Source: Halorussus amylolyticus
GTDB lineage: Archaea > Halobacteriota > Halobacteria > Halobacteriales > Haladaptataceae
DNA: 64,000 nucleotides
Assembly: GCF_004143485.2 (NCBI RefSeq)
Contig: NZ_ML974130.1
Span: 532,363 to 596,362 of the forward strand
Direction: 5' to 3'
The notes beneath the pieces were generated by a model that saw only the letters and a program-made list of their open reading frames with translations, was not told the origin of the DNA and did not search any database. The position numbers and the translations under genes are program-made. Shown here one piece after another: positions 1 through 64,000 of this stretch (position 1 is the stretch's first letter; every line of letters starts with the position of its first letter).

Positions 1-62
1 TTTCCCCCCCCCCCCCCCCGTGCCCCGGCGGGGGGCCGCGGGGGGCCCCCGCCCCCCCCCCG
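1..62. other. Extreme C/G low-complexity tract at the window edge
   Basis: After three T residues almost every base to about position 62 is C or G, including a run of about sixteen C and several G5-C5 blocks. No open frame of haloarchaeal character is visible. It may be real GC-rich intergenic DNA, a contig end, or a sequencing artefact in a homopolymer; the sequence alone cannot decide. Confidence 0.5.
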
Positions 63-89
63 CGACGATTCACGCGGATACTCCGAGCG

Positions 90-128
90 ACGGTTCGCCC
101 CCGAGAGCGACTCTCGGGGGCGAACCGT
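90..128. repeat. Perfect 18-bp inverted repeat, 3-nt loop
   Basis: Arms 90-107 and 111-128 are exact reverse complements around the loop CGA. Weaker outer pairing (68-74 with 132-138) extends the structure. It lies upstream of the membrane protein gene at 164; if a gene ends left of the window it would be that gene's terminator hairpin, like others in this window. Confidence 0.75.
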
Positions 129-163
129 AATCGTGAATATCCGCCCCGAAAATCGCTATCAGT

Positions 164-772
164 ATGCTGACAGACTTCGGAACGCTGTACTCCGACGTGT
201 TCGCGCCGGAACTCTTCATCCTCGCCTGCACGCTCGCGCTCCTCGGCTACGAGTGGCGCGCGGGGTCTGAATCCGGGGCGACCCGACTCGGCGCGCGACT
301 TTTCACCGTCCTCGCGGGGTGGGCGGTCGCGTTCGCCATCTACGAATCGACCGGCCTGCTGTTCGACCCGATTCCGGCGTGGGGGTCGGACTTCACCGGG
401 AGTCTCGGCGTGGGTGTCGGCATCCTCCTCATCGGCGGGGTGTGGTGGAGTCGCAGGTGGGGCCGCCACGTCCCGACGTTCGCGGCGGCGCTGTTCGCGG
501 TGACGGCGGTTCACATCGCGGTGACGCCGTTCTGGGACGTGTCGAGTCACGTCGCGTACACCGCGGTTCCGGCGGGCTACCTCGCGCTGGCCGACCGGCG
601 GTTCGCGCCGGTCGTCGCCGTGCCGGTCGGGATGGTGGCGGCCCGGCCGCTCGCCGGTGCGCACACGTGGGCCGAGTCGGCCGCGGGACTCGCGCTCGCG
701 GCGGTGTTCGTCGCCGCGGTGGCGGTCCGGTCGTCCGGCGCGGTCGAGCGAGCGCGCCCCGAGAATAATTGA
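164..772 (+). CDS. Hypothetical polytopic membrane protein
   Basis: A 202-residue protein of unknown function. It shows about six hydrophobic segments (near residues 15-30, 48-65, 82-95, 103-123, 130-160 and 170-190) and ends in a short charged tail, so it should sit in the cytoplasmic membrane. Conserved-looking polar or aromatic spots include WWSRRWGRH near 95 and TPFWDVSSH near 122. The ATG lies downstream of the 90-128 hairpin; no clear ribosome binding site is seen. The downstream gene is convergent and ends at 799. High third-position GC supports coding. I do not recognise a named family. Confidence 0.75.
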   Translation: MLTDFGTLYSDVFAPELFILACTLALLGYEWRAGSESGATRLGARLFTVLAGWAVAFAIYESTGLLFDPIPAWGSDFTGSLGVGVGILLIGGVWWSRRWGRHVPTFAAALFAVTAVHIAVTPFWDVSSHVAYTAVPAGYLALADRRFAPVVAVPVGMVAARPLAGAHTWAESAAGLALAAVFVAAVAVRSSGAVERARPENN

Positions 773-798
773 ATTCGTTCAGAGCGAGACAAACCGAC

Positions 799-1521
799 TC
801 AGAGCGAGACGTCCGCGAGGTCGGCGTCCAACTCCTCGACGTGGTCGTTGTACGCCTCCACGAACCCCGAGAAATCGTCCGCGAGACGCCGAACGTCCTT
901 CGCGGACGGGTGTTCGTACTGCGAGAGGAGGTAGACGCCGCCCTCGCCGCCGACCCGGAGATACGACGCGCCGTCGCGGTCCCACTTGAGTTCCCACCGG
1001 GTGCCCGAGACGCGCGCCGAGAAGGTGCCGTACTCGTCGGGTTCGTACCGCGAGCATTCGAGCGCCATCCGGTCGGCGGCGTCCCGGATTCGATTCAAGA
1101 TTCGGTCGCGTTGGGCGACCACCGACTCGGTCGAGGCGACTTCCGGAAAGTCGGCGTCCACGTCGTCGAGCACGCCGTCGAGCGAATCGACGTACCGATT
1201 GTACGACTCCACGAACGCGTCGTAGTCGGCCATCGCGGTCGCGAGCGCCTCGGGTTCGGGAGGCTGTTTGGTCGAGACGACGTAGGTCTCGCCGCCCGGC
1301 CCGCCGTCGAACCGGAGGTACTGGAGCGCGCCCGCCTCGTACTTGAGCGTCCACTCCCCGGCGTCGGTGTCGAAACTCCGCTGGCCGTAGTCGCCGCCCT
1401 GTAACACTGCGAGTTCGCGCGCGATGGTCCCGGCGTGTTCGGTGACCGCCGCGACCACCTCGTCGCGCTCGGCGGCGAGTTCGGCGGTCGAATCGACCGC
1501 CTGCTCCGTGGGGTCTGTCAT
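799..1521 (-). CDS. Hypothetical acidic protein with an internal duplication
   Basis: A soluble, acidic protein of about 240 residues with no signal peptide or membrane segment. It is built from two similar halves. Each contains a W-x-L-K strand, a YLR or LRVGG element, a V/L-Y-x-x-S strand and a closing helix of the form F-V-E-x-Y-N-x-x-V/H-x-x-L-D. The motif FVESYNRYVDSLD in the first half matches FVEAYNDHVEELD in the second. I chose the ATG at 1521 (MTDPTEQ); an upstream ATG at 1548 is in frame but adds a non-conserved-looking leader. Function is unknown. Its end faces the gene at 164-772, so the two are convergent. Confidence 0.75.
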   Translation of the reverse strand: MTDPTEQAVDSTAELAAERDEVVAAVTEHAGTIARELAVLQGGDYGQRSFDTDAGEWTLKYEAGALQYLRFDGGPGGETYVVSTKQPPEPEALATAMADYDAFVESYNRYVDSLDGVLDDVDADFPEVASTESVVAQRDRILNRIRDAADRMALECSRYEPDEYGTFSARVSGTRWELKWDRDGASYLRVGGEGGVYLLSQYEHPSAKDVRRLADDFSGFVEAYNDHVEELDADLADVSL

Positions 1522-1601
1522 TGTGGAATCGAGGAACGCGGGGGGCATAAGCGATGTGAACCGGATTCGACCGCCACCGCCGCGGCCGCCGATTGGGTGG
1601 T

Positions 1602-2888
1602 CTACGCCCGCCAGCGGAGGTAGCCGCCGGTCCCGACCAGACCGAGAGAGACCAGCGTGAGACCGAGTTGGAGACCCGCGTACCAGTAGGGGAGACCCGG
1701 AATGGCCCCGCGGAGGAGGCTCACGGCCGGGTCGAGGACCGGCAGGCGGTCGGCCGACTGGGTGTTGATGGTGCCGTAGCGCTCGCCGGTCGGCCGCTCG
1801 CCCTCGGGGAGGCGCTCGGCCTCGTAGGGGATGTGGTCGGTGGTGATACTGTGGACGACCGTCCCGTTCTCGTCCACTTCGAGGACGCGCTTGTTGAGCG
1901 TGTCAGTGACGAGGGTGTTGCCGTTTTCGAGGCGGTCGGCGTCACGCGGCCAGTCGAACGGAATCCCACCGGCCGAATCGAGTTCCCACGCGACCTCCCA
2001 CTCGTCGTCGTCGTTCCGGTGGAGTTCGACCACGCGGTTGTTGTCGCTGTCGGCGACGAGGACCGCCCCCTCGCCGAGCCACTGGGGATTGTGCTGGTGG
2101 TCCATCACGTCGGGGTCGCCACAGCGAACGTCGCCGTCGCCGTCGGTGTCGCTGAGTTGGTTGTCTCGGGTACACGAGGAGTCGTCGCCGCCGTCGTCCT
2201 CGTTGATGACCTCGACGACGCCCTCGCCGCGCTCGACGACGAGGACCTGGTTCGCGTTGCGGAGCGATACGAGGTACCGGTTCTCGCTGATTACGTCCAC
2301 GTCGTTGATGTGGAGCCAGTCGGTCTTCGTGGGGTCGTCGGGCGCGTCGTAGAACGACTCGGCGTTCCACTCCCACACCTCCTCGCCGTTCTTCACGATG
2401 ACGAGTCGCTCGTGCTCCATGTCGGTGACGAGAAACTCGCCGTCGCCGACGCGCTCGACGTCGTGGACCTCGCTGTTCGTGGGCGTTCTGACCGGGTAGG
2501 AGTACTCGAAGACGGTCTCCGGTTCTGGGTCGGGGTCGATGATGCGGAAGCCGGTCCGGGTACACGGCGACTCGTAGGGGCCGCAGTCGTCGTAGCCGCC
2601 CTGCATGAATCCGGCCATCACGCTCCCGTTGTCGAGCATCGTCACGTCGAAGTAGCTGTCGGTGTCGCCCGAACGCCAGACGCTGTCGGTGCCCTCGAAC
2701 AGGCTGACGCTCCCGTGGTCGTGCCACCCCGGACCCCCGCCCTGCACGCCGACGAGCGTCTGGCGCTGTTCGTCGTCGGTCGTATCGACGCTCCGGTCGG
2801 GCGTGACGACCGCGCTGACCGTGAGCGTCGAAGCGAGGAGGACGACCCCCAAAACCGCGAGAACCGTGCCGCGCATCTGGCTATCCAT
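1602..2888 (-). CDS. Arylsulfotransferase-like (ASST family) membrane-anchored propeller protein
   Basis: About 428 residues. An N-terminal hydrophobic segment (residues 5-27) acts as signal or anchor, and a second segment lies near the C terminus (about 395-420, ending GGYLRWRA), so the large middle part should lie outside the membrane. The middle carries repeated propeller-blade motifs such as HDVERVGDGEFLVTDMEHER, NPQWLGEGAVLVADSDNNR and DRLENGNTLVTDTLNKRVLE, typical of arylsulfotransferase and NHL-like folds. Catalytic sulfotransferase activity is not established for the archaeal members, so only the fold is called. Start: ATG at 2888; a GTG directly before it at 2891 is an alternative. 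It is divergent from azlC. Confidence 0.8.
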   Translation of the reverse strand: MDSQMRGTVLAVLGVVLLASTLTVSAVVTPDRSVDTTDDEQRQTLVGVQGGGPGWHDHGSVSLFEGTDSVWRSGDTDSYFDVTMLDNGSVMAGFMQGGYDDCGPYESPCTRTGFRIIDPDPEPETVFEYSYPVRTPTNSEVHDVERVGDGEFLVTDMEHERLVIVKNGEEVWEWNAESFYDAPDDPTKTDWLHINDVDVISENRYLVSLRNANQVLVVERGEGVVEVINEDDGGDDSSCTRDNQLSDTDGDGDVRCGDPDVMDHQHNPQWLGEGAVLVADSDNNRVVELHRNDDDEWEVAWELDSAGGIPFDWPRDADRLENGNTLVTDTLNKRVLEVDENGTVVHSITTDHIPYEAERLPEGERPTGERYGTINTQSADRLPVLDPAVSLLRGAIPGLPYWYAGLQLGLTLVSLGLVGTGGYLRWRA

Positions 2889-3027
2889 CACGAATCGGTG
2901 GTGACGGACCGCGGGAAAAGGCTTCGAAATCCTTCCACTCTCCTGACCTTCTCGAACCGTTCAGCTCTCGAACCGCTCGCTGCCGGAACCGTCTGCTTGA
3001 TACCAGTGGCTCCGAGTTGGACTGTGT

Positions 3028-3714
3028 ATGTCCGAGGCCCGCTCCGAGTTCCTGTCCGGCGTGCGAGACGTGCTGCCCGCGCTCCCCGCGAACGTGCCGT
3101 TCGGCATCATCGCCGGCGTGGCGACGGTCGGCGTCGGCATTGACGCCGGGCAGGCGCTCGCGTTCGCGGGCCTCCTGTTCGCGGGGGCCGCACAGGTCGC
3201 GGCGGTCGAACTCGTCGGCGACCGCGCGCCGATTGCGGTCGTCGTCCTGACCGCGCTCGTCGTAAATCTGCGATACGTGATGTACAGCGCGTCGATAGCG
3301 ACGCACTTCGAGAGCCTCTCGGCGCGCTGGAAAGCCGTGACCGCCTTCTTCCTGCTCGACGTGACCTACGCGCTCTCCATCGCGCGCTTCGACGCCGACC
3401 GCCCCGACGCCAATCGGTGGTACTACCTCGGCACCGCGCTCCCGCTCTGGGTCGTCTGGGTCGGGGCTAGCGCCGTCGGAATCTCGTTCGGCTCGGGCGT
3501 GCCCGACCACTGGCAACTCGACTTCGCGATTCCGCTCCTGTTCATGGCTCTGCTGTTCTCCGCGCTCGACGACGCCGCCTCCTACGTCGCGAGCGCGGCG
3601 TCCGGCGTCCTCGCCGTGGCCGGATTCGGCCTGCCGTTCAACGCCGGGATTCTGGTGGCGGCCGCCGGAGGAATCGCCGCGGGGGTTCTCGCCGACGGGG
3701 TGGCCGATGAGTAG
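3028..3714 (+). CDS. azlC: AzlC family branched-chain amino acid exporter, large subunit
   Basis: A 228-residue membrane protein with the AzlC signature: early PFGIIAG segment (residues 24-30), AGAAQVAAVEL near 56, and the VVNLRYVMYSAS motif near 82. AzlC pairs with the small AzlD subunit to export branched-chain amino acids or analogues. A TATA-like CTTGATACC at 2996-3004 is 28 bp before the ATG, so a leaderless mRNA is likely. The stop overlaps the start of azlD by 8 bp, which indicates an operon. Substrate specificity is inferred from the family only. Confidence 0.92.
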   Translation: MSEARSEFLSGVRDVLPALPANVPFGIIAGVATVGVGIDAGQALAFAGLLFAGAAQVAAVELVGDRAPIAVVVLTALVVNLRYVMYSASIATHFESLSARWKAVTAFFLLDVTYALSIARFDADRPDANRWYYLGTALPLWVVWVGASAVGISFGSGVPDHWQLDFAIPLLFMALLFSALDDAASYVASAASGVLAVAGFGLPFNAGILVAAAGGIAAGVLADGVADE

Positions 3715-4057
3715 CGCGCCGTTCGCGGACAGTACCATCTGGTTCGTCATCGTCGCCGCGAGCGTCGGGACGTTCGGGCTTCGGCTGTCGTTCATCGCGC
3801 TGTTCGGCCGAATCGACACCGTACCGCCGGGCGTCGAGCGCGCGCTCCAGTTCGTCCCGGCCGCCGTCCTGACCGCGCTCGTGGTGCCGGACCTCGTCTA
3901 CCTCGACGGCGCGTTCGCGCTCGGCGCGACGAACCCCCGCCTGCTCGCGGGCGGTCTCGCGGCCGTCGTGGCGTGGCGCACCGAGAATATGCTCGCGACT
4001 ATCGGAGTCGGCATGGTCGCGCTCTGGATTATAGAGTGGCTCCCGGTCGGCGCGTAG
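3707..4057 (+). CDS. azlD: AzlD family transporter, small subunit
   Basis: A 116-residue hydrophobic protein with about four membrane helices. It has the AzlD features of an early GLRLSFIALFGR motif (residues 24-35), a central VPAAVLTALVVPDL segment and a C-terminal TENMLATIGVGM helix. It overlaps azlC by 8 bp and should form the two-component exporter with it. The stop codon (4055-4057) lies inside the left arm of a perfect hairpin at 4050-4083. Confidence 0.9.
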   Translation: MSSAPFADSTIWFVIVAASVGTFGLRLSFIALFGRIDTVPPGVERALQFVPAAVLTALVVPDLVYLDGAFALGATNPRLLAGGLAAVVAWRTENMLATIGVGMVALWIIEWLPVGA

Positions 4058-4083
4058 CCCGGTCTCGCGACCGGGCTACGCGC
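4050..4083. terminator. Perfect 15-bp hairpin overlapping the azlD stop codon
   Basis: Arms 4050-4064 and 4069-4083 are exact reverse complements with loop TCGC. The TAG stop of azlD lies within the left arm. It separates azlCD from the next gene, which has its own promoter at 4180-4187, so it probably ends or processes the azlCD transcript. Confidence 0.65.
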
Positions 4084-4179
4084 TCAGAGAAACGACAACG
4101 AACCGGGAGTTACCGGAACGACGACGGGCCTGCCGTCTCCCGTCGCTCGGTTTGGCTCGCGCGAACGGTATCCGAATGG

Positions 4180-4187
4180 CTTATACG
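4180..4187 (+). promoter_or_regulatory. TATA box of the AtoE-type carrier gene
   Basis: CTTATACG is centred about 29 bp before the ATG at 4212, the spacing for a leaderless haloarchaeal transcript. This decides against the in-frame upstream ATGs at 4152 and 4176, which would lie before or inside the promoter. Confidence 0.7.
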
Positions 4188-4211
4188 TCGCGAGCGGAAG
4201 GTCCCTCTCGC

Positions 4212-5675
4212 ATGTCAACAAGTGGCAGTGGCGGGAGTCCGGTCGAGCGAATCGGCTACAGGCTCTCGACAGTCGTCGAGCGGTGGATGCCCAGTCCGTT
4301 TCTGTTCGCGATACTGCTGACGTACGTCGTGTACGTCGCGGGATTGGCGGCGACCGACTCCGGACCGGTCGAACTCCTCGAATTCTGGTACGACGGGTTC
4401 TGGGCGTTCCTCGGCTTCTCGATGCAGATGGTGTTGATTCTGATGACGGGGTTCGTCATCGCCTACCATCCGCGAGTCAATTCGCTCCTGAAGCGACTCG
4501 CCGAGATACCGAACTCCGGCGCGCAGGCCGCCGCCTTCGTCGGCGTCGTCTCGATGACGCTGGCGTGGGTTCACTGGGGCTTCAGCCTGATTTTGGGAGC
4601 CATCTTCGCCCGCGAGATGGGCAAGGTGGCCCACGAGAAGGGCATCGACGTCCACTACCCGCTGCTGGCGGTCGCGGGGTACATGGGTCTCGGGCTGACG
4701 TGGCACTGGGGACTCTCGGGGTCGGCCCCGCTCCAGCTGACCGACCCGAAAAACATCGGCGAGGGAACCGGATTCGACTTCCTCGCGTCCACCGTCCCGG
4801 CCTCCGAGACCATCTTCCACCCGTACGCAATCATGCTGACGGTCCTCTCCATCGCCTTCGCGGCCCTCGTGCTGTACGCCCTCGCGCCATCGGGTGGCCG
4901 AGCGAAGGGAATCACCGAGTACGTCTCCGAGGAGGAACTGTTCGACGCGACCCCCGACGGGGGTTCGGCGGAGACCGAGCCGGTGGACGACGATGCGACG
5001 GACGACGCGACGGCGGATGCACAGTCGGCGTCGAACGCGGCGACGGTTCCGGCCGAGCGACTCGACAACAGCAGACTCCTCGGCGGTCTCATCGCCCTGA
5101 CGGGCGTGGCCGTCGTCGCCTACCAGTTCGTCCAGCAGGGGCTGGGCGCGTTCACGCTCGACACGGTCAACTTCGGCTTCCTGATGGCGGGTCTGCTCAT
5201 CTACCTGCGACCCGCGTACTACCGCGAGCGGTTCGGCGAAGGCGCGACGGCCGCCGCCGGAATCATCCTGCTGTTCCCGTTCTTCGCCGGGATTCAGGGC
5301 ATCATGGCTAGCTCCGGACTCGCCACGATGCTCGCGGAGGCCCTGCTCAGCGTCTCGACGGCCGAGACCTACCCGGTCGTCGCGTGGCTCGCCGGGTCGG
5401 TCGCGAACCTGTTCGTCCCCTCCGGCGGCGGCGAGTGGCTCGTCCTCGGCCCGTCGGTGCTCCAGGCGGCGGAAAGCCTCGGCGTGCCCGCGGGACAGGC
5501 GACCATCGCCTACGCGGTCGGCGACGCCCACACGAATCTGCTGAACCCCTTCTGGGCGCTGCCGCTGCTCGCCATCACCGGCGTCAAGGCGCGCGAGATG
5601 TTCGGCTACGCCATCGCCATGATGCTGGCGCTGGTGCCGTTCCTCGCGGTCGTCCTCTACGCGCTGCCGTACTGA
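4212..5675 (+). CDS. AtoE-type short-chain fatty acid transporter (TIGR00366-like)
   Basis: A 487-residue polytopic membrane protein. Characteristic segments are the N-terminal RWMPSPFLFAILLTYVVY, the WVHWGFSLILGAIFAREMG motif, GLTWHWGLSGSAPL, and near the C terminus VANLFVPSGGGEW followed by GDAHTNLLNPFWALPLL. These match the AtoE / short-chain fatty acid transporter family, which moves compounds such as acetoacetate or butyrate across the cytoplasmic membrane. A hydrophilic acidic loop of about 55 residues (ETEPVDDDATDDAT) in the middle is a typical haloarchaeal insertion. The start at 4212 (MSTSGSGG) fits the TATA box. Exact substrate unknown. Confidence 0.88.
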   Translation: MSTSGSGGSPVERIGYRLSTVVERWMPSPFLFAILLTYVVYVAGLAATDSGPVELLEFWYDGFWAFLGFSMQMVLILMTGFVIAYHPRVNSLLKRLAEIPNSGAQAAAFVGVVSMTLAWVHWGFSLILGAIFAREMGKVAHEKGIDVHYPLLAVAGYMGLGLTWHWGLSGSAPLQLTDPKNIGEGTGFDFLASTVPASETIFHPYAIMLTVLSIAFAALVLYALAPSGGRAKGITEYVSEEELFDATPDGGSAETEPVDDDATDDATADAQSASNAATVPAERLDNSRLLGGLIALTGVAVVAYQFVQQGLGAFTLDTVNFGFLMAGLLIYLRPAYYRERFGEGATAAAGIILLFPFFAGIQGIMASSGLATMLAEALLSVSTAETYPVVAWLAGSVANLFVPSGGGEWLVLGPSVLQAAESLGVPAGQATIAYAVGDAHTNLLNPFWALPLLAITGVKAREMFGYAIAMMLALVPFLAVVLYALPY

Positions 5676-5789
5676 CCCGAATCGCCCCGCTTCAGCCCGA
5701 ATCGAGAACCGCCTCGTTTCGATTCGAAGCGAGAATCGCGCGGTTCGAACCCGAAGCGACTTTCTCTCCCGCGCGAGACGGTCCGCTCG

Positions 5790-7007
5790 ATGCGTCGCCC
5801 CTACTACGGCTGGGTCATCGTCGGCGCGTGCTTTCTCGGCTCGTTCGTGGTATTCGGCGTGAGCTACTCCTTTAGCGTCTTCCTCGACCGGATTCTCGAC
5901 GCGTTCGGGCGCTCTCGCGGCGCGACCTCGTTGGCGTTCGGCGTCCAGACGCTCTCGATTTACGTGGGCGCCAGCGGCGTCGGCGTGCTCGTGGACCGCT
6001 ACGGCACGCGCCGGATGCTCGTCGTCGGAACCCTGCTCACGACCGCCGGACTCGCGAGCGCGAGTCGTGCCACCGACCTACCGAGCCTGATTCTCACCTA
6101 CGGCGTCGTGACCGGTCTCGGACTCAGCGTCGTCTACGTCGTCTCGTACGCCACCGTGACGCGGTGGTTCGACCGACGACTCGGTCTCGCTGGCGGCCTC
6201 GCCTCGGCGGGTCTCGGCGTCGGGATGCTCGTCGTCGTGCCGTCGGCGACGTGGCTCGTTGCCCGACTCGGTTGGCGGGACGCGCTCGGCGCGCTCGCGG
6301 TCGGCGCGGCCGCGGTCCTGCTGGTCGCCGCCGCGCTCGTCCGCGACGACCCGACGACCACTGCCGTCGAGCCGCCGGACGGCGAGTTCGTCGGCGCGAC
6401 GCCGACGGCCAACAGCCAGACGCTGGCCGACCAGTACGCCGACGCGAAGGACATCGCGACCAGACCGTCGTTCGGCCTGTTGCTCGTCGGCTGGACGCTC
6501 GTCTACGCGACGCTCTACGTCGTCCTCGCCCACCTCGTGCTCCACACGGTCGATGGAGGTCTCTCGCGGGCCGTCGGTGCGACCGCGCTGGCGCTCGTCG
6601 GCGCGACCAGCGCGGTCGGTCGCGTCGGAATCGGGCACCTCGGCGACGTGAGCGGACGGCTCCGGGTCTTCGTCGCGTGTTCGGCCGCGATGGGCGTCTC
6701 GACGCTCTGGCTGGTCGCGGCCGACACGGCCGCTGGAATCTACGCCTTTGCGGTGGTCTACGGACTCGCGTACGGCGGCAACGGGGCACTGCTCTCGCCG
6801 CTCGTCGCGGACCTGTTCGGTCGGGCGAACATCAACGCGGTGTTCGGCCTGCTGTCGATGGCGTTCGCGATTTCGGGCCTCATCGCGCCCTCGGCCGCGG
6901 GTGCGACCTACGACGCGCTCGGAACCTACGACCCGGCGTTTCTGGCGACCGGCGCGGCGGCTCTCGTCGGTGCGGGTGCGGTCGCCGCGGCCGGGCGTCT
7001 CGCGTGA
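5790..7007 (+). CDS. MFS transporter, monocarboxylate/OFA type
   Basis: A 405-residue protein with twelve predicted membrane helices. The N terminus YYGWVIVGACFLGSFVVFGVSYSFSVF and the loop DRYGTRRMLVVG (the MFS loop 2-3 motif) are typical of the oxalate/formate and monocarboxylate branch of the major facilitator superfamily. A central acidic cytoplasmic loop spans about residues 185-220. The second half has GHLGDVSGRLR, the equivalent loop 8-9 motif. It follows the AtoE-type carrier in the same direction with a 114-bp gap, so both may handle small organic acids, but this is inference. A perfect hairpin follows the stop. Confidence 0.85.
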   Translation: MRRPYYGWVIVGACFLGSFVVFGVSYSFSVFLDRILDAFGRSRGATSLAFGVQTLSIYVGASGVGVLVDRYGTRRMLVVGTLLTTAGLASASRATDLPSLILTYGVVTGLGLSVVYVVSYATVTRWFDRRLGLAGGLASAGLGVGMLVVVPSATWLVARLGWRDALGALAVGAAAVLLVAAALVRDDPTTTAVEPPDGEFVGATPTANSQTLADQYADAKDIATRPSFGLLLVGWTLVYATLYVVLAHLVLHTVDGGLSRAVGATALALVGATSAVGRVGIGHLGDVSGRLRVFVACSAAMGVSTLWLVAADTAAGIYAFAVVYGLAYGGNGALLSPLVADLFGRANINAVFGLLSMAFAISGLIAPSAAGATYDALGTYDPAFLATGAAALVGAGAVAAAGRLA

Positions 7008-7015
7008 GTACACTC

Positions 7016-7049
7016 GGGAAACCGTCTCGCGTGCGCGAGACGGTTTCCC
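7016..7049. terminator. Perfect 16-bp hairpin between convergent genes
   Basis: Arms 7016-7031 and 7034-7049 are exact reverse complements around the 2-nt loop TG. It sits 9 bp after the MFS stop and 21 bp before the stop of the oppositely oriented luciferase-like gene, so it could end transcripts from both sides. Confidence 0.75.
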
Positions 7050-7070
7050 ATCTACGTTATCCCATCTACA

Positions 7071-8102
7071 CTATTCGCGAGGCGAAATTCCGACGCCTTC
7101 CGCCAGCAGTTCGTGGGACCGCAGCGCGTCGTCGTGGTCGCCGACGACGTGCTGAATCATCACTTCCTCGACGCCCACGCGGTCGGCGAGCTGTTCGAGG
7201 AGTCCGGCGAGCGTCTCCGGACTCCCCGAAATCGAACGCGGCCACTCGTCGGCGTCGAGCGTGGCGGGCGTCGGCTCCGGAACGCCGCCGAGTTCGTCGA
7301 TGGCCTCCTCGACGGACGGCCGAGGCCCGACCTCGCCGCGGCGCATCCGCTTGTACGACGCCTCGACCACCGCGCGAAGTCGCGCCGCCTCCTCGTCGGT
7401 GTCGGCACAGACCGCGTTCACCGCGACCATTCCACGCGGTTCGTCGATGCTGCCAGCCAACCGCGACGGCTCGAACTCCTCGCGATACTCCTCGAACGAG
7501 TGGACGGCGAACTGCGGCCGGATGAACGCCGCGAAACAGTACGGGAGGCCGAGTTCGCCCGCGATGGCCGCGCTGGAGGGACTCGACCCGAGCGCCCACG
7601 GGACGGGCGTTTCTGCACTCGAACGAGGGATTTGGAGGTCGGCGTACGCGTGGTCGTCGGGGTAGTCGTCGTAGAGGTGATTCACCACGGCCTCGATTTT
7701 CTCGGCGTGGTCCTCGTCGGGATTCTCGACGTGGCGCTCGGTCCCGAGCGCGCTGTCGGACGCGGGCGACCCGTTCGCTCGCCCGAGTCCGGCGTCGATT
7801 CGACCGGGTGCGAGCGCGTCGAGCGCGCCGAACCACTCCGCAGCCTTGAACGGACTGTAGTGGTTGAGCAACACCGCGCCCGACCCGAGCCGAATCGAGT
7901 CGGTTTCGCCCGCGAGATGCCCGAGCAACACCTCTGGACTCACGCCCGCGAGCGTGTCCGCCATGTTATGGTGTTCGGCGACCCAGAATCGCGAGAAGCC
8001 GAGTCGCTCGGCCTGCCGCGCGGTTTCGACGGTGTTCGCGTAGGCGTCGGTCGCGGTCCCGTCGGCGGGGACCGGCGAGAGGTCTACGGCGGAGAGTTTC
8101 AT
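7071..8102 (-). CDS. LLM-class (luciferase-like) flavin-dependent oxidoreductase
   Basis: A 343-residue TIM-barrel protein of the bacterial-luciferase superfamily. Its N-terminal strand MKLSAVDLSPV, the RFWVAEHHNM motif near residue 38, RLGSGAVLLNHYSP near 71 and GRIDAGLGRA near 100 are typical of the MsnO8/YhbW-like group that uses reduced flavin. The physiological substrate is unknown. The ATG at 8102 directly precedes the conserved first strand. The cupin gene lies upstream on the same strand, 63 bp away. Confidence 0.88.
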   Translation of the reverse strand: MKLSAVDLSPVPADGTATDAYANTVETARQAERLGFSRFWVAEHHNMADTLAGVSPEVLLGHLAGETDSIRLGSGAVLLNHYSPFKAAEWFGALDALAPGRIDAGLGRANGSPASDSALGTERHVENPDEDHAEKIEAVVNHLYDDYPDDHAYADLQIPRSSAETPVPWALGSSPSSAAIAGELGLPYCFAAFIRPQFAVHSFEEYREEFEPSRLAGSIDEPRGMVAVNAVCADTDEEAARLRAVVEASYKRMRRGEVGPRPSVEEAIDELGGVPEPTPATLDADEWPRSISGSPETLAGLLEQLADRVGVEEVMIQHVVGDHDDALRSHELLAEGVGISPRE

Positions 8103-8165
8103 ACGCGAATTCGGGGCCTGGAAGGGATAACGGTTTGGCTCCGGGCGGGTGCTCGTTAGCTGACC

Positions 8166-8558
8166 TTACGTGCTCTTGTCCATGTTGTGCCGAACTCGGT
8201 CGAGGACTTCCCCGTGTTCGTGTTGCGGGCTGAACAGCACGAAATCCGTGTCTTCGTCGGCTCGGAGGGTGTGTCCGGGCGGCCAGTAGAACAGGTCTCC
8301 GGTCTCGTCCACTTCGTCGGTCCCGTCGGTGTACGTGACCGTGAGCGCGCCGTCCACCACGTACCCCCAGTGCGGCGACTGACACCGGTCGTCTTTCAGC
8401 CCTTCGAGCAGCGGCGTGAGGTCGGTTCCCTCCGTGAGCGTGAAGTATTCGGCTCCGAACGTTCCGTAGTTCGTCGCATCGCCGAAATCCGTCTGTTGGC
8501 GCGCGACGGCGTTCGGGCTGTCGATTCTGATTGGAATGTCTTGTTTCGCTTGCTTCAT
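8166..8558 (-). CDS. Cupin-domain protein
   Basis: A 130-residue single-domain cupin. The first motif region SPHWGYVVDGALTVTY (about residues 61-76) and the second region GDLFYWPPGHTLRADEDTDFVLFSP give the usual beta-barrel with a likely metal site using the histidines of HWG and GH. A short polar N terminus precedes the fold. No signal peptide. It may be co-transcribed with the luciferase-like gene that follows it. Function beyond the fold cannot be assigned. Confidence 0.82.
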   Translation of the reverse strand: MKQAKQDIPIRIDSPNAVARQQTDFGDATNYGTFGAEYFTLTEGTDLTPLLEGLKDDRCQSPHWGYVVDGALTVTYTDGTDEVDETGDLFYWPPGHTLRADEDTDFVLFSPQHEHGEVLDRVRHNMDKST

Positions 8559-8930
8559 CGGTCTCGCCTCTCGGCGAGAAGCGATACGAGTCCGAGGGTT
8601 AGGTAGGCATCTCGTGGTGATTTATCAGCGACTGACTGCGTCGCGGACGGTGAACGCTGGTCACTCTGTGCGGGTCGGATTCGTTTCTGACCGTGTAAAA
8701 CGAAATGCGGGAAAGGTAGTGGGCCGACGCAGATGTCGAACTCGGGAAGACGGTCCGGGATGCTCGCTCCGGAAGAGCAAACTCTTCCGTGCCCTCGTTC
8801 GCTTCGCTCACGAGGACTTCGCTGCGCTTCCGGGCGTGCGACTTCCCTGCTCGAATCTGCTTGGCGTCACGATTCCCGCTCTCGGAACGCCTCGCTATCG
8901 CTCGGCGTTCGTTGAGTGCGGGAAAGGTAG
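8559..8930. other. Gene-free region with tRNA 3'-end duplication
   Basis: No supported gene in 372 bp. It holds the promoter side of the cupin gene, a 29-nt copy of the tRNA-Pro 3' end and flank (8706-8734), and a 7-bp hairpin (8771-8777 with 8782-8788). Short frames here lack haloarchaeal protein character. Confidence 0.6.
8706..8734. repeat. Partial copy of the tRNA-Pro 3' end plus flank (candidate att scar)
   Basis: These 29 bases match 8917-8945 at 28 of 29 positions (A at 8726 where the other copy has G at 8937). The shared block covers the last 15 nt of the tRNA, including the discriminator, and 14 nt beyond its 3' end. With one inserted base the match extends a further eight bases into the T-loop. 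This is the pattern left by integration at a tRNA gene. Confidence 0.65.
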
Positions 8931-9003
8931 TGGGCCGGCGCAGATTCGAACTGCGGTTACGGCCACCCGAAGGCCGAAGGATACCAAGCTACCCCACCGG
9001 CCC
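8931..9003 (-). tRNA. tRNA-Pro(CGG)
   Basis: On the minus strand the 73-nt sequence folds as a standard tRNA. The seven-pair acceptor GGGCCGG/CCGGCCC carries discriminator A, and there is a D-arm containing TAGCTTGGTA. The anticodon stem is CGGCC/GGCCG with loop TTCGGGT (anticodon CGG, G at 37), and the T-arm is CGCAG-TTCGAAT-CTGCG. CCA is not encoded. Anticodon CGG reads proline codon CCG. A TATA-like CCATTAAAGG lies about 29 bp upstream. Confidence 0.95.
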
Positions 9004-9027
9004 GCATATCGAACGTAGCGACGACTG

Positions 9028-9037
9028 CCTTTAATGG
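9028..9037 (-). promoter_or_regulatory. TATA box of tRNA-Pro
   Basis: The minus strand reads CCATTAAAGG, centred about 29 bp before the first base of the tRNA at 9003. Confidence 0.6.
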
Positions 9038-9045
9038 TTCCGAAA

Positions 9046-9498
9046 TTATGCGCCGTCGCCGACCGCGGATTCGACGTACGTCACCGCCTCTCGCGGGGTC
9101 TCGACCACTTCGACGCCCGGCGCGTCGTGGGTCCCGAGACCGGCCACCGGGCGCTCGAACACGCCCGCGAAGCCGAGTTCCGAGAGCGTGCCCGGTCCGC
9201 CGTCGATGGCGATTGCGGCGTCGCTGTTCAGCACGACCAGCCCGTTCCGGGCGTGGCCGAGTCCGGTCGCGACGGCGACATCGACGTGGGGGTTCGCGAC
9301 TCGGCGGTCTTCGCCGGGGAGGATGCCGATGGTTCGGCCGCCCGCCTCGCTCGCGCCGCGACAGGCGGCTTCCATCACGCCGCCGAGACCGCCGCAGACG
9401 ACCTCGTGGCCGCGTTCGGCGAGCAGTCGGCCGACTTCTTGAGCGACCGCGGCTTCTTCGTCGGTGACGGTTCCGCCGCCGATGACGCTGACTCGCAT
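9046..9498 (-). CDS. LOG-family / TIGR00725-like nucleotide-binding protein
   Basis: A 150-residue Rossmann-like protein starting MRVSVIGGG. It has the GGLGGVMEAACRGA segment and the signature GGPGTLSELGF near residue 108, the GGxGTxxE motif of LOG/YvdD-like proteins. Plant and bacterial LOG proteins release cytokinin bases from nucleotides, but most archaeal relatives are uncharacterised, so only the fold and ligand class are called. I chose the ATG at 9498. The frame continues upstream through a tandem repeat array, which is not coding. The protein ends 43 bp from the tRNA gene. Confidence 0.83.
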   Translation of the reverse strand: MRVSVIGGGTVTDEEAAVAQEVGRLLAERGHEVVCGGLGGVMEAACRGASEAGGRTIGILPGEDRRVANPHVDVAVATGLGHARNGLVVLNSDAAIAIDGGPGTLSELGFAGVFERPVAGLGTHDAPGVEVVETPREAVTYVESAVGDGA

Positions 9499-9820
9499 GG
9501 GTGTGAGTCGTCGATGAAGGGTGTTGAGAATGTCGTTTACGCTTCGAGAAGGACCGAGGCCTTCGGACTCGCTTCCGCGAGACCAAACAGTGAGTCCGCG
9601 ACTTTGCGAGACCACACAACGAGTCCGTGACTTTGCGAGACCACACAACGAGTCCGTGACTCCCGGTACCTATGAGAAACCGCACAGCACTGCGACCGCC
9701 CAGCGACCGCACCGCGCCCCCGTGCCTCCCCGCGTGCGGTCGCGCCTTCGGGCGCGACCGCGGCGCGTCCCGTGGCTTGCGGAAATTCACGAAATCCGGG
9801 GTTCGCGTAAGTCCGCGAAA
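9499..9820. other. Gene-free region with short tandem repeats
   Basis: No supported gene in 322 bp between the LOG-family start and the trmY stop. The notable content is a three-unit, 29-bp tandem repeat at 9577-9663. The rest is GC-rich with no convincing frame. Confidence 0.6.
9577..9663. repeat. Three tandem copies of a 29-bp unit
   Basis: Units start at 9577, 9606 and 9635, each beginning GCGAGACCA and containing GAGTCCG-GACT. Units two and three are nearly identical; unit one has several changes. A period of 29 shifts the reading frame, so it is not a coding repeat. The units abut with no unique spacers. Confidence 0.8.
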
Positions 9821-10417
9821 TCAGTAGCTGACGAACCCCTCGGTGTCGAGATAGTTGTGCGCCACCGTAATCGCGTGGTCGGCGTGGAGGCGTTCGGGAC
9901 CGAGTCGGACCCGCTCGTCCGCGGCGTCGGCCAGCAGGGCTTCCTCCTCGTCCCGGAAGTCGTGGTGGTCCGAGAGGACGAACGCCGGGTTTTCGGGCGG
10001 CTCGACGTCCACTACGGGGTCGCCGTCCTCGTGGAGTTGTACTATCGTTCCCGTGCGCGCGACCTCCTCCAGAATCGGGTCGAACCCCCGCTTCGAGAGG
10101 TGGACGCCCGGCGTGCTCTCGGCTTCCATGTGGCCGATGGCCTCGTCTTTTTTGTCGAGGGCTTGCCGAATCAGCGCGGCAGTGCTTCGCTCGTCGGGGT
10201 TGAGCCGCCGGAGTTCGGACCCCTCGAACCGAATCGCGAGTTCGTCCCGAAGGACGAGGAAGACTCGCACGTCCTCGCGGATGTCGTGCGAGAGGAAAAA
10301 GGCGGAGTTGACGCACCGACACAGCACGTCGAGGCGGCCGGCGCTCCCCGCGAGGTCGTCGAGCGAGAAGTCGGAGGTCGTGGGCGCGTCGTGACCGAGG
10401 ACGATGAACTGTCGCAT
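9821..10417 (-). CDS. trmY: tRNA (pseudouridine(54)-N1)-methyltransferase TrmY
   Basis: A 198-residue SPOUT-class methyltransferase that methylates pseudouridine 54 of tRNA to N1-methylpseudouridine, the archaeal replacement for ribothymidine. The N terminus [11 protein letters not shown], the [16 protein letters not shown] segment near residue 30 and the C-terminal knot region FVLSDHHDF plus [13 protein letters not shown] match TrmY. Start at 10417, directly before the conserved RQFIVLG strand. The open frame continues far upstream, but that part is antisense to cetZ and is not coding. Divergent from cetZ. Confidence 0.93.
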
Positions 10418-10781
10418 AGGCCGGTCTACTGGCGGGAGGATAATACGCGCGTCGAAGCCTCCCGAGAGTGAGACGGTCGGCTCAGGTAGCGGGTACGCGG
10501 TCCCTTCCGCCCAGAAACAGCCGGACTGCGTGTCGAGTCGTGAGCGCAACCGACCGCTCCGGAGGGGTCCCGACTCACCTGAAACAAACGACCCCTGACT
10601 CGCGGCCCACCGCCGCACTCGCTCGCGCAGTTCTCGTGTGGCCCCGCCTGAAACCCCGTTTGCCGCCGCATAACAATGTGTGTGTCCGACTACGGTTGGT
10701 GGTACGAGCCGATAACGCGGCGCTAATCCCGGCCTCCGGTCGGGTACCGTCGGACTATCGGCGTTAGGGAGGCACCAAGAT
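10418..10781. other. Divergent trmY-cetZ intergenic region
   Basis: 364 bp between two divergent starts with no supported gene. It should hold both promoters. A ribosome binding site for cetZ lies at the right end. No strong operator palindrome seen. Confidence 0.6.
10768..10772 (+). promoter_or_regulatory. Ribosome binding site of cetZ
   Basis: GGAGG ends nine bases before the ATG at 10782. A clear Shine-Dalgarno is uncommon in this window and implies that cetZ is made from a leadered mRNA. Confidence 0.7.
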
Positions 10782-11945
10782 ATGAAGCTCGCAATGATAG
10801 GCTTTGGGCAGGCTGGCGGGAAGATAGTGGATAGATTCGTCGAGTACGACCGGCGAATCGGGAGCGACGTCGTCCGGTCGGCCATCGCGGTCAACACCGC
10901 GAAGGCCGACCTCGGCGGACTCGACAACGTTCCCGAGCGCAACCGCGTGCTCATCGGACAGGCCCGCGTGAAGGGCCACGGTGTGGGCGCGGACAACGAA
11001 CTCGGCGCGGAAATCGCCGAGGAGGACATCGGCGAGGTACAGGGGGCCATCGACGAGGTTCCGGTCCACGAAATCGACGCGTTCCTCATCGTCGCGGGGA
11101 TGGGCGGCGGGACGGGGTCGGGCGGCGCGCCCGTCCTCGCCAAGCATCTCAAGCGCATCTACACCGAACCGGTGTACGGACTCGGCATCCTTCCGGCCCA
11201 AGACGAGGGCGGCATCTACACGCTCAACGCCGCGCGGTCGTTCAAGACGTTCGTGGACGAGGTGGACAATCTCCTCGTGTTCGACAACGACGCGTGGCGC
11301 GAGACGGGCGAGTCGGTCCGGGGCGGCTACGACCGAATCAACGAGGAAATCGTCCGGCGGTTCGGCGTGCTGTTCGCGGCGGGAGAGGTCCAGCAGGGCC
11401 AACAGGTCGCAGAGAGCGTGGTGGATTCGAGCGAAATCATCAACACGCTCGCGTGCGGCGGCGTCTCGACCATCGGCTACGCGACCGAGACGGTCGGAGG
11501 CACCGACGGCGGCCTCCTCGGCCGATTCAAAGACGACGAGGTGGACGCGACCCAGACCACGAACCGAATCACGAGCCTCGTCCGGAAGGCGGCGCTCGGC
11601 CGCCTCACCCTTCCCTGCGACGTCGAGAGCACCGAGCGGTCGCTCGTGGTCACGAGCGGGCCGCCGAAGTACCTGAATCGCAAAGGCGTCGAGCGCGGGC
11701 GGAAGTGGCTCGAAGACGAGACGCACTCGATGGAGGTCCGGGGCGGCGACTACCCGCTTCGGAGCACCGACCACGTGGGCGCGGTGACACTCCTGTCGGG
11801 TGTGACGGAAGTCCCGCGCATCAAAGAGCTACAGGGCGTTGCGGTCGAGACCCAGGACAACATCGAGACCATCCGCGAGGAGAGCGACGACAATCTGCAG
11901 AATCTGGTACAGGACGATGCCGGAGAGTTGGAGGCGCTGTTCTGA
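10782..11945 (+). CDS. cetZ: CetZ-family tubulin-like GTPase
   Basis: A 387-residue tubulin/FtsZ-superfamily GTPase. The N-terminal [19 protein letters not shown] nucleotide-binding loop and the tubulin signature GGGTGSG at residues 108-114 are intact. [14 protein letters not shown] near 38 and the [12 protein letters not shown] segment are typical of the archaeal CetZ branch rather than FtsZ1 or FtsZ2. CetZ1 of Haloferax controls rod shape and motility. It forms cytoskeletal filaments in the cytoplasm. An acidic C-terminal tail ([19 protein letters not shown]) may bind partners. Which CetZ paralogue this is needs a phylogeny. Confidence 0.92.
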
Positions 11946-11969
11946 GTCGGAGTCACCTGCGTTCGGCGC

Positions 11970-12134
11970 TCACCACACACGGACTGCGGGGGTCTCGCAG
12001 TTCTCGCAGACGACTGCGTCGTCGCCCTTGAACGTCTCGCGGGTCAGCGTCCCCGCCGTGCACCAGCAGCAGTCGTCGCCGACGAGCGACCGAAGCATCG
12101 ACTCGGTCGTCCCGCTTCGAGAAGTTTCTTGCAT
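11970..12134 (-). CDS. Small two-CxxC zinc-ribbon protein
   Basis: A 54-residue protein with two cysteine pairs, CCWC and CENC, spaced as in a small zinc ribbon (TLTRETFKGDDAVV between them). Haloarchaea encode many such mini zinc proteins, some needed for growth or biofilm regulation; this one is not identified further. The start at 12134 (MQETSRSG) is the first ATG giving a sensible acidic N terminus; the internal ATG of MLRSLVG is an alternative. The longer open frame upstream overlaps GtrA antisense and is rejected. Confidence 0.7.
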   Translation of the reverse strand: MQETSRSGTTESMLRSLVGDDCCWCTAGTLTRETFKGDDAVVCENCETPAVRVW

Positions 12135-12190
12135 CGTTCGGATTGCTACCGCAACGGAGTATGAAACTGTCGATTCAGTAAGGAAATCCG

Positions 12191-12706
12191 TCACATCTGA
12201 ATCTTCCACGTCCATCGCGAGTCGAGATAGTACCGGTAGAGACCGCTGATGAAGATGGCGAACCCGTTCCCTATCAGATACATCAGGCCGCCCCACGTCA
12301 CGAACACGTAGAGCAGGCCCACTTGCAGGGGAATCGCGGTGCCGCGAACCACGTTGGTCCGGAGCAGTCCAACGAAGTACTCGAACCGGGTGGTGTGGCT
12401 GGAGTGCTGGAACGTCCACGCGTTGTTCACGACGTACTGAAGGAGGATGGTGACCTCGATGGCAATCGTGGCACCGATTAGATAGTTGAGTCCGCCGTAC
12501 TCGACGAGCATCCAGAGCAGGGCTGTCTGGACGAGCGCGGCCCCCGACCCGACGAGGACGAATCGGTAGAGGCGCACGACGGTTCTTCGTTCGACCAGAT
12601 TCCAGAGGTTCTGATATCCCATTCTCATTGGTGTCGGTCGCGTCTCGACGGGGCCGCGTGCGACGTCCGCGGGGCGGTGACGGAACCGAGTCACTGCGAC
12701 TCCCAC
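12191..12706 (-). CDS. GtrA family membrane protein
   Basis: A small four-helix membrane protein of the GtrA family, which is linked to flipping or transfer of lipid-linked sugars for surface polysaccharides. The signatures are YRFVLVGSGAALVQTALLWML, the second helix with ILLQYVVNNAWTFQ and the C-terminal SGLYRYYLDSRWTW. Start is uncertain. A GTG at 12706 lies about 30 bp after a TATA box and would give 171 residues, while the ATG at 12628 (MRMGYQN) gives a more typical 145. No glycosyltransferase gene adjoins it. Confidence 0.82.
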   Translation of the reverse strand: MGVAVTRFRHRPADVARGPVETRPTPMRMGYQNLWNLVERRTVVRLYRFVLVGSGAALVQTALLWMLVEYGGLNYLIGATIAIEVTILLQYVVNNAWTFQHSSHTTRFEYFVGLLRTNVVRGTAIPLQVGLLYVFVTWGGLMYLIGNGFAIFISGLYRYYLDSRWTWKIQM

Positions 12707-12732
12707 TCGTCCGCGTCGGTTCCGTCTATAGC

Positions 12733-12742
12733 GATATATAGT
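12733..12742 (-). promoter_or_regulatory. TATA box of the GtrA gene
   Basis: The minus strand reads ACTATATATC. It is about 31 bp before the GTG at 12706. If this is the only promoter, transcription starts almost exactly at that codon. Confidence 0.55.
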
Positions 12743-12893
12743 GCTTTCATCTCCTCCGACTAAAATCGTTGCTTTCGATTCGACGAACGTCGTTACTCTC
12801 CTCCTCCGACGAACGTCGCTGTTTTCGACCTCGACGCGGTCGCTCGAATCGAAGTCGGGTCGCGGCCCGAGACCCTGGGTTGCGGAAAGGCGT

Positions 12894-12901
12894 ACTTATT
12901 C
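12894..12901 (+). promoter_or_regulatory. TATA box of thrC
   Basis: ACTTATTC centred about 28 bp before the ATG at 12926, consistent with a leaderless mRNA. Confidence 0.65.
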
Positions 12902-12925
12902 GTCGGCGCGCGAGAGTCTCGGCGT

Positions 12926-14149
12926 ATGGACCACGTCACGACGCTCGCGTGTCCGCTCTGTGGCGAGACGTACGACCCCGAGCAAGTCATTTACACCTGC
13001 CCGAACCACGAGGGCGTGACGGGAATCTTGGAGGTCGAGTACGACTACGACGTTATCGACGACCGATTCGACGCCGATCTCGACGGCGACATCCCCGACC
13101 AGTGGAAGTACCGCGCGTTCCTTCCGGTCGCTGAGGACGCCGAAATCGTCAGTCTCGGCGAGGGCGGCACCGATATTCTCGACGCACCACGCCTCGGCGC
13201 GGAACTCGGCGTCGAGATGCGCATCAAAGACGACGGCCGGAATCCCACGGGCGTGCTGAAAGACCGCGCGACCAGCGTGGCGGTCACGAAGGCGAAGGCC
13301 GCCGGTCGGGACGTCATCACCTGCGCCTCGACCGGTAACGCCGCCGCCTCTCTCGGCGGGTACGCCGCGCGCGGCGGCCTCGACTGCCGTATCTTCGTGC
13401 CGGACGACGCCCCGGAGGGAAAACTCGCTCAACCGCTCGTCTACGGCGCGGACGTGCTGGGAGTCGCAGGAAGCTACGACGAGGCGTACGACCTCTCGCT
13501 CGAAGTCACCGAGGAGTTCGGGTGGTACAACCGAAACGCCGCCATCAATCCGTTTCAGGTCGAGGGCAAGCGAACCGTTGGCCACGAACTCGCAGAGCAG
13601 ACCCGCGACGACTGCCCCGACTGGGTGGTGTTCTCGATGGGCGACGGCTGTAGCATTGCGGGCGGGTGGAAGGGTTTCCGGGAGTTCGCCGACCTCGACT
13701 ACGTCGAGAACACCCCGAAGATGCTCGGCGTGCAGGCGGCGGGAGCCTCGGCCATCCACGACACCTTCCAAAACCACGACGATATCGCGGAGGTCGCCGA
13801 CACGCTCGCCGACAGCATCGCGGTCGGCCGCCCGCGCAACACGCTCAAAGCCTGCACGGCGCTCGACGAGAGCGGCGGCGACTCGGTGGTCGTGACCGAC
13901 GACGAGATTCTGGCGGCCGAAGCCACGCTCGGGCGCACCGAAGGAATCTACGCCGAACCGGCGGGGGCCGCGCCAATCGCGGGTATCCGAACGGCCCGTC
14001 AGGAAGGTATCATCGAGGCGGGCGAGTCGGTCGTGGCAGTCGTGACCGGCAACGGCCTGAAAGACGCCGAGAGCGCGATGCGCGCGGCCGGAGAAGTCGA
14101 GCGAATCGACCCGAACCTCGGCGACGTGGTCGAACGCTACGGCGAGTAG
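12926..14149 (+). CDS. thrC: Threonine synthase
   Basis: A 407-residue PLP enzyme that converts O-phosphohomoserine to threonine and phosphate in the cytoplasm. An N-terminal zinc-ribbon-like stretch holds C9, C12 and C25 (ACPLCGETY, YTCPNHEG). The PLP lysine is K112 in RNPTGVLKDRAT. The phosphate-binding loop is STGNAAASLGGYAARGG, and the C-terminal EPAGAAPIAGI segment is typical. Length and motifs match haloarchaeal ThrC. No other threonine pathway gene is adjacent. Confidence 0.93.
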   Translation: MDHVTTLACPLCGETYDPEQVIYTCPNHEGVTGILEVEYDYDVIDDRFDADLDGDIPDQWKYRAFLPVAEDAEIVSLGEGGTDILDAPRLGAELGVEMRIKDDGRNPTGVLKDRATSVAVTKAKAAGRDVITCASTGNAAASLGGYAARGGLDCRIFVPDDAPEGKLAQPLVYGADVLGVAGSYDEAYDLSLEVTEEFGWYNRNAAINPFQVEGKRTVGHELAEQTRDDCPDWVVFSMGDGCSIAGGWKGFREFADLDYVENTPKMLGVQAAGASAIHDTFQNHDDIAEVADTLADSIAVGRPRNTLKACTALDESGGDSVVVTDDEILAAEATLGRTEGIYAEPAGAAPIAGIRTARQEGIIEAGESVVAVVTGNGLKDAESAMRAAGEVERIDPNLGDVVERYGE

Positions 14150-14456
14150 AGACGACTGGGGGTTTTCGGTCGGACTTCCTCGTTCGCGGTGCGGGTGCGA
14201 TTTCATCCGTACCGGGAGTCGCTCGCTTCTCGCTGTTCGGACGCTCACACTCGGTTTTCACCACGAATACCACAGTGACTTCCCCGAAAGCTCTCGGCCG
14301 CTCTCGGTCGCTCCGCCGACTCGTTTCGTCGTTCCCTCGACTCGTCTCACACCACTGGCTTCGGCTTGCCTCGCTCTACTCTGCCCTGCCTCGACCTGCT
14401 CTGCTCCACGGTCTCACGGTACACAGATTGAAATACCGACGCGCGAACTGGCACGT
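14150..14456. other. Gene-free, pyrimidine-rich intergenic region
   Basis: 307 bp without a supported gene. From about 14330 to 14410 the plus strand is rich in CTC, CTG and CCT triplets (repeats like CCTCGACCTGCTCTGCTCC). The last 30 bp hold the promoter of the next gene. No other structure seen. Confidence 0.5.
14430..14437 (+). promoter_or_regulatory. TATA box of the M20 hydrolase gene
   Basis: GAAATACC is centred about 24-28 bp before the ATG at 14457, indicating a leaderless mRNA. Confidence 0.55.
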
Positions 14457-15695
14457 ATGAACGTGGCTCTCGACGACGAGCGGTTCCGCCAACGATTCGA
14501 AGCACTCAACGAAATCGGCGCGACCGAGCGCGGGGGCGTGAACCGCCCGTCGCTCTCGGCGGCGAACAAGGAAGCCCGCGATAAGCTGGTGACGTGGTTC
14601 GCCGACGCGGGTCTCGACGTGGTCGTGGACGAGATGGGAAACATCTTCGGGCGGCGCGACGGAACCGACGACTCGCTCGCCCCCGTGATGGTCGGGTCGC
14701 ACGTCGATAGCCAGTACAACGGCGGGCGGTTCGACGGCGTCATCGGCGTCCTCGCGGGTCTCGAACTAATCGAGACGCTCAACGACCGCGACGTTCGGAC
14801 CGAACGCCCGATAGAGGTAGTGTCGTGGAGCAACGAGGAGGGCGTGCGATTCCAGCCCGACATGCTCGGCAGCGGGGTGTTCGCGGGTCGGTTCGACACC
14901 GAGTACGCCCACTCGCTCGAAGACAAGGAGGGCGAGACGTTCGGCGAGGAACTCCGGCGAATCGGCTACGAGGGCGAGACGCCGTGCGAACCCCGCAGTC
15001 TCCACTGCTACTTCGAACTCCACGTCGAGCAGGGGCCGTACCTCGACGAGGCCGACCTGAGCGTGGGCGTCGTGGAGGGCGTCTACGGCTTCTCGTGGCT
15101 GAACGCCGCGTTCGAAGGAAGCGCCGACCACGCCGGACCCACGCCGATGCATCTGCGGTACGACGCGCTGGTCGCCACGAGCGACGTCGTTCAGGCGGTT
15201 CGGCGCATCGCAGGAACGGGGAGCGAGGACCTCGTCGGAACCGTCGGGTCGCTCGACGTGCGCCCCAACTCCATCAACGTCATCCCAGAGCGGGTGGAGT
15301 TCACGGTCGACTTCCGGTCGTACGACAACGCCGTGGTCGAAGCCGCTGTCGAGCGGGTCGGGCGCGAAATCGAGTGGGCCGCAGAACGCGAGGGCGTCGA
15401 GTGGGAGTGCGAGGAAATCATGCGCCTCGACGCCGACCCGTTCGCCGACGAGTGCATCGAGACGGTCGAACGCGCCGCCGAGCGCGTCGTGGGCGAGGAC
15501 GGCTACGCCCGCCTCGTCAGCGGTGCGGGGCACGACGCCAACTACCTCAACAAAATCTGCCCGACGGGCATGGTTTTCGTGCCGAGCGTCGACGGCATCA
15601 GCCACGTCGAGGAGGAGTACACCGAGTGGGACGACGTGGTCGCTGGCGCGAACGTCCTCGCTCACGCGGTGGTGGAGAAAGCCGGTGGAAAATAA
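14457..15695 (+). CDS. Zn-dependent amidohydrolase, hydantoinase/carbamoylase family (M20)
   Basis: A 412-residue M20-family metal hydrolase of the N-carbamoyl-L-amino-acid hydrolase / allantoate amidohydrolase / beta-ureidopropionase group. The metal-site motifs are GSHVDSQYNGGRFDG (near residue 80), SWSNEEGVRF (near 123) and FELHVEQGP (near 186), plus the later SGAGHDANYL carrying a late histidine ligand. The dimerisation insert lies about 210-325. It cleaves an N-carbamoyl or ureido group, releasing ammonia and CO2. The substrate is not evident because no hydantoinase or allantoinase adjoins. The leaderless ATG fits the upstream TATA box. Confidence 0.88.
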   Translation: MNVALDDERFRQRFEALNEIGATERGGVNRPSLSAANKEARDKLVTWFADAGLDVVVDEMGNIFGRRDGTDDSLAPVMVGSHVDSQYNGGRFDGVIGVLAGLELIETLNDRDVRTERPIEVVSWSNEEGVRFQPDMLGSGVFAGRFDTEYAHSLEDKEGETFGEELRRIGYEGETPCEPRSLHCYFELHVEQGPYLDEADLSVGVVEGVYGFSWLNAAFEGSADHAGPTPMHLRYDALVATSDVVQAVRRIAGTGSEDLVGTVGSLDVRPNSINVIPERVEFTVDFRSYDNAVVEAAVERVGREIEWAAEREGVEWECEEIMRLDADPFADECIETVERAAERVVGEDGYARLVSGAGHDANYLNKICPTGMVFVPSVDGISHVEEEYTEWDDVVAGANVLAHAVVEKAGGK

Positions 15696-16145
15696 AAGTA
15701 ATTGTATCTTCGTCGAAGGACATGTGGGGAAATTCGAACCAGCTTCTTTTAACTCATTTACAGTACATTCATAGGAATAAATGAGTAAAAGACCACAGAC
15801 GGACATATTATATCGGAATATCTGGATTTCTTAGTTTATTTGGCGGCACTCAGTTTCAATCGTCTCCTGACTGCCGATCGGACATCGGTGTGGTCGTTCC
15901 GAACCGGTGTCTTCGCTCCGGTTCTCGAAAAACGCACGTAAAAGCGGAATACTATACATCTGTGAAACGAGGTGCTCACCAGTCACTTGATCTCTCAATT
16001 ACGACCTACTCAATCGTCTATTTGACTCGCAGAGTCCCACCACCAGAAAGTACAGTTATTTATCTCTGCAACTGCGCTCCGGCTCCGCCGAGTGGTCGCG
16101 TCGGTACACGAATCGTTTATGTCTGCACTCCGAATAGGGTGACGG
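15696..16145. other. AT-rich gene-free island
   Basis: 450 bp with no supported gene and clearly lower GC than its surroundings, up to about 16080. It contains an A/T-rich hairpin at 15746-15791 directly after the hydrolase gene and several TATA-like stretches. No coding frame or complete tRNA was found on either strand. Confidence 0.6.
15746..15791. terminator. A/T-rich inverted repeat downstream of the M20 hydrolase
   Basis: The left arm CTTTTAACTCATTTA (15746-15760) pairs with TAAATGAGTAAAAG (15778-15791), with one extra base in the left arm and a 17-nt loop. It differs from the GC-rich perfect hairpins elsewhere. It is a plausible terminator, or a relic of mobile DNA. Confidence 0.5.
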
Positions 16146-16763
16146 ATGACCGAGTCCACGCCTACCTACAAGGTGTCGCGGGTCGCGCGGGAGCGCGACC
16201 TGCCGGGCGTCGAGGACGAACTCGCGGAGTACTGGACCCGAGACGACGACTCGATGAGCCTCCGCGAACTCGCGACCTACTTCAACGAGGCAGTCCTCCG
16301 GTCGGCGATGGAGAGTGCGGGCATCGAGTCGCTCGACGGCGAAGTCGCGAACACGTACCGCCTCCTGACCGACGACGAGGTGAGCAGCGGCGTCCGGACC
16401 GAGACCAGAAAACAACTCGAACGAAACGGCGTGGACGTGGACCGACTCGAATCGGACTTCGTCACGTATCAGGCGGTTCGAACGTACCTTCGCGAGGGTC
16501 GCGACGTGACCTACGAGCGACCCGACGACCAAGCCCGCGTCGAAACCGTCGCGCAGACGCTCGGCCGCTTGCAGAATCGCACCGCGACCGTGACCGAAAC
16601 CAAACTCGAACAGTTGCGAGACGCCGACCGAATCGACCTCGGGGAGTTTCGCGTCCTGCTGGACCTACAGGTATTTTGCCAGCAGTGTGAGACCCAGTAC
16701 GGCGTCGGAACGCTACTGGAGCGCGGCGGGTGCGACTGTCAGAACGGCGATTCGGCGGAGTAA
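16146..16763 (+). CDS. rdfA: Rod-determining factor RdfA-like protein
   Basis: A 205-residue cytoplasmic protein matching my memory of the haloarchaeal RdfA family. Supporting features are the N-terminal KVSRVARERDLPGVEDELAEYW, the MSLRELATYFNEAVLRSAM segment (residues 37-55), the strongly conserved-looking NTYRLLTDDEVSSGVRTE (69-86) and DFVTYQAVRTYL. The C-terminal part has a cysteine cluster (CQQCETQYG and GGCDCQ) that could bind zinc. RdfA is needed for rod shape in Haloferax. There is no DNA-binding or catalytic motif that I recognise. It stands alone after an AT-rich gap. Assignment is by family memory, not by alignment. Confidence 0.72.
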   Translation: MTESTPTYKVSRVARERDLPGVEDELAEYWTRDDDSMSLRELATYFNEAVLRSAMESAGIESLDGEVANTYRLLTDDEVSSGVRTETRKQLERNGVDVDRLESDFVTYQAVRTYLREGRDVTYERPDDQARVETVAQTLGRLQNRTATVTETKLEQLRDADRIDLGEFRVLLDLQVFCQQCETQYGVGTLLERGGCDCQNGDSAE

Positions 16764-17140
16764 CGCCTGTACCGCTGTTATCTGTAGTCGAGACCCGAAA
16801 CACTATCTCGGGGGCGACCAACTGTTCGTAAATACACAGTAGTGTTTGTATATGTTCTCTTCCCGATATCGAAATTCAACAAATCGTACAAAAAGAGAGA
16901 TTCGAGGATGGTTCGACGTACTCTTCCCGAGATACTGCCGGAAATCCAAGAGAGTCGCGCATTTTCCATCTCTTCTTCACTACTGAGCATTCGGCATTCG
17001 ACCGCTCCCTTTCGAGCGCGTATCGGCTCTACTGGGGAGAATTTCGGGAGACAGTCGCTATCTCGATGCGTGACTCTCGGCTCAGAATTTCCCCGGGTCG
17101 AACGCCTAACGTCCGATTCCGGTCGCCGGACTTCAACTAT
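16764..17140. other. Gene-free region, moderately AT-rich
   Basis: 377 bp between rdfA and the convergent MFS gene. Short frames exist on both strands (for example 16778-16990 minus) but show no haloarchaeal codon bias or recognisable protein. The right end (about 17138-17156) is very AT-rich, next to the MFS stop codon. Confidence 0.5.
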
Positions 17141-18367
17141 TTATGCATATATCTCATGAGTGCCTCCGCGTCGAAGGAGCGCGTATCCGACGAGTCCCGA
17201 CCCGACGACGAGGATTCCCGAGACGAGCAGGAGGACCCGGTAGCCCGCGAGCGACGATGCGAACGCGGCCTCGGCGACGTACGTGAACGAGACCGGGCCG
17301 AGGGTCTGTCCGAGTCGGAGCATGCTGGTCCGCATCCCCATCATCCCGGCGCGGAGTTCCCCGGAGACGAGGGTGACGACCGTGGTGTCGATGGAGGGCA
17401 TCACGATGCCGAAGCCCACGCCGAACACGAGGAGTGCCGCACCGACCAGAACAGGCGACGGCGCGAGCCACACCCCGAGCAGGCTGGTGCCGTAGGCCAC
17501 GAACCCGAGTGCGAGCAGTTCGGGCGCGGTCCGCCACTCCGAGACCCGGCCGTACTGCGAGGAGACGGTCGCGCTGGCGATCGACACCATCGCCAACACC
17601 GGGCCGATTTGGCCGGCCGAGAGACCGAACTCGTCGCTCAACAGGAGCGGCAGCGCGGTCAGGACCGCACCGTAGAACACGAAGAAGATGACGAAAATCG
17701 TGGCGAACAGCGCGACGGCCTCGGGGAGCACCACCACGTCGCGCATGCGGCCCAGATACTCGCTCACGCCGGTCGGGTCGCGCCGGTCGGGTTCTTCGAG
17801 CGCGAACACCGCGACGAGTCCGACGAGGAGCGCCACCCCGAAGAACAGGAACGGGACGTTCCACCGGATTCCGGCGAGCGCGCCCCCGACGAGCGGGTAG
17901 AGCGCCGCACCCGTCCCTATCATGCTCCCGTTGAGACCCATGACAGCGTTCCGGCGGTTCCCCTCGTAGAAGTCGCCGATGAGCGTGACCGCGAGCGTGA
18001 CCAGCGCGCTCGCGCCGATTCCCTGGAGGAATCGCAGGACGAGGATTTCGGTGAAACTCCCGGCGAGCGTGATGCCCGCGCCCGTCACCCCGAAGACGAA
18101 CAACAGCGGGATGATGACTCGTCGCCGACCGATTCGGTCGGCGACGAGACCGATGAACGGGGTCAAGAAGACGCCCGGAAGCGTGTAGACGGTGATGACC
18201 AGCCCCACCTGCGCGTCGGAGACGCCGAACACCGCCCGGAGGTCGGGGAGGACCGGACTGATGAGCGAGACGCCCATCACGCCGATGAGCGAACTCGACA
18301 GGATGACGTAGAGCGCGCTCGAATCCCACGGAATCGTCCGGCCGTCCGCGCCGTCGCTCTCTGTCAT
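17141..18367 (-). CDS. MFS transporter, drug-exporter type
   Basis: A 408-residue protein with twelve predicted membrane helices. The loop GLVADRIGRRRVIIPLL (MFS loop 2-3 motif) and the LRFLQGIGASALVTLAVTLIGDFY segment (typical of 12-helix drug/H+ antiporters) place it in the multidrug-efflux branch. GLNGSMIGTGAALYPLVGGALAG matches the helix-5 antiporter motif. Substrate unknown. The ATG at 18367 (MTESDG) is chosen because the upstream part of the frame contains an inverted repeat region and no membrane segment. It is divergent from the TIGR00300 gene. Confidence 0.87.
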   Translation of the reverse strand: MTESDGADGRTIPWDSSALYVILSSSLIGVMGVSLISPVLPDLRAVFGVSDAQVGLVITVYTLPGVFLTPFIGLVADRIGRRRVIIPLLFVFGVTGAGITLAGSFTEILVLRFLQGIGASALVTLAVTLIGDFYEGNRRNAVMGLNGSMIGTGAALYPLVGGALAGIRWNVPFLFFGVALLVGLVAVFALEEPDRRDPTGVSEYLGRMRDVVVLPEAVALFATIFVIFFVFYGAVLTALPLLLSDEFGLSAGQIGPVLAMVSIASATVSSQYGRVSEWRTAPELLALGFVAYGTSLLGVWLAPSPVLVGAALLVFGVGFGIVMPSIDTTVVTLVSGELRAGMMGMRTSMLRLGQTLGPVSFTYVAEAAFASSLAGYRVLLLVSGILVVGSGLVGYALLRRGGTHEIYA

Positions 18368-18470
18368 TCGACTGTGGACTCGTCTTGACGCCGTGTTCGG
18401 ATGTACGTTTTCGTATCGGCATGCTCGCGACGACTGTCGTATCGGCACGCTCGCGACCACACCCGAACGG

Positions 18471-18506
18471 GTTCGCGGTCACGCCCGGTCGGGCGTGACC
18501 GCGAAC
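18471..18506. repeat. Perfect 16-bp inverted repeat in a divergent promoter region
   Basis: Arms 18471-18486 and 18491-18506 are exact reverse complements around GGTC. It lies between two divergent starts (18367 minus, 18591 plus), unlike the gene-end hairpins. Imperfect direct repeats of CGTATCGGCA-GCTCGCGAC occur just left of it. Confidence 0.75.
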
Positions 18507-18590
18507 GAGCCTCGTACCGGTTCGTGGGTACACCGGTTCGCGGTTCGCCGCCGTGGGAACGCTGATGTGACACCGGCCCAATCATCGCGT

Positions 18591-19823
18591 ATGACGGTTG
18601 CCCAAACGGTCGAACTCGAAGGACACATCATCGACTCGGGGATGATGCAGCAGTGTTTCGGCGTGGTGATGGACCTCGACGGCGACTTCGACGTGGAAGT
18701 GTTCGAAGTCGGCAAACGCAAGGACGAAGAATCGTACTGCCGGATGACGGTGTCGGCCGACGACGAGGACCAACTCCGCGAGATTCTCCACGAGCTCCAC
18801 CAGGTCGGCGCACACCTCCCCGACCCGCCGGACGCGACGCTCGCGCCCGCGCCCGCCGCGCAGGTGGTCCCCGACCGCTTCTACTCGACTACGAACCACC
18901 CGACACAGGTGCGCTACGAGGGCGCGTGGCTCGACGTGGAGAACATCGAGATGGACTGTGCAATCGTGGTCGAGGAGACCGACGACGGCCCGCGCGCGTA
19001 CACGAAGGTCTTGAACGCAATCGAGGAGGGCGACCGAGTCGTCACCGACGAGGCGGGCGTCCGGGTGGACCCGCCCGAGCGACCCCGGGGGTCGGGCGGT
19101 CCGTTCGGATTCATGCAGGGCGGGGTCTCCTCGGAGCGACCGTCCGAGTCGCTCATCCGCGAAATCGCCGACGCAATCGCGGACACGAAGGCCGACGGCG
19201 GGAACGTCCTCGCGGTGGTCGGCCCGGCGCTCATCCACTCGGGGGCGGGTGATGCGCTCGCGCGACTCGTCCGCGAGGGCTACGTCGATGCGCTCTCGGC
19301 GGGTAACGGCTTCGCGGTCCACGACCTCGAACGCGGCCGGTACGGCACCTCGCTCGGGATGGACATGGAGACGCTCGAACACCCGCGAAAGGGACACAAA
19401 CACCACATCTACACCATCAGCGAGGTCATCCGAGCGGGGGGCATCGAGGCCGCTGTCGAGGACGGACTCGTCTCGGAGGGCGTGATGTACGAGTGCGTCG
19501 AAAACGACGTTCCCTACGTCCTCGCGGGGTCGATTCGGGACGACGGCCCGCTCCCCGACACGATTACCGACTCGGTCGAGGCCCAGAACGCCATCCGCGA
19601 GCAGGCCCACGACGCCGACATGGTGTTGATGCTCTCGACGCTCCTCCACTCGGTCGCGGTCGGCAACTGCCTGCCCTCCACGACGCGGGTGGTCTGCGTG
19701 GACATCAACCCCGCGACCGTGACCCAACTCCTCGACCGGGGGAGCGCCCAAGCCATCGGAATGGTCACGGACGTGGGGACGTTCGTGCCGACGCTCGCCG
19801 ACGAGATTCTGGACGAGTCGTAG
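18591..19823 (+). CDS. TIGR00300 family protein (LOR/SDH-type; ornithine cyclodeaminase-like)
   Basis: A 410-residue protein. Residues 1-120 form the LOR/SDH conserved domain (TVELEGHIIDSGMMQQCFGVVMD). The C-terminal half has a nucleotide-type fold with NVLAVVGPALIHSGAGDALARLV, HPRKGHKHHIYTISEVIRAGGI and the closing CVDINPATVTQLLDRG. Members of this archaeal family include an ornithine cyclodeaminase that makes proline from ornithine with a nucleotide cofactor, and similar domains occur in arginine dihydrolases. I therefore infer a role in arginine/ornithine/proline metabolism. The ATG at 18591 is chosen; the open frame upstream runs through the inverted repeat. Confidence 0.8.
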   Translation: MTVAQTVELEGHIIDSGMMQQCFGVVMDLDGDFDVEVFEVGKRKDEESYCRMTVSADDEDQLREILHELHQVGAHLPDPPDATLAPAPAAQVVPDRFYSTTNHPTQVRYEGAWLDVENIEMDCAIVVEETDDGPRAYTKVLNAIEEGDRVVTDEAGVRVDPPERPRGSGGPFGFMQGGVSSERPSESLIREIADAIADTKADGGNVLAVVGPALIHSGAGDALARLVREGYVDALSAGNGFAVHDLERGRYGTSLGMDMETLEHPRKGHKHHIYTISEVIRAGGIEAAVEDGLVSEGVMYECVENDVPYVLAGSIRDDGPLPDTITDSVEAQNAIREQAHDADMVLMLSTLLHSVAVGNCLPSTTRVVCVDINPATVTQLLDRGSAQAIGMVTDVGTFVPTLADEILDES

Positions 19824-19844
19824 TCGGTCCGGGCGATTCTCCGC

Positions 19845-19880
19845 GCGGGCGACGACGCCCGGCAGGGCGTCGTCGCCCGC
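19845..19880. terminator. Perfect 16-bp hairpin between convergent genes
   Basis: Arms 19845-19860 and 19865-19880 are exact reverse complements with loop GGCA. It lies 21 bp after the TIGR00300 stop and 47 bp from the stop of the opposing small gene. Confidence 0.75.
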
Positions 19881-19927
19881 CGAATCACGCGCTCGTCGAA
19901 ATGAACGCGCCCGGCGAACCGAAATCG

Positions 19928-20158
19928 CTACTGGTGGGTGAACAACAGCACGTTCTCGTCGGAAGTCGTCACGCAGAGGTCGAGGACCCGGCTGAGTTCG
20001 AGGCTGTCGTACTCGCCCTCGCAGACCACCAAATCGTCGAACGGTTCCTCGCACGCCGGACACGCGATGCTGACCGTGTTCCGGTAGGTGTTGACGGTGC
20101 CCGCGGATTCGTACGGCGTCAGCGACGAGACGAGTTCTTCGAATTCGCTTTTGTCCAT
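19928..20158 (-). CDS. Small CPxC-containing hypothetical protein
   Basis: A 76-residue acidic protein. A helical N terminus (MDKSEFEELVSSLTPYE) is followed by CPACEEPFDDLVVCEG, i.e. one CxxC pair and a further cysteine, then another cysteine near the C terminus (LDLCVTT). This could be a degenerate zinc ribbon. The pattern recurs in haloarchaeal small proteins of unknown function. It has a TATA-like GAACTATC about 30 bp upstream on its strand. No operon partner. Confidence 0.75.
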   Translation of the reverse strand: MDKSEFEELVSSLTPYESAGTVNTYRNTVSIACPACEEPFDDLVVCEGEYDSLELSRVLDLCVTTSDENVLLFTHQ

Positions 20159-20212
20159 CGTTCGGCGGTTCGGTGGTCGGGAATCGTGATAGTTCTATCG
20201 CTTAGACAACCG

Positions 20213-20280
20213 CTGGCACGCTTCCTCTGAGACTCTCTCTCTGGCACGCTCTCTCCGGAACACTCCCTCTGGCACGCTCG
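20213..20280. repeat. Short tandem repeat, period 28 bp
   Basis: CTGGCACGCT occurs at 20213-20222, 20241-20250 and 20269-20278, exactly 28 bp apart. The bases between the cores are pyrimidine-rich and only loosely conserved. It lies between the amidase stop and the promoter of the small CPxC gene. Confidence 0.65.
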
Positions 20281-20320
20281 CGGCCGACAGGGTCGGCTGC
20301 GAGCGTCTCCGAACCGTCGC

Positions 20321-21886
20321 CTACGCCAATTTCCCGAATCTCTCGGGCGGTCGTCGGTGGTCGCTCGCCTGCTCGTAGCCGTACGCGAGTTCGAACAGTC
20401 GCGGTTCGGCGAACTTCCGACCGAGCAGTTCGACGCCCACCGGCAGACCGTCGTCGGTGAATCCCGCCTGCAGGACGACGGCGGGGAGACCGGTGTGGGC
20501 CGCGAGTTCGCACCGCAACTCCGAGAACGGCTGGCGGGCGGGCATCTCGACCGGCGGAATCGCCGACGGCGGGTAGACGAGCGCGTCGAGGTCGCGCTCG
20601 ACCAGCAGTGCGGTCGTCTCGTCGGCGATTCGGCGGCGGCGGTCGAGTTTCCGGAGGTACTCGGCGTTCTCGTCGAGCGTCTCGGGGTCGGTGTCGAGGA
20701 TTTCGCTCCCCTCGATTCGAGACCCGACCGCCTCGGCGACCTGCCCGGACGCCACGATGTCGGCGAGCGAGTCGTACGGCGGGTCGTCCAACCCCGCCAG
20801 ATACCGGTCGAAGTCGCGCGCGAACTCGTAGGGGAGGACGCGGGCCGAGTCCAGAAAGTCGGTGTCGGTCACTTCGACGGGGTCCACGACGGTGGCTCCG
20901 GCGGCGTCCATCTCTGCGATTGCATCCTCGACGGTCGCGGTGACGCGCTCGGCCTCGGCCTCTGTCGCGCTCTCGTCGTCGCTTCGGCCGAAGAACTCCC
21001 GGACGACGCCGATTCGCGCGCCGTCGAGACCGTCCTCGTCGAGGTGGGCGACGTAACCGCCTTCGGGGACGTTGCCCACGCCGTTCGCGGTCACGGGGTC
21101 CTCGGGGTCGTAGCCGACCATCGCGTCGAGCGTCAGGGCGGCGTCGGCGACGGTTCGGGCGATGGGACCCGCCGTGTCCTGGGTCTCGCTCAGGGGGACG
21201 ATGCCGGTTCGACTCACCAGTCCTCTGGTGGGTCGAACCCCGACCAGATTGTTGAACGCGGGCGGCGACCGGACCGACGAACACGTGTCCGACCCGGTTC
21301 CGATTGCGCCCAGATTCGCCGCGATTGCGGCCGCGGTGCCGCCGCTCGACCCCGACGGTCGCCGGTCGAGCGCGTAGGCGTTCGAGGTCTCCCCGCCGAG
21401 CGAGCTAATCGTATCGACGCCGAACGAGAACTCCTGAAGGTTCGCCTTCGCGAGAACAACGCCGCCGGCCTCGCGGAGTTGGGAGACGACGAACGCGTCT
21501 CGGGGCGGCACCGACTCTTCGAGCGCCTTCGACCCGGCCGTCGTCGGCATGTCTCCGGTGTCGTGGTTGTCCTTCAGGACGATTGGGACGCCGTGGAGCG
21601 GGCCGACGAACCCCTCGGACTCGAACGCCGAGTCGAGGCGGTCGGCCCGGTCCCGAGCGCCGGGGTTCACCGTCAGAATCGCGTTCAGGTCGGCGTCGTA
21701 CGCCTCGATTCGAGCGAGGTACGCCTCGACGAGCGACCGGACGGTGAGGTCGCGGTTTTCGATGGCGTCGTGAATCTCCGCCACGGTGGCTTCCACGACG
21801 TCGAACGCGGCGCTGTCCGTCGATGGGTCGGTGTCGGCCGATAGGTCGTTGTCCTCTGCGGACGAGTCGTCGGTCGGTGTCGGCAT
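20321..21886 (-). CDS. Amidase signature family hydrolase
   Basis: A 521-residue amidase-signature enzyme. The Ser-cisSer-Lys triad is present: K about 105 in GVPIVLKDNHDT, the cis-serine about 181 in RPSGSSGGTAAAIA, and the nucleophile about 204 in GSDTCSSVRSPP. It hydrolyses carboxamides. It lacks the GatA-specific context (no gatB/gatC nearby), so a catabolic amidase is more likely than the tRNA amidotransferase subunit. An acidic disordered N terminus of about 30 residues precedes the fold. The ATG at 21886 has a TATA-like TTAAGTA about 28 bp upstream. It follows the peptide-type ABC transporter lipoprotein on the same strand but is separated from it by a hairpin and has its own promoter. 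Confidence 0.88.
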   Translation of the reverse strand: MPTPTDDSSAEDNDLSADTDPSTDSAAFDVVEATVAEIHDAIENRDLTVRSLVEAYLARIEAYDADLNAILTVNPGARDRADRLDSAFESEGFVGPLHGVPIVLKDNHDTGDMPTTAGSKALEESVPPRDAFVVSQLREAGGVVLAKANLQEFSFGVDTISSLGGETSNAYALDRRPSGSSGGTAAAIAANLGAIGTGSDTCSSVRSPPAFNNLVGVRPTRGLVSRTGIVPLSETQDTAGPIARTVADAALTLDAMVGYDPEDPVTANGVGNVPEGGYVAHLDEDGLDGARIGVVREFFGRSDDESATEAEAERVTATVEDAIAEMDAAGATVVDPVEVTDTDFLDSARVLPYEFARDFDRYLAGLDDPPYDSLADIVASGQVAEAVGSRIEGSEILDTDPETLDENAEYLRKLDRRRRIADETTALLVERDLDALVYPPSAIPPVEMPARQPFSELRCELAAHTGLPAVVLQAGFTDDGLPVGVELLGRKFAEPRLFELAYGYEQASDHRRPPERFGKLA

Positions 21887-21945
21887 CTTTGCGAACTGAT
21901 ACCGCCCCACGTACTTAACGGCTCCCGATTCCGGGTCACGACCGG

Positions 21946-21973
21946 CGATGCGACTCGCGAGCGAGTCGCATCG
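21946..21973. terminator. Perfect 13-bp hairpin after the binding-protein gene
   Basis: Arms 21946-21958 and 21961-21973 are exact reverse complements with loop GA. It lies 26 bp past the stop of the minus-strand substrate-binding protein and before the amidase promoter. Confidence 0.65.
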
Positions 21974-21998
21974 AGAAAAGGGTCGCGCGTCGGGTCGC

Positions 21999-23819
21999 CT
22001 ACCCGAGGCAGGGGAACTCTTCCGGATCGGGTTCCTCGCCCTGCGGCCACGCTTCCATCTCGGCGTCCGGCGGGTAGTGGAGATTGCCGTTGTCGTCCCA
22101 GCCCCAACCGGCGTCTTCGAGAATCGAGCGCGCCTGGTCCACGTCGGCGGAGTCGCCCGCGATTTCGGTGAGCACCTCCTCGTTGTGCCACGGGTGCGCG
22201 CTCGAATGGAACGTGCAGTGAGTCACGGTCTCGGACTCGCCGAAGGCGTAGGTCTCGTTGATGTTCTGTCGGTCGATGAGATGCGAGAGCGCCTGTCGGA
22301 ACTCGATGAACTTCCCGGGCGCGAACGACATCTGCGGCATGACGCCGAACGGGAGGTGGGACACACCCGTGATTATCTGGACGTTGCCGCCCATCGACTC
22401 CTCTATCTGCTGGCCGGCCTCCGGGTGGAGCGCCACCGCGACGTTGAGTTCCCCGTTCTCGAACGCTCGCGTGACGCCGTCGGTGCTCTCGTACAACTGG
22501 AAGAGGATGTCGGCCTCCGGGCTGTACACCGGGTGGCCGTCGTGGGGTTCGAGCGCCATGTTCTGCTGATTCTGGTAGGAGACCATCCGGTACGGTCCGG
22601 CCCCTATCATCGGGTCGTCGAAGTCGGTCGGATTGTCCTCGATGCCAGCGTTCACGTAGGGGTCGCGCGGAAGCACGCCGTAAATCGAGAGGCTCGCGGT
22701 GAGCAGCGTCGGCGCGGCTTCGTCCGTGTTGAACGCCACCGTGCTGTCGTCTACGACTTCGACAGACAGGCTCTCGGGGAGCGACGTCCACTGGTAATCG
22801 CCGTCGTGGTACTGGTCTCGCAGGAACTCGTACGTCCACTTCACGTCCTCGGGCGTGACCGGGTCGCCGTTGTGGAACGTCGCGTCACGGAGCGTGAACG
22901 TGGTCGTCGTCCCGTCGTCGGACGTCTCCCAGTCCTCCGCGAGGACGGGCGTTAGCTCGTAGTCCGAGTCGTACATCAACAGCGGATTGTGGGTCAGACT
23001 CGTGTACAGCCCCATCGAGTCGCCGTCCGCCACAGTGGGGTAGAAGCTACTCGTGAGGTGCTCTGTCGGGAGGTTCGCCACGATTGCGTCGGTTCCGCCC
23101 GCGGTGCTCACGCCCGCTTCCACCAGCGCGGCCCAGTGAACGTCGTTCAGTCCCGCCGCTCCCGATTCAATCGAATTGACTTGGTCGGTGTTGATGGCGG
23201 CCGTGGTCGGTCGCTCGATGGTCGGGATGAACGGCAGGTCGGCCGAGTACACCGACAGCGCGTCGTCGACTGCAGACTGTCGCTCTTCGGGGTCGCCGAC
23301 CGTCGATTGGGCCTCTGCGAGTTCCGAGAACTCACAGCTCGCGTAGTTCGACGGATTGTAGTCGCCGTTGGCCCCCGCGAAGTCGATGCTGTAGTTGGTC
23401 AGTAGCTCGTTCGGGTCGAGTCGCCCCGGAGACGGACCGTGACTGTTGACCGCGATGTGGAATTCACGGGTGTCGTTGCTGACCGCGCTCAGTCCTTCGG
23501 CGGTCGTCATCGGCATGGTCTCCAAGCTGATGCCGATGTCGCCCGTCACGGCCTGAATCGTCGAGATGGTCTCCTCGAACAGCACCGTCGGCGGACCCTG
23601 GTCCGACCAGTACTGGAACGTGAGAGTCGGAACTCGCTCGCCGAGGTCGCCTCCGTCACCGCCGCCGTCGCCCCCGTCCGTGTCGGTCTCCTGTTCAGTG
23701 GTCGTCCCCTCGTCTTGACCACTACCGCTACACCCGGCCAGTCCGACGGCCGACGCCGCCCCGATCGCCTGTAGCAGTCTCCGTCTGTCAACGCTCGCCA
23801 CTTTGCCATCTGTTGGCAT
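21999..23819 (-). CDS. Peptide-type ABC transporter substrate-binding lipoprotein (SBP family 5)
   Basis: A 606-residue extracellular solute-binding protein of the DppA/OppA family. The N terminus carries a Tat signal (DRRRLLQAIG, residues 11-20) ending in the lipobox LAGC with cysteine 30, followed by an acidic Ser/Thr/Glu-rich linker, so it is a lipid-anchored protein outside the membrane. The family-5 features DWETSDDGTTTTFTLRDATFHNG and DPVTPEDVKWTYEFLRD are present. It binds peptides, nickel or other small ligands; specificity is unknown. Transcribed in the same direction as the dppC-D-F-B genes, 187 bp downstream of them, with a small hairpin and an AT-rich promoter stretch between. Confidence 0.92.
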   Translation of the reverse strand: MPTDGKVASVDRRRLLQAIGAASAVGLAGCSGSGQDEGTTTEQETDTDGGDGGGDGGDLGERVPTLTFQYWSDQGPPTVLFEETISTIQAVTGDIGISLETMPMTTAEGLSAVSNDTREFHIAVNSHGPSPGRLDPNELLTNYSIDFAGANGDYNPSNYASCEFSELAEAQSTVGDPEERQSAVDDALSVYSADLPFIPTIERPTTAAINTDQVNSIESGAAGLNDVHWAALVEAGVSTAGGTDAIVANLPTEHLTSSFYPTVADGDSMGLYTSLTHNPLLMYDSDYELTPVLAEDWETSDDGTTTTFTLRDATFHNGDPVTPEDVKWTYEFLRDQYHDGDYQWTSLPESLSVEVVDDSTVAFNTDEAAPTLLTASLSIYGVLPRDPYVNAGIEDNPTDFDDPMIGAGPYRMVSYQNQQNMALEPHDGHPVYSPEADILFQLYESTDGVTRAFENGELNVAVALHPEAGQQIEESMGGNVQIITGVSHLPFGVMPQMSFAPGKFIEFRQALSHLIDRQNINETYAFGESETVTHCTFHSSAHPWHNEEVLTEIAGDSADVDQARSILEDAGWGWDDNGNLHYPPDAEMEAWPQGEEPDPEEFPCLG

Positions 23820-23968
23820 GGGTCTAGCTCTCCGGGGACAAGTAAAAGAGTTTCGTAATATCCAACAATTTTGACTGATTTTCATTTTTTCTTCGCCGTT
23901 TCGCCGATATTCTGTAGGTACTTATCCGGATATGAATCAATATCTTCAATAGCGGAGACAGTATCGAG

Positions 23969-23991
23969 GCGGGCGGCGAACCGCCGCCCGC
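23969..23991. terminator. 10-bp hairpin after dppB
   Basis: Arms GCGGGCGGCG (23969-23978) and CGCCGCCCGC (23982-23991) flank AAC. It follows the dppB stop on the minus strand and precedes the AT-rich promoter region of the binding-protein gene. Confidence 0.55.
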
Positions 23992-24005
23992 GAACGTCGG
24001 CGTTT

Positions 24006-25004
24006 CTACTCGCCGTCGCCTTCGACCGACACCCTCGGGTCGATGACGCCGTAGAGCAGGTCCACCACGAAGTTTCCGAGGATGACCCACACCGCTGCGA
24101 CGAGGAACACGAACTGGATGACCGGGAAGTCGCGTGCGAGCACCGAGTCCACGAGGAGCCGACCGATACCGGGCCAGTTGAACACGACTTCGATGAGCAC
24201 GAGCCCGCTAATCGAGGTCGCGAGCGAGATGGGGTAGAGCGTGATGACCGGCAGCGACGCGTGGCGGATGAGCTTCTGGAGCAGTTTCGACTGCGGGAGT
24301 CCCTTGAGCCGGTGGTAGTGAAGGAACTCCTGGTCGCTGACCTCGACCACGCTGTTGCGCATGATGAGCGCGGGGTACTGCATGAAGTACAGCGTAATCG
24401 TGGCGAACGGGAGCGCGTAGTGCATCCAGAACTCCTTCAGGAAGAACTTCGCGTAGAACGGCTCACCCTGCATGAGTATCGACGTTCGGGTCGAGAGCAT
24501 CCCCGAGGTGGGGAAGATACCCGCCGTCTCGGAGAACGCGGCGATGAGCAGGATTCCGAGGAAGAAGTCGGGAATCGAGTGGAACACCGACACCGAGATG
24601 ATGCTCGACTTCTCGAACAGGCCGCCGCGGTACTTCCCGATGACCGCGCCGAGGGTGCCGCCGATGATGTACGTCGCGGTAATCGCGGGCGCGACGAGGA
24701 TGAATGAATTGATGATTCGCGGCTTGACGAGGTCCCAGACGGGCGCTCCGTGGCGGAACGACTGCCCGGCGTCGGCGGTCAACAGATTCGTCACGTAGCT
24801 CACGTACTGGATGTGCATCGGCTCGTTCAGCCCCCACTTGGCCTCCAACCGCGCAATCTGGTCGGGTTGCATCCCCTGTTGGGTGAGAAGCGCGGTGTAG
24901 TCGCCCGGCATCAGCCGGAAGAACAGGAACAGCGCCGACGCCACGAGGAAGATGAGAAACGCCGTGATGAACGTCCGGCGCACGAAGTACCGAAGTCGGC
25001 TCAT
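24006..25004 (-). CDS. dppB: ABC transporter permease, DppB type
   Basis: A 332-residue membrane protein, the first permease of a peptide/nickel-type ABC importer. The N terminus YFVRRTFITAFLIFLVASALFLFFRLMPGD with the family motif RLMPGD is diagnostic. The EAA loop that contacts the ATPases is near GLPQSKLLQKLIRHASLPVITL. About six membrane helices. It overlaps the upstream ATPase gene by 4 bp and is the last gene of the C-D-F-B operon. Confidence 0.92.
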   Translation of the reverse strand: MSRLRYFVRRTFITAFLIFLVASALFLFFRLMPGDYTALLTQQGMQPDQIARLEAKWGLNEPMHIQYVSYVTNLLTADAGQSFRHGAPVWDLVKPRIINSFILVAPAITATYIIGGTLGAVIGKYRGGLFEKSSIISVSVFHSIPDFFLGILLIAAFSETAGIFPTSGMLSTRTSILMQGEPFYAKFFLKEFWMHYALPFATITLYFMQYPALIMRNSVVEVSDQEFLHYHRLKGLPQSKLLQKLIRHASLPVITLYPISLATSISGLVLIEVVFNWPGIGRLLVDSVLARDFPVIQFVFLVAAVWVILGNFVVDLLYGVIDPRVSVEGDGE

Positions 25005-26080
25005 GCCGCATCACCCGCCGATGTCGCCGAGGAAGCCGGGTCTGCGGTCGGTTCCGGCTGGTCGCCCTCGACCTCGTCGTGGTCGTAGTAGAGGTGACAC
25101 GCGACCGTGTGGTCGTCTTCGCCCTCCAGAGCGATGTCGAGAGGCTTCCGGTCGCAGATGTCCATCCGCTTCGGACACCGGTTCTTGAACCGACATCCCT
25201 CGGGCATGTTGATGGGGTCGCCCGGTTCGCCGTCGAGGTCGGGGCGCTTCCGGTCGTAGTGGGGGTCGGGAATCGGAATCGACTGTATCAACGCCTTCGT
25301 GTACGGATGTTTCGGCTCCGCGAGGAGCGTCCTCGTCGGGGCCTCCTCGACGACCCGACCGAGGTACATCACGTTGATGGTGTCGCAGATGTACGAGACC
25401 GTCGAGAGGTCGTGGGAGATGTACACCATCGACACGCCGAACTCGTCTGTGAGCTTGTTCAGCAGATTCAGAATCTCGGCCTGCGTCGAAACGTCGAGCA
25501 TCGACGCTGGCTCGTCGGCGAGGATGATGTCGGGTTCGGTGATGAGCGCCCGCGCGATGGCGACCCGCTGTTTCTCGCCGCCCGACAACTGATTCGGGAA
25601 TCGGGTCAGATACTTCTCGGGGGGCGTCAGCCCCACGGACTCCAGCATCTCTGCGATTCGCTCGTCGTCGTACTCCATGTTGTGAATTTCGAGCGGTTCG
25701 GCGAGCGTTCGCCGAACGCTGAACTTCGGGTCGAGCGAGTTGAACGGGTCCTGGAAGATGATTTGGACGTGGCGGCGGAACTCCTTCCACTCGTCCTTGT
25801 CGAACTCCGACACCGGCCTGCCGTGGAACAGAAGCTCCCCGCCGGTCGGATTGTACAGGCCGATGAGCGTCCGGAGGAGCGTGGTCTTCCCGCACCCGCT
25901 CTCGCCGATGACGCCCTGCACCTGGTTCTGTTCGAGTTTCATGTTCACGCCATCGACGGCCCGGACGTACGAGGGGCCGTCGCCGAGTATCCGATTCTTG
26001 ACCGCGTCGAACAGACCCGACGACGTATCGAAGTACTTCTCCAACGACCGAAGCTCCAGCACTGGTGTCTCGTTGCTCAC
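25001..26080 (-). CDS. dppF: ABC transporter ATP-binding protein, DppF type
   Basis: A 359-residue ATPase. Walker A is GESGCGKTT near residue 58, the signature is LSGGEKQRVAIARAL, Walker B is IILADEPASMLDVS, and the H-loop is ISHDLSTV. The C-terminal oligopeptide domain has the cysteine cluster CRFKNRCPKRMDICDRKP, seen in peptide-importer ATPases and in some relatives able to bind an iron-sulfur cluster. It overlaps the genes on both sides by 4 bp, showing tight translational coupling. Confidence 0.93.
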   Translation of the reverse strand: MSNETPVLELRSLEKYFDTSSGLFDAVKNRILGDGPSYVRAVDGVNMKLEQNQVQGVIGESGCGKTTLLRTLIGLYNPTGGELLFHGRPVSEFDKDEWKEFRRHVQIIFQDPFNSLDPKFSVRRTLAEPLEIHNMEYDDERIAEMLESVGLTPPEKYLTRFPNQLSGGEKQRVAIARALITEPDIILADEPASMLDVSTQAEILNLLNKLTDEFGVSMVYISHDLSTVSYICDTINVMYLGRVVEEAPTRTLLAEPKHPYTKALIQSIPIPDPHYDRKRPDLDGEPGDPINMPEGCRFKNRCPKRMDICDRKPLDIALEGEDDHTVACHLYYDHDEVEGDQPEPTADPASSATSAGDAA

Positions 26081-27120
26081 GTGTCTTCCTCCAGAATGCT
26101 CGTTTCACCCGTCGCCGGAGCGAGGTGGTCCGCGGCGAGGTCCTCCATCTCGTCGGCGCGGATACACCACGCTCGGTGGTCCGCGTCGCCCTCGATTTCC
26201 TGGGGGTCGGGTGCGCCCCGGCGACAGTCCTCGACCGCCCACGGACACCTGTCGGCGAACGTGCAGTAGTCCGGGTCGTCCAGCAACTGCGGCGGGTGCC
26301 CGTCGATGACCGCGAGTTCCCGGTCGGGGAACCGAACGTCGGGAAACGCGTTCTGAAGCAGGATGGCGTAGGGGTGGCGCGGCCGGTCGAACAGGTCCAC
26401 GACGCGCCCGGTTTCGGCCATCTGCCCGCCGTGCATCACCGCCATCGAATCGCAGTTCTCGAACACGATGGAGATGTCGTGGGTTATCATCAGCATGCTG
26501 ATGTCCCAGTCGTCTTTCAGGTCGTTGATGTAGTCGAGGATTTGGTCCTGCATTATCACGTCGAGCGCGGTGGTCGGTTCGTCCGCGATGATGAGACTCG
26601 GCTGTAAGAACAGCGAGAACGCGATGATGGTCCGCTGTTGCATCCCGCCCGAGAACTGGTGAGGGTAGTCGTGGATGCGCGACTCGGAGATGCCGACCAC
26701 GTCGAACAGTTCCCGGAGGCGGTCGACGGCCTCGGCCTTAGTCAGGTCGGTGTGGTACTTCGCCATCTCGATGGCCTGGTCGCTCAGCTTCATCACCGGG
26801 TCGAGACTGTTCATCGACGACTGGGGGATGACCGAAATCTCCTTCCACCGAATCTTCTTGTTGAACTCGGATTCGGAGTAGTCCTGAATCTCCTCGCCCT
26901 TGTACCTGATTTTCCCGGAGGTGACCTCACCGTTGTCGTCGAGACCACCGACGATGGAGTCGGCGAGCGTGGACTTTCCGCATCCGCTCTCGCCGACCAG
27001 ACCGAAGTAGTCGTGCTCCTCGATTGCGAACGAGGCGCTGTTGACCGCGTGAACGTCGCTGTCCCCGGTGGTTCGGTACGTGATGTCTACGTCTTCGAAT
27101 TCGAGAATCGGTTCGGACAT
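26077..27120 (-). CDS. dppD: ABC transporter ATP-binding protein, DppD type
   Basis: A 347-residue ATPase paired with DppF. Walker A is GESGCGKSTLADSI, the signature is FSGGMQQRTIIAFSL, Walker B is SLIIADEPTTALDV and the switch histidine is in MITHDISIV. The C-terminal domain carries CTFADRCPWAVEDCRRGAPD, the same four-cysteine pattern as DppF. It starts 1 bp after the dppC stop, consistent with a single operon. Confidence 0.93.
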   Translation of the reverse strand: MSEPILEFEDVDITYRTTGDSDVHAVNSASFAIEEHDYFGLVGESGCGKSTLADSIVGGLDDNGEVTSGKIRYKGEEIQDYSESEFNKKIRWKEISVIPQSSMNSLDPVMKLSDQAIEMAKYHTDLTKAEAVDRLRELFDVVGISESRIHDYPHQFSGGMQQRTIIAFSLFLQPSLIIADEPTTALDVIMQDQILDYINDLKDDWDISMLMITHDISIVFENCDSMAVMHGGQMAETGRVVDLFDRPRHPYAILLQNAFPDVRFPDRELAVIDGHPPQLLDDPDYCTFADRCPWAVEDCRRGAPDPQEIEGDADHRAWCIRADEMEDLAADHLAPATGETSILEEDT

Positions 27121-27121
27121 G

Positions 27122-28024
27122 TTAGACCACCACCTCGTCGTCGCCGCTCGTGCCTTCGTAGCCCCGCCCGAGGAGGTACAGCGACAGGACCGTCAGCGAA
27201 ATCATGATGCCCGGCGGGAACGACCACCACCACGCTTCGACCACGCGGCCCGACTGGTGGGCGTTCCTGAGCATGATTCCCCACGTGGGGTTGAACGGGT
27301 CGGTCACGCCGATGAACGACAGCCCCGCCTGTTCGAGAATCGCCAGCCCCACGCCCATCGCGAAGAACAGCGCGGCCATGTTCGCGATGTTGGGCAGGAT
27401 GTGCTTTCTGATAATCCACGGCGTGCTCGCGCCTGCGGCTTGAGCCGCCATGATGTACGGCCGTTGCTTTATCTGAAGCACCTGCGACCGGATGACGCGG
27501 GCGATGAATCGCCACAACACCAGGCCGATTATCGCAATCGTAGTGTAGAAGCCCGCGCCGAAGAACGTGATGAGGACGATTGCGAACGGGATGAACGGAA
27601 TCCCGTAGATGAAGTCCACGAATCGCATGAGGAAGCTCTCCGTTCTCCCCCCGACGTACCCCGCGGTCACGCCGACGAAAAGCCCGATAGAGAGCATGAG
27701 CGACCCCGCCAGCAGGCCGGTGATGACGGTGGTTCGCGCGCCGTACAGGAGCCGCGACAGCACGTCTTCACCCCGGTCGTTCGTCCCGAGCGGATGGTCG
27801 AGCGACGGCTCGGCGTACCGGAGTAACTGACCGTCTTCGCGGTGTTGGACGTTGTACTGATACGGCGCTATCGCTGGCCCGATAGTACCGAGAACCAGAA
27901 TGATGACCAGACAGACGAACGCGAACTTGGTGATTCGCTCCTGCAGTAGCTTCCTGAGAGTGTTGAGAAGTACGATACCGTAGTCGCTCTCTTTGAAGTT
28001 CTTGAATGCGTTCGTGACACTCAT
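27122..28024 (-). CDS. dppC: ABC transporter permease, DppC type
   Basis: A 300-residue second permease. Family features are the N-terminal helix KFAFVCLVIILVLGTIGPAIAPY, the DHPLGTNDRGEDVLSRLLYGART motif of DppC/OppC, and an EAA loop near QAAGASTPWIIRKHILPNI. It is the first gene of the operon dppC-dppD-dppF-dppB. About six membrane helices. Confidence 0.92.
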   Translation of the reverse strand: MSVTNAFKNFKESDYGIVLLNTLRKLLQERITKFAFVCLVIILVLGTIGPAIAPYQYNVQHREDGQLLRYAEPSLDHPLGTNDRGEDVLSRLLYGARTTVITGLLAGSLMLSIGLFVGVTAGYVGGRTESFLMRFVDFIYGIPFIPFAIVLITFFGAGFYTTIAIIGLVLWRFIARVIRSQVLQIKQRPYIMAAQAAGASTPWIIRKHILPNIANMAALFFAMGVGLAILEQAGLSFIGVTDPFNPTWGIMLRNAHQSGRVVEAWWWSFPPGIMISLTVLSLYLLGRGYEGTSGDDEVVV

Positions 28025-28313
28025 CGTCGTTCGCTCCTATTCGGGTCGCGCTTTGCTCGCCATTCGTTCGAAAGACTGTTATTTGGAATAATCACGGGCC
28101 ATCTCCGGTGTATGTGCATTGAGAGCAATCCACGTATATTATTAAGATTTTCGGTGAAAATGATTCTATTCTCTATGATTCTTGGGGTAAATTACCTATG
28201 AAATAGGAAACCGGCAAAACAGAATTGGGGATACAGAGACGAGATGCCCGAATGTATTCAGTAGATGACTAGTCCGGGTTCGGGCGCACGCAGAAGATTC
28301 GGGGGTTCGACGC
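28025..28313. other. AT-rich promoter region of the dpp operon
   Basis: Nearly 290 bp without a gene between the dppC start and the thioredoxin-fold gene's terminator. It is clearly AT-richer than the surroundings (for example 28130-28230), with several TATA-like stretches that could drive the minus-strand operon. No operator could be named. Confidence 0.5.
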
Positions 28314-28336
28314 CGACGGCCGAGGGGCGGCCGTCG
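28314..28336. terminator. 9-bp hairpin abutting the thioredoxin-fold gene stop
   Basis: CGACGGCCG (28314-28322) pairs with CGGCCGTCG (28328-28336) around AGGGG. It directly follows the minus-strand stop at 28337. Confidence 0.55.
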
Positions 28337-28993
28337 TCACCGCCACAGCGCTTCGAGTTCGGTTTCGATGACCCCCTCGTCGTTGTCACCGTACAGCCTC
28401 GTATCGACCGCTCCGTCGCGCACGAACAGCATCGCCGGTCCCGCGGTGACGTCGTACTCCCGCCTGAGCGTCTCCTTGTACTCCGGGCCGTACACCGCGA
28501 CCGGGAGCACGTCCCGAGGTTCCTCGAAGACGGACTCGAGTCGGGCCTTGAGCGCGTCGCACGGTTCGCAGTCGTCGAGCCAGACGTACACGAACAGTCG
28601 GGCGTAGATGTCCACGAACTCGGGGAGGTGGTCGCCGGGCACCGGCACGAACCGGTCGGGCACGCCGTCGGTCCGGACGGGGTCGGGTCGGAACAGCCTC
28701 AAGAGCGGCACGACCGGAAGCCACTCGTCGGCCGCCGCGTCCACGAAGTCGGCGAGCGCGCACAACTCGGCCACGGTTCGAGGGTCCTTCTCGGCCAGTC
28801 TGACGAACGGTTCGACCACGGTCTCGTCGCTGATTTTCTCCCGAATCAGTGCCCCGAGTTCGTCCCCGGACCCCTCGGCGACGGTCGCCTGATGGTCGGC
28901 GAGCGACGACTCGAATTCGCTCGACAGCGAGATTTCGCCGTCTCGCTCGTTGAGCACGTCGTTCGAGAAGAGTAACGCTGTGGCTTCGTCCAT
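28337..28993 (-). CDS. Thioredoxin-fold protein with helical N-terminal domain
   Basis: A 218-residue protein. The C-terminal 90 residues form a thioredoxin fold: FVYVWLDDCEPCDALKARL holds the CxxC pair at about residues 141-144, and YDVTAGPAMLFVRDG carries the usual cis-position before AMLF. The active site reads CEPC rather than CGPC. The first 110 residues are mostly helical and unassigned. No signal peptide, so it should be cytoplasmic, acting in thiol exchange or as a redox sensor. A TATA-like CTTTATCTG lies about 28 bp upstream, so the mRNA is leaderless. Confidence 0.82.
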   Translation of the reverse strand: MDEATALLFSNDVLNERDGEISLSSEFESSLADHQATVAEGSGDELGALIREKISDETVVEPFVRLAEKDPRTVAELCALADFVDAAADEWLPVVPLLRLFRPDPVRTDGVPDRFVPVPGDHLPEFVDIYARLFVYVWLDDCEPCDALKARLESVFEEPRDVLPVAVYGPEYKETLRREYDVTAGPAMLFVRDGAVDTRLYGDNDEGVIETELEALWR

Positions 28994-29109
28994 ACAACAT
29001 CAAAACCGCGGAACAGATAAAGAATTATTGCTTAAGCGAGTGTTTTCGCGACGAAGTAAAATATCGCCGGGGGCGGGAGCCGGGAGCGGCGGCTTCCGCG
29101 GAAATGCCG

Positions 29110-29904
29110 CTACCGCTCGACCCAGTGTTCGAGTCGGCCGACGCCCTCGACTTCGATTTCGACGTGGTCGCCGTCGCTCAGGGGACCGACCCCGACCGTG
29201 GTGCCCATCGCCACGATGTCGCCGGGTTCGAGCGTGAGGAACTTCGACACCTCGTGAATCGCCCGCGATGCCGGAAACACGAGTTCGTCGTTGTTCGAGT
29301 CCTGCCGCTGCTCGCCGTTGAGCCAGAGTTGGACTCGCGGTTCTTCGGGAACCTCGTCGGGAGTCGCCATCACGGGACCGATGGGGGCCGAGTTGTCGAA
29401 CGCCTTGCCCCGGACCCAGTTGCGCTCGGCGTCCTGGTCGTCGCGGTTCGAGAGGTCGTTCAGACACGTGTAGCCCGCGACCACGTCCATGTAATCGTCC
29501 TCGGCGACGTTCCGGCACTGCTCGCCGATGACGACGCCGAACTCGGCCTCGTAGTCGATTCGACCCTGCCCGAGTTCGATGTCGCCCTTGTCGCGGCCTT
29601 CGAACTCCTCGGCCTCGGCCGCGGGCGTCGGGAGCGTCACGGTGTCGCCGTGGCCTGCGACTGCGTTCGGTCCCTTGAGGAAGAATCCCGGCCGCTTCGG
29701 GAGGTCCTCGGGAATCGACCGGCCGGCCTCCTCGATGTGGTTGATGTAATTGGCGGCGACGCAGACGATTTTCGACGGTTCGACCGGCGGTAGGACATCG
29801 ACCTCCGCGGGGTCGTACTCGTCGTCGCCGAACTCGATGACACCGTCTCGCCACTCGCCTCGCCGGATAGAACCGGCTTTATCTTTGAATCGTACACTAC
29901 GCAT
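29110..29904 (-). CDS. Fumarylacetoacetate hydrolase family protein (paralogue 1)
   Basis: A 264-residue FAH-family enzyme. PSKIVCVAANYINHIEEAG near residue 52 is the substrate-loop motif. DYEAEFGVVIGEQC and GYTCLNDLSNRD supply the Glu, Glu and Asp metal ligands. The C-terminal TLEPGDIVAMGTTVGVGPL is standard. Family members hydrolyse or decarboxylate 2-keto or 2,4-diketo acids, or dehydrate 2-keto-3-deoxy sugar acids. It has an insert of about 20 residues (AEEFEGRDKGDIELGQGR) absent from the closely similar paralogue at 32920-33690. Start at 29904 (MRSVRFKD), below a TATA-like CTATATGA. It is divergent from the aldo/keto reductase. Confidence 0.88.
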   Translation of the reverse strand: MRSVRFKDKAGSIRRGEWRDGVIEFGDDEYDPAEVDVLPPVEPSKIVCVAANYINHIEEAGRSIPEDLPKRPGFFLKGPNAVAGHGDTVTLPTPAAEAEEFEGRDKGDIELGQGRIDYEAEFGVVIGEQCRNVAEDDYMDVVAGYTCLNDLSNRDDQDAERNWVRGKAFDNSAPIGPVMATPDEVPEEPRVQLWLNGEQRQDSNNDELVFPASRAIHEVSKFLTLEPGDIVAMGTTVGVGPLSDGDHVEIEVEGVGRLEHWVER

Positions 29905-30098
29905 GGATGTTCGCCTACAAAGATTCGCCGAGAGGTCATATAGGTACGTATCGGTCAGATTCGGTCGGAGAGCAACCGTTCTCGGACGAGAATCCCGCGA
30001 TACCGTGCGGATAACTGCAAAATCCATGCTTTCGAGGGGGCAAACGTAGCACACCATCGGCGTAACGCTTTTCTAATCTATCGTCCATTGTGCGGGGT

Positions 30099-30917
30099 AT
30101 GGTAACACGCCCGGAGATACCGGCGCTCGGTCTCGGGACCTACAGAAACACCGACCGCGAGGAGTGTCGAGACAACGTCCGAAGCGCACTCGACCTCGGC
30201 TATCGCCACATCGACACCGCGGAAGCGTACGGCAACGAAGTCGCGGTCGGCGAGGGAATCGCGGACTCCGGGGTGGCGCGCGACGAGGTGTTCGTGGCGA
30301 CGAAGGTGCTTCACCCGAAGTTCGCCGAGGGGTACGCCTCGGACGAAATCGTCGCCAGCGCGCGCGACTGTCTCGAGCGACTGGGTCTCGACAGCGTAGA
30401 CCTGCTCTACGGCGTCCACTGGCCCGCTGGCGACTACGACCCCGAGGAGACGTTCGACGCGTGTGCGACCCTCCACGACGAGGGCGTCGTGGACCACGTC
30501 GGCGTCTGTAACCTCACGCCGGAGCTGCTCGACGAGGCACGCGACGCCTCGGACGTGCCGATTGGCGCGCTTCAGGTCGAGTGCCACCCCCTCCTCCAGC
30601 AGGAAGCGCTCAGAGAGTACTGCGAGCGCCACGACATCGAACTCGTCGCGTACGCGCCACTCGGGTACGGTGCGGTGTTCGACGCGCCCGAGATTCGGGA
30701 GATAGCCGACGAACACGGCGTCAGCGAGGCGCAGGTGAGTCTGGCGTGGCTCCGCGAGAAGGGCGTCTGTACGATTCCGAAAGCGAGCACGGCCGAACAC
30801 ATCCGCGACAACTGGGAGTCGTTGGCGTTCGACCTCGACGACGAGGACATCGACGCTATCGACGCCATCGACCGCGAGGACAGACAGTACGACCCCGAGT
30901 ACGCGCCCGACTGGTGA
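30099..30917 (+). CDS. Aldo/keto reductase
   Basis: A 272-residue TIM-barrel NAD(P)H-dependent reductase. The catalytic tetrad is present: D39 and Y44 in RHIDTAEAYGNE, K69 in VFVATKVLH and H107 in LLYGVHWPAG. The cofactor segment TIPKASTAEHIRDNWES near the end is typical. It reduces aldehydes or ketones of sugars or keto acids. It lies between two FAH-family genes, suggesting a shared catabolic route. Start at 30099 (MVTRPEIP) is preferred over 30090. Confidence 0.9.
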   Translation: MVTRPEIPALGLGTYRNTDREECRDNVRSALDLGYRHIDTAEAYGNEVAVGEGIADSGVARDEVFVATKVLHPKFAEGYASDEIVASARDCLERLGLDSVDLLYGVHWPAGDYDPEETFDACATLHDEGVVDHVGVCNLTPELLDEARDASDVPIGALQVECHPLLQQEALREYCERHDIELVAYAPLGYGAVFDAPEIREIADEHGVSEAQVSLAWLREKGVCTIPKASTAEHIRDNWESLAFDLDDEDIDAIDAIDREDRQYDPEYAPDW

Positions 30918-30924
30918 GCGCCCA

Positions 30925-30969
30925 GTTCGAGGGCCGGGCGACTCGGAACGAGTCGCCCGGCCCTCGAAC
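30925..30969. terminator. Perfect 21-bp hairpin between convergent genes
   Basis: Arms 30925-30945 and 30949-30969 are exact reverse complements around GAA. This is the longest perfect stem in the window. It starts 7 bp after the aldo/keto reductase stop and ends 12 bp before the opposing FAH-family stop. Confidence 0.8.
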
Positions 30970-30981
30970 TACCTGCCCGAA

Positions 30982-31836
30982 TTACTCGTCCGGACTCCCG
31001 ACCGTGTTCGACAGCGTGCCGACGCCCTCGACCTCGACCTCGATGGTGTCGCCTTCCTCCATCGAGATGTCTTGGAACTCGCCGACGCCTTCGGGCGTCC
31101 CGGTCGCAATCACGTCGCCGGGTTGGAGTTCGACGCGACTCGACGCGAACGAAACGAGTTCGGCCGTGTCGTAAATCATGAGGTCGGTGTCCTCGTCCTG
31201 CATCACGTCGCCGTTGTACCGCGAGGTGACGTGGAGGTCGTTCGGGTCGCCGACTTCGTCGGTCGTGACGACTTCCGGACCGACCGGCGTGGTCCGGGCC
31301 ATGTTCTTCGAGGAGAACCAGTCGATGGCGTCGTCGTCGCCCGCTTCGAGTCGCTGGAGGTTGCGCGCGGTCACGTCGTTCAGCACGGTGTACCCCGCGA
31401 CGTAGTCGAGCGCTTCGTCTTCGTCCACCTGCCACGCCGGTTCGCCGATGACCGCGGCGAGTTCGCCCTCGTAATCGAGTCGCTCCACGATTGGCCGGTG
31501 GTACGCGATTGGCTGTTCGTGGCCGACCAGCGACCCGTACGTCTTCATGAACAGCAGGGGCCACTCGAACTCGCGGTCGGTCTTGCCGACCTCCTCGATG
31601 TGCGAGTGATAGTTCAGCGCGGCCGCGAACACGGTGTTCGTCGGCGTCGTCGGCGGAAGGTACTCGACATCGTCGGCGTCGTGGGTGTCGTCGCCGTCGG
31701 GGAGCGAGTCACCGCCCGTCACTGTTTCGAGCGCGTCGGTGAAGCCATCGACGCCGTCGGTGATGTCGGCGACCGTTCCGTTCTCCGCCACCCCGACGCG
31801 GGGGCCGCGGCCGGTGGAAAATCTGAGTAGTCGCAT
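30982..31836 (-). CDS. Fumarylacetoacetate hydrolase family protein (paralogue 2)
   Basis: A 284-residue FAH-family enzyme, more distant from the other two copies. An N-terminal domain of about 65 residues (MRLLRFSTGRGPRVGVAENG) precedes the core. The core has NTVFAAALNYHSHIEEVG, LDYEGELAAVIGEPAW and GYTVLNDVTARN (metal ligands), and ends ELQPGDVIATGTPEGVGEF. This architecture is common in 2-keto-3-deoxy or diketo-acid hydrolases. It has its own promoter (TATA-like ATCTATTTCT about 30 bp upstream), so it is not strictly in an operon with the aldolase upstream. Confidence 0.9.
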   Translation of the reverse strand: MRLLRFSTGRGPRVGVAENGTVADITDGVDGFTDALETVTGGDSLPDGDDTHDADDVEYLPPTTPTNTVFAAALNYHSHIEEVGKTDREFEWPLLFMKTYGSLVGHEQPIAYHRPIVERLDYEGELAAVIGEPAWQVDEDEALDYVAGYTVLNDVTARNLQRLEAGDDDAIDWFSSKNMARTTPVGPEVVTTDEVGDPNDLHVTSRYNGDVMQDEDTDLMIYDTAELVSFASSRVELQPGDVIATGTPEGVGEFQDISMEEGDTIEVEVEGVGTLSNTVGSPDE

Positions 31837-31899
31837 GCTCGACTAGTGATAGTCGGCCCAGAAGAAATAGATTGTGGGTTGTTAACTAATAACAGCTTA

Positions 31900-32676
31900 C
31901 TACCGAAGATTCTCGAGTCTCGACCCGAGGACCGACCGCGCCGACGCGATTTCGTCGCCGAGTCGGAGGAGTCGGTAGCCGCGCTCGATGGCGTCCGCGG
32001 CGTCGTCGGTGTCGTTCGTGACCCACCCGACCGGAACGTCGGCGTCGAGGCAGGCTTCCCGGACCGCCTCGATGGCGTCTCGAACGTCGGGGTGGTCCTT
32101 TTCGAAGGGGTGGCCCATCGAGATGGAGAGGTCGGCCGGGCCGACGAACGCGAAGCCGAGTTCGGGAACGCGCAGAATCTCGTCCAGATTCTCGACCGCA
32201 GTTCGGCTCTCTATCATGCATCCGACCGAAACCGCCTCGTCGTGGTCGGCGACGTTCAGCGACGAGACGTTTCCCCACCCGCTGTCGCGGCCCGCACCTG
32301 CGCCGTAGTTGCCGGGGCGTCCTTCGTAGACGAACCGGGAAGCCTCGACCGCCCCGCGAATTTCCGCGGCCGAGTCCACGCGTGGAATCAGTATCGACTT
32401 GATTCCCGTGTCGAGTACCTTCCGAACGACGTGCGGGTCGCCGGAGGGAAGCCGAACGAGGAGGTCGATTCCGGCCGCGTCGGCGGCCCGATTTAGCTCG
32501 TCGAGCGCCCGACTGTCGTAGGGGCTACTGCCCGTGTGTTCGAGGTCCACCCACACGAAGTCGAGGCCGATGGCCCCGTACACTTCCACGATGGCGGGCG
32601 CGGTCGTCGAGGCCCTCGCCCCGAGAACCGGGTCGTCGCCGCCGAGCAGACTGCTCAGATACCGTCGTTCGTTCAT
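31900..32676 (-). CDS. HpcH/HpaI-type class II 2-keto-acid aldolase
   Basis: A 258-residue TIM-barrel aldolase. The early DFVWVDLEHTGSSPYD, the metal-site segment VGCMIESRTAVENLDEI (Glu) and VGPADLSISMG (Asp) match the 4-hydroxy-2-oxoheptanedioate / 2-keto-3-deoxyglucarate aldolase family, which splits a 2-keto acid into pyruvate and an aldehyde. It sits 63 bp upstream of FAH paralogue 2 on the same strand. A TATA-like AATATTGAATAC lies about 30 bp upstream. With the aldo/keto reductase and three FAH proteins it suggests 2-keto-acid catabolism from aromatics or sugar acids. Confidence 0.9.
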   Translation of the reverse strand: MNERRYLSSLLGGDDPVLGARASTTAPAIVEVYGAIGLDFVWVDLEHTGSSPYDSRALDELNRAADAAGIDLLVRLPSGDPHVVRKVLDTGIKSILIPRVDSAAEIRGAVEASRFVYEGRPGNYGAGAGRDSGWGNVSSLNVADHDEAVSVGCMIESRTAVENLDEILRVPELGFAFVGPADLSISMGHPFEKDHPDVRDAIEAVREACLDADVPVGWVTNDTDDAADAIERGYRLLRLGDEIASARSVLGSRLENLR

Positions 32677-32885
32677 ACGACCCTCTGAACGAGCGACGTA
32701 TTCAATATTCGGGGCATCATCGAATATTCCTGAAAATTCGTAGCCAAATACTCGCCCTCACCAAGGGAATGTATTTCTTGGGCGTGGCCGTGAAGCGTCC
32801 GCTGTCTCCCGATTCGAACTGTGTGTGGGTGTCTCTAGCATATCGGTGCCGAGCGTCGAGACGTGCATTTTACCGGGGAACGAAT

Positions 32886-32893
32886 CTATTTAG
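32886..32893 (+). promoter_or_regulatory. TATA box of FAH paralogue 3
   Basis: CTATTTAG is about 30 bp before the ATG at 32920. This places the start there rather than at 32863. Confidence 0.65.
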
Positions 32894-32919
32894 GCGAATC
32901 CGTCAGAGTTTTTCCCGCC

Positions 32920-33690
32920 ATGCAACGAGTTCGCTTCCGAGACCCTTCGGGGTCGGTGCGCGTCGGCGAATGGACCGACGACGGCGTCGTGTTCTCGACC
33001 CAGCGCTACGACGTGGACGAGGTCACGATTCTCCCGCCGACCGAACCGAGCAAAATCGTGTGCGTCGGCCTGAACTACGCCGACCACGCCGAGGAGACCG
33101 ATTCGGAGATTCCCGAGCGTCCGCTCCTGTTCCTGAAAGCGCCGAACACGCTCGCGGCGCACGGCGACACCATCGCGCTCCCCGACAAAGAACGAATCGA
33201 CCACGAGGCCGAACTCGGCGTCGTCATCGGCGAACAGTGCCGGAACGTTCCGGCCGAGAAGGCCGAGGAGGTCATCGCGGGCTACACCTGCGTCAACGAC
33301 CTCTCGAACCGCGACGACCAGCGCCAAGAGCAGAACTGGGTCCGGGGCAAGTCGTTCGACAACGCCGCACCCGTCGGTCCCTACGTCGCGGCACCCGAGA
33401 GCGTCCCCGACGACGCCGCCATCGAACTCCGGAAGAACGGCGAGGTCCAGCAGGAGTCCACCATCGACAATCTCATCTTCTCGGTTCCAGAACTCATCGA
33501 GGAGATTACGAAACTGGTGACTCTCGAACGCGGCGACGTCGTCGCGACCGGGACCACGTCGGGCGTGAGTCCGATAAGCGACGGCGACACCATCGAGGTC
33601 GAGGTCGAGGGCGTCGGCACGCTCCGCAACGAGTTCGTCGCAAACGAATTCACGGGCGAGGTCGAACAGGACTTCATGCCCGACCAGTAG
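32920..33690 (+). CDS. Fumarylacetoacetate hydrolase family protein (paralogue 3)
   Basis: A 256-residue FAH-family enzyme closely related to paralogue 1 (shared N terminus V-R-F, PSKIVCVGLNYADHAEE, LGVVIGEQCRNVP, GYTCVNDLSNRDDQ). It lacks paralogue 1's insert and has a longer C terminus (FTGEVEQDFMPDQ). Metal ligands are the two Glu of HEAELGVVIG and the Asp of VNDLS. It starts a leaderless mRNA from its own TATA box. It is divergent from the aldolase gene, so both face away from a shared control region at 32677-32919. Confidence 0.9.
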   Translation: MQRVRFRDPSGSVRVGEWTDDGVVFSTQRYDVDEVTILPPTEPSKIVCVGLNYADHAEETDSEIPERPLLFLKAPNTLAAHGDTIALPDKERIDHEAELGVVIGEQCRNVPAEKAEEVIAGYTCVNDLSNRDDQRQEQNWVRGKSFDNAAPVGPYVAAPESVPDDAAIELRKNGEVQQESTIDNLIFSVPELIEEITKLVTLERGDVVATGTTSGVSPISDGDTIEVEVEGVGTLRNEFVANEFTGEVEQDFMPDQ

Positions 33691-33744
33691 GTCGGACTCG
33701 AACCCGGTAGGCCGGAGTCGAACTCGGTTTTCGGCCCGAACAGG

Positions 33745-34659
33745 CTACCGATTCGCGACCCGACGCCACTCCCCGCGGAGGACCGGATACTTGACCGCGA
33801 CGAACCCGCACAGAATCGCGACGAATCCGAGCGCGGTCGGGAGCGTCACCACGTCACCGAGGACGAGGAACCCTGTCAGCGCCGCGAACGGCGGTATCGC
33901 GTACTCGATGAAGCTGAGTTCTATCGGCCCGATTTCGCCGAGCAGGTAGAAGTACAGGCCGTACCCCACCACGCTCCCGACGACGCCGAGGTAGACGACC
34001 GAGGCGACCATCTCGGGCGTCCACGCCGCGGAACTTCCGCGCTCGGTCGGCAACACCGCGCTGACGGCGTGGAGGAACACCGCCGCAATCGCCATCATCC
34101 CGCCCTGCGTCGAGGCCGCGGGGAGCGACGACTCCGAATCGTGGAGCAGGACCGCGCCCGCGGCGAACGAGACCGCCGACGCGAGGACGAGACCGACGCC
34201 GACGACGGTCTCGCCCGCGAGGTTCGACGGACTCGGTCGCGCGATGATTACCACGCCGATGAATCCGAGGAGAGCGCCGAGGACCCCGCCCGCGCCGAGG
34301 CGCTCGCTCGAACCGACGGCCCGGGTGAGCGCGGGCGTGATAATCGGAATCAGGCCGAGGAGGACCGCGGCCACGGTCGCGGAGACGAACAGTTCGCCCG
34401 CGAACAGGAAGCCGTAGTGCGCCCCGGTGAGGAGCGTCCCGCCGAGAAACAGGTACCGCCAGTCCGACCGACCGCGCGGCCGGAGGCGGTGGCCGCGCCA
34501 CGTCGCGTACCCGAGCAGGACGGCGGCCGCGAGGTCGAATCGGAGCGCGGCGAACAGCACCGGCGGCAGGTACGCTAGCCCCGCCTCGATGACGACGAAC
34601 GTGGACCCCCAAATCGCGGCGAGAGCGACGAACGCACCGACCACGCGGTAGCGACTCAT
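33745..34659 (-). CDS. EamA/DMT family transporter
   Basis: A 304-residue membrane protein with ten predicted helices in two homologous EamA halves. The first half starts ALAAIWGSTFVVIEAGL, and the second repeats with FAAGAVLLHDSE and YLLGEIGPIELSFIEYAIPPFAALTGFLVLGD. It exports or exchanges small metabolites; specificity unknown. The ATG at 34659 (MSRYRVVG) is the start. The open frame continues upstream into the malG gene in antisense, which is not coding. Convergent with FAH paralogue 3. Confidence 0.88.
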   Translation of the reverse strand: MSRYRVVGAFVALAAIWGSTFVVIEAGLAYLPPVLFAALRFDLAAAVLLGYATWRGHRLRPRGRSDWRYLFLGGTLLTGAHYGFLFAGELFVSATVAAVLLGLIPIITPALTRAVGSSERLGAGGVLGALLGFIGVVIIARPSPSNLAGETVVGVGLVLASAVSFAAGAVLLHDSESSLPAASTQGGMMAIAAVFLHAVSAVLPTERGSSAAWTPEMVASVVYLGVVGSVVGYGLYFYLLGEIGPIELSFIEYAIPPFAALTGFLVLGDVVTLPTALGFVAILCGFVAVKYPVLRGEWRRVANR

Positions 34660-34799
34660 TCCTCGAACGTGGTCGTCGGTGGGAGTAATACGCCGTGATT
34701 CCGGCAATCGTGCCGTCGCATTCGGTCGAATTTGGGTCGCGGTCTCTCGAATCGGTGAGAACAGTCGAACGACGAAACGCGGTTGGACCGACCGCGCCC

Positions 34800-35882
34800 T
34801 TAGCCTTCCATGCCGCTGAACGAGAGGCCGCCCTCGATGTACCGCTGTGCGAACAGGTACACGAGCATGATGGGCGTGGCGAAGGTGAGCGCGAACGCCG
34901 AGAACCGCGCCCACGGGATGGAGTACTCGTCCACCAGCGAGTAGAGACCCACCGGAAGCGTGTAGTTGTCCGTCCCGAGGAGCGTCTGGGCCACCACGAA
35001 CTCGGTCCACCCGGTCAGGAAGGTGAAGATGAACACCGTCGCGAGACCGGCGGTCGAGAGCGGGATGATGACCTCGGTGACGACCCGCCACGGCGGCGCG
35101 CCGTCCACCACGGCGGCCTCCTCGTAGGAGACCGGAATCCCGTCCATGTACGTCTTCAACAGCCACGTGTTGAACGGGACCGCGGTCGCGGCGTAGTACA
35201 CCGACAGCGCGAGTTTGCTGTCGTTGACTCCGAACTGGACGTAGATGGCGTACAGGCCGATGAGGAGCGCGATGCCGAGACCGCCGCCCACCTGGGTCAG
35301 CAGAACGTAGAGGAACAGAATTTTGCGCCGGAAGATGAACTCGCGGCGCGACAGCGCGTACGACGCTGGCACGATGAGACACATCGCGATGATGACGGTC
35401 GGAATCGCGACCGTGACGCTGTTCCACAGGAAGTGTTTGAAGTCGGACGGTCTGTCGATGCCGTACGTCGAGGCGTCGAGCAGCGTGACCTGCGGCGTGT
35501 CGAACACGAGCGCAACGTCGGTCAACGGAACGTTGAACGCGATGCTGTAGCCCGGAACGATGATGTCTCCGAGCACCCACACGAACGCCTGAAGCGTCGG
35601 GTCCTCGGGGAACAGCGAGATTCCGTTCGCCGAGTACAGCGAGGCACCCGACCCCGACAGCGCCGCCTGCAGAATCCAGTAGACCGGGAACAGGAGCGCG
35701 AGCACCATCACGAGCGCGCCCGCGGTCGCTCCCACGGTCTTGAGTGGTTCTTTCGGCGAGACTTTCCCGCTTCGGACGGCTTCGACCGTGTAGGTCACGT
35801 CTCGGGCCGTCTCGACCGGGACCGCGAGGATGTTCTTGGCGTCCTCGGTCAGTTTCCGGACGATACCGGAGAGCAGGCTCAT
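34800..35882 (-). CDS. malG: Sugar ABC transporter permease, MalG type
   Basis: A 360-residue permease of the carbohydrate uptake (CUT1) family. It has a long N-terminal cytoplasmic part, about six helices, a periplasm-facing loop of about 100 residues (NGISLFPEDPTLQAFVWVLGD), and the EAA motif SYEEAAVVDGAPPWRVVTEV before LPLSTAGLATV-like sequence. It pairs with the MalF-type gene, overlapping it by 4 bp. Adjacent amylase genes point to maltodextrin as the substrate. Confidence 0.92.
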   Translation of the reverse strand: MSLLSGIVRKLTEDAKNILAVPVETARDVTYTVEAVRSGKVSPKEPLKTVGATAGALVMVLALLFPVYWILQAALSGSGASLYSANGISLFPEDPTLQAFVWVLGDIIVPGYSIAFNVPLTDVALVFDTPQVTLLDASTYGIDRPSDFKHFLWNSVTVAIPTVIIAMCLIVPASYALSRREFIFRRKILFLYVLLTQVGGGLGIALLIGLYAIYVQFGVNDSKLALSVYYAATAVPFNTWLLKTYMDGIPVSYEEAAVVDGAPPWRVVTEVIIPLSTAGLATVFIFTFLTGWTEFVVAQTLLGTDNYTLPVGLYSLVDEYSIPWARFSAFALTFATPIMLVYLFAQRYIEGGLSFSGMEG

Positions 35883-36844
35883 TCGTCGCTCACCCCGTCG
35901 GCGAGTTTCCCGCGCTTGACGTTAATCCACATGAACGCGCCGATGAACACGACCGCGATGAGGCTCACCGCGCCGCCGCGTCCGTACTCCGAGAACGACA
36001 GCGCCTCCCGGTAGCCGTAGACGACGATGAGTTCGTTCGCGCGTGCGGGACCGCCCTGATTGAAGACGAACGGAATCAGGAACTGCTGGAACGACGCCGC
36101 GGCCGTCAGAATCGACGCGAACAGCACCGGCCGCTTTATCGAGGGGAGCGTCACGTGGAAGAACCGCGAGACCAGACCCGCGCCGTCCACGGTCGCGGCC
36201 TCGTGGAGCTCCTCGGGCACGTCCTGAAGCGCGCTGACCGTGATGATGACCATGAACGGGTACGACAGCCACATCTCGGTGACGTTGTACGCGAAGAACG
36301 CGGGCCACCTCGTCGAGAGCCACGCGACCGATTCGGCTCCGAAGGTGCCGAGCACCTGATTCACGAGTCCGAACTCGGCGGAGCTGAAGATGCCGCGCCA
36401 CACCGTGATGGTGAAAATCGCGGGCAGACCCATCGGCAGGATGATGAACGACCGCATCAGCCGTCGTCCGCGCACCCGGTCGTTGGTGACGACCAGCGCG
36501 ACCCCGAGGCTGAGACAGAGTTTCAGCACGATGCTCGTGGCGACGAACAGCCACGTCACGCCGAAGGAGTTCCAGAACTCGGGGTCGGTGAGCACGTCGA
36601 TGTAGTTCTGGAGTCCGACGAACGTCGCCTCGCCGAACGTCATGACCGAGAACACGCCCTCCCCGGCGAAGAGGTTCGACGGCGCTGCGTCGGTGAACGA
36701 AATCCCGACGAGATACAACACGGGAAACAGCATGAACGTCGAGAAGACGAACAGTCCCGGGAGGACGAACAGGAGCGATGCGTCTCGCGATTCGAGGAAC
36801 GGCACCTCCTCTAGTCGGCGTACGACGCGTGAAGCCGTACTCAT
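35879..36844 (-). CDS. malF: Sugar ABC transporter permease, MalF type
   Basis: A 321-residue CUT1 permease with six helices. The N-terminal LLFVLPGLFVFSTFMLFPVLYLVGISF and the EAA loop DVPEELHEAATVDGAGLVSRFFHVTLP are diagnostic. It starts 7 bp after the binding-protein stop and overlaps malG by 4 bp, giving the operon malE-malF-malG. The ATG at 36844 (MSTASRVV) is preferred; an in-frame upstream ATG would overlap malE. Confidence 0.92.
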   Translation of the reverse strand: MSTASRVVRRLEEVPFLESRDASLLFVLPGLFVFSTFMLFPVLYLVGISFTDAAPSNLFAGEGVFSVMTFGEATFVGLQNYIDVLTDPEFWNSFGVTWLFVATSIVLKLCLSLGVALVVTNDRVRGRRLMRSFIILPMGLPAIFTITVWRGIFSSAEFGLVNQVLGTFGAESVAWLSTRWPAFFAYNVTEMWLSYPFMVIITVSALQDVPEELHEAATVDGAGLVSRFFHVTLPSIKRPVLFASILTAAASFQQFLIPFVFNQGGPARANELIVVYGYREALSFSEYGRGGAVSLIAVVFIGAFMWINVKRGKLADGVSDE

Positions 36845-36851
36845 GTGTTGT

Positions 36852-38162
36852 TTACTCCCAGTTACTTCGGACTTCCTCGGCGGCACCGGTGAGCGCCTCC
36901 TCCGGGGACTGACTCCCGTTGAAGACTTGCACCATCGGTTCCTCCAAGGCGGCCCACACGTCGTTCATCCGCGGGTCGGTCGGCATCGGCACGCCCTGGT
37001 CGACCGCCTCCGAGTAGACCTGGACCGCGCTGGGAAGTTCGTCGCTTCCGACGAGGTCGGCCAGCACCGGGATGTGGCCCTGGTCTTCCGCGCGCGACAG
37101 GAGGTGGTCCTCGTTGGTGACGAACCACTCGGCGAACTCCATGGCCGCGGCGGCGTCCGCGCCGTCCTCCTCCATCGCCTTCGAGAAGTACCACATCTTG
37201 ATGCCGGTGTACGGCCTGAACTGTCCCCCGTCGATTTCGGGGAACGTCATGAGTTCGTAGTTGATGTCGTTGTCGTTGAGACCCGCGAGATACCACGGGC
37301 CGCTGATGGCGAACGCGGCGTTCCCCTCCATGAAGGCGGCCTCCTGGGGTTCGTAGCCCGGGTCGTTGGGCATGTACGGCGTGAGGTTGTCCACCGCGAA
37401 TTCGAGGCCCTGAATCGTCTCGTCGGCTTCGAGACCGAGCGCCGGGTCCTTCTCGGGGTCGAAGTAGTAGCCGCCGAACGCCTGCGCGAACCCGCTCACG
37501 AAGTACGGGTCGAACGGGTACGCCAGACCGTACTGGCCGCTATCGGGGTCGTGGTAGTCTTCCATCGCGGCCTCCATGTCGGCGAAGGTCTCGGGCGCTT
37601 CGTCCACGATGTCGGCGTTGTAGATGAGCGTCACCGTCTCCGCGGAGAACGGGAGACCGACGACGGCGTCGTCGTACTGCACCGCGTTGGCCGCCGCGTC
37701 CGAGAACTGGTCCAACTCGACCGAGAGTTGGTCGCTCCCGTCGACCACGAACTCGCGCTCGTAGTAGTCGCCGACCCAGTCGTGGGCCCACTGGAAAATC
37801 TCGGGTCCCTGCCCGGCGGGAATCGAACTCGTCGTCTTGTCCTGCATCTCCGAGATGTCCGAGCCATCGACCGTGTGATGGGACTCGTCGTTGAACGTCT
37901 GCATGATATCCTCTCGGAGCGCCTTCTCGGTGTCCGAAAGCGAGTACCAGACCGTCGCGGTCCCGGACGGACCCTGCGATTCGGTATCGTCGCTTTCGTC
38001 GCTTCCGTCGCTCTCGCTCCCGTCGCTATCGCCGCCGCCGGAGTCCCCTCCACTTTCTGTGGTGTCCTGTGAACTCTCCTGAACGCTGGCACAGCCCGCG
38101 AGAGTCGCGATAGTGCCCGCACCGCCAATCTGCTTCAGTAGCTTTCTACGGTCGAGTGCCAT
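36852..38162 (-). CDS. malE: Maltodextrin-type ABC substrate-binding lipoprotein
   Basis: A 436-residue extracellular binding protein (SBP family 1). A Tat signal (LDRRKLLKQIGGAG) runs into the lipobox LAGC with cysteine 24, then an acidic Ser/Gly/Asp linker. The core has TATVWYSLSDTEKALREDIMQTF at the start of lobe 1, ETVTLIYNADIVDEAPETF and EGNAAFAISGPWYLAGL, all typical of MalE-like sugar-binding proteins. It is lipid-anchored outside the membrane and feeds MalFG. First gene of the minus-strand operon, divergent from malK. Confidence 0.92.
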   Translation of the reverse strand: MALDRRKLLKQIGGAGTIATLAGCASVQESSQDTTESGGDSGGGDSDGSESDGSDESDDTESQGPSGTATVWYSLSDTEKALREDIMQTFNDESHHTVDGSDISEMQDKTTSSIPAGQGPEIFQWAHDWVGDYYEREFVVDGSDQLSVELDQFSDAAANAVQYDDAVVGLPFSAETVTLIYNADIVDEAPETFADMEAAMEDYHDPDSGQYGLAYPFDPYFVSGFAQAFGGYYFDPEKDPALGLEADETIQGLEFAVDNLTPYMPNDPGYEPQEAAFMEGNAAFAISGPWYLAGLNDNDINYELMTFPEIDGGQFRPYTGIKMWYFSKAMEEDGADAAAAMEFAEWFVTNEDHLLSRAEDQGHIPVLADLVGSDELPSAVQVYSEAVDQGVPMPTDPRMNDVWAALEEPMVQVFNGSQSPEEALTGAAEEVRSNWE

Positions 38163-38192
38163 GAGTGTACATGTGATGAAATAGTCGTTCAT

Positions 38193-38202
38193 CTATTAAA
38201 CC
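38193..38202 (-). promoter_or_regulatory. TATA box of the malEFG operon
   Basis: The minus strand reads GGTTTAATAG about 35 bp before the malE ATG, predicting a leader of about 5-8 nt. The malE-malK intergenic region is 250 bp and should carry regulator sites. Confidence 0.55.
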
Positions 38203-38412
38203 TTTGGACTCTTGCACGAATAATCATATTGTTCACGGTCGTTCAGGCGTGTATACTGTCGAATATCGGCCAATGTTGCCGACTCCTCGCAGACCAAGAC
38301 GGCAGGGTTCCTTCTTGCAGAGACGAATCGCGCCACGCGTAGAAAGTAATACGAAATCGTACATCAATATTTCCGTAAGAACTATCCCGCTGCTTACCAA
38401 TACTCGTCTCAA

Positions 38413-39543
38413 ATGGCAACCGTCACACTACAATCGCTTAGGAAGGAGTTCGACAACAGCCGAATCGTCGCGGTCAACGACCTCTCGCTGGAGGTCGAGG
38501 ACGGAGAGTTCCTCACCGTAGTCGGCCCCTCCGGGTGTGGGAAGTCCACGACGCTCCGGATGATTGCTGGACTCGAAAAGCCAACGTCGGGCCAGATTCA
38601 CATCGGCGGCGAGGACGTGACTGACGTGCACGCGCGCAACCGCGACGTGGCGATGGTGTTCCAGAACTACGCCCTCTACCCCCACAAGACGGTCGAGCAG
38701 AACATGGCGTTCGGGCTCCGGATGAGCACCGACCTCTCGAAGGCCGAGCGCGAGGAGAAGGTGTACGAGACCGCCGAGATGATGGACATCGAGGAACTGC
38801 TCGACGACAGGCCCAGCGAGCTCTCGGGCGGTCAGAAACAGCGAGTCGCGCTCGGACGCGCCATCGTGCGCGAACCCGACGTGTTCCTGTTCGACGAACC
38901 CCTCTCGAACCTCGACGCCAAACTCCGGACCACGATGCGGACCGAAATCCAGCGCCTCCAGGACGAACTCGGCACGACCGCCATCTACGTCACCCACGAC
39001 CAGGAGGAGGCGATGACGATGGGCGACCGCATCGCAATCCTCGACGGCGGCGTCCTCCAGCAGACGGGGCCGCCGAAATCGGTGTACGGGAACCCCGCGA
39101 ACGAGTTCGTCGGCACGTTCGTCGGGTCGCCGGCTATGAACATGCTCGACGTGTCGGTCGCGAACGAGGGCGACGGGGTCGTCCTCACGAACGGCGACCG
39201 ATTCACCTACGCGCTCGACGGCGACCGCGGCCGGCGGGTCGCCGACGCCGACCTGTCGGACGCGCGCCTCGGCATCCGCCCCGAGAACGTCACGGTCAGC
39301 GAACACCTGTCGGGCGAGGGCGTCGAAGCCGTCGTGGATGTGGTCGAGCCAATCGGGAGCGACAACTACCTCTACCTCGATTTGGGAAAGAACTTCATCG
39401 CGCGCGTGGACGCGGACCTCGAACCGACGCGGGGCGACACCGTCGAAGTCGAGTTCGACCAGTCGGACCTCCACCTGTTCGCGCCTGACGGCGAATCCGT
39501 CCTGTTCACCGACGAGACCGACCAGCAAGCCGTGACGGCGTGA
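38413..39543 (+). CDS. malK: Sugar ABC transporter ATP-binding protein, MalK/UgpC type
   Basis: A 376-residue ATPase energising MalFG. Walker A is GPSGCGKSTT near residue 38, the signature is LSGGQKQRVALGRA, Walker B is DVFLFDEPLSNLDAKL, and the H-loop is VTHDQEEAM. The C-terminal OB-like regulatory domain (residues about 240-376, GIRPENVTV) is typical of MalK. It is divergent from malEFG, an arrangement that allows joint control from one region. A perfect hairpin follows about 130 bp after its stop. Confidence 0.93.
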   Translation: MATVTLQSLRKEFDNSRIVAVNDLSLEVEDGEFLTVVGPSGCGKSTTLRMIAGLEKPTSGQIHIGGEDVTDVHARNRDVAMVFQNYALYPHKTVEQNMAFGLRMSTDLSKAEREEKVYETAEMMDIEELLDDRPSELSGGQKQRVALGRAIVREPDVFLFDEPLSNLDAKLRTTMRTEIQRLQDELGTTAIYVTHDQEEAMTMGDRIAILDGGVLQQTGPPKSVYGNPANEFVGTFVGSPAMNMLDVSVANEGDGVVLTNGDRFTYALDGDRGRRVADADLSDARLGIRPENVTVSEHLSGEGVEAVVDVVEPIGSDNYLYLDLGKNFIARVDADLEPTRGDTVEVEFDQSDLHLFAPDGESVLFTDETDQQAVTA

Positions 39544-39672
39544 GAGGTCTCTGAGCGATTCTGTCGCGAAGGGTCGCGACTGTGCTCGCAGAGTGACGTG
39601 ACTCGGTTGCCTTCGACGGCTTCGGTCGTTTCGTATCGTCTTTCTCGAAGCGCCTCTACAGAAATAGCCCTC

Positions 39673-39710
39673 GAACGGGGCCGCCCGGTCGCGACCGGGC
39701 GGCCCCGTTC
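39673..39710. terminator. Perfect 18-bp hairpin between malK and the GH15 gene
   Basis: Arms 39673-39690 and 39693-39710 are exact reverse complements with loop GC. It lies between two convergent genes (stops at 39543 and 39754). Confidence 0.75.
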
Positions 39711-39753
39711 ACCCCCGCCGTTCGAGTCACCGACCGTTTCGCGAAGCGGTCGC

Positions 39754-41772
39754 TCAATCGGTCTGGACGACCGCGTTCTCGGCCCGGAGTTCGCCCACAT
39801 CTGCGAGGTGCGCTATCGTCGCGAGTCGAAGCGCGTGAGGCCACCCCAGCGGGGTCGCACAGTCGGGCGTCCCGTCGTCGAACACCTGCTCGGGCAGGTA
39901 GCCGCTCGACTGGACGAGCGACCCCTCGGGGAGCAGTTCTCTAAGGAGACCGCGCGCGCGACCGTAGGCGCGCGCCGCGCGGTCGTCGCCCAAGTCCGCG
40001 AGGAGCGTTCCGAGCTGTGCGGCCGCGTTGGCTCCCCACGCGGTCGAGACGGTCCAAATCTTCGGATCGTCTTGGGAGCGTCGTCGCCACGGGTCGTCCT
40101 CGAAGCGGGCCAGCCCCCGGACCGAACCGGTCTCGCGGAGCAGGCCGTCGAGCGTCGTCTCGACGTGCGCGACCAGTCGGTCGCGCTTCTCGTCGGAGAG
40201 GTCGGCCACGGCGGCGTACTCCCGGTGGGCGGCACCGAGCGCGAGCGTGCTCGAATCGAGTCGCGAGTCGCGCTCGCCGTCGGCGAGTCGGAGCGCGTAG
40301 TGGTCGCCCGTCCAGAGTCGGTCGAGACTCGCGAGTACCGTCTCGGCCTGCGAGCGCGCGCGGTCGCGAAGGCTCGCCTCGACCGGTGCGCGCGCGACCG
40401 CACCGTAGGCGTGGAGGAAGGTGGCGGCCGTGTGGGTGAATCGGCCCTGCATGTTCTCCCACGCGTTCTGGCTGGCGACCGGCAGGCCGTCGTCGGCCAG
40501 CGTCGCGTCGAGCGCGCCGACCGCGCGTTCGAGCGCGGTCTCGACGGCGTCTGCGTTCTCGCCGTCGCACTGGCGCAGGTAGGTCGCGAGGAACGACGCG
40601 ACGCTCGCGGTCTGGTCGGCCTGATAGTCGGCGTCGCTCCCGGCTTCGAGTCGCGCGTTCGCCCATCCGGGCGCGAGCGCCCCGCTCCGCGGCCAGACCC
40701 GGTGGGGCCACGTCCCGTCTTCGAGTTGGGTGTCGCAGTAGAACGCCGCCGACCGGGCGTGCCAGTCGTCGATGGGGAGACCCAACACCCGGTCGGCGGT
40801 CAGCAGAAATCGCGATATCTCGGCGTCGTCGCGGAACCACGTGTAGCCGTAACCGCCCGAGTGTTCGTAGAACGGGTCGAAGTCGGGACCCGCGATGCGC
40901 GCGCCCGACGACGCCGAGAGCAACGAGAGCGCGCGGAGGTCGGCGGTCACGGCCCGGCGGTTCGGAACGTTCTCACCGACCGAGAGCGCCCGTTCGTCGC
41001 CGCGATGTCGGAGCGCCGACGCGTCGTCGTACCTCGAAAGCAGGTCGTCCACGCGAGACAGCGCCGCCCCGCGGGGGCGCTCGTCGGAGTCGGCGAGCAG
41101 CGAGACCACGGTCACGCCGCCGTCCTCGAAGGGCGCGGCGAATCCGACGGTTCCCGAGAGCGTCGGCTCCTCGTAGGTGGCGGCGTCGGTCGCTCGCGGG
41201 AACGCCACCGGGTCGGGCGAAACGAGTTCGTCGAAGCGCTCGGGCACCTGTCCCGCGACGTCGCGCAGGTCGGTCGAGACGCCGAGGTAATCGTGTTCGT
41301 CCCGGTGGTACACCTCGACGGCGTTCTCGTGGAGGAGGTTGGCGAGCTGTCCCTCCCGGCCGTCCGGTGCGAAGCCGACGACGCCCCGCAAGCGGGCGTC
41401 GTCGGGCGGGTCGCCCGATAGCTCGAACCGGGTGACGTGGGCGCGACCGACCGTGAGGTCGTACTGGGTCGCGGTCCAGTCGTCGAACTCGTGGGCCGTC
41501 TCGACCACTGCCGAGTCGCCGACGTACTCCTGTGCTGAGGCTCCGGCGAACCATCGAACCTCGTCGGTTTCGACCCCGAAACGCGACCGCTCGATGCCGG
41601 ATAGCTCGACGAGCGGGTCGGAGTAGTCGCGGAGCGCGCCGGTTCGGCTGACGTGAACGAGGCGGCCGTCCGTCCCCGAGAAGACGCCGGTCGTGGACCT
41701 GCGCTCGCCGGGGAACTTCGTGTCGTGGTCCCGGTGGCGCTTGTAGTCGTTCAGTGCGTGCCGCAGTTTCAT
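39754..41772 (-). CDS. Glycoside hydrolase family 15 (glucoamylase-like)
   Basis: A 672-residue protein. Residues 1-270 form a beta-rich N-terminal domain (TTGVFSGTDGRLVHVSRTG). The catalytic (alpha/alpha)6 domain follows, with HSGGYGYTWFRDDAEIS near residue 305, CDTQLEDGTWPHRVWPRSG near 340, ARLEAGSDADYQADQTASV near 375 and WSTAWGANAAAQLG-like sequence near 600. This matches archaeal GH15 enzymes that release glucose from the ends of alpha-glucans. No signal peptide, so it should act in the cytoplasm on imported maltodextrins. ATG at 41772 chosen; it shares a 120-bp divergent region with the TrmB-type regulator. Confidence 0.85.
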   Translation of the reverse strand: MKLRHALNDYKRHRDHDTKFPGERRSTTGVFSGTDGRLVHVSRTGALRDYSDPLVELSGIERSRFGVETDEVRWFAGASAQEYVGDSAVVETAHEFDDWTATQYDLTVGRAHVTRFELSGDPPDDARLRGVVGFAPDGREGQLANLLHENAVEVYHRDEHDYLGVSTDLRDVAGQVPERFDELVSPDPVAFPRATDAATYEEPTLSGTVGFAAPFEDGGVTVVSLLADSDERPRGAALSRVDDLLSRYDDASALRHRGDERALSVGENVPNRRAVTADLRALSLLSASSGARIAGPDFDPFYEHSGGYGYTWFRDDAEISRFLLTADRVLGLPIDDWHARSAAFYCDTQLEDGTWPHRVWPRSGALAPGWANARLEAGSDADYQADQTASVASFLATYLRQCDGENADAVETALERAVGALDATLADDGLPVASQNAWENMQGRFTHTAATFLHAYGAVARAPVEASLRDRARSQAETVLASLDRLWTGDHYALRLADGERDSRLDSSTLALGAAHREYAAVADLSDEKRDRLVAHVETTLDGLLRETGSVRGLARFEDDPWRRRSQDDPKIWTVSTAWGANAAAQLGTLLADLGDDRAARAYGRARGLLRELLPEGSLVQSSGYLPEQVFDDGTPDCATPLGWPHALRLATIAHLADVGELRAENAVVQTD

Positions 41773-41861
41773 ACTCGAAAGACGCGCACTGCTCGGCAAT
41801 AAGATTTGTTGTAATATTTTCTCTCTCTTGAGACCGTGCGCGAGTGTGTCAATCGCGTACA

Positions 41862-41869
41862 TTAAATAA
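41862..41869 (+). promoter_or_regulatory. TATA box of the TrmB-family regulator gene
   Basis: TTAAATAA is centred about 28 bp before the ATG at 41893, giving a leaderless mRNA and deciding against the non-ATG codon at 41881. Confidence 0.65.
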
Positions 41870-41892
41870 CCCGGCGGACGGTGTACCGAGTA

Positions 41893-42951
41893 ATGGACGA
41901 CCTGACGCTCTCCGAGCAGTTACGCCACCTCGGGCTGTCCGAAAAAGAGGTGGACACGTATCTCGCGATTCTCGAACAGGGCGAGGCGACGGCGAGCGAA
42001 ATCGCGGACGCCACCGGGGTCTCGAAGCGGTACGTCTACAGCATCAGCGAAGCGCTCGAGGACCGGGGGTTCGTGGACGTGGACGACCACGTGGTGCCGA
42101 CGAAGATTTGGGCCCGTCCGCCCGAGGAGGTCGTCGCGGCGCTCACCGACGAACTCGCCGCGATGGAACCGGCGCTCTCCGAGCGGTACTCTCGGGCCGA
42201 GCGCGACCTCCAGCAGTTCGATGTGGTCAAGTCGCGAGTCACCGTCGTCAAGCGAATCGCGGAGTTCATCTCGGCGGCCGACAGCGAACTCACGCTCTCG
42301 ATTCCCTACGAACACCTCTCGGAAGTCGCGGACGAACTCCGCGAGGCCGTAGACCGCGGCGTCCTCGCGCTCGTGCTTGTCAACGACGCCCCGTCGAACG
42401 GATTCGACACCGACGACGTGGACGGCGTCGCGACGGTCGTCAGAACGTGGGAACACGCGACGCCGCTGATTCTGACGGTCGACCAGCAGTACGGCGTGGT
42501 GGCACCCGTCGAGATGGTGGCGCGGTCGAACACCGACCAGCGGGCCATCGCGTTCGCCCAGGAGCAGATAGTCCCCGTGCTCGTCGGGTCGTTCATGGGC
42601 AACTACTGGCCGACGGCGGACGAAGTCTACGTCGCCGAACCCCGGTCGCTCCCGGCGGCGTACCGGAGCTTTCGACACGCGGTTCTCGACGCGACCCTCC
42701 GCCTCCGCGAGGACCGCCCGGTCGGCGTCGAGGCCTCGGTCACGCCGTCTCGGGGCGGTCCCGACCACAAGACGCTCACCGGGACGGTCGTGGACACCTA
42801 TCAGGGGTTGGTCGAACCCGCGACCAACGACTTCCCGGTCCAGAACTCCCTCGTCGCCGAGACCGACGACGGGCGAGTCACCGTCGGCGGTCCCGGGTCG
42901 TTCCTCGAAGACTTCGAGGCCACCGAGGTCACCCTCACCGCCCGAGAATAG
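41893..42951 (+). CDS. trmB: TrmB-family sugar-responsive transcriptional regulator
   Basis: A 352-residue regulator. Residues 1-60 form a winged helix-turn-helix (LGLSEKEVDTYLAILEQGEATASEIADATGVSKRYVYS). A dimerisation helix follows, and the C-terminal sugar-binding domain shows VPVLVGSFMGNYWPTADEVYVAEP near 230. TrmB regulators sense maltose, trehalose or glucose and control sugar uptake and gluconeogenesis. Its place between the GH15 and GH13 genes and next to malEFGK makes this locus its likely target. The gene is followed 21 bp later by a perfect hairpin. Confidence 0.9.
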   Translation: MDDLTLSEQLRHLGLSEKEVDTYLAILEQGEATASEIADATGVSKRYVYSISEALEDRGFVDVDDHVVPTKIWARPPEEVVAALTDELAAMEPALSERYSRAERDLQQFDVVKSRVTVVKRIAEFISAADSELTLSIPYEHLSEVADELREAVDRGVLALVLVNDAPSNGFDTDDVDGVATVVRTWEHATPLILTVDQQYGVVAPVEMVARSNTDQRAIAFAQEQIVPVLVGSFMGNYWPTADEVYVAEPRSLPAAYRSFRHAVLDATLRLREDRPVGVEASVTPSRGGPDHKTLTGTVVDTYQGLVEPATNDFPVQNSLVAETDDGRVTVGGPGSFLEDFEATEVTLTARE

Positions 42952-42972
42952 CGGACGAATCGACAGTCATCG

Positions 42973-43012
42973 GAAGTCGAGGGGGCGGCGCGTGCGCCGC
43001 CCCCTCGACTTC
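42973..43012. terminator. Perfect 19-bp hairpin after trmB
   Basis: Arms 42973-42991 and 42994-43012 are exact reverse complements with loop GT. It isolates the regulator transcript from the GH13 gene downstream, whose own promoter starts at 43038. Confidence 0.75.
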
Positions 43013-43016
43013 TAAC

Positions 43017-43035
43017 TTTGAAGAAACTATTCAAA
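43017..43035. promoter_or_regulatory. Candidate operator upstream of the GH13 gene
   Basis: TTTGAA (43017-43022) and TTCAAA (43030-43035) form a dyad with a 7-bp spacer, just upstream of the TATA box where an activator or repressor would bind. Whether TrmB or another protein uses it is unknown; it does not match the known Halobacterium TrmB motif TACT-N7/8-GAGTA. Confidence 0.4.
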
Positions 43036-43037
43036 AC

Positions 43038-43047
43038 ATTTTTTAGG
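43038..43047 (+). promoter_or_regulatory. TATA box of the GH13 transcript
   Basis: ATTTTTTAGG is centred about 29 bp before the ATG at 43072, so transcription is expected to start at a 17-codon leader ORF and not at the amylase start. Confidence 0.6.
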
Positions 43048-43071
43048 CAATCTCGTGACGAATCGCTCGTG

Positions 43072-43125
43072 ATGTCCGCCCACACGCTCGACGAGACGCA
43101 CCGAACCGACACGGAGGGGCCGTGA
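43072..43125 (+). CDS. Putative 17-codon leader ORF of the GH13 gene
   Basis: ATG at 43072 opens a frame encoding MSAHTLDETHRTDTEGP. Its TGA (43123-43125) shares one base with the amylase ATG (43125). The ATG sits at the predicted transcription start, so it would be read as a leaderless ORF. A strong ribosome binding site inside it (43113-43119) then serves the amylase gene. Peptide function is unknown; coupling is the likely role. Confidence 0.45.
   Translation: MSAHTLDETHRTDTEGP
43113..43119 (+). promoter_or_regulatory. Ribosome binding site of the GH13 gene
   Basis: GGAGGGG ends five bases before the ATG at 43125, a strong Shine-Dalgarno located inside the leader ORF. It supports ATG 43125 as start. 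Confidence 0.65.
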
Positions 43126-44891
43126 TGTCGGTCTGTCGAGAAGCGATTCACCACCGACCCAAGAGCAACCTCGCGTACGCGGAGGACGGCGAGACCGTCC
43201 GCCTTCGCCTCCGGGCGAAGAAGGGGAACCTCGATGGGTGTCGGGTGCTCCACGCCGACAAATTCGACTGGGGGAACCGGAGTCTGACTCGCCTCGAAAA
43301 GGTCCGGAGCGATTCGCGCTTCGACTACTGGGAGACGTCGGTCACGCCCGCCCACCGGCGACTCTGCTACGCGTTCCTCCTCGAAGCCGACGACGAGGAA
43401 CTGTGGTTCACCGAGTGGGGCTTCGAGTCGAAGGCCGAAAACGACCTGCCGACCGCCGGAACCGACCAACCGCTCCACTACTTCGAGTACCCGTTCGTCA
43501 ACCCCGCCGACGTCATCGACCCGCCCGAGTGGGTCGCCGACGCGGTGTTCTACCAGATTTTCCCCGAGCGGTTCGCCAACGGCAATCCCGACATCGACCC
43601 CGACGGGGTCGAGGACTGGGGCGGCAAGCCCGAACAGGACAACTTCTTCGGCGGCGACTTACAGGGCGTCATCGACAACCTCGACTACCTCGACGACCTC
43701 GGCATCACGGCGCTGTATCTCACGCCCATCTTCGAATCCACATCGAATCACAAGTACAACACGACCGACTACGAGCGAATCGACCCCCACTTCGGCGACA
43801 AAGAGACGCTGAAGCGACTCGTGGACGCCGCCCACGACCGCGACATGCGCGTGATGCTCGACGCGGTGTTCAACCACTGCGGGCGACGGTTCGGGCCGTT
43901 TCAGGACGTCCTCGAAAACGGCCGCGACTCCGAGTACGTCGATTGGTTCCACATCCACGAGTTCCCAATCCAACTCGAACCCCGACCGAGCTACGACGCG
44001 TTCGGCTTCGAGAGCTACATGCCAAAGCTCAACACCGAGAACCCCGAGGTCAAGTCCTACCTCATCGACGTGGCGACCGACTGGATAGAAGAGACGGGCA
44101 TCGACGGGTGGCGTCTCGACGTGGCGAACGAAGTGGACCACGAGTTCTGGCGGGAGTTCCGGCGGGCGGTCAAGGACGTCAAGCCCGACGCCTACATCCT
44201 CGGCGAAATCTGGCACGATTCGCGGCCGTGGCTTCAAGGCGACCAGTTTGACGCCGTCATGAACTACCCGTTCACCTACGCGGCCGACGACTTCCTCGGC
44301 GAGCAGTCCATCGACGCCTCGACGTTCGCCGACAAAGTGAATCGGTTCCTCACGCGCTACCCCGAACAGGTCAACGAAGTCCTGTTCAATCTGCTCGGGA
44401 GCCACGACACCGCTCGTCTCAAGCACCGATACGACGGCGACGAGCGAAAAGTCCGACTCGCGCTCCTCGTGTTGCTGACCTTCCGGGGGACGCCCTGCGT
44501 GTACTACGGCGACGAAGTCGGCATGACCGGCGGCGAGGACCCCGACTGTCGCCGGACGATGGTGTGGGACCCCGACGAGCAGGACCGGGACCTCCACCGG
44601 TACGTGTCCGACCTCGTCGACCTGCGAACGACCCACCGACCGCTCCGGCGCGGAACGCTCACCTTCGACAGGGACCAGTGTCGCGGCGACCGCGTCGTCT
44701 ACTCGCGCTCGGAGCGCGATTCGACCGAGAAAGTCACGGTGGGCGTCAACCGAGGCGAGTCGCCGGTCGAGGTTCGCGTTCCGTGCGACGGAACCCCCGA
44801 GACGCTCGTGGCGACGACCGGCGAGGAGATTCCGCGGGACGGCGATTCGGTCTTCGAACTCCCCCCGATGTCGGGCGCGGTTTGGAAGTAG
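43125..44891 (+). CDS. GH13 alpha-amylase family (neopullulanase/cyclomaltodextrinase type)
   Basis: A 588-residue enzyme. An N-terminal CBM34-like domain (about residues 1-130) precedes the GH13 barrel, as in neopullulanases, maltogenic amylases and cyclomaltodextrinases. The four conserved regions are DAVFNH, GWRLDVANEVDHEFW (nucleophile D332), ILGEIWHD (acid/base E361) and LLGSHDTAR (D428). MPKLNTENPEV, the region before the nucleophile, also fits this subgroup. There is no signal peptide, so it should cut imported maltodextrins or cyclodextrins in the cytoplasm. A GTG at 43122 is a weaker alternative start. Confidence 0.92.
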   Translation: MSVCREAIHHRPKSNLAYAEDGETVRLRLRAKKGNLDGCRVLHADKFDWGNRSLTRLEKVRSDSRFDYWETSVTPAHRRLCYAFLLEADDEELWFTEWGFESKAENDLPTAGTDQPLHYFEYPFVNPADVIDPPEWVADAVFYQIFPERFANGNPDIDPDGVEDWGGKPEQDNFFGGDLQGVIDNLDYLDDLGITALYLTPIFESTSNHKYNTTDYERIDPHFGDKETLKRLVDAAHDRDMRVMLDAVFNHCGRRFGPFQDVLENGRDSEYVDWFHIHEFPIQLEPRPSYDAFGFESYMPKLNTENPEVKSYLIDVATDWIEETGIDGWRLDVANEVDHEFWREFRRAVKDVKPDAYILGEIWHDSRPWLQGDQFDAVMNYPFTYAADDFLGEQSIDASTFADKVNRFLTRYPEQVNEVLFNLLGSHDTARLKHRYDGDERKVRLALLVLLTFRGTPCVYYGDEVGMTGGEDPDCRRTMVWDPDEQDRDLHRYVSDLVDLRTTHRPLRRGTLTFDRDQCRGDRVVYSRSERDSTEKVTVGVNRGESPVEVRVPCDGTPETLVATTGEEIPRDGDSVFELPPMSGAVWK

Positions 44892-45183
44892 CGTCGAAAC
44901 CCTCGCTCCGAGTCCCGTCCTCTCACGCGACGCACTGCCGACTGCTCCTGCCTAACTACGGTACGATATCGAGAACGACCGTCCGTGTCGTGTTCCGTGA
45001 AGGGTGCGACTCCCTACCGTGATGCATGTTGTATGGTGTCACGCCTCGTCGCGGTATTATATCCTCTCGGACACTCGGTTGCGACATGCTCACCGAGAGC
45101 CGAGACCCGCCGCGCCCGCCGACTCGCCCGTGCTCCGAAACGGACGACCGACGCCCGCGAGGGGACCGCTGACCGCCGGACCG

Positions 45184-46086
45184 ATGGAACTCGTCTCGCT
45201 CGTCGGTCTCGCGCTGGCGACGCTCGCCGCCGTGCTCCTCGCGGTCCAGAACGTGCTGATTCGGATTGCGACCGACAGGGGGGACGTGGGCGACGCCGTC
45301 GTCGTCATGATGGGGGTCAACCTCGCTCTCGTCGGGCCGCTCGCGGTCGTTCTCCACTACCCGGACTACGGTCTCTCGTGGGAGGCCGTCGGCGTGTTCG
45401 CCGCCGCGGGACTCGCCGGTCTCGTCTTCGGTCGGCTGTGTACGTTCGCCGGAATCGACCGAATCGGCGCGAGTCGAACGACCCCCGTCGTTTCGGCCTC
45501 GGCGCTCGTCTCGACCGTGCTGGCGGTGTGGCTCCTCGACGAGTCGCTCACGACGGCTCACGTCGTCGGAATCGCGCTCATCGTCGTCGGCGTCGCGGTC
45601 ATCTCGTGGGTGACCGCGACCGACGCGAACGCGGACGTCTCGCTCCGCGGCGTCGGTCTCTCCCTGCTGTTCCCGGTGGGGGCGGCGGCGTTCGTCGGCA
45701 TCGAACCGGTGCTCGTCCGGGCCGGACTCGGCTCCGGGACGCCGATTCTCGTCGGTCTCGGGGTGATGATGTCCACGGCGTTCGCGAGCTACGTCGGCTA
45801 CCGGAAACTCCGACTGGACACGCTTCGCGTCCCCGTCCGGAGTCCGCACGCGCGCTGGTACGTCGGTGCCGGACTCGCGAGTACGATTGGACTGCTCGCG
45901 TACTTCGGGGCGCTCGCGTCGGCCCCGGTCGTCCTCGTCGTTCCCATCACCCACACCGCGCCCTTACTCGTGATTGGGCTGTCGGCCGTGTTCCTTCCGC
46001 GACGGCTCGAACGAGTCACGTGGCCACTTCTCGCGGCCGCACTCGTCGTCGTCATCGGCGCGACGCTGGTCTCGCTGTCGGGGTGA
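45184..46086 (+). CDS. EamA/DMT family transporter
   Basis: A 300-residue protein with ten predicted helices. The first EamA half runs from LVGLALATLAAVLLAVQNVLIR to VVISWVTA-like sequence near residue 135. The second half begins SLRGVGLSLLFPVGAAAFVGIEPVLVR and ends with TWPLLAAALVVVIGATLVSLSG. A metabolite exporter of unknown substrate. The ATG at 45184 is chosen because the hydrophobic fold begins there. The nearest good TATA box (about 45054-45062) is about 125 bp upstream and points instead at an out-of-frame ATG at 45086. Confidence 0.82.
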   Translation: MELVSLVGLALATLAAVLLAVQNVLIRIATDRGDVGDAVVVMMGVNLALVGPLAVVLHYPDYGLSWEAVGVFAAAGLAGLVFGRLCTFAGIDRIGASRTTPVVSASALVSTVLAVWLLDESLTTAHVVGIALIVVGVAVISWVTATDANADVSLRGVGLSLLFPVGAAAFVGIEPVLVRAGLGSGTPILVGLGVMMSTAFASYVGYRKLRLDTLRVPVRSPHARWYVGAGLASTIGLLAYFGALASAPVVLVVPITHTAPLLVIGLSAVFLPRRLERVTWPLLAAALVVVIGATLVSLSG

Positions 46087-46104
46087 ACGCGGTACCGCCG
46101 TCCC

Positions 46105-47082
46105 TCACTGCTCACGCTCGCTCGCCGCCAGCGATTCGATTCGGTCCTCTGTCGGCGGATGGGTCTCGAAGAGGTAGCGTTCGAGCCTGTGGAGGCGCGT
46201 TTCGAGCCACCAGTACGACGGCTCGGTTTCGCCCTCGGGACCGAGCATCACCTTTTCGAGCTCCTCGGGTTCGAGCGGGAGAATCGACAGCGACGAGATG
46301 CCCGACACCTCCCGGAGGTCGCGATTGGGCGTCTCGGCGATGTCGCGGTCGAGTCGCTCGAGCGCGCTCGCGAGCGCGGCGGGAGACCCCGTCACCTCGG
46401 CCGCCGCCCGGTCGGCCGCGCGCTCTCTCGCTCTCGACAGCCGGGCCGAAATCGTCCGTCCGACCGCCCACGCGACGGTCGAGAGGAACGCCAGTGGGAT
46501 GATGACGATTGCGGCCCATCCCACTTCCTCGGTCTCGGCAATCCGAGAGCCGAGTCCGTCAGCCAGAATCACCGGGAGCGAGACCACCGTCATCACCATC
46601 GCGTCCCGATTCCTGACGTGGGCGAGTTCGTGTGCGAGCACCGCCTCCAGTTCCTCGTTGCTGTCGAGCGCGTCGAGCGTCCCGAGCGAGACCACGAGGT
46701 GAACGTTGCTCGGGCGAAAGCCGACCGCCAGCGCCTCGGGCGCGTCCCGCTCCGACACCGCAATCGTCGGCGCGGGAACGTCGAGTTGGGCGGCGACTCT
46801 CGTCGCGGTCTCGTACAGCTCCGGTGCCTCCTCGCGCGTGACGGGGTGGGCGTCGGCCAGTCGCTCGATGGTGTCGAGCTGTCTGTATTCGAGGTAGCCG
46901 ACCGTTACCAGCGTTATCGCAGTGATACCGCCCGCGGCTTCGGCCGCGAACGCCACGTCGAACAGCAGGAGCGCGCCGTAGAAGACCGTCCAGACGCCCG
47001 CGAGGAACCCGACCGTGACGAGCGCGAGACCGACGAGGGCGGCGACCATCCGCACCTGCAGGCCGATTCGTTCGGAGGACAT
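46105..47082 (-). CDS. htpX: M48 family membrane metalloprotease, HtpX-like
   Basis: A 325-residue zinc protease. Two N-terminal helices (about 13-40 and 50-65) anchor it. The zinc motif HELAHVRNRD starts at residue 151, and the third ligand is the Glu within ARERAADRAAAEVTG near 225. A second pair of hydrophobic segments (165-180, 190-208) follows the active site, as in HtpX. The C terminus THPPTEDRIESL is a family hallmark. HtpX degrades misfolded membrane proteins on the cytoplasmic face. Divergent from tfb. Confidence 0.9.
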   Translation of the reverse strand: MSSERIGLQVRMVAALVGLALVTVGFLAGVWTVFYGALLLFDVAFAAEAAGGITAITLVTVGYLEYRQLDTIERLADAHPVTREEAPELYETATRVAAQLDVPAPTIAVSERDAPEALAVGFRPSNVHLVVSLGTLDALDSNEELEAVLAHELAHVRNRDAMVMTVVSLPVILADGLGSRIAETEEVGWAAIVIIPLAFLSTVAWAVGRTISARLSRARERAADRAAAEVTGSPAALASALERLDRDIAETPNRDLREVSGISSLSILPLEPEELEKVMLGPEGETEPSYWWLETRLHRLERYLFETHPPTEDRIESLAASEREQ

Positions 47083-47243
47083 AGTAACGGAATCTAAACG
47101 CGACCCGAAAAGTGTTACGCGGCGGACTCGACGCTCTCCGGGACCCGATTCGGTCGTCCTGTCCGACTTCCCCGAGTTTTACCAGTTCGAAAATATAATA
47201 ATAAATAAAATTGTATCCGGCTTTCGCTCCCGAACAATACCAT

Positions 47244-47251
47244 ACTTATTA
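47244..47251 (+). promoter_or_regulatory. TATA box of tfb
   Basis: ACTTATTA is centred about 36 bp before the ATG at 47283, predicting a leader of about ten nt. A second AT stretch (TTTATAAC, 47268-47275) is too close to the ATG to serve. Confidence 0.5.
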
Positions 47252-47282
47252 GGCAGACAAACTGCTCTTTATAACGTATCGA

Positions 47283-48248
47283 ATGGTTCGTCCGAATCGG
47301 CAGCGAGAACGCGAGCGTGAACGTACATCGGAAGAGGAAACAGACCAGACCGAGACCCAGAGCTGTCCCGAGTGCGACTCGGAGGACCTCGTCACGACCG
47401 GAGACGGCAACGAAATCGTCTGCGACGACTGCGGTCTCGTCCTCGAAGAGCAAACCATCGACCGCGGGCCGGAGTGGCGCGCGTTCAACCACAGCGAACG
47501 CCAGAGCAAGAGTCGGGTCGGCGCGCCGACCACGAACACGATGCACGACAAGGGTCTCACGACCCAGATAGACTGGAAGAACAAGGACGCCTACGGTCGG
47601 TCGCTCTCCTCGGAGAAGCGGAGTCAGATGCACCGTCTGCGCAAGTGGCAAGAGCGCATCCGGACGAAGGACGCGGGCGAGCGGAACCTCCAGTTCGCGC
47701 TGTCCGAAATCGACCGGATGGCGAGCGCGCTCGGCGTCCCGCGGTCGGTCCGCGAGGTGGCGTCGGTCATCTACCGGCGCACGCTCAACGAGGACCTGAT
47801 TCGGGGCCGGTCCATCGAGGGCGTCGCGACCAGTTGCCTCTACGCGGCGTGTCGGCAGGAGGGCATTCCGCGGAGCCTCGAAGAGGTCTCGGAGGTGTCC
47901 CGCGTCGAGCAGAAGGAAATCGGTCGGACGTACCGCTACATCGCGAAGGAACTCACCCTCAAGATGGAACCGGTGGACCCCAAGGAGTACGTGCCGCGGT
48001 TCACCTCCGAACTCGGCGTGAGCGAGGAGGTCAAGATGAAGGCGAACGAGATTATCGACAAGACCGCAGAGCAGGGCCTCCTCTCGGGCAAGTCGCCGAC
48101 GGGGTACGCCGCGGCCGCGATTTACGCCGCCTCGCTGCTCTGTAACGAGAAGAAGACCCAGCGCGAGGTCGCCGACGTCGCGCAGGTCACCGAGGTCACC
48201 ATCCGAAACCGGTATCAAGAGCAAATCGAAGCGATGGGCCTTTACTGA
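47283..48248 (+). CDS. tfb: Transcription initiation factor IIB (TFB)
   Basis: A 321-residue general transcription factor. An Arg/Glu-rich N-terminal tail ([12 protein letters not shown]) leads to the zinc ribbon with C28, C31, C47 and C50, and then the B-finger/linker with [18 protein letters not shown]. Two cyclin-like repeats (about 125-215 and 220-315) follow. The C-terminal [18 protein letters not shown] contains the helix-turn-helix that reads the BRE. It recruits RNA polymerase to TATA/TBP promoters. Haloarchaea have several TFB paralogues with different promoter sets; which one this is cannot be told here. Confidence 0.95.
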
Positions 48249-48257
48249 CACCGTCGA

Positions 48258-48295
48258 GCGCCACCGCGTCCCGACGCGTCGGGACGCGGTGGCGC
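48258..48295. terminator. Perfect 38-bp palindrome after tfb
   Basis: Positions 48258-48276 and 48277-48295 are exact reverse complements with no spacer; folded as RNA it gives a 17-bp stem with a 4-nt loop. It begins 10 bp after the tfb stop, between convergent genes. Confidence 0.8.
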
Positions 48296-48406
48296 GTTCG
48301 CGTGATGTCGAGGTCCCGTGACCGCTCGACGCCGAACGACGGCAGAAATATCGGGTCGCGTTTTCCGACGATGCATTGCTGACTTTTCGCGGTTCGGACG
48401 CCGCAC

Positions 48407-51400
48407 TCACTCCCGACGAGCGAACGCCATGACCGCGACGGCGAGACCGACGAGGGTGACGCCCGCGTCGAAGCCGGGAACCGTCCCGTTCGTTGGCTCG
48501 TCGCTCAGATCGTCGTCCGAGTCCGAACCGGTCGCGTTTCCGTCGCCCCCATCGTTTTGACTGGTCTCGCGGGTTTCGTTGGTCTCGCCGCGCTCGTGGG
48601 TCTCGTTGTTTTCGGTCGTCTCGCGACTTTCGGTGGTCTGCGTGGTGTCGTCTTCGTTTCCGTCGCTCCCGTCGCCGTCGTCCTCGCTTTCGTCGCCGTC
48701 GCGTTCGTCCTCGCGCTCTTCGAGAACGTCGATTTCGAGGGTCCGCCCGTCGAGTTCGAGCGTGTGGGTCCCTGGCTTCTCGGGTTCGGCGGTGAACGTC
48801 ATCGTCTCGGTCGTACCGCCCGCTACCATCGGCGTCCGGCGGTCGATTCGGTCGCCGTCGAGGAACAGTTCGAACTCCGCGCCGCCGGTCTGGTCGCCGG
48901 TGTTTTCGACGGTCGCGGTCACGGTTACCGACTCGCCGACCGTCACTTCGGTCGGGTCGGCCGAGAACTCGACGACCGATAGACTCGCTGGCTCGGCTGG
49001 CGAGCCGGAGTTGGGTCGCCGAACCGTCACGTTCGCCGTCTCGGAGTCGTCGGGCGAGAACACGCCGTGCTCGTAGGTGCCGTACGTCGCGTTCTCGGCG
49101 ACTTTGGAGACGAACTCGACGTAACGCTCGTCGCCAGCGTCGAGCGAGACGGTCGTGTTGGCCTCGGACGCGTCGTCGATTCGGTACTCGATGCGCGCGG
49201 TCTCGCTCACGTCGCCAACGTTCTCGACCGTCGCGTTCAGCGTGACGTTGTCGCCGCGTTTGGCGGTGTCGGGGGCATCGAGGTTCGTCATCGCGACGAA
49301 CGCGTCGCGTTCGAGCGCGAAGTCGGTCCCAGTGACCGACGCCGCTGGACCGACAGTGACGCCGGTCGTCTCGTCTTCGATGAACTCGGTCGCGTTCGCC
49401 GCCAGCGCGTAGTCGTCGCCGTGCGCTACCGTTTCGAATCGGTAGTCTCCATCGTCGTCGGTCGTCATCGAGTCGAGCGTCTCGCTCGCGTTCGACAGCG
49501 TCACCGTCGCGTTCTCGACCGGCGTCTGGCCGTCGAGTTCGGTGACGGTTCCCGAGACCGACCCGGGTTCGCCTTCGAGCGCGAGGTCGGCGGTCTCGTC
49601 CTCGCCGTCGCCGAGCGAGACGACCGTGGCGTTCGTCTCATAGTCCGCGATAGTCGCCGAGAGGTCGTAGTCCGTGCCGGTTCCGGGGATATTTTCGACG
49701 ACGTACTCGCCGTCCGCGTCGGTCGTCGCGGTGTACGTTCGCGACCCGTCTTCGACGCTCACGGTCGCGCCGTCGATTTCGTCGCCGGTCACCGCGTCGG
49801 TCACCGTACCGGTGAGTTCGGCGTTGCCCGAGACGACGACGCTTTCGGTGGCGCTCGCGCCGTCGCCGACGGTCACGCGCGTCTCGGCCAGTTCGTAGCC
49901 GTCCTCGTCGATTGCCACGTCGTACTCGTGGCCCCCCGCGACGGCTTCGAACCGGTAGTCGCCGTCCGCGTCCGTCGTCGCGTCGTACGTGTCGCCGCCG
50001 TGTTCGGCCGTCACGGCGAGGCCTTCGACGGGTGCTCCGAGAACGTCGTCGGTCACCGTTCCGGCGAGCGTCGCGTTCCCCGATAGCGTGTGGGTCCGAC
50101 TGGCGGTTTCGCCGGGACTCAGCGACACGTCCGCGAGGTCGCTCCCGTCGTAGCCGTCGGCTTCGATGACGTAGTCGTAGGCGTGGCCGCCGGGGAGCGC
50201 GGGGATGGAGACGGTCCCCGAACTGTCGGCCGAGTAGGAATCCAACGCGACGCCGAACGAGTCGCTCTCGACCGACACCTCCGCGTCGGCTATCTCTCCG
50301 CCCGACTCGGCGTCGGTGAGCGTGAGGTCGTCGCTCGCATCGCCGCTGAGTTCGAAGTCCGTGCCCGTGGCGTCCTCGCCGTCGCCCACGCCGACGGTAT
50401 CGGAGTCAGACTCCCATCCCGTCGTCTCGACTCCGACGTCGTAGGACTCGGCTTGCGGGTCGGCGAGTCCGGCGACCGTGAGGGTGTACTCGCCGTTCTC
50501 GTCGGTCTCGACGGTGTACGTCCCCGCGTCGCCTTCGGCCGTCACCGTTACGTCTTCGAGTTCGGTTCCGAAGACTTCGTCCGTGACCGTGCCGCTGATG
50601 GTGGCCGTCCCCGTCAGGTCGGCGTCGAGTCCGTGAGTCGCGCCGTCCGAAACTCGCTCGTCGGCGAACGTGGTCGCGTCGTAGCCGTCCGCTTCGACGC
50701 TCACGTCGTAGTCGTCGCCGCCGGGAACGCCATCGACGGTGTACGACCCGTCGGCGTCGGTCGTCGCGGTGTACTCGTCGCCGCCGATTTCGGCGGTCAC
50801 GGTCGCGCCCTCGACTCCCGCCCCGCTGTCGGCGTCGATGATTCGGCCGGAAATCTCGGCGTTGCCCGTCAGTTTCCAGCTTCGACTATTCGTTTCGCCC
50901 GGGTCCAGCGACGACGTGTGTTCGAAGTCGTCGTAGCCCGCGGCCGAGTACACGAAGTCGTAGGTGTACCCGCCCGGAACGCTCGTCTCCACGAAGCCGT
51001 TCTGGTCGGTCGCGGACACGTCCTCGGCGACGCCGAACACGTTGCTTTCGACGGTCACGGTCGCGTCCTCGATGGGTTCGTCGGTCACGGCGTCGCTGAC
51101 CGACATGGCTTCCTCTTTCGCGTCCCCGGTGATGTCGAGGTCGAAGTCGGTCGCGTCGTCGCCGTCGCCGAGCGTCGCGGTCGTCGCCGAGTTCGCGCCC
51201 CAGCCCTCGGGGGAGACGCCCACCGTGTACGCCTCGTCTGTTCCGGGGACGGAGACGCTGTACGTTCCGTCTTTGCTTGTCTCGGCAGTGTACGTCGCGT
51301 CGCTGTTCTCGACCGATACCGAGATGCCGGGGACGCCCGTCTCGAACGTCGTGTCGGAAATTGTCCCGCTCACCGACGCGCTCCCGTCGAGTCCGACGTC

Positions 51401-54325
51401 GAGGGTCTCGTCGTCGCTTCCGACGGTCACGGAGTCGGTGTCGCTCTCGTAGCCGTCGCGCTCGACGGTCACGTCGTAGTCGGTGTTGCCCTCGACCGCG
51501 TCGAACGCGTAGGAGCCGTCACCGCTCGTTTGGGTGTCTGCGACGGTCCCGTCGTCGGTTTCGAGCGTGACGGTCGCGCCGTCGAGCGGGTCGCCCGTCG
51601 CGGCGTCGGTGACGGTGCCATCGACGTTCGGTCGCCTCACGTCGATGGTCACGGTCGCGTCGTCGTGTCCGGCGTCGTTTTCGAGTCGGTAATCGACTTC
51701 GTACGTGCCGTCCTCGGTGGGTCCGGCGAGTTCGAGCGAACCGTCGGCGGCGAGCGTCAGGCTCCCGCCTGCGAAGTCTGCGGTGTCGCCCGCGTCGTAC
51801 TCGGTGGCGTCGCCTGCGAGGTCGCCGCCGCCGAAGCTCGCGACGCTCGCCTCCGGGTCGCCGAGGTCGTCGGCTCCGTTGCCGTGGTCTTCGACCACGC
51901 TCTCGCCGAGGGTGCCGCCGTATCCGACCGCAAAGCCGTCGGCGTCGTTCGCGGTCGGCGCGATTCCGAGTTCCTCGAACGAGAGGTCGTCGAAGTACAC
52001 CTCGGCGTAGCTGCCGTCCTCTTGGTGGGCGGTGATTCGAACGACGGCGTCAACCGCGTTCTCGGGGGCGGCCGAGGTGTCGCCGAACTCGTCGAACTCG
52101 GTGTCCGAGTCCGAGCGCAGGTCGGTGAGCGACGTGCCCGCGCCGGAGACGACTGACCCCGACTCGTCGAGGTACTCGACTTCGACCTGGCCGTAGTCCG
52201 CGGTCGAGAGGTCGTCGTCGGTGCCGACGAATCCGCCGACTTCGTACGACCGGCCCGACCGTATCGGGACGGTCTGTTCGAGGCTCGCGTAGTCGCCGCT
52301 CCCCGTGGTGTCGCCGAACGCCTCGGTTCCGCTCGGTGCGCTCTGGTCCCCGTCGGTCGAGGGGTCGAGACACCCCATCGTGGACTCGCCGGGCGAGGCG
52401 TCGGTCCAGCCGTCGGCGCCGTCCTCGCACGAGGGGTCGTCGAGCGTGTGGTCTCGTACCCGAATCTCGACCGTCGCGTCGTCGGACGCGTCCTCGTTCT
52501 CGATGCGGTAATCGAACGCGTAGGTGCCGGTTTCGGTGGGGTCGGTGAGGCTGAACGAGCCGTCGGCGTTCACTTCGAGCGTGCCGCCAGCGAGGTCGGC
52601 GGTGTCGCCCGCGTCGTTACTCGTCACGTCGCCCGCGAGGTCGCCGCCGCCGAAGCTCGCGAGGTCGGCCTTCGGAAAGCCGCGCTCGTCGGACTGGTCG
52701 CCGAGGTCGAACACCGACTCGTCGGGCGCGAGCGTCTTCTCGATTCCGACCTCCAGCCCATCGACGTCGTAGGCGTTCACCGGTTCGTCTGCGGCGGTTC
52801 CGGGGGTGAACGCGAGGTCGTCGAAGTAGACGCCCGCGAAGTCGTCGTTCTCGACGTGGGCCATCCGGAGGCGGACGACGGCTTTGTGCGCGTCGGTCGG
52901 GGCCACCGACGAATCCGCGAATCTATCGAACTCGCTTGCCGAGTCCGACTGGAGGTTCGAGACGGTGACGCCCTCGCCCGAGATGACGTTGCCCCCCTCG
53001 TCGAGGTACTCGACTTCGACCTCGCCGTAGTCGTCTCCGGGGTCGGTTCCGACGAGTCCCTCGATGGAGTACTCCTCGTCGGGGACGACCCACACTTCCT
53101 GTTCGGCGACCACGTCGCCGGTCCCGGCCGACACCGCGAACGCGCTGTCGCCGACCGCGGCCGAGTGGTCGGTGTCGTCGGTGGTGTCCAAATCGAGACA
53201 CGTCATGTCCCCCTGCGTTCCGGTCCATCCCGGCGGAACCTCGGTTCCGTCGGTCTCCTCGCACGCCGGATTTTCGAGTTCGTGGTCGCCGACCTCGATT
53301 GTCACCGTGGCCTCGTCCGACTGGCCGTCATCCGTCTCGATGCGGTAGTCGAACGCGTACGTGCCGGTCTCGGTCGGGTCGGTGAGGCTGAACGACCCGT
53401 CGGCGTTCACTTCGAGCGTGCCGCCCGCGAGGTCGGCGGTATCGCCCGCGTCGTACTCGGTGGCGTCGCCTGCGAGGTCGCCGCCGCCGAAGCTCGCGAG
53501 GTCGGCGGGTTCGCTGCCAAGGTCGTCTTCGTCCTCGGCGTAGTCGTCGTCGAACAGCGTCCACGACGGGTCGAGGGTCTGTTCGACGCCCGTCTCGACG
53601 CCGCTGACCGGGAACGCAGTCACCCCGCTGGTGACCTCGCGGAACTCGACCTCGTTGAGGTAGGCGTCCGAGTAGCTGGTGTCGTCGATATCGACGAGGG
53701 TGACCCGGACGACGGCGGTGGCCGCGTCCTGCGGAGCCTCGGTCGTCCCCTCGAACGACTCGTACGTTCCCCCCGCTGGCTTGGATTCCACCGTGGTACC
53801 GCTTCCCGACAGGACGGAGCCACTGCTATCTCGGTACTCGACCTCGATCTCGACGTAATCGCTGGTGCCAGTGTCCCTCCCGGCCTCGCCGCCGACGTTG
53901 TACTCCGTCTCGCCGGTCACGTCGACCTCTTGCTCGACGATGCCGTCGGAGTCATCACCGGAGAAATCGGCAAAGGAGTCCGACCCGTCGGGTGAAGTCA
54001 AATCGTCGATAGTCGATGGGTCCGTACACTGGACATTGCTCGACACCGCCGTCCACCCGTCCGGTGGGGTGCCGCTGCCGTCGTCGCTGTTGCAGTCAGG
54101 GTTCGTGAGCAGATTCGGCCCCTCCTGCTGGGCACTCATCGCCGAAATCGAGCGGACTTCGTGCGTGCGCTCGCCCGCTCCGCCAGCGTTCTCTCCGTCA
54201 TCGAGAGCGTGCGCCGGTGCGTCGAGTCCGGCGACACTGCCCGAGGCCGCGAGCATCCATGCGCCGAGAACCACGAGGCACACACTCACCACCGAACGAG
54301 TCGTGTGCCCAGACCGGGAAATCAT
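48407..54325 (-). CDS. Giant PGF-CTERM surface protein with repeated adhesin-like and carboxypeptidase-regulatory domains
   Basis: A 1,972-residue secreted protein. A signal peptide (SVVSVCLVVLGAWMLAAS) is followed by three copies of a module of about 280 residues (starting near 70, 350 and 625). Each pairs a lectin-like beta domain with a cadherin-like stretch containing LASFGGGDLAGD and GTLEVNADGSFSLTDPTETG; a fourth, shorter cadherin-like copy follows. Nine carboxypeptidase-regulatory-like repeats (about 900-1670, e.g. ISGTVTDEVFGTELEDVTVT) come next, then two CARDB-like domains (near 1680 and 1780). An acidic Thr-rich linker leads to PGFDAGVTLVGLAVAVMAF and a short Arg tail. The PGF-CTERM tail marks it for archaeosortase A processing and lipid attachment. 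Likely roles are adhesion or S-layer contact. ATG 54325 chosen over TTG 54337. Confidence 0.9.
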   Translation of the reverse strand: MISRSGHTTRSVVSVCLVVLGAWMLAASGSVAGLDAPAHALDDGENAGGAGERTHEVRSISAMSAQQEGPNLLTNPDCNSDDGSGTPPDGWTAVSSNVQCTDPSTIDDLTSPDGSDSFADFSGDDSDGIVEQEVDVTGETEYNVGGEAGRDTGTSDYVEIEVEYRDSSGSVLSGSGTTVESKPAGGTYESFEGTTEAPQDAATAVVRVTLVDIDDTSYSDAYLNEVEFREVTSGVTAFPVSGVETGVEQTLDPSWTLFDDDYAEDEDDLGSEPADLASFGGGDLAGDATEYDAGDTADLAGGTLEVNADGSFSLTDPTETGTYAFDYRIETDDGQSDEATVTIEVGDHELENPACEETDGTEVPPGWTGTQGDMTCLDLDTTDDTDHSAAVGDSAFAVSAGTGDVVAEQEVWVVPDEEYSIEGLVGTDPGDDYGEVEVEYLDEGGNVISGEGVTVSNLQSDSASEFDRFADSSVAPTDAHKAVVRLRMAHVENDDFAGVYFDDLAFTPGTAADEPVNAYDVDGLEVGIEKTLAPDESVFDLGDQSDERGFPKADLASFGGGDLAGDVTSNDAGDTADLAGGTLEVNADGSFSLTDPTETGTYAFDYRIENEDASDDATVEIRVRDHTLDDPSCEDGADGWTDASPGESTMGCLDPSTDGDQSAPSGTEAFGDTTGSGDYASLEQTVPIRSGRSYEVGGFVGTDDDLSTADYGQVEVEYLDESGSVVSGAGTSLTDLRSDSDTEFDEFGDTSAAPENAVDAVVRITAHQEDGSYAEVYFDDLSFEELGIAPTANDADGFAVGYGGTLGESVVEDHGNGADDLGDPEASVASFGGGDLAGDATEYDAGDTADFAGGSLTLAADGSLELAGPTEDGTYEVDYRLENDAGHDDATVTIDVRRPNVDGTVTDAATGDPLDGATVTLETDDGTVADTQTSGDGSYAFDAVEGNTDYDVTVERDGYESDTDSVTVGSDDETLDVGLDGSASVSGTISDTTFETGVPGISVSVENSDATYTAETSKDGTYSVSVPGTDEAYTVGVSPEGWGANSATTATLGDGDDATDFDLDITGDAKEEAMSVSDAVTDEPIEDATVTVESNVFGVAEDVSATDQNGFVETSVPGGYTYDFVYSAAGYDDFEHTSSLDPGETNSRSWKLTGNAEISGRIIDADSGAGVEGATVTAEIGGDEYTATTDADGSYTVDGVPGGDDYDVSVEADGYDATTFADERVSDGATHGLDADLTGTATISGTVTDEVFGTELEDVTVTAEGDAGTYTVETDENGEYTLTVAGLADPQAESYDVGVETTGWESDSDTVGVGDGEDATGTDFELSGDASDDLTLTDAESGGEIADAEVSVESDSFGVALDSYSADSSGTVSIPALPGGHAYDYVIEADGYDGSDLADVSLSPGETASRTHTLSGNATLAGTVTDDVLGAPVEGLAVTAEHGGDTYDATTDADGDYRFEAVAGGHEYDVAIDEDGYELAETRVTVGDGASATESVVVSGNAELTGTVTDAVTGDEIDGATVSVEDGSRTYTATTDADGEYVVENIPGTGTDYDLSATIADYETNATVVSLGDGEDETADLALEGEPGSVSGTVTELDGQTPVENATVTLSNASETLDSMTTDDDGDYRFETVAHGDDYALAANATEFIEDETTGVTVGPAASVTGTDFALERDAFVAMTNLDAPDTAKRGDNVTLNATVENVGDVSETARIEYRIDDASEANTTVSLDAGDERYVEFVSKVAENATYGTYEHGVFSPDDSETANVTVRRPNSGSPAEPASLSVVEFSADPTEVTVGESVTVTATVENTGDQTGGAEFELFLDGDRIDRRTPMVAGGTTETMTFTAEPEKPGTHTLELDGRTLEIDVLEEREDERDGDESEDDGDGSDGNEDDTTQTTESRETTENNETHERGETNETRETSQNDGGDGNATGSDSDDDLSDEPTNGTVPGFDAGVTLVGLAVAVMAFARRE

Positions 54326-54466
54326 AACTCTCTCCAATCAGTCGGGGAGTTTATTTCTTTCTAATAATAGATGTACCATCCTTGAACAGCCGTTTCATCA
54401 GTGAACAGCCGTGTCGGTCGAACGACCGATACTCGGTACTGATTCGAACGCGCTGGTCCCCGTCAA

Positions 54467-54504
54467 CCGAGACGCTCGACGGCGGTCGCCGTCGAGCGTC
54501 TCGG
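54467..54504. terminator. Perfect 18-bp hairpin after the collar-domain gene
   Basis: Arms 54467-54484 and 54487-54504 are exact reverse complements with loop GT. On the minus strand it lies 45 bp beyond the collar-domain stop and before the giant gene's start. Confidence 0.75.
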
Positions 54505-54548
54505 ACCGCCACGAGGACGCCGACGCCCCGAACCGCTTGCGCTACGTC

Positions 54549-55487
54549 TCAGGAGTGACTCGGATAGACGCCCTGCACCGCGATGACGTAGGTAACCGTC
54601 AGGAACGGCGGCATGTTGTCGTGGGGCCGACCGTCGCCCGTTCGACCGACGGTTCCGTCGACGTCCATCTTCCCGTTGGCGTCGCCGTCGGTGTAGATAT
54701 CTACGCCGTCGCCGCCGCGTGCCACCAGACCGAGCCGGTTTCCGTTGGGGTTTCGGCTGTCGGCCTGGTCTTTGCTCACCGGAAGGTTCGCCTGCAACGC
54801 GTGGTTGTGTGGTGCCAGTTGCTGCTGGGACAGCGCGACGGTTTCGGACCCGCCAGCCTCTCCGACCTTCCGTTGAGACCGACTACCGCCCCGTCCGGCG
54901 GAAATCGGGACGCGGCCGCGCAGGTCGGGGAGGCCGAACGTCTGTCTCCCCTGGCCGCCGTATTTCGTCCCGAGAAGACTGTAGAGCGCCTCGTTCTGCG
55001 AGATGGGTATTCGCTGTCCGCTACACTTCGAGAAGCCGACCGGAGCGAACTTCCCGCCGAACAGTTCGATACCGCCGAGGACCGGGTTGGCCGCGAGCTG
55101 TGGCGCGCCGACCGATGCCCCGTTCCCGGCGTTCGCCGGGCCGCGTCCCCGAGCGCGGCCCGGTTCGCGACCCGGGTTCTGGCGCGTGAACGCGACCTCG
55201 TACTGGACGCGCTCGGTGTCGGGATTCATCGTCGGCGTCGCGCTCAGACTCACGTCGAACCGGTCGCCGCCGTCGTTTTCGAGTCGATACAGGTCGTCGT
55301 CGAGGACGGTGTCGCCTGGTCCGTCGAACACGAGCGTGAATCGCTCCCAGTCTTCGGCGGTGTCGAACGTGGTGTCGATTTCTGTGAGTTCGAGTTCGAG
55401 GTCGGCGTCCGCGTCGCTGACGGTGAACGTGGTTCCCTGGTGGTCGTCGAGCGCTTCGAACGATGGTGCGGCGTGCAAATCGGTCAT
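54549..55487 (-). CDS. Phage-tail-collar-domain protein with DUF6916-like N terminus
   Basis: A 312-residue protein. Residues 1-105 resemble the small domain often called DUF6916 (F-EALDDHQGTTFTV, ERFTLVFDGPGDTVL, YEVAFTR). A Gly/Arg-rich linker follows, then a tail-collar domain: APVGFSKCSGQRIPISQNEA, LYSLLGTKYGGQGRQTFGLPDLRGRVPI, LAPHNHALQ and the closing MPPFLTVTYVIAVQG. The collar fold occurs in phage tail fibres and in bacterial microcystin-dependent proteins. No signal peptide is present. No other tail or head gene lies nearby, so this is not a prophage. The TATA-like TGAAATAG about 26 bp upstream suggests a leaderless mRNA. Confidence 0.85.
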   Translation of the reverse strand: MTDLHAAPSFEALDDHQGTTFTVSDADADLELELTEIDTTFDTAEDWERFTLVFDGPGDTVLDDDLYRLENDGGDRFDVSLSATPTMNPDTERVQYEVAFTRQNPGREPGRARGRGPANAGNGASVGAPQLAANPVLGGIELFGGKFAPVGFSKCSGQRIPISQNEALYSLLGTKYGGQGRQTFGLPDLRGRVPISAGRGGSRSQRKVGEAGGSETVALSQQQLAPHNHALQANLPVSKDQADSRNPNGNRLGLVARGGDGVDIYTDGDANGKMDVDGTVGRTGDGRPHDNMPPFLTVTYVIAVQGVYPSHS

Positions 55488-55862
55488 GGATGACGTGCGT
55501 CCATCGAACCCACCCTATTTCAAATTATGTTTATTCGAATCGGAAACGAAACTGTCACTTCCCGCGGTCGGGACGACCGTCCCGGATATTTGCGCAAAAT
55601 GAAACGTTCGCCGTCGCACTCGGGCAGGATATCTCCGCGAAAGTGTACGAAGTGTGACTTAATTCGGGGAAAACCTATCTGTTTTGGTACGCGGTTTATT
55701 ACCACCCTGTACGTTGGCCAGTGTGGTAGCAGGGGAACCGTCGTTTCAGGCTTTCGCCACTGGTATCGGCTCTGACAAACCACCTGCTGCCCTTTTCCCA
55801 TGTCGCCGACTCCGGTCGAGTCGTGACTCTCGACGGCGCGGGCGCTAAGTGGCCGCGCCGCT
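55488..55862. other. Gene-free region
   Basis: 375 bp between the collar-protein start and the EamA stop, both on the minus strand. AT-richer than the genes in its left part (about 55515-55720). Short frames exist on both strands but lack codon bias. No repeat or RNA gene recognised. Confidence 0.5.
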
Positions 55863-56789
55863 CTAGCTTCCCGACCCGCTCCCGGACGCCACTATCTCGT
55901 CTACGAGACCCGCAATCGCCCGGCGCTTGAGAACGACGAACCCCGCGAAGACGACGAGGAATCCGACGAGCGTCGGGAGCGTAATCGGCTCACCCAAGAC
56001 CACGACGCCGACGATAGTCGCGACCACCGGAACGAGGTACGCGACCAGCGACGTTTCGAGCGCGCCCCGGACTTCGAGCAGCGTAAAGTAGATGAAGAAC
56101 GCGATTGCTGTCGCGAACACGCCGAGGTACGCGACCGCCGCACCCGCCGTGAGGGTCGTGGGAAGCGTGAACGCTTCGCCGACGCCGGTGCTCACGCCGT
56201 GGAGGACGAGACCGCCGACGAGCATCGACCACCCCGACAGCGCGGCCTTGTCGAGCGTCGGTCCCGCTCGCTGGACGAGGACGCCACCGAGCGCCACGCC
56301 CGCGACCTGCCCGAGAATCAGGAGTCGCCCGACCGCGTTGCCCCCGAGCAGATTTCCGGGGTCGGGCCGAACGATGAGACCGACGCCGACGAATCCGAGA
56401 CCGATGCCGACCGCACCGACCGACGACACGCGCTCTTCGGGCAGGAGTCCGAGCGCCCACAGCGAGGTCGCGATGGGGACGAGGCTCTGCATGATGGCGG
56501 CCACGCCGCTCGGGACGGTCTGCTGGCCGATGAACAGAAACGCGTTCGCGGCCACGAGGAACACCCCGCCCGCGAGGACGGCGGTGACGTTCGCCCGGTC
56601 GGTCGGAAGGCTCGGAGTCTCGCTCGCGAAGGCGTACCCCAGCAGGAGGACGGCCGCGATATCGTAGCGAAACGCCGCGAAGAGTATCGGCTCCAGCGAC
56701 TCCAGACCCACCGAGATAGCCAGAAACGAGAATCCCCACAGCACGGAGAGCGCCGCGAACAAGCCCACAGTTACGAAGCGGTGGTTCAC
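55863..56789 (-). CDS. EamA/DMT family transporter
   Basis: A 308-residue, ten-helix transporter with the clear EamA N terminus FAALSVLWGFSFLAISVGLESLEPILFAAFRYDIAA. LFIGQQTVPSGVAAIMQSLVPI follows near residue 90. The second half has YFTLLEVRGALETSLVAYLVPVVATIVGVVVLGEPI. It closely follows the pattern of the EamA at 33745-34659 (shared FAA-R-D-AA segment), so the two are probably paralogues. Substrate unknown. It ends in a Ser/Gly tail. Confidence 0.9.
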   Translation of the reverse strand: MNHRFVTVGLFAALSVLWGFSFLAISVGLESLEPILFAAFRYDIAAVLLLGYAFASETPSLPTDRANVTAVLAGGVFLVAANAFLFIGQQTVPSGVAAIMQSLVPIATSLWALGLLPEERVSSVGAVGIGLGFVGVGLIVRPDPGNLLGGNAVGRLLILGQVAGVALGGVLVQRAGPTLDKAALSGWSMLVGGLVLHGVSTGVGEAFTLPTTLTAGAAVAYLGVFATAIAFFIYFTLLEVRGALETSLVAYLVPVVATIVGVVVLGEPITLPTLVGFLVVFAGFVVLKRRAIAGLVDEIVASGSGSGS

Positions 56790-56884
56790 ACGCAGTCCGA
56801 GGGCCGCCGGACAATTATGGGTCTCGATTCCGGTAGAATCTCACGACCGGAGTTCCGGAGTCCGACGGCCCGAGTTCCGGAATC

Positions 56885-57850
56885 CTACGACCGGGCGCTC
56901 GGCGTCTCGCCCGCCTTCGAGACCGACTCCGAAGCGCCCCTCGCGAGTGCCCCGTACAGGCCGATTTCGTCGCCGAGACCCGTCATCCGAACCTCCGGTG
57001 TCTCGACGTAACAGAAGTCGTCGAGGTGCGCTCGAATTCCCTCCAACACCGTCTGTCGATTGTTGAGCGCCACGCCGCCCCCGAGCGTGACGACGCCCGG
57101 ATTGTAGGCATTACACAGCGTCCCGATGCCCGCGGCGTTGTATCGCCCGATGTCTTCGAGATAGCCGCGAGCGACGGCGTCGCCGTCGCTCGCGGCCTCG
57201 AAGAGGTCCTGGGCGCGGAGCGATTCGATGTCGGCCAAGGCCGTCTCGCGGTCCTCGTCGCGGAGGCGGTGTGCGACGTACTCGGGGATTCCTCGCCCCG
57301 AGCAGACGGCTTCCCACGCGCCGGGGACGCCGAAACTGTCGAGACCCGTGGTCGGCGCGACCGGAAAGAGACCCACTTCCGCGGCGTGACCCGACTCCCC
57401 GCGGACGAGTCGTCCCCGCTCGACCACTCCGGCCCCGATGCCGGTCCCGAAGGTGACGTGAGCGACCGAGTCGTAGGTCTCGCCGACGCCGAACCGCCAC
57501 TCCCCGAGCGCGGAGGCGCTGCAGTCGTTTTCGAGAAAGAGCGGGAGGTCGAACTCGCTCCGAATCGCGGTCCGGAGGTCGATGTCGCGAACCGCGTCAC
57601 CGTCCTTGGTGTCGAGTTCCTCGACGACGCCGGTCGAGTGACCGACGAGACCGGTACACGAAATCGAGACCGCGGCGAGGGGCGACGAAACCGCGTTTTC
57701 GAGCGTCCGAACCGCGCTGAGGACCTGCGCTTCGAAGTCGGCGGGGTCGGTGGCCTCGACCTCGATGTCGGTGAGAAACTCACCCGAAGGCGTGCCGACG
57801 GCGTACCGGCAGTGGGTACTACCAATTCCGAAGACGGCGATGCGCTCCAT
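56885..57850 (-). CDS. ROK family sugar kinase
   Basis: A 321-residue ROK-fold protein. The ATP-binding start is RIAVFGIGSTHCRYAVG, the sugar site is LFLENDCSASALGEW with the catalytic Asp in END, and HVTFGTGIGAGVVERGRLVRGESGHAAEVGL follows. The late phosphate motif is NPGVVTLGGGVALN. The usual ROK zinc motif CxCGxxGCxE is missing; the equivalent region reads GVPGAWEAVCSGRG. It likely phosphorylates glucose or another hexose. Start at 57850 with a TATA-like ACTTTATACG about 27 bp upstream. It may feed on glucose released by the maltodextrin locus 13 kb away, but this is inference. Confidence 0.85.
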   Translation of the reverse strand: MERIAVFGIGSTHCRYAVGTPSGEFLTDIEVEATDPADFEAQVLSAVRTLENAVSSPLAAVSISCTGLVGHSTGVVEELDTKDGDAVRDIDLRTAIRSEFDLPLFLENDCSASALGEWRFGVGETYDSVAHVTFGTGIGAGVVERGRLVRGESGHAAEVGLFPVAPTTGLDSFGVPGAWEAVCSGRGIPEYVAHRLRDEDRETALADIESLRAQDLFEAASDGDAVARGYLEDIGRYNAAGIGTLCNAYNPGVVTLGGGVALNNRQTVLEGIRAHLDDFCYVETPEVRMTGLGDEIGLYGALARGASESVSKAGETPSARS

Positions 57851-57871
57851 GGCGAAGGTGTATAGCGCCGT

Positions 57872-57881
57872 CGTATAAAGT
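57872..57881 (-). promoter_or_regulatory. TATA box of the ROK kinase gene
   Basis: The minus strand reads ACTTTATACG centred about 27 bp before the ATG at 57850, which decides against the longer open frame upstream. Confidence 0.65.
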
Positions 57882-58045
57882 ATCCTGTTGCTACGGTCTT
57901 GGAGGGAAGCCCTACGACGGTGGGACCCCCCGCTTACTCCACAAACTTCGGCTATCGTTCCGGACAAACTTCGACTATCGTTCCGAACATCCGGACGTGT
58001 GGATTTTCCGACACAGTTATGTGTTGAGAATCTCGTAGCGAAAAT

Positions 58046-58549
58046 ATGGCGAACTCGCCCTCCACCGCCGACGAACAGTGCCGACAATCCCGGCGTCTCC
58101 CTCGACGGACCGTCCTGACCGGTCTCGCCGCCGTCGGAACTGCGGGGACGGCCGGATGTGTGGACCTCATCGACGAGGTGGCCGACCGCGCCCTCGAAGA
58201 CGTGAACCTCTTCAACGAGTCCAGCGAGTCGCTCGAAGGCACCATCGACATCACCGGTCCCGACGGGTCTTCGGTCCTGTCCGAACGGTTCGAACTACAC
58301 GCTCAGACCGAAGACGAACCCAACGAAGACGCGACCGGCGTGTACGCGGACGTGTGGCAGGCTACTGGCACCTACGAGACCAGCGTCGAACTGGACGACG
58401 GCTTCGAGGTCAGCGGCGACTCGCGCGCCGAACGGTCAGTGAGCATCGAAAACCCCGACGAGCAGATGCTCGCGGTCGTGTTCGGGGCCGAGGACGAGGA
58501 AGACGGAATCCTCCTCGCGGTCGGCGAAAGTCTCAGCGAATTTCGGTAG
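58046..58549 (+). CDS. Tat-exported lipoprotein of unknown function
   Basis: A 167-residue protein. The N terminus has a twin-arginine signal (RRLPRRTVLTGLAAVG) and a lipobox ending TAGC at cysteine 38, so it should be lipid-anchored outside the membrane. The mature part is acidic and beta-rich: EGTIDITGPDGSSVLSERFEL, YADVWQATGTYETSVELDDGFE and SIENPDEQMLAVVFG resemble a small Ig-like or PPC-like sandwich. No enzyme motif. The family recurs as haloarchaeal lipoproteins of unknown role. The next gene starts 86 bp later. Confidence 0.8.
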   Translation: MANSPSTADEQCRQSRRLPRRTVLTGLAAVGTAGTAGCVDLIDEVADRALEDVNLFNESSESLEGTIDITGPDGSSVLSERFELHAQTEDEPNEDATGVYADVWQATGTYETSVELDDGFEVSGDSRAERSVSIENPDEQMLAVVFGAEDEEDGILLAVGESLSEFR

Positions 58550-58604
58550 CGTCTCGGCCGTTCGCCGTTTTTTCGAGAGATTCGACCGGAGCGAGTGTCG
58601 CAGG

Positions 58605-58612
58605 GTTTATGC
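58605..58612 (+). promoter_or_regulatory. TATA box of the STT3-like gene
   Basis: GTTTATGC is centred about 28 bp before the ATG at 58636, indicating a leaderless mRNA and excluding the in-frame ATG at 58609. Confidence 0.65.
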
Positions 58613-58635
58613 ACTCCTCACGACATTCGACCACC

Positions 58636-61002
58636 ATGACCGACGTACGCGAGGCGACCGACGACCTCCTCGCGGAGAAATCCGACTTCGAACCCCACCT
58701 CCGAGACCTCCTCGAAGTTGACGAGCGAACTGACGGATGGACGTTCGACGACGTGCCCTTCGATTCGGGCACTTTCGGCGAACTCGTCTCTCGCGATATC
58801 GTCGTCGAGCGCGACGGGAAGTACGAAGTCGCCGACCCGGAGGCGGTTCGAGCGAGCCTCGACGGCGACCCGGCCGACGGCGATTCGCCGTCTCGGTCGC
58901 TTCCCTCGCTCTCGCTCCCCTCGGTTTCTCGGGCGAACGCGGCCGCACTTGCGGCCGCGCTCGCGTTCGTCGCGGCGGTGCGCACGTACTTTCTCACCCA
59001 CGTGTTCCGCTCCGACGGCGTCTTGCTCTCTTCGAACGACCCGTACTACTACCGCTACTGGGTCGAACAGCTCTCGGCGGAGGCGGTCGGTGTCTTCGAC
59101 TTCAGCGTGCTCTCTGGCCTTCCGAGTCCGGTCGCGAACGGCGAACCGCTGACGGTCGGTACGCTCTGGTGGGTCACGAACCTGCTCGGCGGGGCCGACG
59201 CCTCGGGGGCGGTGCTGGCGTGGTATCCGGTCGTCTCGGCGCTCGTCGTCGCGGTTCTCACCTACGCGATAGCCAAGCGACTGACCGACGACCCCCGGGT
59301 CGCCGTCGCGTCGGTCCTGTTTCTCGCGGTGCTTCCGGCGTTCGCCTACCGGACCGGTCTCGGGTTCGCCGACCACCACGCCTTCGACTACCCGTGGCTC
59401 GCGCTCACCGCGCTCGCGCTCGTCTGGCTCGCGGACGTCGGCCACCCCGAACTCCGCGACCCCCGGACGTGGGTCGTCTCGGGCGTCCTCGGATTCGCGG
59501 TCGCCGGACAGGTGCTGGCGTGGGAGGCGGGACCGCTCCTCATCGGCGCGCTCGGCGTGTACGTCGCGGTCCGAACCGCGGCCGACGTTCGCGCCGAGCG
59601 GTCGTCGCTCGCCGGAAACGCTCCGATAGTCGCGGGGCTGGCGTTCGCCTCTCTCCTTTCGCACCTCGCGCACACCGGCTTCGGGTGGCACGAGGGCGTG
59701 GTCGCGTACTCGCCCGCGCTGTTGCTCGTCGGCGTCGTTGGAGTGTCGCTTGTCGGGGAAGCCATTCACCGCGCCCGAATGCCTGCGTTCGTTCTCGGGA
59801 CTACCGAGGTCGCAGGCGCGCTCGGCGGTCTCGCGCTCCTGCAGGTGTTTCTCCCGTCGTACGCGAGCACACTGTTTACGAGACTCGACGTTCTCCTCTT
59901 TAGAACTGGTCCCGCCGAAACCAACTCGATGTTCGCCGGTGGGGCGTTGGGGCCGCTTCTCGGTCCGCTGTTCGAACTCGGATTCGCGTGGCTGCTCGCG
60001 GTTCCGATGCTGCTGTACGCCGGGTGGCGTGCCTACCGGACCAACCGCGCGACGTGGCTCGTAGTCGTGACCTACGGCTGGTACTTCCTCGCACTCGCGA
60101 CACTCCAGCGCCGGTTCGTCGGCGAACTCTCGCCGTTCGTGGCGATACTCGTCGGGTGGGCGTTCGTCGCGTTCGCCGCGAAAATCGATGTGGCCGTGCC
60201 GCCCGCGTTCGACCGCGACGAGTCCACCGCGCCCGGTCGAACTGACTCTCCCGACCGGCGTTCGCTCCGCATGCCGAGTCGAAACACCGTCACCGTCCTC
60301 GGCGTCCTCTTCCTGCTCGTGACGAGCGCGGGCGCGGTCCAGACCGCGGTCCGCCACGAGCAGGTCAAAATCGTGGGCGAGACGTACGAGTCGGCCCAGT
60401 GGATGGACGGCTACGCCGACCAGCAGGAGTGGGAGTACCCCGAGGACTACGTGCTGAGCAAGTGGGGCCGGAATCGGATGTACAACTACCACGTGAACGG
60501 CGAATCGCGGTCCTACGTGTTCGCCGACCAGAACTACGAGCGATTCCTCGCGGCCAACGATTCGGAAGCGGAGTATCAGCGGTTACGAGATAGAGTCGGG
60601 TTCGTCGTCACGCGCGACCTCACGCTTCCCGGACAGGCCCGCGACGACATCATGTACACTCGACTCCACCAGCGGTTCGGAAGCGAGGCCGACGACGGGT
60701 CGTCCGGCGTCGGCCACTTCCGCGCGGTGTACGCCAGCGACACGGGCGCGACCAAGGTGTTCACGCTCGTTCCCGGCGCGAACGTCACCGGCACCGCGTC
60801 GGCGGGCGAATCCGTGACGGTCGAACGGCGCGTCGAAATCGAGGGCGCGGAGTTCGACTATCGGCGCACGGTCGAAGCCGGTGACGACGGGAACTTCTCC
60901 GTGACCGTTGCTCACCCCGGTACGTACTCGGTCGGTAACGAAACCGTGGATGTGTCCGAGGATGCGGTTCGAAACGGCGGCAACGTCACGGTCGGCGCGT
61001 AG
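58636..61002 (+). CDS. STT3/AglB-like membrane protein lacking the WWDYG motif
   Basis: A 788-residue protein. A soluble N-terminal domain of about 100 residues (a possible winged helix, DDVPFDSGTFGELVSRDIV) precedes about eleven helices and an extracytoplasmic C-terminal part. STT3-like motifs are SNDPYYYRYW near residue 133 (the DxD-type loop) and GFADHHAFDYPW near 244. Where oligosaccharyltransferases carry WWDYG, this protein has LSKWGRNRMYNYHVNG near 607. The C-terminal 70 residues form a beta domain. It may be a divergent glycosyltransferase rather than the main N-glycosylation enzyme AglB. Its neighbour is a surface lipoprotein. Confidence 0.82.
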   Translation: MTDVREATDDLLAEKSDFEPHLRDLLEVDERTDGWTFDDVPFDSGTFGELVSRDIVVERDGKYEVADPEAVRASLDGDPADGDSPSRSLPSLSLPSVSRANAAALAAALAFVAAVRTYFLTHVFRSDGVLLSSNDPYYYRYWVEQLSAEAVGVFDFSVLSGLPSPVANGEPLTVGTLWWVTNLLGGADASGAVLAWYPVVSALVVAVLTYAIAKRLTDDPRVAVASVLFLAVLPAFAYRTGLGFADHHAFDYPWLALTALALVWLADVGHPELRDPRTWVVSGVLGFAVAGQVLAWEAGPLLIGALGVYVAVRTAADVRAERSSLAGNAPIVAGLAFASLLSHLAHTGFGWHEGVVAYSPALLLVGVVGVSLVGEAIHRARMPAFVLGTTEVAGALGGLALLQVFLPSYASTLFTRLDVLLFRTGPAETNSMFAGGALGPLLGPLFELGFAWLLAVPMLLYAGWRAYRTNRATWLVVVTYGWYFLALATLQRRFVGELSPFVAILVGWAFVAFAAKIDVAVPPAFDRDESTAPGRTDSPDRRSLRMPSRNTVTVLGVLFLLVTSAGAVQTAVRHEQVKIVGETYESAQWMDGYADQQEWEYPEDYVLSKWGRNRMYNYHVNGESRSYVFADQNYERFLAANDSEAEYQRLRDRVGFVVTRDLTLPGQARDDIMYTRLHQRFGSEADDGSSGVGHFRAVYASDTGATKVFTLVPGANVTGTASAGESVTVERRVEIEGAEFDYRRTVEAGDDGNFSVTVAHPGTYSVGNETVDVSEDAVRNGGNVTVGA

Positions 61003-61050
61003 TTTCTACACACCAACCGTGTGTCGCTCTCGCGCAGAATCGGCGCGTCG

Positions 61051-61902
61051 TTACCGCGTCACTGCACGGTCGGCCCCGCGACCGCCGCGCGAATCGGTTT
61101 TTTCCCGGAGTTCGTTGTAGAACGCGACGGCGTACACCGCGAGCAGCATGCCGATGGTCGCAGTGGAGACCACGTAGACGGCGGTGACGCCGACCAGCAG
61201 TGCCGGTGAGAGTTGGGTCGTCGTCGCAGTTGCGAGGTCACCGGTCGGTTGGGGAGTCGCTTGGAGGAGTGCTGACGGAATCGAGATGACGAGACCGAAC
61301 GTACCGCCGACGATCATGACGAGGACGGTGTAGCCGAGCGTGCTCACGAAGTTATCGCGGACGAGCGAGACGCTACCTTTCAGTCCTCCGACAGCGCCCG
61401 CGTCGTTCAGGACGATTTCCTGCCCGTAGAACTGGGTGAACAGCACGAGGGCCGCGAACGCGAGACCGATGAGGACGAACACGCCGAGCATCACGAAGAT
61501 GCCGCCGGACTCGGCGGCACCGGCGAGTCCGACCGAGACGCCGGTCACGATGAACCCCAGGACGGCGAGGACGCCGAACGCCATGAACACCGCCAGGAGG
61601 AGCAGGTACGCGCCGAGTATCGACAGGTAGTTTCGCTTGCCCGACTCGACGAACGTCCCGAGGTGCGTGCGACCCTTCAGCGCTTCGTCGGCGACGGCGA
61701 CGATGCCAGCGTAGATGAAGGGTGTGGCGAGCAACGTGACGACCATGAACGCGAGCGAGACCATGAGCGTCGCGGCCGGACTGATTGTCTGTGCGAGTAG
61801 CGGAGGCGTCTGGAGGAGTCCGAATACGGCGAACACCCCGACGAGAATCGGGTTTCGAAGTATTGCGGAGGGGACCTTTTTGAATGCTGTGAATACAGCC
61901 AT
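61051..61902 (-). CDS. Polytopic membrane protein of unknown function
   Basis: A 283-residue protein with about six hydrophobic helices (near 22-40, 45-70, 98-120, 130-160, 185-215 and 238-262). An amphipathic start MAVFTAFKKVPSAILRNPIL is followed by a loop GTFVESGKRNYLSILGAYLL, a pattern shared by glycerophosphodiester-phosphodiesterase-type membrane domains and haloarchaeal domain-of-unknown-function proteins. No catalytic residues recognised. The ATG at 61902 has a TATA-like AAATATTA about 32 bp upstream. Convergent with the STT3-like gene; a 6-bp ACACAC/GTGTGT hairpin lies between them at 61008-61024. Confidence 0.8.
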   Translation of the reverse strand: MAVFTAFKKVPSAILRNPILVGVFAVFGLLQTPPLLAQTISPAATLMVSLAFMVVTLLATPFIYAGIVAVADEALKGRTHLGTFVESGKRNYLSILGAYLLLLAVFMAFGVLAVLGFIVTGVSVGLAGAAESGGIFVMLGVFVLIGLAFAALVLFTQFYGQEIVLNDAGAVGGLKGSVSLVRDNFVSTLGYTVLVMIVGGTFGLVISIPSALLQATPQPTGDLATATTTQLSPALLVGVTAVYVVSTATIGMLLAVYAVAFYNELREKTDSRGGRGADRAVTR

Positions 61903-62098
61903 GTATTTGAGTTGAGACACTATCGGGATAATATTTGGGGTTCGGGAAGCGCGAGAGCGGTGCCGGACCCGAAAAAAGCGAGGTTCCGGGGTCGAGATTC
62001 CCGCCCAGCAGGTCGTGTTCGCGTGTGGTCCCTTGCGTCGAAATCTCCCCGAAAAATCGCCAAATCCGAGACCTACGTCGAGATGCCGCCCAGACCGA

Positions 62099-62117
62099 CG
62101 CCCGCCGACGGCGGGCG
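62099..62117. terminator. Short hairpin after the aldehyde ferredoxin oxidoreductase gene
   Basis: CGCCCGCCG (62099-62107) pairs with CGGCGGGCG (62109-62117) around one base; in practice a smaller stem with a few-nt loop. It lies just past the minus-strand stop at 62123. Confidence 0.5.
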
Positions 62118-62122
62118 CGGCG

Positions 62123-63967
62123 TCACCGTACGAGCCCCAATCGGTCGAGCGTTTCCGAAGTCGGCTCTCCCTCGGAGTTCCAGCCGCGGACCTCGTAGTA
62201 CTCGTCGAGCATCGCGTCGAGTTCTTCCGGCGGGCAGTGCATCCCCGCCGCGGGGCCGTCCGGAATCGGCTCGTGTTGGACTCGGTGCGGGAGTGTGTCG
62301 GTCTCGACCGACGCGACACCGCGCTCGACGTTGATGAGCCGCTCCAGATTGTACACTCGCTCGCCGATTGCCTCGACCTCGTCGGTGGTGAGGTCCCACC
62401 CCGTCGCCGCGTTGATGGCGTCGCGGTAGCGGTCGTTTATCCGCTTGCCCCATCCGCCCTCGCTGACGAACCGACACTGCGTGAGCGAGTCGCCGAGCGC
62501 GGTGAAGTGCTGTGACCGGGCGGCGAACTCGGGGGTTCCCTCGGTTGTCTCGTCGTGTTCACCCTGATACTGAAGCGTCGGGCGAGTGTCGTGGTGGGAC
62601 CCGCCGCGCGTCGAAGTGGCGTAGCCGACGCTCATTCCCTTGAGGCCGCGGGCGGAGTGGGCGGCGATTTCGAGGCCCTTCACGCCGTAGAGGAACTCCT
62701 CGGACCCGTCGCCGACGGCCGCGGCCAGCCGGAACGACCCCTCCGCGAGGTCGTCACCGAAACCCTCGCGGTGGGAAATCTGGCGCGCGAGTTCGACCAG
62801 TCCGTCGGCGTCGCCGAACTCCAGATGCGGGGACACGTCGTCTTCGAGCAGTCCCTGCTCGTAGCACTCGCGGGCGAACGCGACCGTGACGCCGAAGCTG
62901 ATGGTGTCGAGACCGAGGCGGTCACAGAGGTCGTTGGCCTTCATCACTCGCTTCACGTCGAACACCTCCTGCATCGTGGAGGTAGCGAAGAGGCTCTCGA
63001 ACTCGGGAATCTTGGCCTCGGTGAGGCCCTCCGACTCGACGGTGACGTGCTTCCCGCACGCGACCGGACACGCGGTGCAGGTGGTGTCCTCGACCACGAA
63101 CTCCTCCTTGATGCGCTCGCCGCTGACCGCCTCCGCGTCGTCTCTCGGCCCGTGTTCTGACTGGAGATTTCGGCGGCCGAGTTTCCCCATCTCGTTGATA
63201 GGGTTGACGAGACCGCTGGTGCCGAAGCCTTGGAGCATCTCGGTCTCCTGCATGAGCGGTCCCATCCGTCCGGTGGCGAGGTCTCGTAGCCCCCCGTCGT
63301 CGGCGGATTCCGGTGTGAAATCGCCCTCGCGGACGGCGACCGCTTTGACGTTCTTCGACCCGAGGACGGCCCCGCTGCCGCCACGCCCCGCGACGCCCTC
63401 TCGGCGCTCGGAGTCGTGGAGCAGGCAGGCGTAGCGCACGCGGTTCTCGCCCGCCGGTCCGGTGGCGATGACGTGCGTGTCGTATCCCGCCCCCTCGCGT
63501 TCGCGCACCGCGGCACACGTTTCGTACGTGTCGAGGCCGGTCAGGTCGTCGGCGGATTCGAGACTTGCGCCGTCCTCGCCGACCCGGACGTACACCGGTT
63601 CGTCGGCCGTTCCGTGGAGAACGATGGCGTCGAAGCCGGTCGATTTCTGGGCGGCCGGGAACGTGCCGCCGAAGGTGCTGTCGAAAAAGCCCTCGGTCAT
63701 CGGACTCACGAAGCCGACGACGCCGCGACTGGTGCTCTGGAACGGCGTGCCCGTCATCGGTCCGACGGCGAAGACGGCGACGTTCTCGGGGTCGAACGGG
63801 TCGGCGTCGGTCGGGACGTGGTCGCGGACGAGTTTCGCGGCGAGACCGTTCCCGCCGAGGAACTTCCGGGCGGTCTCGGGGGCGAGCGGTTCGCGTCGGT
63901 GGTCGCCCGAGGCGAGGTCCACGTGCAGCACCTCGCCGCCGTACACGTCGGGGAGGTCGCGTGTCAT
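62123..63967 (-). CDS. aor: Aldehyde ferredoxin oxidoreductase family protein
   Basis: A 614-residue tungsten/molybdenum enzyme of the AOR family, which oxidises aldehydes to acids with ferredoxin as acceptor. The N-terminal domain starts VYGGEVLHVDLASGDHRREPLAPETARKFLGGNGLAAKL. The iron-sulfur motif CTACPVACGK (CxxCxxxC) lies near residue 297, and the fourth cluster cysteine is probably in SLTQCRF near 497. SGAVLGSKNVKAVAV contributes to pterin binding. It works in the cytoplasm. No partner ferredoxin gene is adjacent, and its aldehyde substrate is unknown. Confidence 0.93.
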   Translation of the reverse strand: MTRDLPDVYGGEVLHVDLASGDHRREPLAPETARKFLGGNGLAAKLVRDHVPTDADPFDPENVAVFAVGPMTGTPFQSTSRGVVGFVSPMTEGFFDSTFGGTFPAAQKSTGFDAIVLHGTADEPVYVRVGEDGASLESADDLTGLDTYETCAAVREREGAGYDTHVIATGPAGENRVRYACLLHDSERREGVAGRGGSGAVLGSKNVKAVAVREGDFTPESADDGGLRDLATGRMGPLMQETEMLQGFGTSGLVNPINEMGKLGRRNLQSEHGPRDDAEAVSGERIKEEFVVEDTTCTACPVACGKHVTVESEGLTEAKIPEFESLFATSTMQEVFDVKRVMKANDLCDRLGLDTISFGVTVAFARECYEQGLLEDDVSPHLEFGDADGLVELARQISHREGFGDDLAEGSFRLAAAVGDGSEEFLYGVKGLEIAAHSARGLKGMSVGYATSTRGGSHHDTRPTLQYQGEHDETTEGTPEFAARSQHFTALGDSLTQCRFVSEGGWGKRINDRYRDAINAATGWDLTTDEVEAIGERVYNLERLINVERGVASVETDTLPHRVQHEPIPDGPAAGMHCPPEELDAMLDEYYEVRGWNSEGEPTSETLDRLGLVR

Positions 63968-64000
63968 GCGTTGTGGGAACGTCTACCGGAGGCGTGATAA

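Follow-up and report, generated by a model that had tools for sequence, protein, structure and literature searches.

What does a protein of the oligosaccharyltransferase (OST) family do once the motif with which such enzymes read their acceptor has been exchanged for another? The question is raised by a gene in a 64,000-nucleotide stretch of the Halorussus amylolyticus genome (the window), whose product, here termed STT3x, resembles the archaeal OST AglB and has a different sequence in place of WWDYG (Table 1). Its membrane part matches the Pfam family STT3 (PF02516) with 29.1 bits over residues 108–308, above the cut-off of 24.5, and TIGR04154 (archaeo_STT3, the haloarchaeal AglB) with 145.1 bits over residues 104–606, below the 450-bit cut-off of that family. 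The 3.78-Mb genome holds two STT3 matches, STT3x and, on contig C4 (G000:C4), a canonical AglB that bears the motif as MSWWDYGHW; STT3x is therefore a paralogue and not the AglB of this genome, and the idea that it replaces a missing AglB is ruled out.

Table 1. Coordinates of STT3x, its domains and motifs in the window, and of a protein with a similar N-terminal domain elsewhere in the genome.
Feature	Position	Strand	Details
STT3x gene, STT3-like GT-C protein without WWDYG	58636..61002	+	open frame, 788 aa, stop within coordinates
Soluble N-terminal domain, aa 1-80	58636..58875	+	helices then two-strand wing, winged-helix-like order (secondary structure of AlphaFold2 model)
Membrane GT-C domain, aa 99-577	58930..60366	+	Pfam STT3 PF02516, TIGR04154, model helices
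C-terminal beta domain AglB_L1, aa 701-788	60736..60999	+	Pfam PF18079; match to 3wai
S608-G622, WWDYG replacement SKWGRNRMYNYHVNG	60457..60501	+	family form SxWGxNRxYNYFVNG; family counts and hhalign alignment
N134-D135-P136-Y137, first catalytic Asp motif	59035..59046	+	aligns with NDPW of A. fulgidus AglB (3waj/5gmy)
D246-H247-H248, second metal/catalytic motif	59371..59379	+	family conservation
E428, counterpart of AglB external-loop Glu (TIXE/SVSE)	59917..59919	+	aligned with IAEVYPF of A. fulgidus AglB
R493 in QRRF stretch	60112..60114	+	aligned with QNRF of A. fulgidus AglB
EMC3/TMCO1-type membrane protein with STT3x-like N-terminal domain	L003:1426-2349 (G000:C3, about 8471-9394)		

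The AlphaFold2 model of STT3x, built on a 79-sequence alignment, has a pLDDT of 92.8 and a pTM of 0.86. Among the matches listed by Foldseek and VIA-align, A. fulgidus AglB is the solved structure nearest to the model, ahead of yeast and human STT3, PglB, ArnT and DPY19; absence from the VIA-align list carries no weight. The comparison with AglB that the earlier note had proposed puts AglB first among the PDB matches of the model, with a Z of 37.8 to 3waj and an rmsd of 3.8 over 595 residues, whereas DPY19, ArnT and PMT score lower (Z 23.8, 24.6 and 21.9, respectively). Residues 628–788 of the model match 3wai, the C-terminal domain of AfAglB-L, with a Z of 13.1 and an rmsd of 2.2 over 153 residues. 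The β domain that the earlier note took for an addition is the AglB_L1 domain (PF18079, 33.9 bits at residues 714–763), a peripheral domain present in long-form AglBs; the soluble domain at the N terminus is a real addition, as the note had claimed. With AglB (A. fulgidus AglB-L, 3waj, 5gmy and 7e9s; haloarchaeal TIGR04154), STT3x shares the fold, the catalytic Asp/His/Glu and Arg positions and the AglB_L1 domain; unlike AglB, it lacks WWDYG and the conserved DxxK, carries the extra N-terminal domain and has a shorter C-terminal part. PglB and eukaryotic STT3 have the STT3 fold in common with it (best Z 26.9 and 33.1), but their sequon pocket is replaced in STT3x. Judged by the predicted fold and the catalytic residues, STT3x belongs to the STT3 superfamily.

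At the site where AglB has S-W-W-D-Y-G, STT3x has S-K-W-G-R-N-R-M-Y-N. Aligned by hhalign with nine haloarchaeal AglBs (chosen for having WWDYG, so that its presence in all nine cannot be taken as independent evidence), the 79-sequence STT3x profile gives a probability of 99.95 and an E value of 2.3e-38. EYPED-YVLS-K-W-G-R-N of STT3x pairs with DYPEGAYGVMS-W-W-D-Y-G of AglB in this profile–profile alignment, in which the second Trp is retained and the first Trp and D-Y-G are exchanged. WWDYG occurs in none of the 114 proteins of the STT3x family (in the same analysis, five AglB ORFs were counted with one regular expression), and 109 of the 114 fit the pattern SxW[GSDPA]x[NSTQ]Rx[YFHD]N, which rules out a sequencing or frame error as the origin of the motif. 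Nor does the motif look like chance: among 106 unique relatives, W610, R614 and N617 are each Trp, Arg and Asn in 105, S608 is Ser in 102, Y616 Tyr in 98 and N613 Asn in 94. The DxxK of AglB has no conserved counterpart in the STT3x family: of the 106 relatives, no more than 35 have Asp at D661, and no conserved Lys follows.

The catalytic positions are kept. N134, D135, Y137, H247 and R493 are each invariant in the 106 relatives and E428 is kept in 104; D246 is Asp in 85 and Glu in 21, and H248 is His in 79, Arg in 21, Gln in 5 and Asn in 1. A PDB profile search aligns the kept positions with the matching stretches of A. fulgidus AglB, and we take their roles to be those known for OSTs, namely metal binding, glycan-lipid binding and catalysis. 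The reading of the earlier note thus stands up in several respects: the DPYYY and ADHH motifs are present (NDPYYY at N134-D135-P-Y, and D246-H247-H248), WWDYG is replaced at the aligned site, and the survey of haloarchaeal paralogues that it called for finds the new motif conserved. As far as the sequences tell, WWDYG has not moved elsewhere in these proteins and the other catalytic residues have not been lost. In one sub-family (L092 and L096–L120; 12 of the 79 aligned sequences), E246-H-R248-x-x-Q251 replaces D-H-H-x-x-D; the three changes coincide in 12 of 12 members, which may point to a different metal site in this sub-family.

As neither WWDYG nor a conserved DxxK is found in the family, we do not file STT3x as an AglB or a canonical OST. 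Most likely, it would work like an OST with a different acceptor rule. The C-mannosyltransferase DPY19 (7zlh), which shares the STT3-like fold with STT3x at a Z of 23.8 and only 10% identity in the structural alignment, uses Dol-P-Man and Trp and so has another acceptor chemistry; by analogy, it may serve as an earlier example of the STT3 fold with another acceptor.

The STT3x family is widespread in Halobacteria. A search of 391 genomes of the class finds matches in 251 at E ≤ 1e-5, a count to which AglB contributes weak cross-matches. At E ≤ 1e-30, matches occur in 47 of 99 genomes in one family and in 43 of 81 in another. When 392 genomes of the phylum were searched with the STT3x profile, scores above 700 bits were confined, among the matches listed, to genomes of the same order; those listed outside it score no higher than 136 bits and align chiefly over the membrane part, as AglBs would.

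In the 64-kb window we find none of the polysaccharide genes typical of the neighbourhoods of its relatives, and no agl cluster. STT3x is preceded by a short lipoprotein-like frame (58046-58549, +) and followed by a DUF7847 membrane protein (61051-61920, −); 4.3 kb away lies the gene of a surface protein of about 1970 residues (48407-54337, −), which contains repeats and carries a PGF motif at its C terminus, a possible surface substrate. The earlier note had named a lipoprotein and not the agl cluster as the context and so treated it as unrelated to glycosylation, which is true of this genome and fails for most relatives, whose STT3x genes lie in polysaccharide clusters. We sampled 48 stretches (47 relatives and the window), with genes called by a simple codon-score caller and examples checked against Pfam; several closely related Haloarcula are included, and the counts ignore kinship. 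A polyprenyl-phosphate sugar-1-phosphate transferase (PGT, PF02397) is found near STT3x in 32 of the 48; the sample also has RmlA-type nucleotidyltransferases (26/48), epimerases of one class (19/48), GlmS (14/48), UDP-sugar dehydrogenases (13/48 and 7/48) and a BacA/UppP-type diphosphatase (6/48). A start enzyme of the PGT type together with UppP fits a pyrophosphate-linked carrier and suggests a Dol-PP donor for STT3x. An S-layer gene is also among the neighbours in some genomes. Other recurrent neighbours are a DUF4330 protein (PF14221), present in 11 of the 48 (at L162:7396-8625 and ten further loci), and two small membrane proteins that flank STT3x in 11 of 48 (L047:10366-10839, 10832-11326 and relatives), one with no Pfam match in the homologue scanned and one YdjM-like below the cut-off.

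With regard to the acceptor, we compared the N termini of proteins with an S-layer-type signal (TIGR04207) between genomes with and without STT3x, in three sets of 40, 56 and 56 genomes. An N-terminal Asn pattern was first noticed post hoc in set 1. Its strict form, fixed before the data of set 2, is found there in 8/28 STT3x-bearing versus 2/27 STT3x-free genomes (P = 0.044), and a looser form that was not fixed beforehand in 14/28 versus 3/27 (P = 0.0019). The pattern was widened after set 2 to allow Asn directly after A-x-A and, as A-x-A-(x)-N, fixed before set 3, in which the best hit carries it in 21/28 versus 5/26 genomes (P = 4.5e-5) and any fetched hit in 21/28 versus 6/26. The best hit per genome is our main count, chosen after the hit list of set 3 and before most of its sequences were fetched; 70 of the 100 hits of that set were read, the other 30 being lower-ranked hits of genomes already represented. 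Counted in this way, set 1 gives 17/19 versus 1/20 and set 2 gives 17/28 versus 2/27. Over all sets, Asn stands at mature residue ~1–2 in 55 of 75 genomes with STT3x and in 8 of 73 without it (P = 2.5e-15, a pooled value that takes in sets 1 and 2 under the widened pattern); one STT3x-bearing genome (G009) and three STT3x-free genomes (G044, G347 and G358) have no TIGR04207 hit.

Signal cleavage in these counts is inferred and not all TIGR04207 proteins are S-layer proteins; the genomes are not independent, and kinship is controlled at the genus level only, where the 22 genera that hold both states give a Mantel–Haenszel P of 1.7e-7 and a within-genus permutation P of 5e-5, the floor of that test. 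The excess of Asn after A-x-A is limited to offsets 1–3, with frequencies of 0.15, 0.33 and 0.18 in STT3x-bearing genomes against 0.01, 0.04 and 0.06 in the others. The association has failures on both sides, with 20 of 75 STT3x-bearing genomes lacking the pattern and 8 of 73 STT3x-free genomes having it; the window's own genome is one of the 20 (AAAVSAND, with Asn at mature +4). In STT3x-bearing genomes, 55 of 68 N-terminal Asn residues lie outside N-X-S/T and 13 inside. Of 73 genomes, 7 have an S-layer-type gene no more than 10 kb from STT3x, where 0.61 would be expected, and 20 have one no more than 60 kb away, where 3.6 would be expected, as counted with the main STT3x copy, the fetched hits and rounded genome sizes.

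The S-layer protein of Halobacterium was the first glycoprotein described outside eukaryotes, and its long, sequon-independent glycan at Asn-2 was found in the 1980s–1990s; to our knowledge, the enzyme for the first asparagines of this protein has been missing for decades. One genome of our collection, G018, is that of Hbt. salinarum, as all 6000 bases compared from contig C8 align with the DSM 3754 plasmid NZ_CP038632.1 at 100.0% and 94% of a stretch of contig C10 matches other Hbt. salinarum plasmids at 100%; stretches of C12 and C15 match Halobacterium plasmids over insertion sequences only. This strain, other than that of the classic mutagenesis, has STT3x (G018:C1:932302-934620), and its S-layer gene (C1:926446-928983; TIGR04216, 1181 bits) lies 3.3 kb upstream on the same strand. 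If it is cut as known for Halobacterium, the mature S-layer protein presumably begins with ANADQV, with Asn-2 and no Ser/Thr at +2. According to a review (PMC2952790), Hbt. salinarum has two N-glycans. One of them, the repeating-unit glycan on S-layer Asn-2, is built on dolichyl pyrophosphate, bacitracin stops its transfer, and glycosylation of Asn-2 tolerates exchange of Ser-4 for Val, Leu or Asn; the review also states that there was no suitable explanation for Asn-2 and that only one OST gene had been found. Excerpts of a 2019 paper still call the processing of this glycan by AglB 'still not clear' (PMC6591318). The enzyme sought would have to do without Ser/Thr at +2 and to use a Dol-PP donor; both would fit STT3x and its neighbours, and we propose that STT3x may be this enzyme. 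In the open-access literature we found no paper that assigns the Asn-2 enzyme to a gene or that names the STT3x family for it. Agl23 of Haloarcula hispanica was considered as an STT3x and ruled out, since the consulted part of the source describes it as a flippase (PMC11182771). For the Haloarcula AepG cluster, HAH_1202 is described as the AglB homologue, with no mention of a second STT3-like gene in the excerpt concerned (PMC9943897).

We therefore favour, with a probability of roughly 0.6, the reading that STT3x is a sequon-independent OST that puts a Dol-PP-linked polysaccharide on the N-terminal Asn of S-layer proteins. It would be a divergent haloarchaeal paralogue of AglB and a second OST-like enzyme, in which the STT3 fold, the metal/catalytic residues and those on the lipid-phosphate side are retained, with the Ser/Thr-reading WWDYG and DxxK exchanged for a conserved pocket of its own, SxWGxNRxYN. 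A WbaP-type sugar-1-phosphate transferase would start the polysaccharide or oligosaccharide on dolichyl pyrophosphate, STT3x would move it onto Asn at mature residue ~1–2 of the secreted S-layer glycoprotein with no need of N-X-S/T, and a BacA/UppP-type phosphatase would recycle the dolichyl pyrophosphate. The enzyme sought for the repeating-unit glycan on Asn-2 in Halobacterium would then be STT3x. The earlier note had suggested a different sugar or a different acceptor sequon, a reading that is partly supported: the data favour a changed acceptor, with the sequon-reading motifs lost and N-terminal Asn outside N-X-S/T, and the gene context points to a different donor, from polysaccharide machinery of the Dol-PP type.

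Fold, residues, family motif, neighbourhood and the co-occurrence with N-terminal Asn are what we observe; transferase activity, Dol-PP donor and acceptor are what we infer. The strong polysaccharide-gene neighbourhood could also suit a ligase that transfers a surface polysaccharide to lipid, to another surface protein or to a growing EPS chain, with the N-terminal Asn as a correlated trait. The GT-C relative ArnT, a fold match at Z 24.6, acts on lipids, and only 7 of 73 genomes have an S-layer-type gene within 10 kb. We nonetheless regard such a ligase as unlikely, since the Asn excess is confined to offsets 1–3 and holds within genera, and since the structure is closest to OSTs that modify proteins. 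An ordinary OST that still requires N-X-S/T and reads Ser/Thr with a different pocket would account for the STT3 fold, the kept catalytic residues and the 13 of 68 N-terminal Asn residues in sequons, but the 55 of 68 with no Ser/Thr at +2 and the absence of both WWDYG and the conserved DxxK make it very improbable.

A similar N-terminal domain precedes a protein of the EMC3/TMCO1 type (PF01956, 155.9 bits) in the same genome, with 34% identity over ~60 residues (E 7e-4); frames of ~300 residues that match the STT3x-like N-terminal domain occur in several other genomes too. Proteins of this type function at the translocon or take part in membrane insertion. The likeness would suit a protein without catalytic activity that partners or regulates AglB or the translocon, as would the sub-family with E-H-R in place of D-H-H. 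A dead enzyme would not need D135 (106/106), E428 (104/106) and R493 (106/106), however, and we give this idea hardly any weight. Just as little speaks, on balance, for STT3x as the maker of the disaccharides that are O-linked to the Thr-rich segment of S-layer proteins; we know of no enzyme that makes these. The acceptor pocket is changed, and the haloarchaeal O-glycan assembly genes are said, in the part of the source consulted, to be unidentified (PMC10384203). On the other side, the excerpt on Haloarcula hispanica names Dol-P hexoses as donors for N- and O-glycans (PMC11182771), not a carrier started by a PGT, and the link to N-terminal Asn would be left unexplained.

Under the favoured reading, a sequon-independent OST, the N-terminal domain invites speculation: if it docks to the same partner as that of the EMC3/TMCO1-type protein, STT3x could act on the new N terminus while it emerges. 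We hold it possible, at somewhat short of an even chance, that haloarchaea have a second class of OST that reads a free N-terminal region and not a sequon, transfers a Dol-PP polysaccharide, may sit at the translocon by way of its EMC3-type N-terminal domain and acts once the signal peptide is cut, which would explain the Asn-2 glycan of Halobacterium. The STT3x family offers a concrete gene candidate for this glycan, close to the S-layer gene in Hbt. salinarum itself, and a sequon-independent OST, if true, would also be useful in practice for coupling polysaccharides to protein termini of choice.

Three of six STT3x relatives on plasmids bear the NCBI label 'STT3 domain-containing protein', with which no function is given. 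The relatives on the Haladaptatus plasmids H3 (NZ_CP085329.1) and H4 (NZ_CP085338.1) carry the annotation LamG-like jellyroll protein, a hint at a C-terminal fusion. In another genome, a second STT3x gene, broken into fragments (G067:C1:214016-214499), is located between the two S-layer-type genes.
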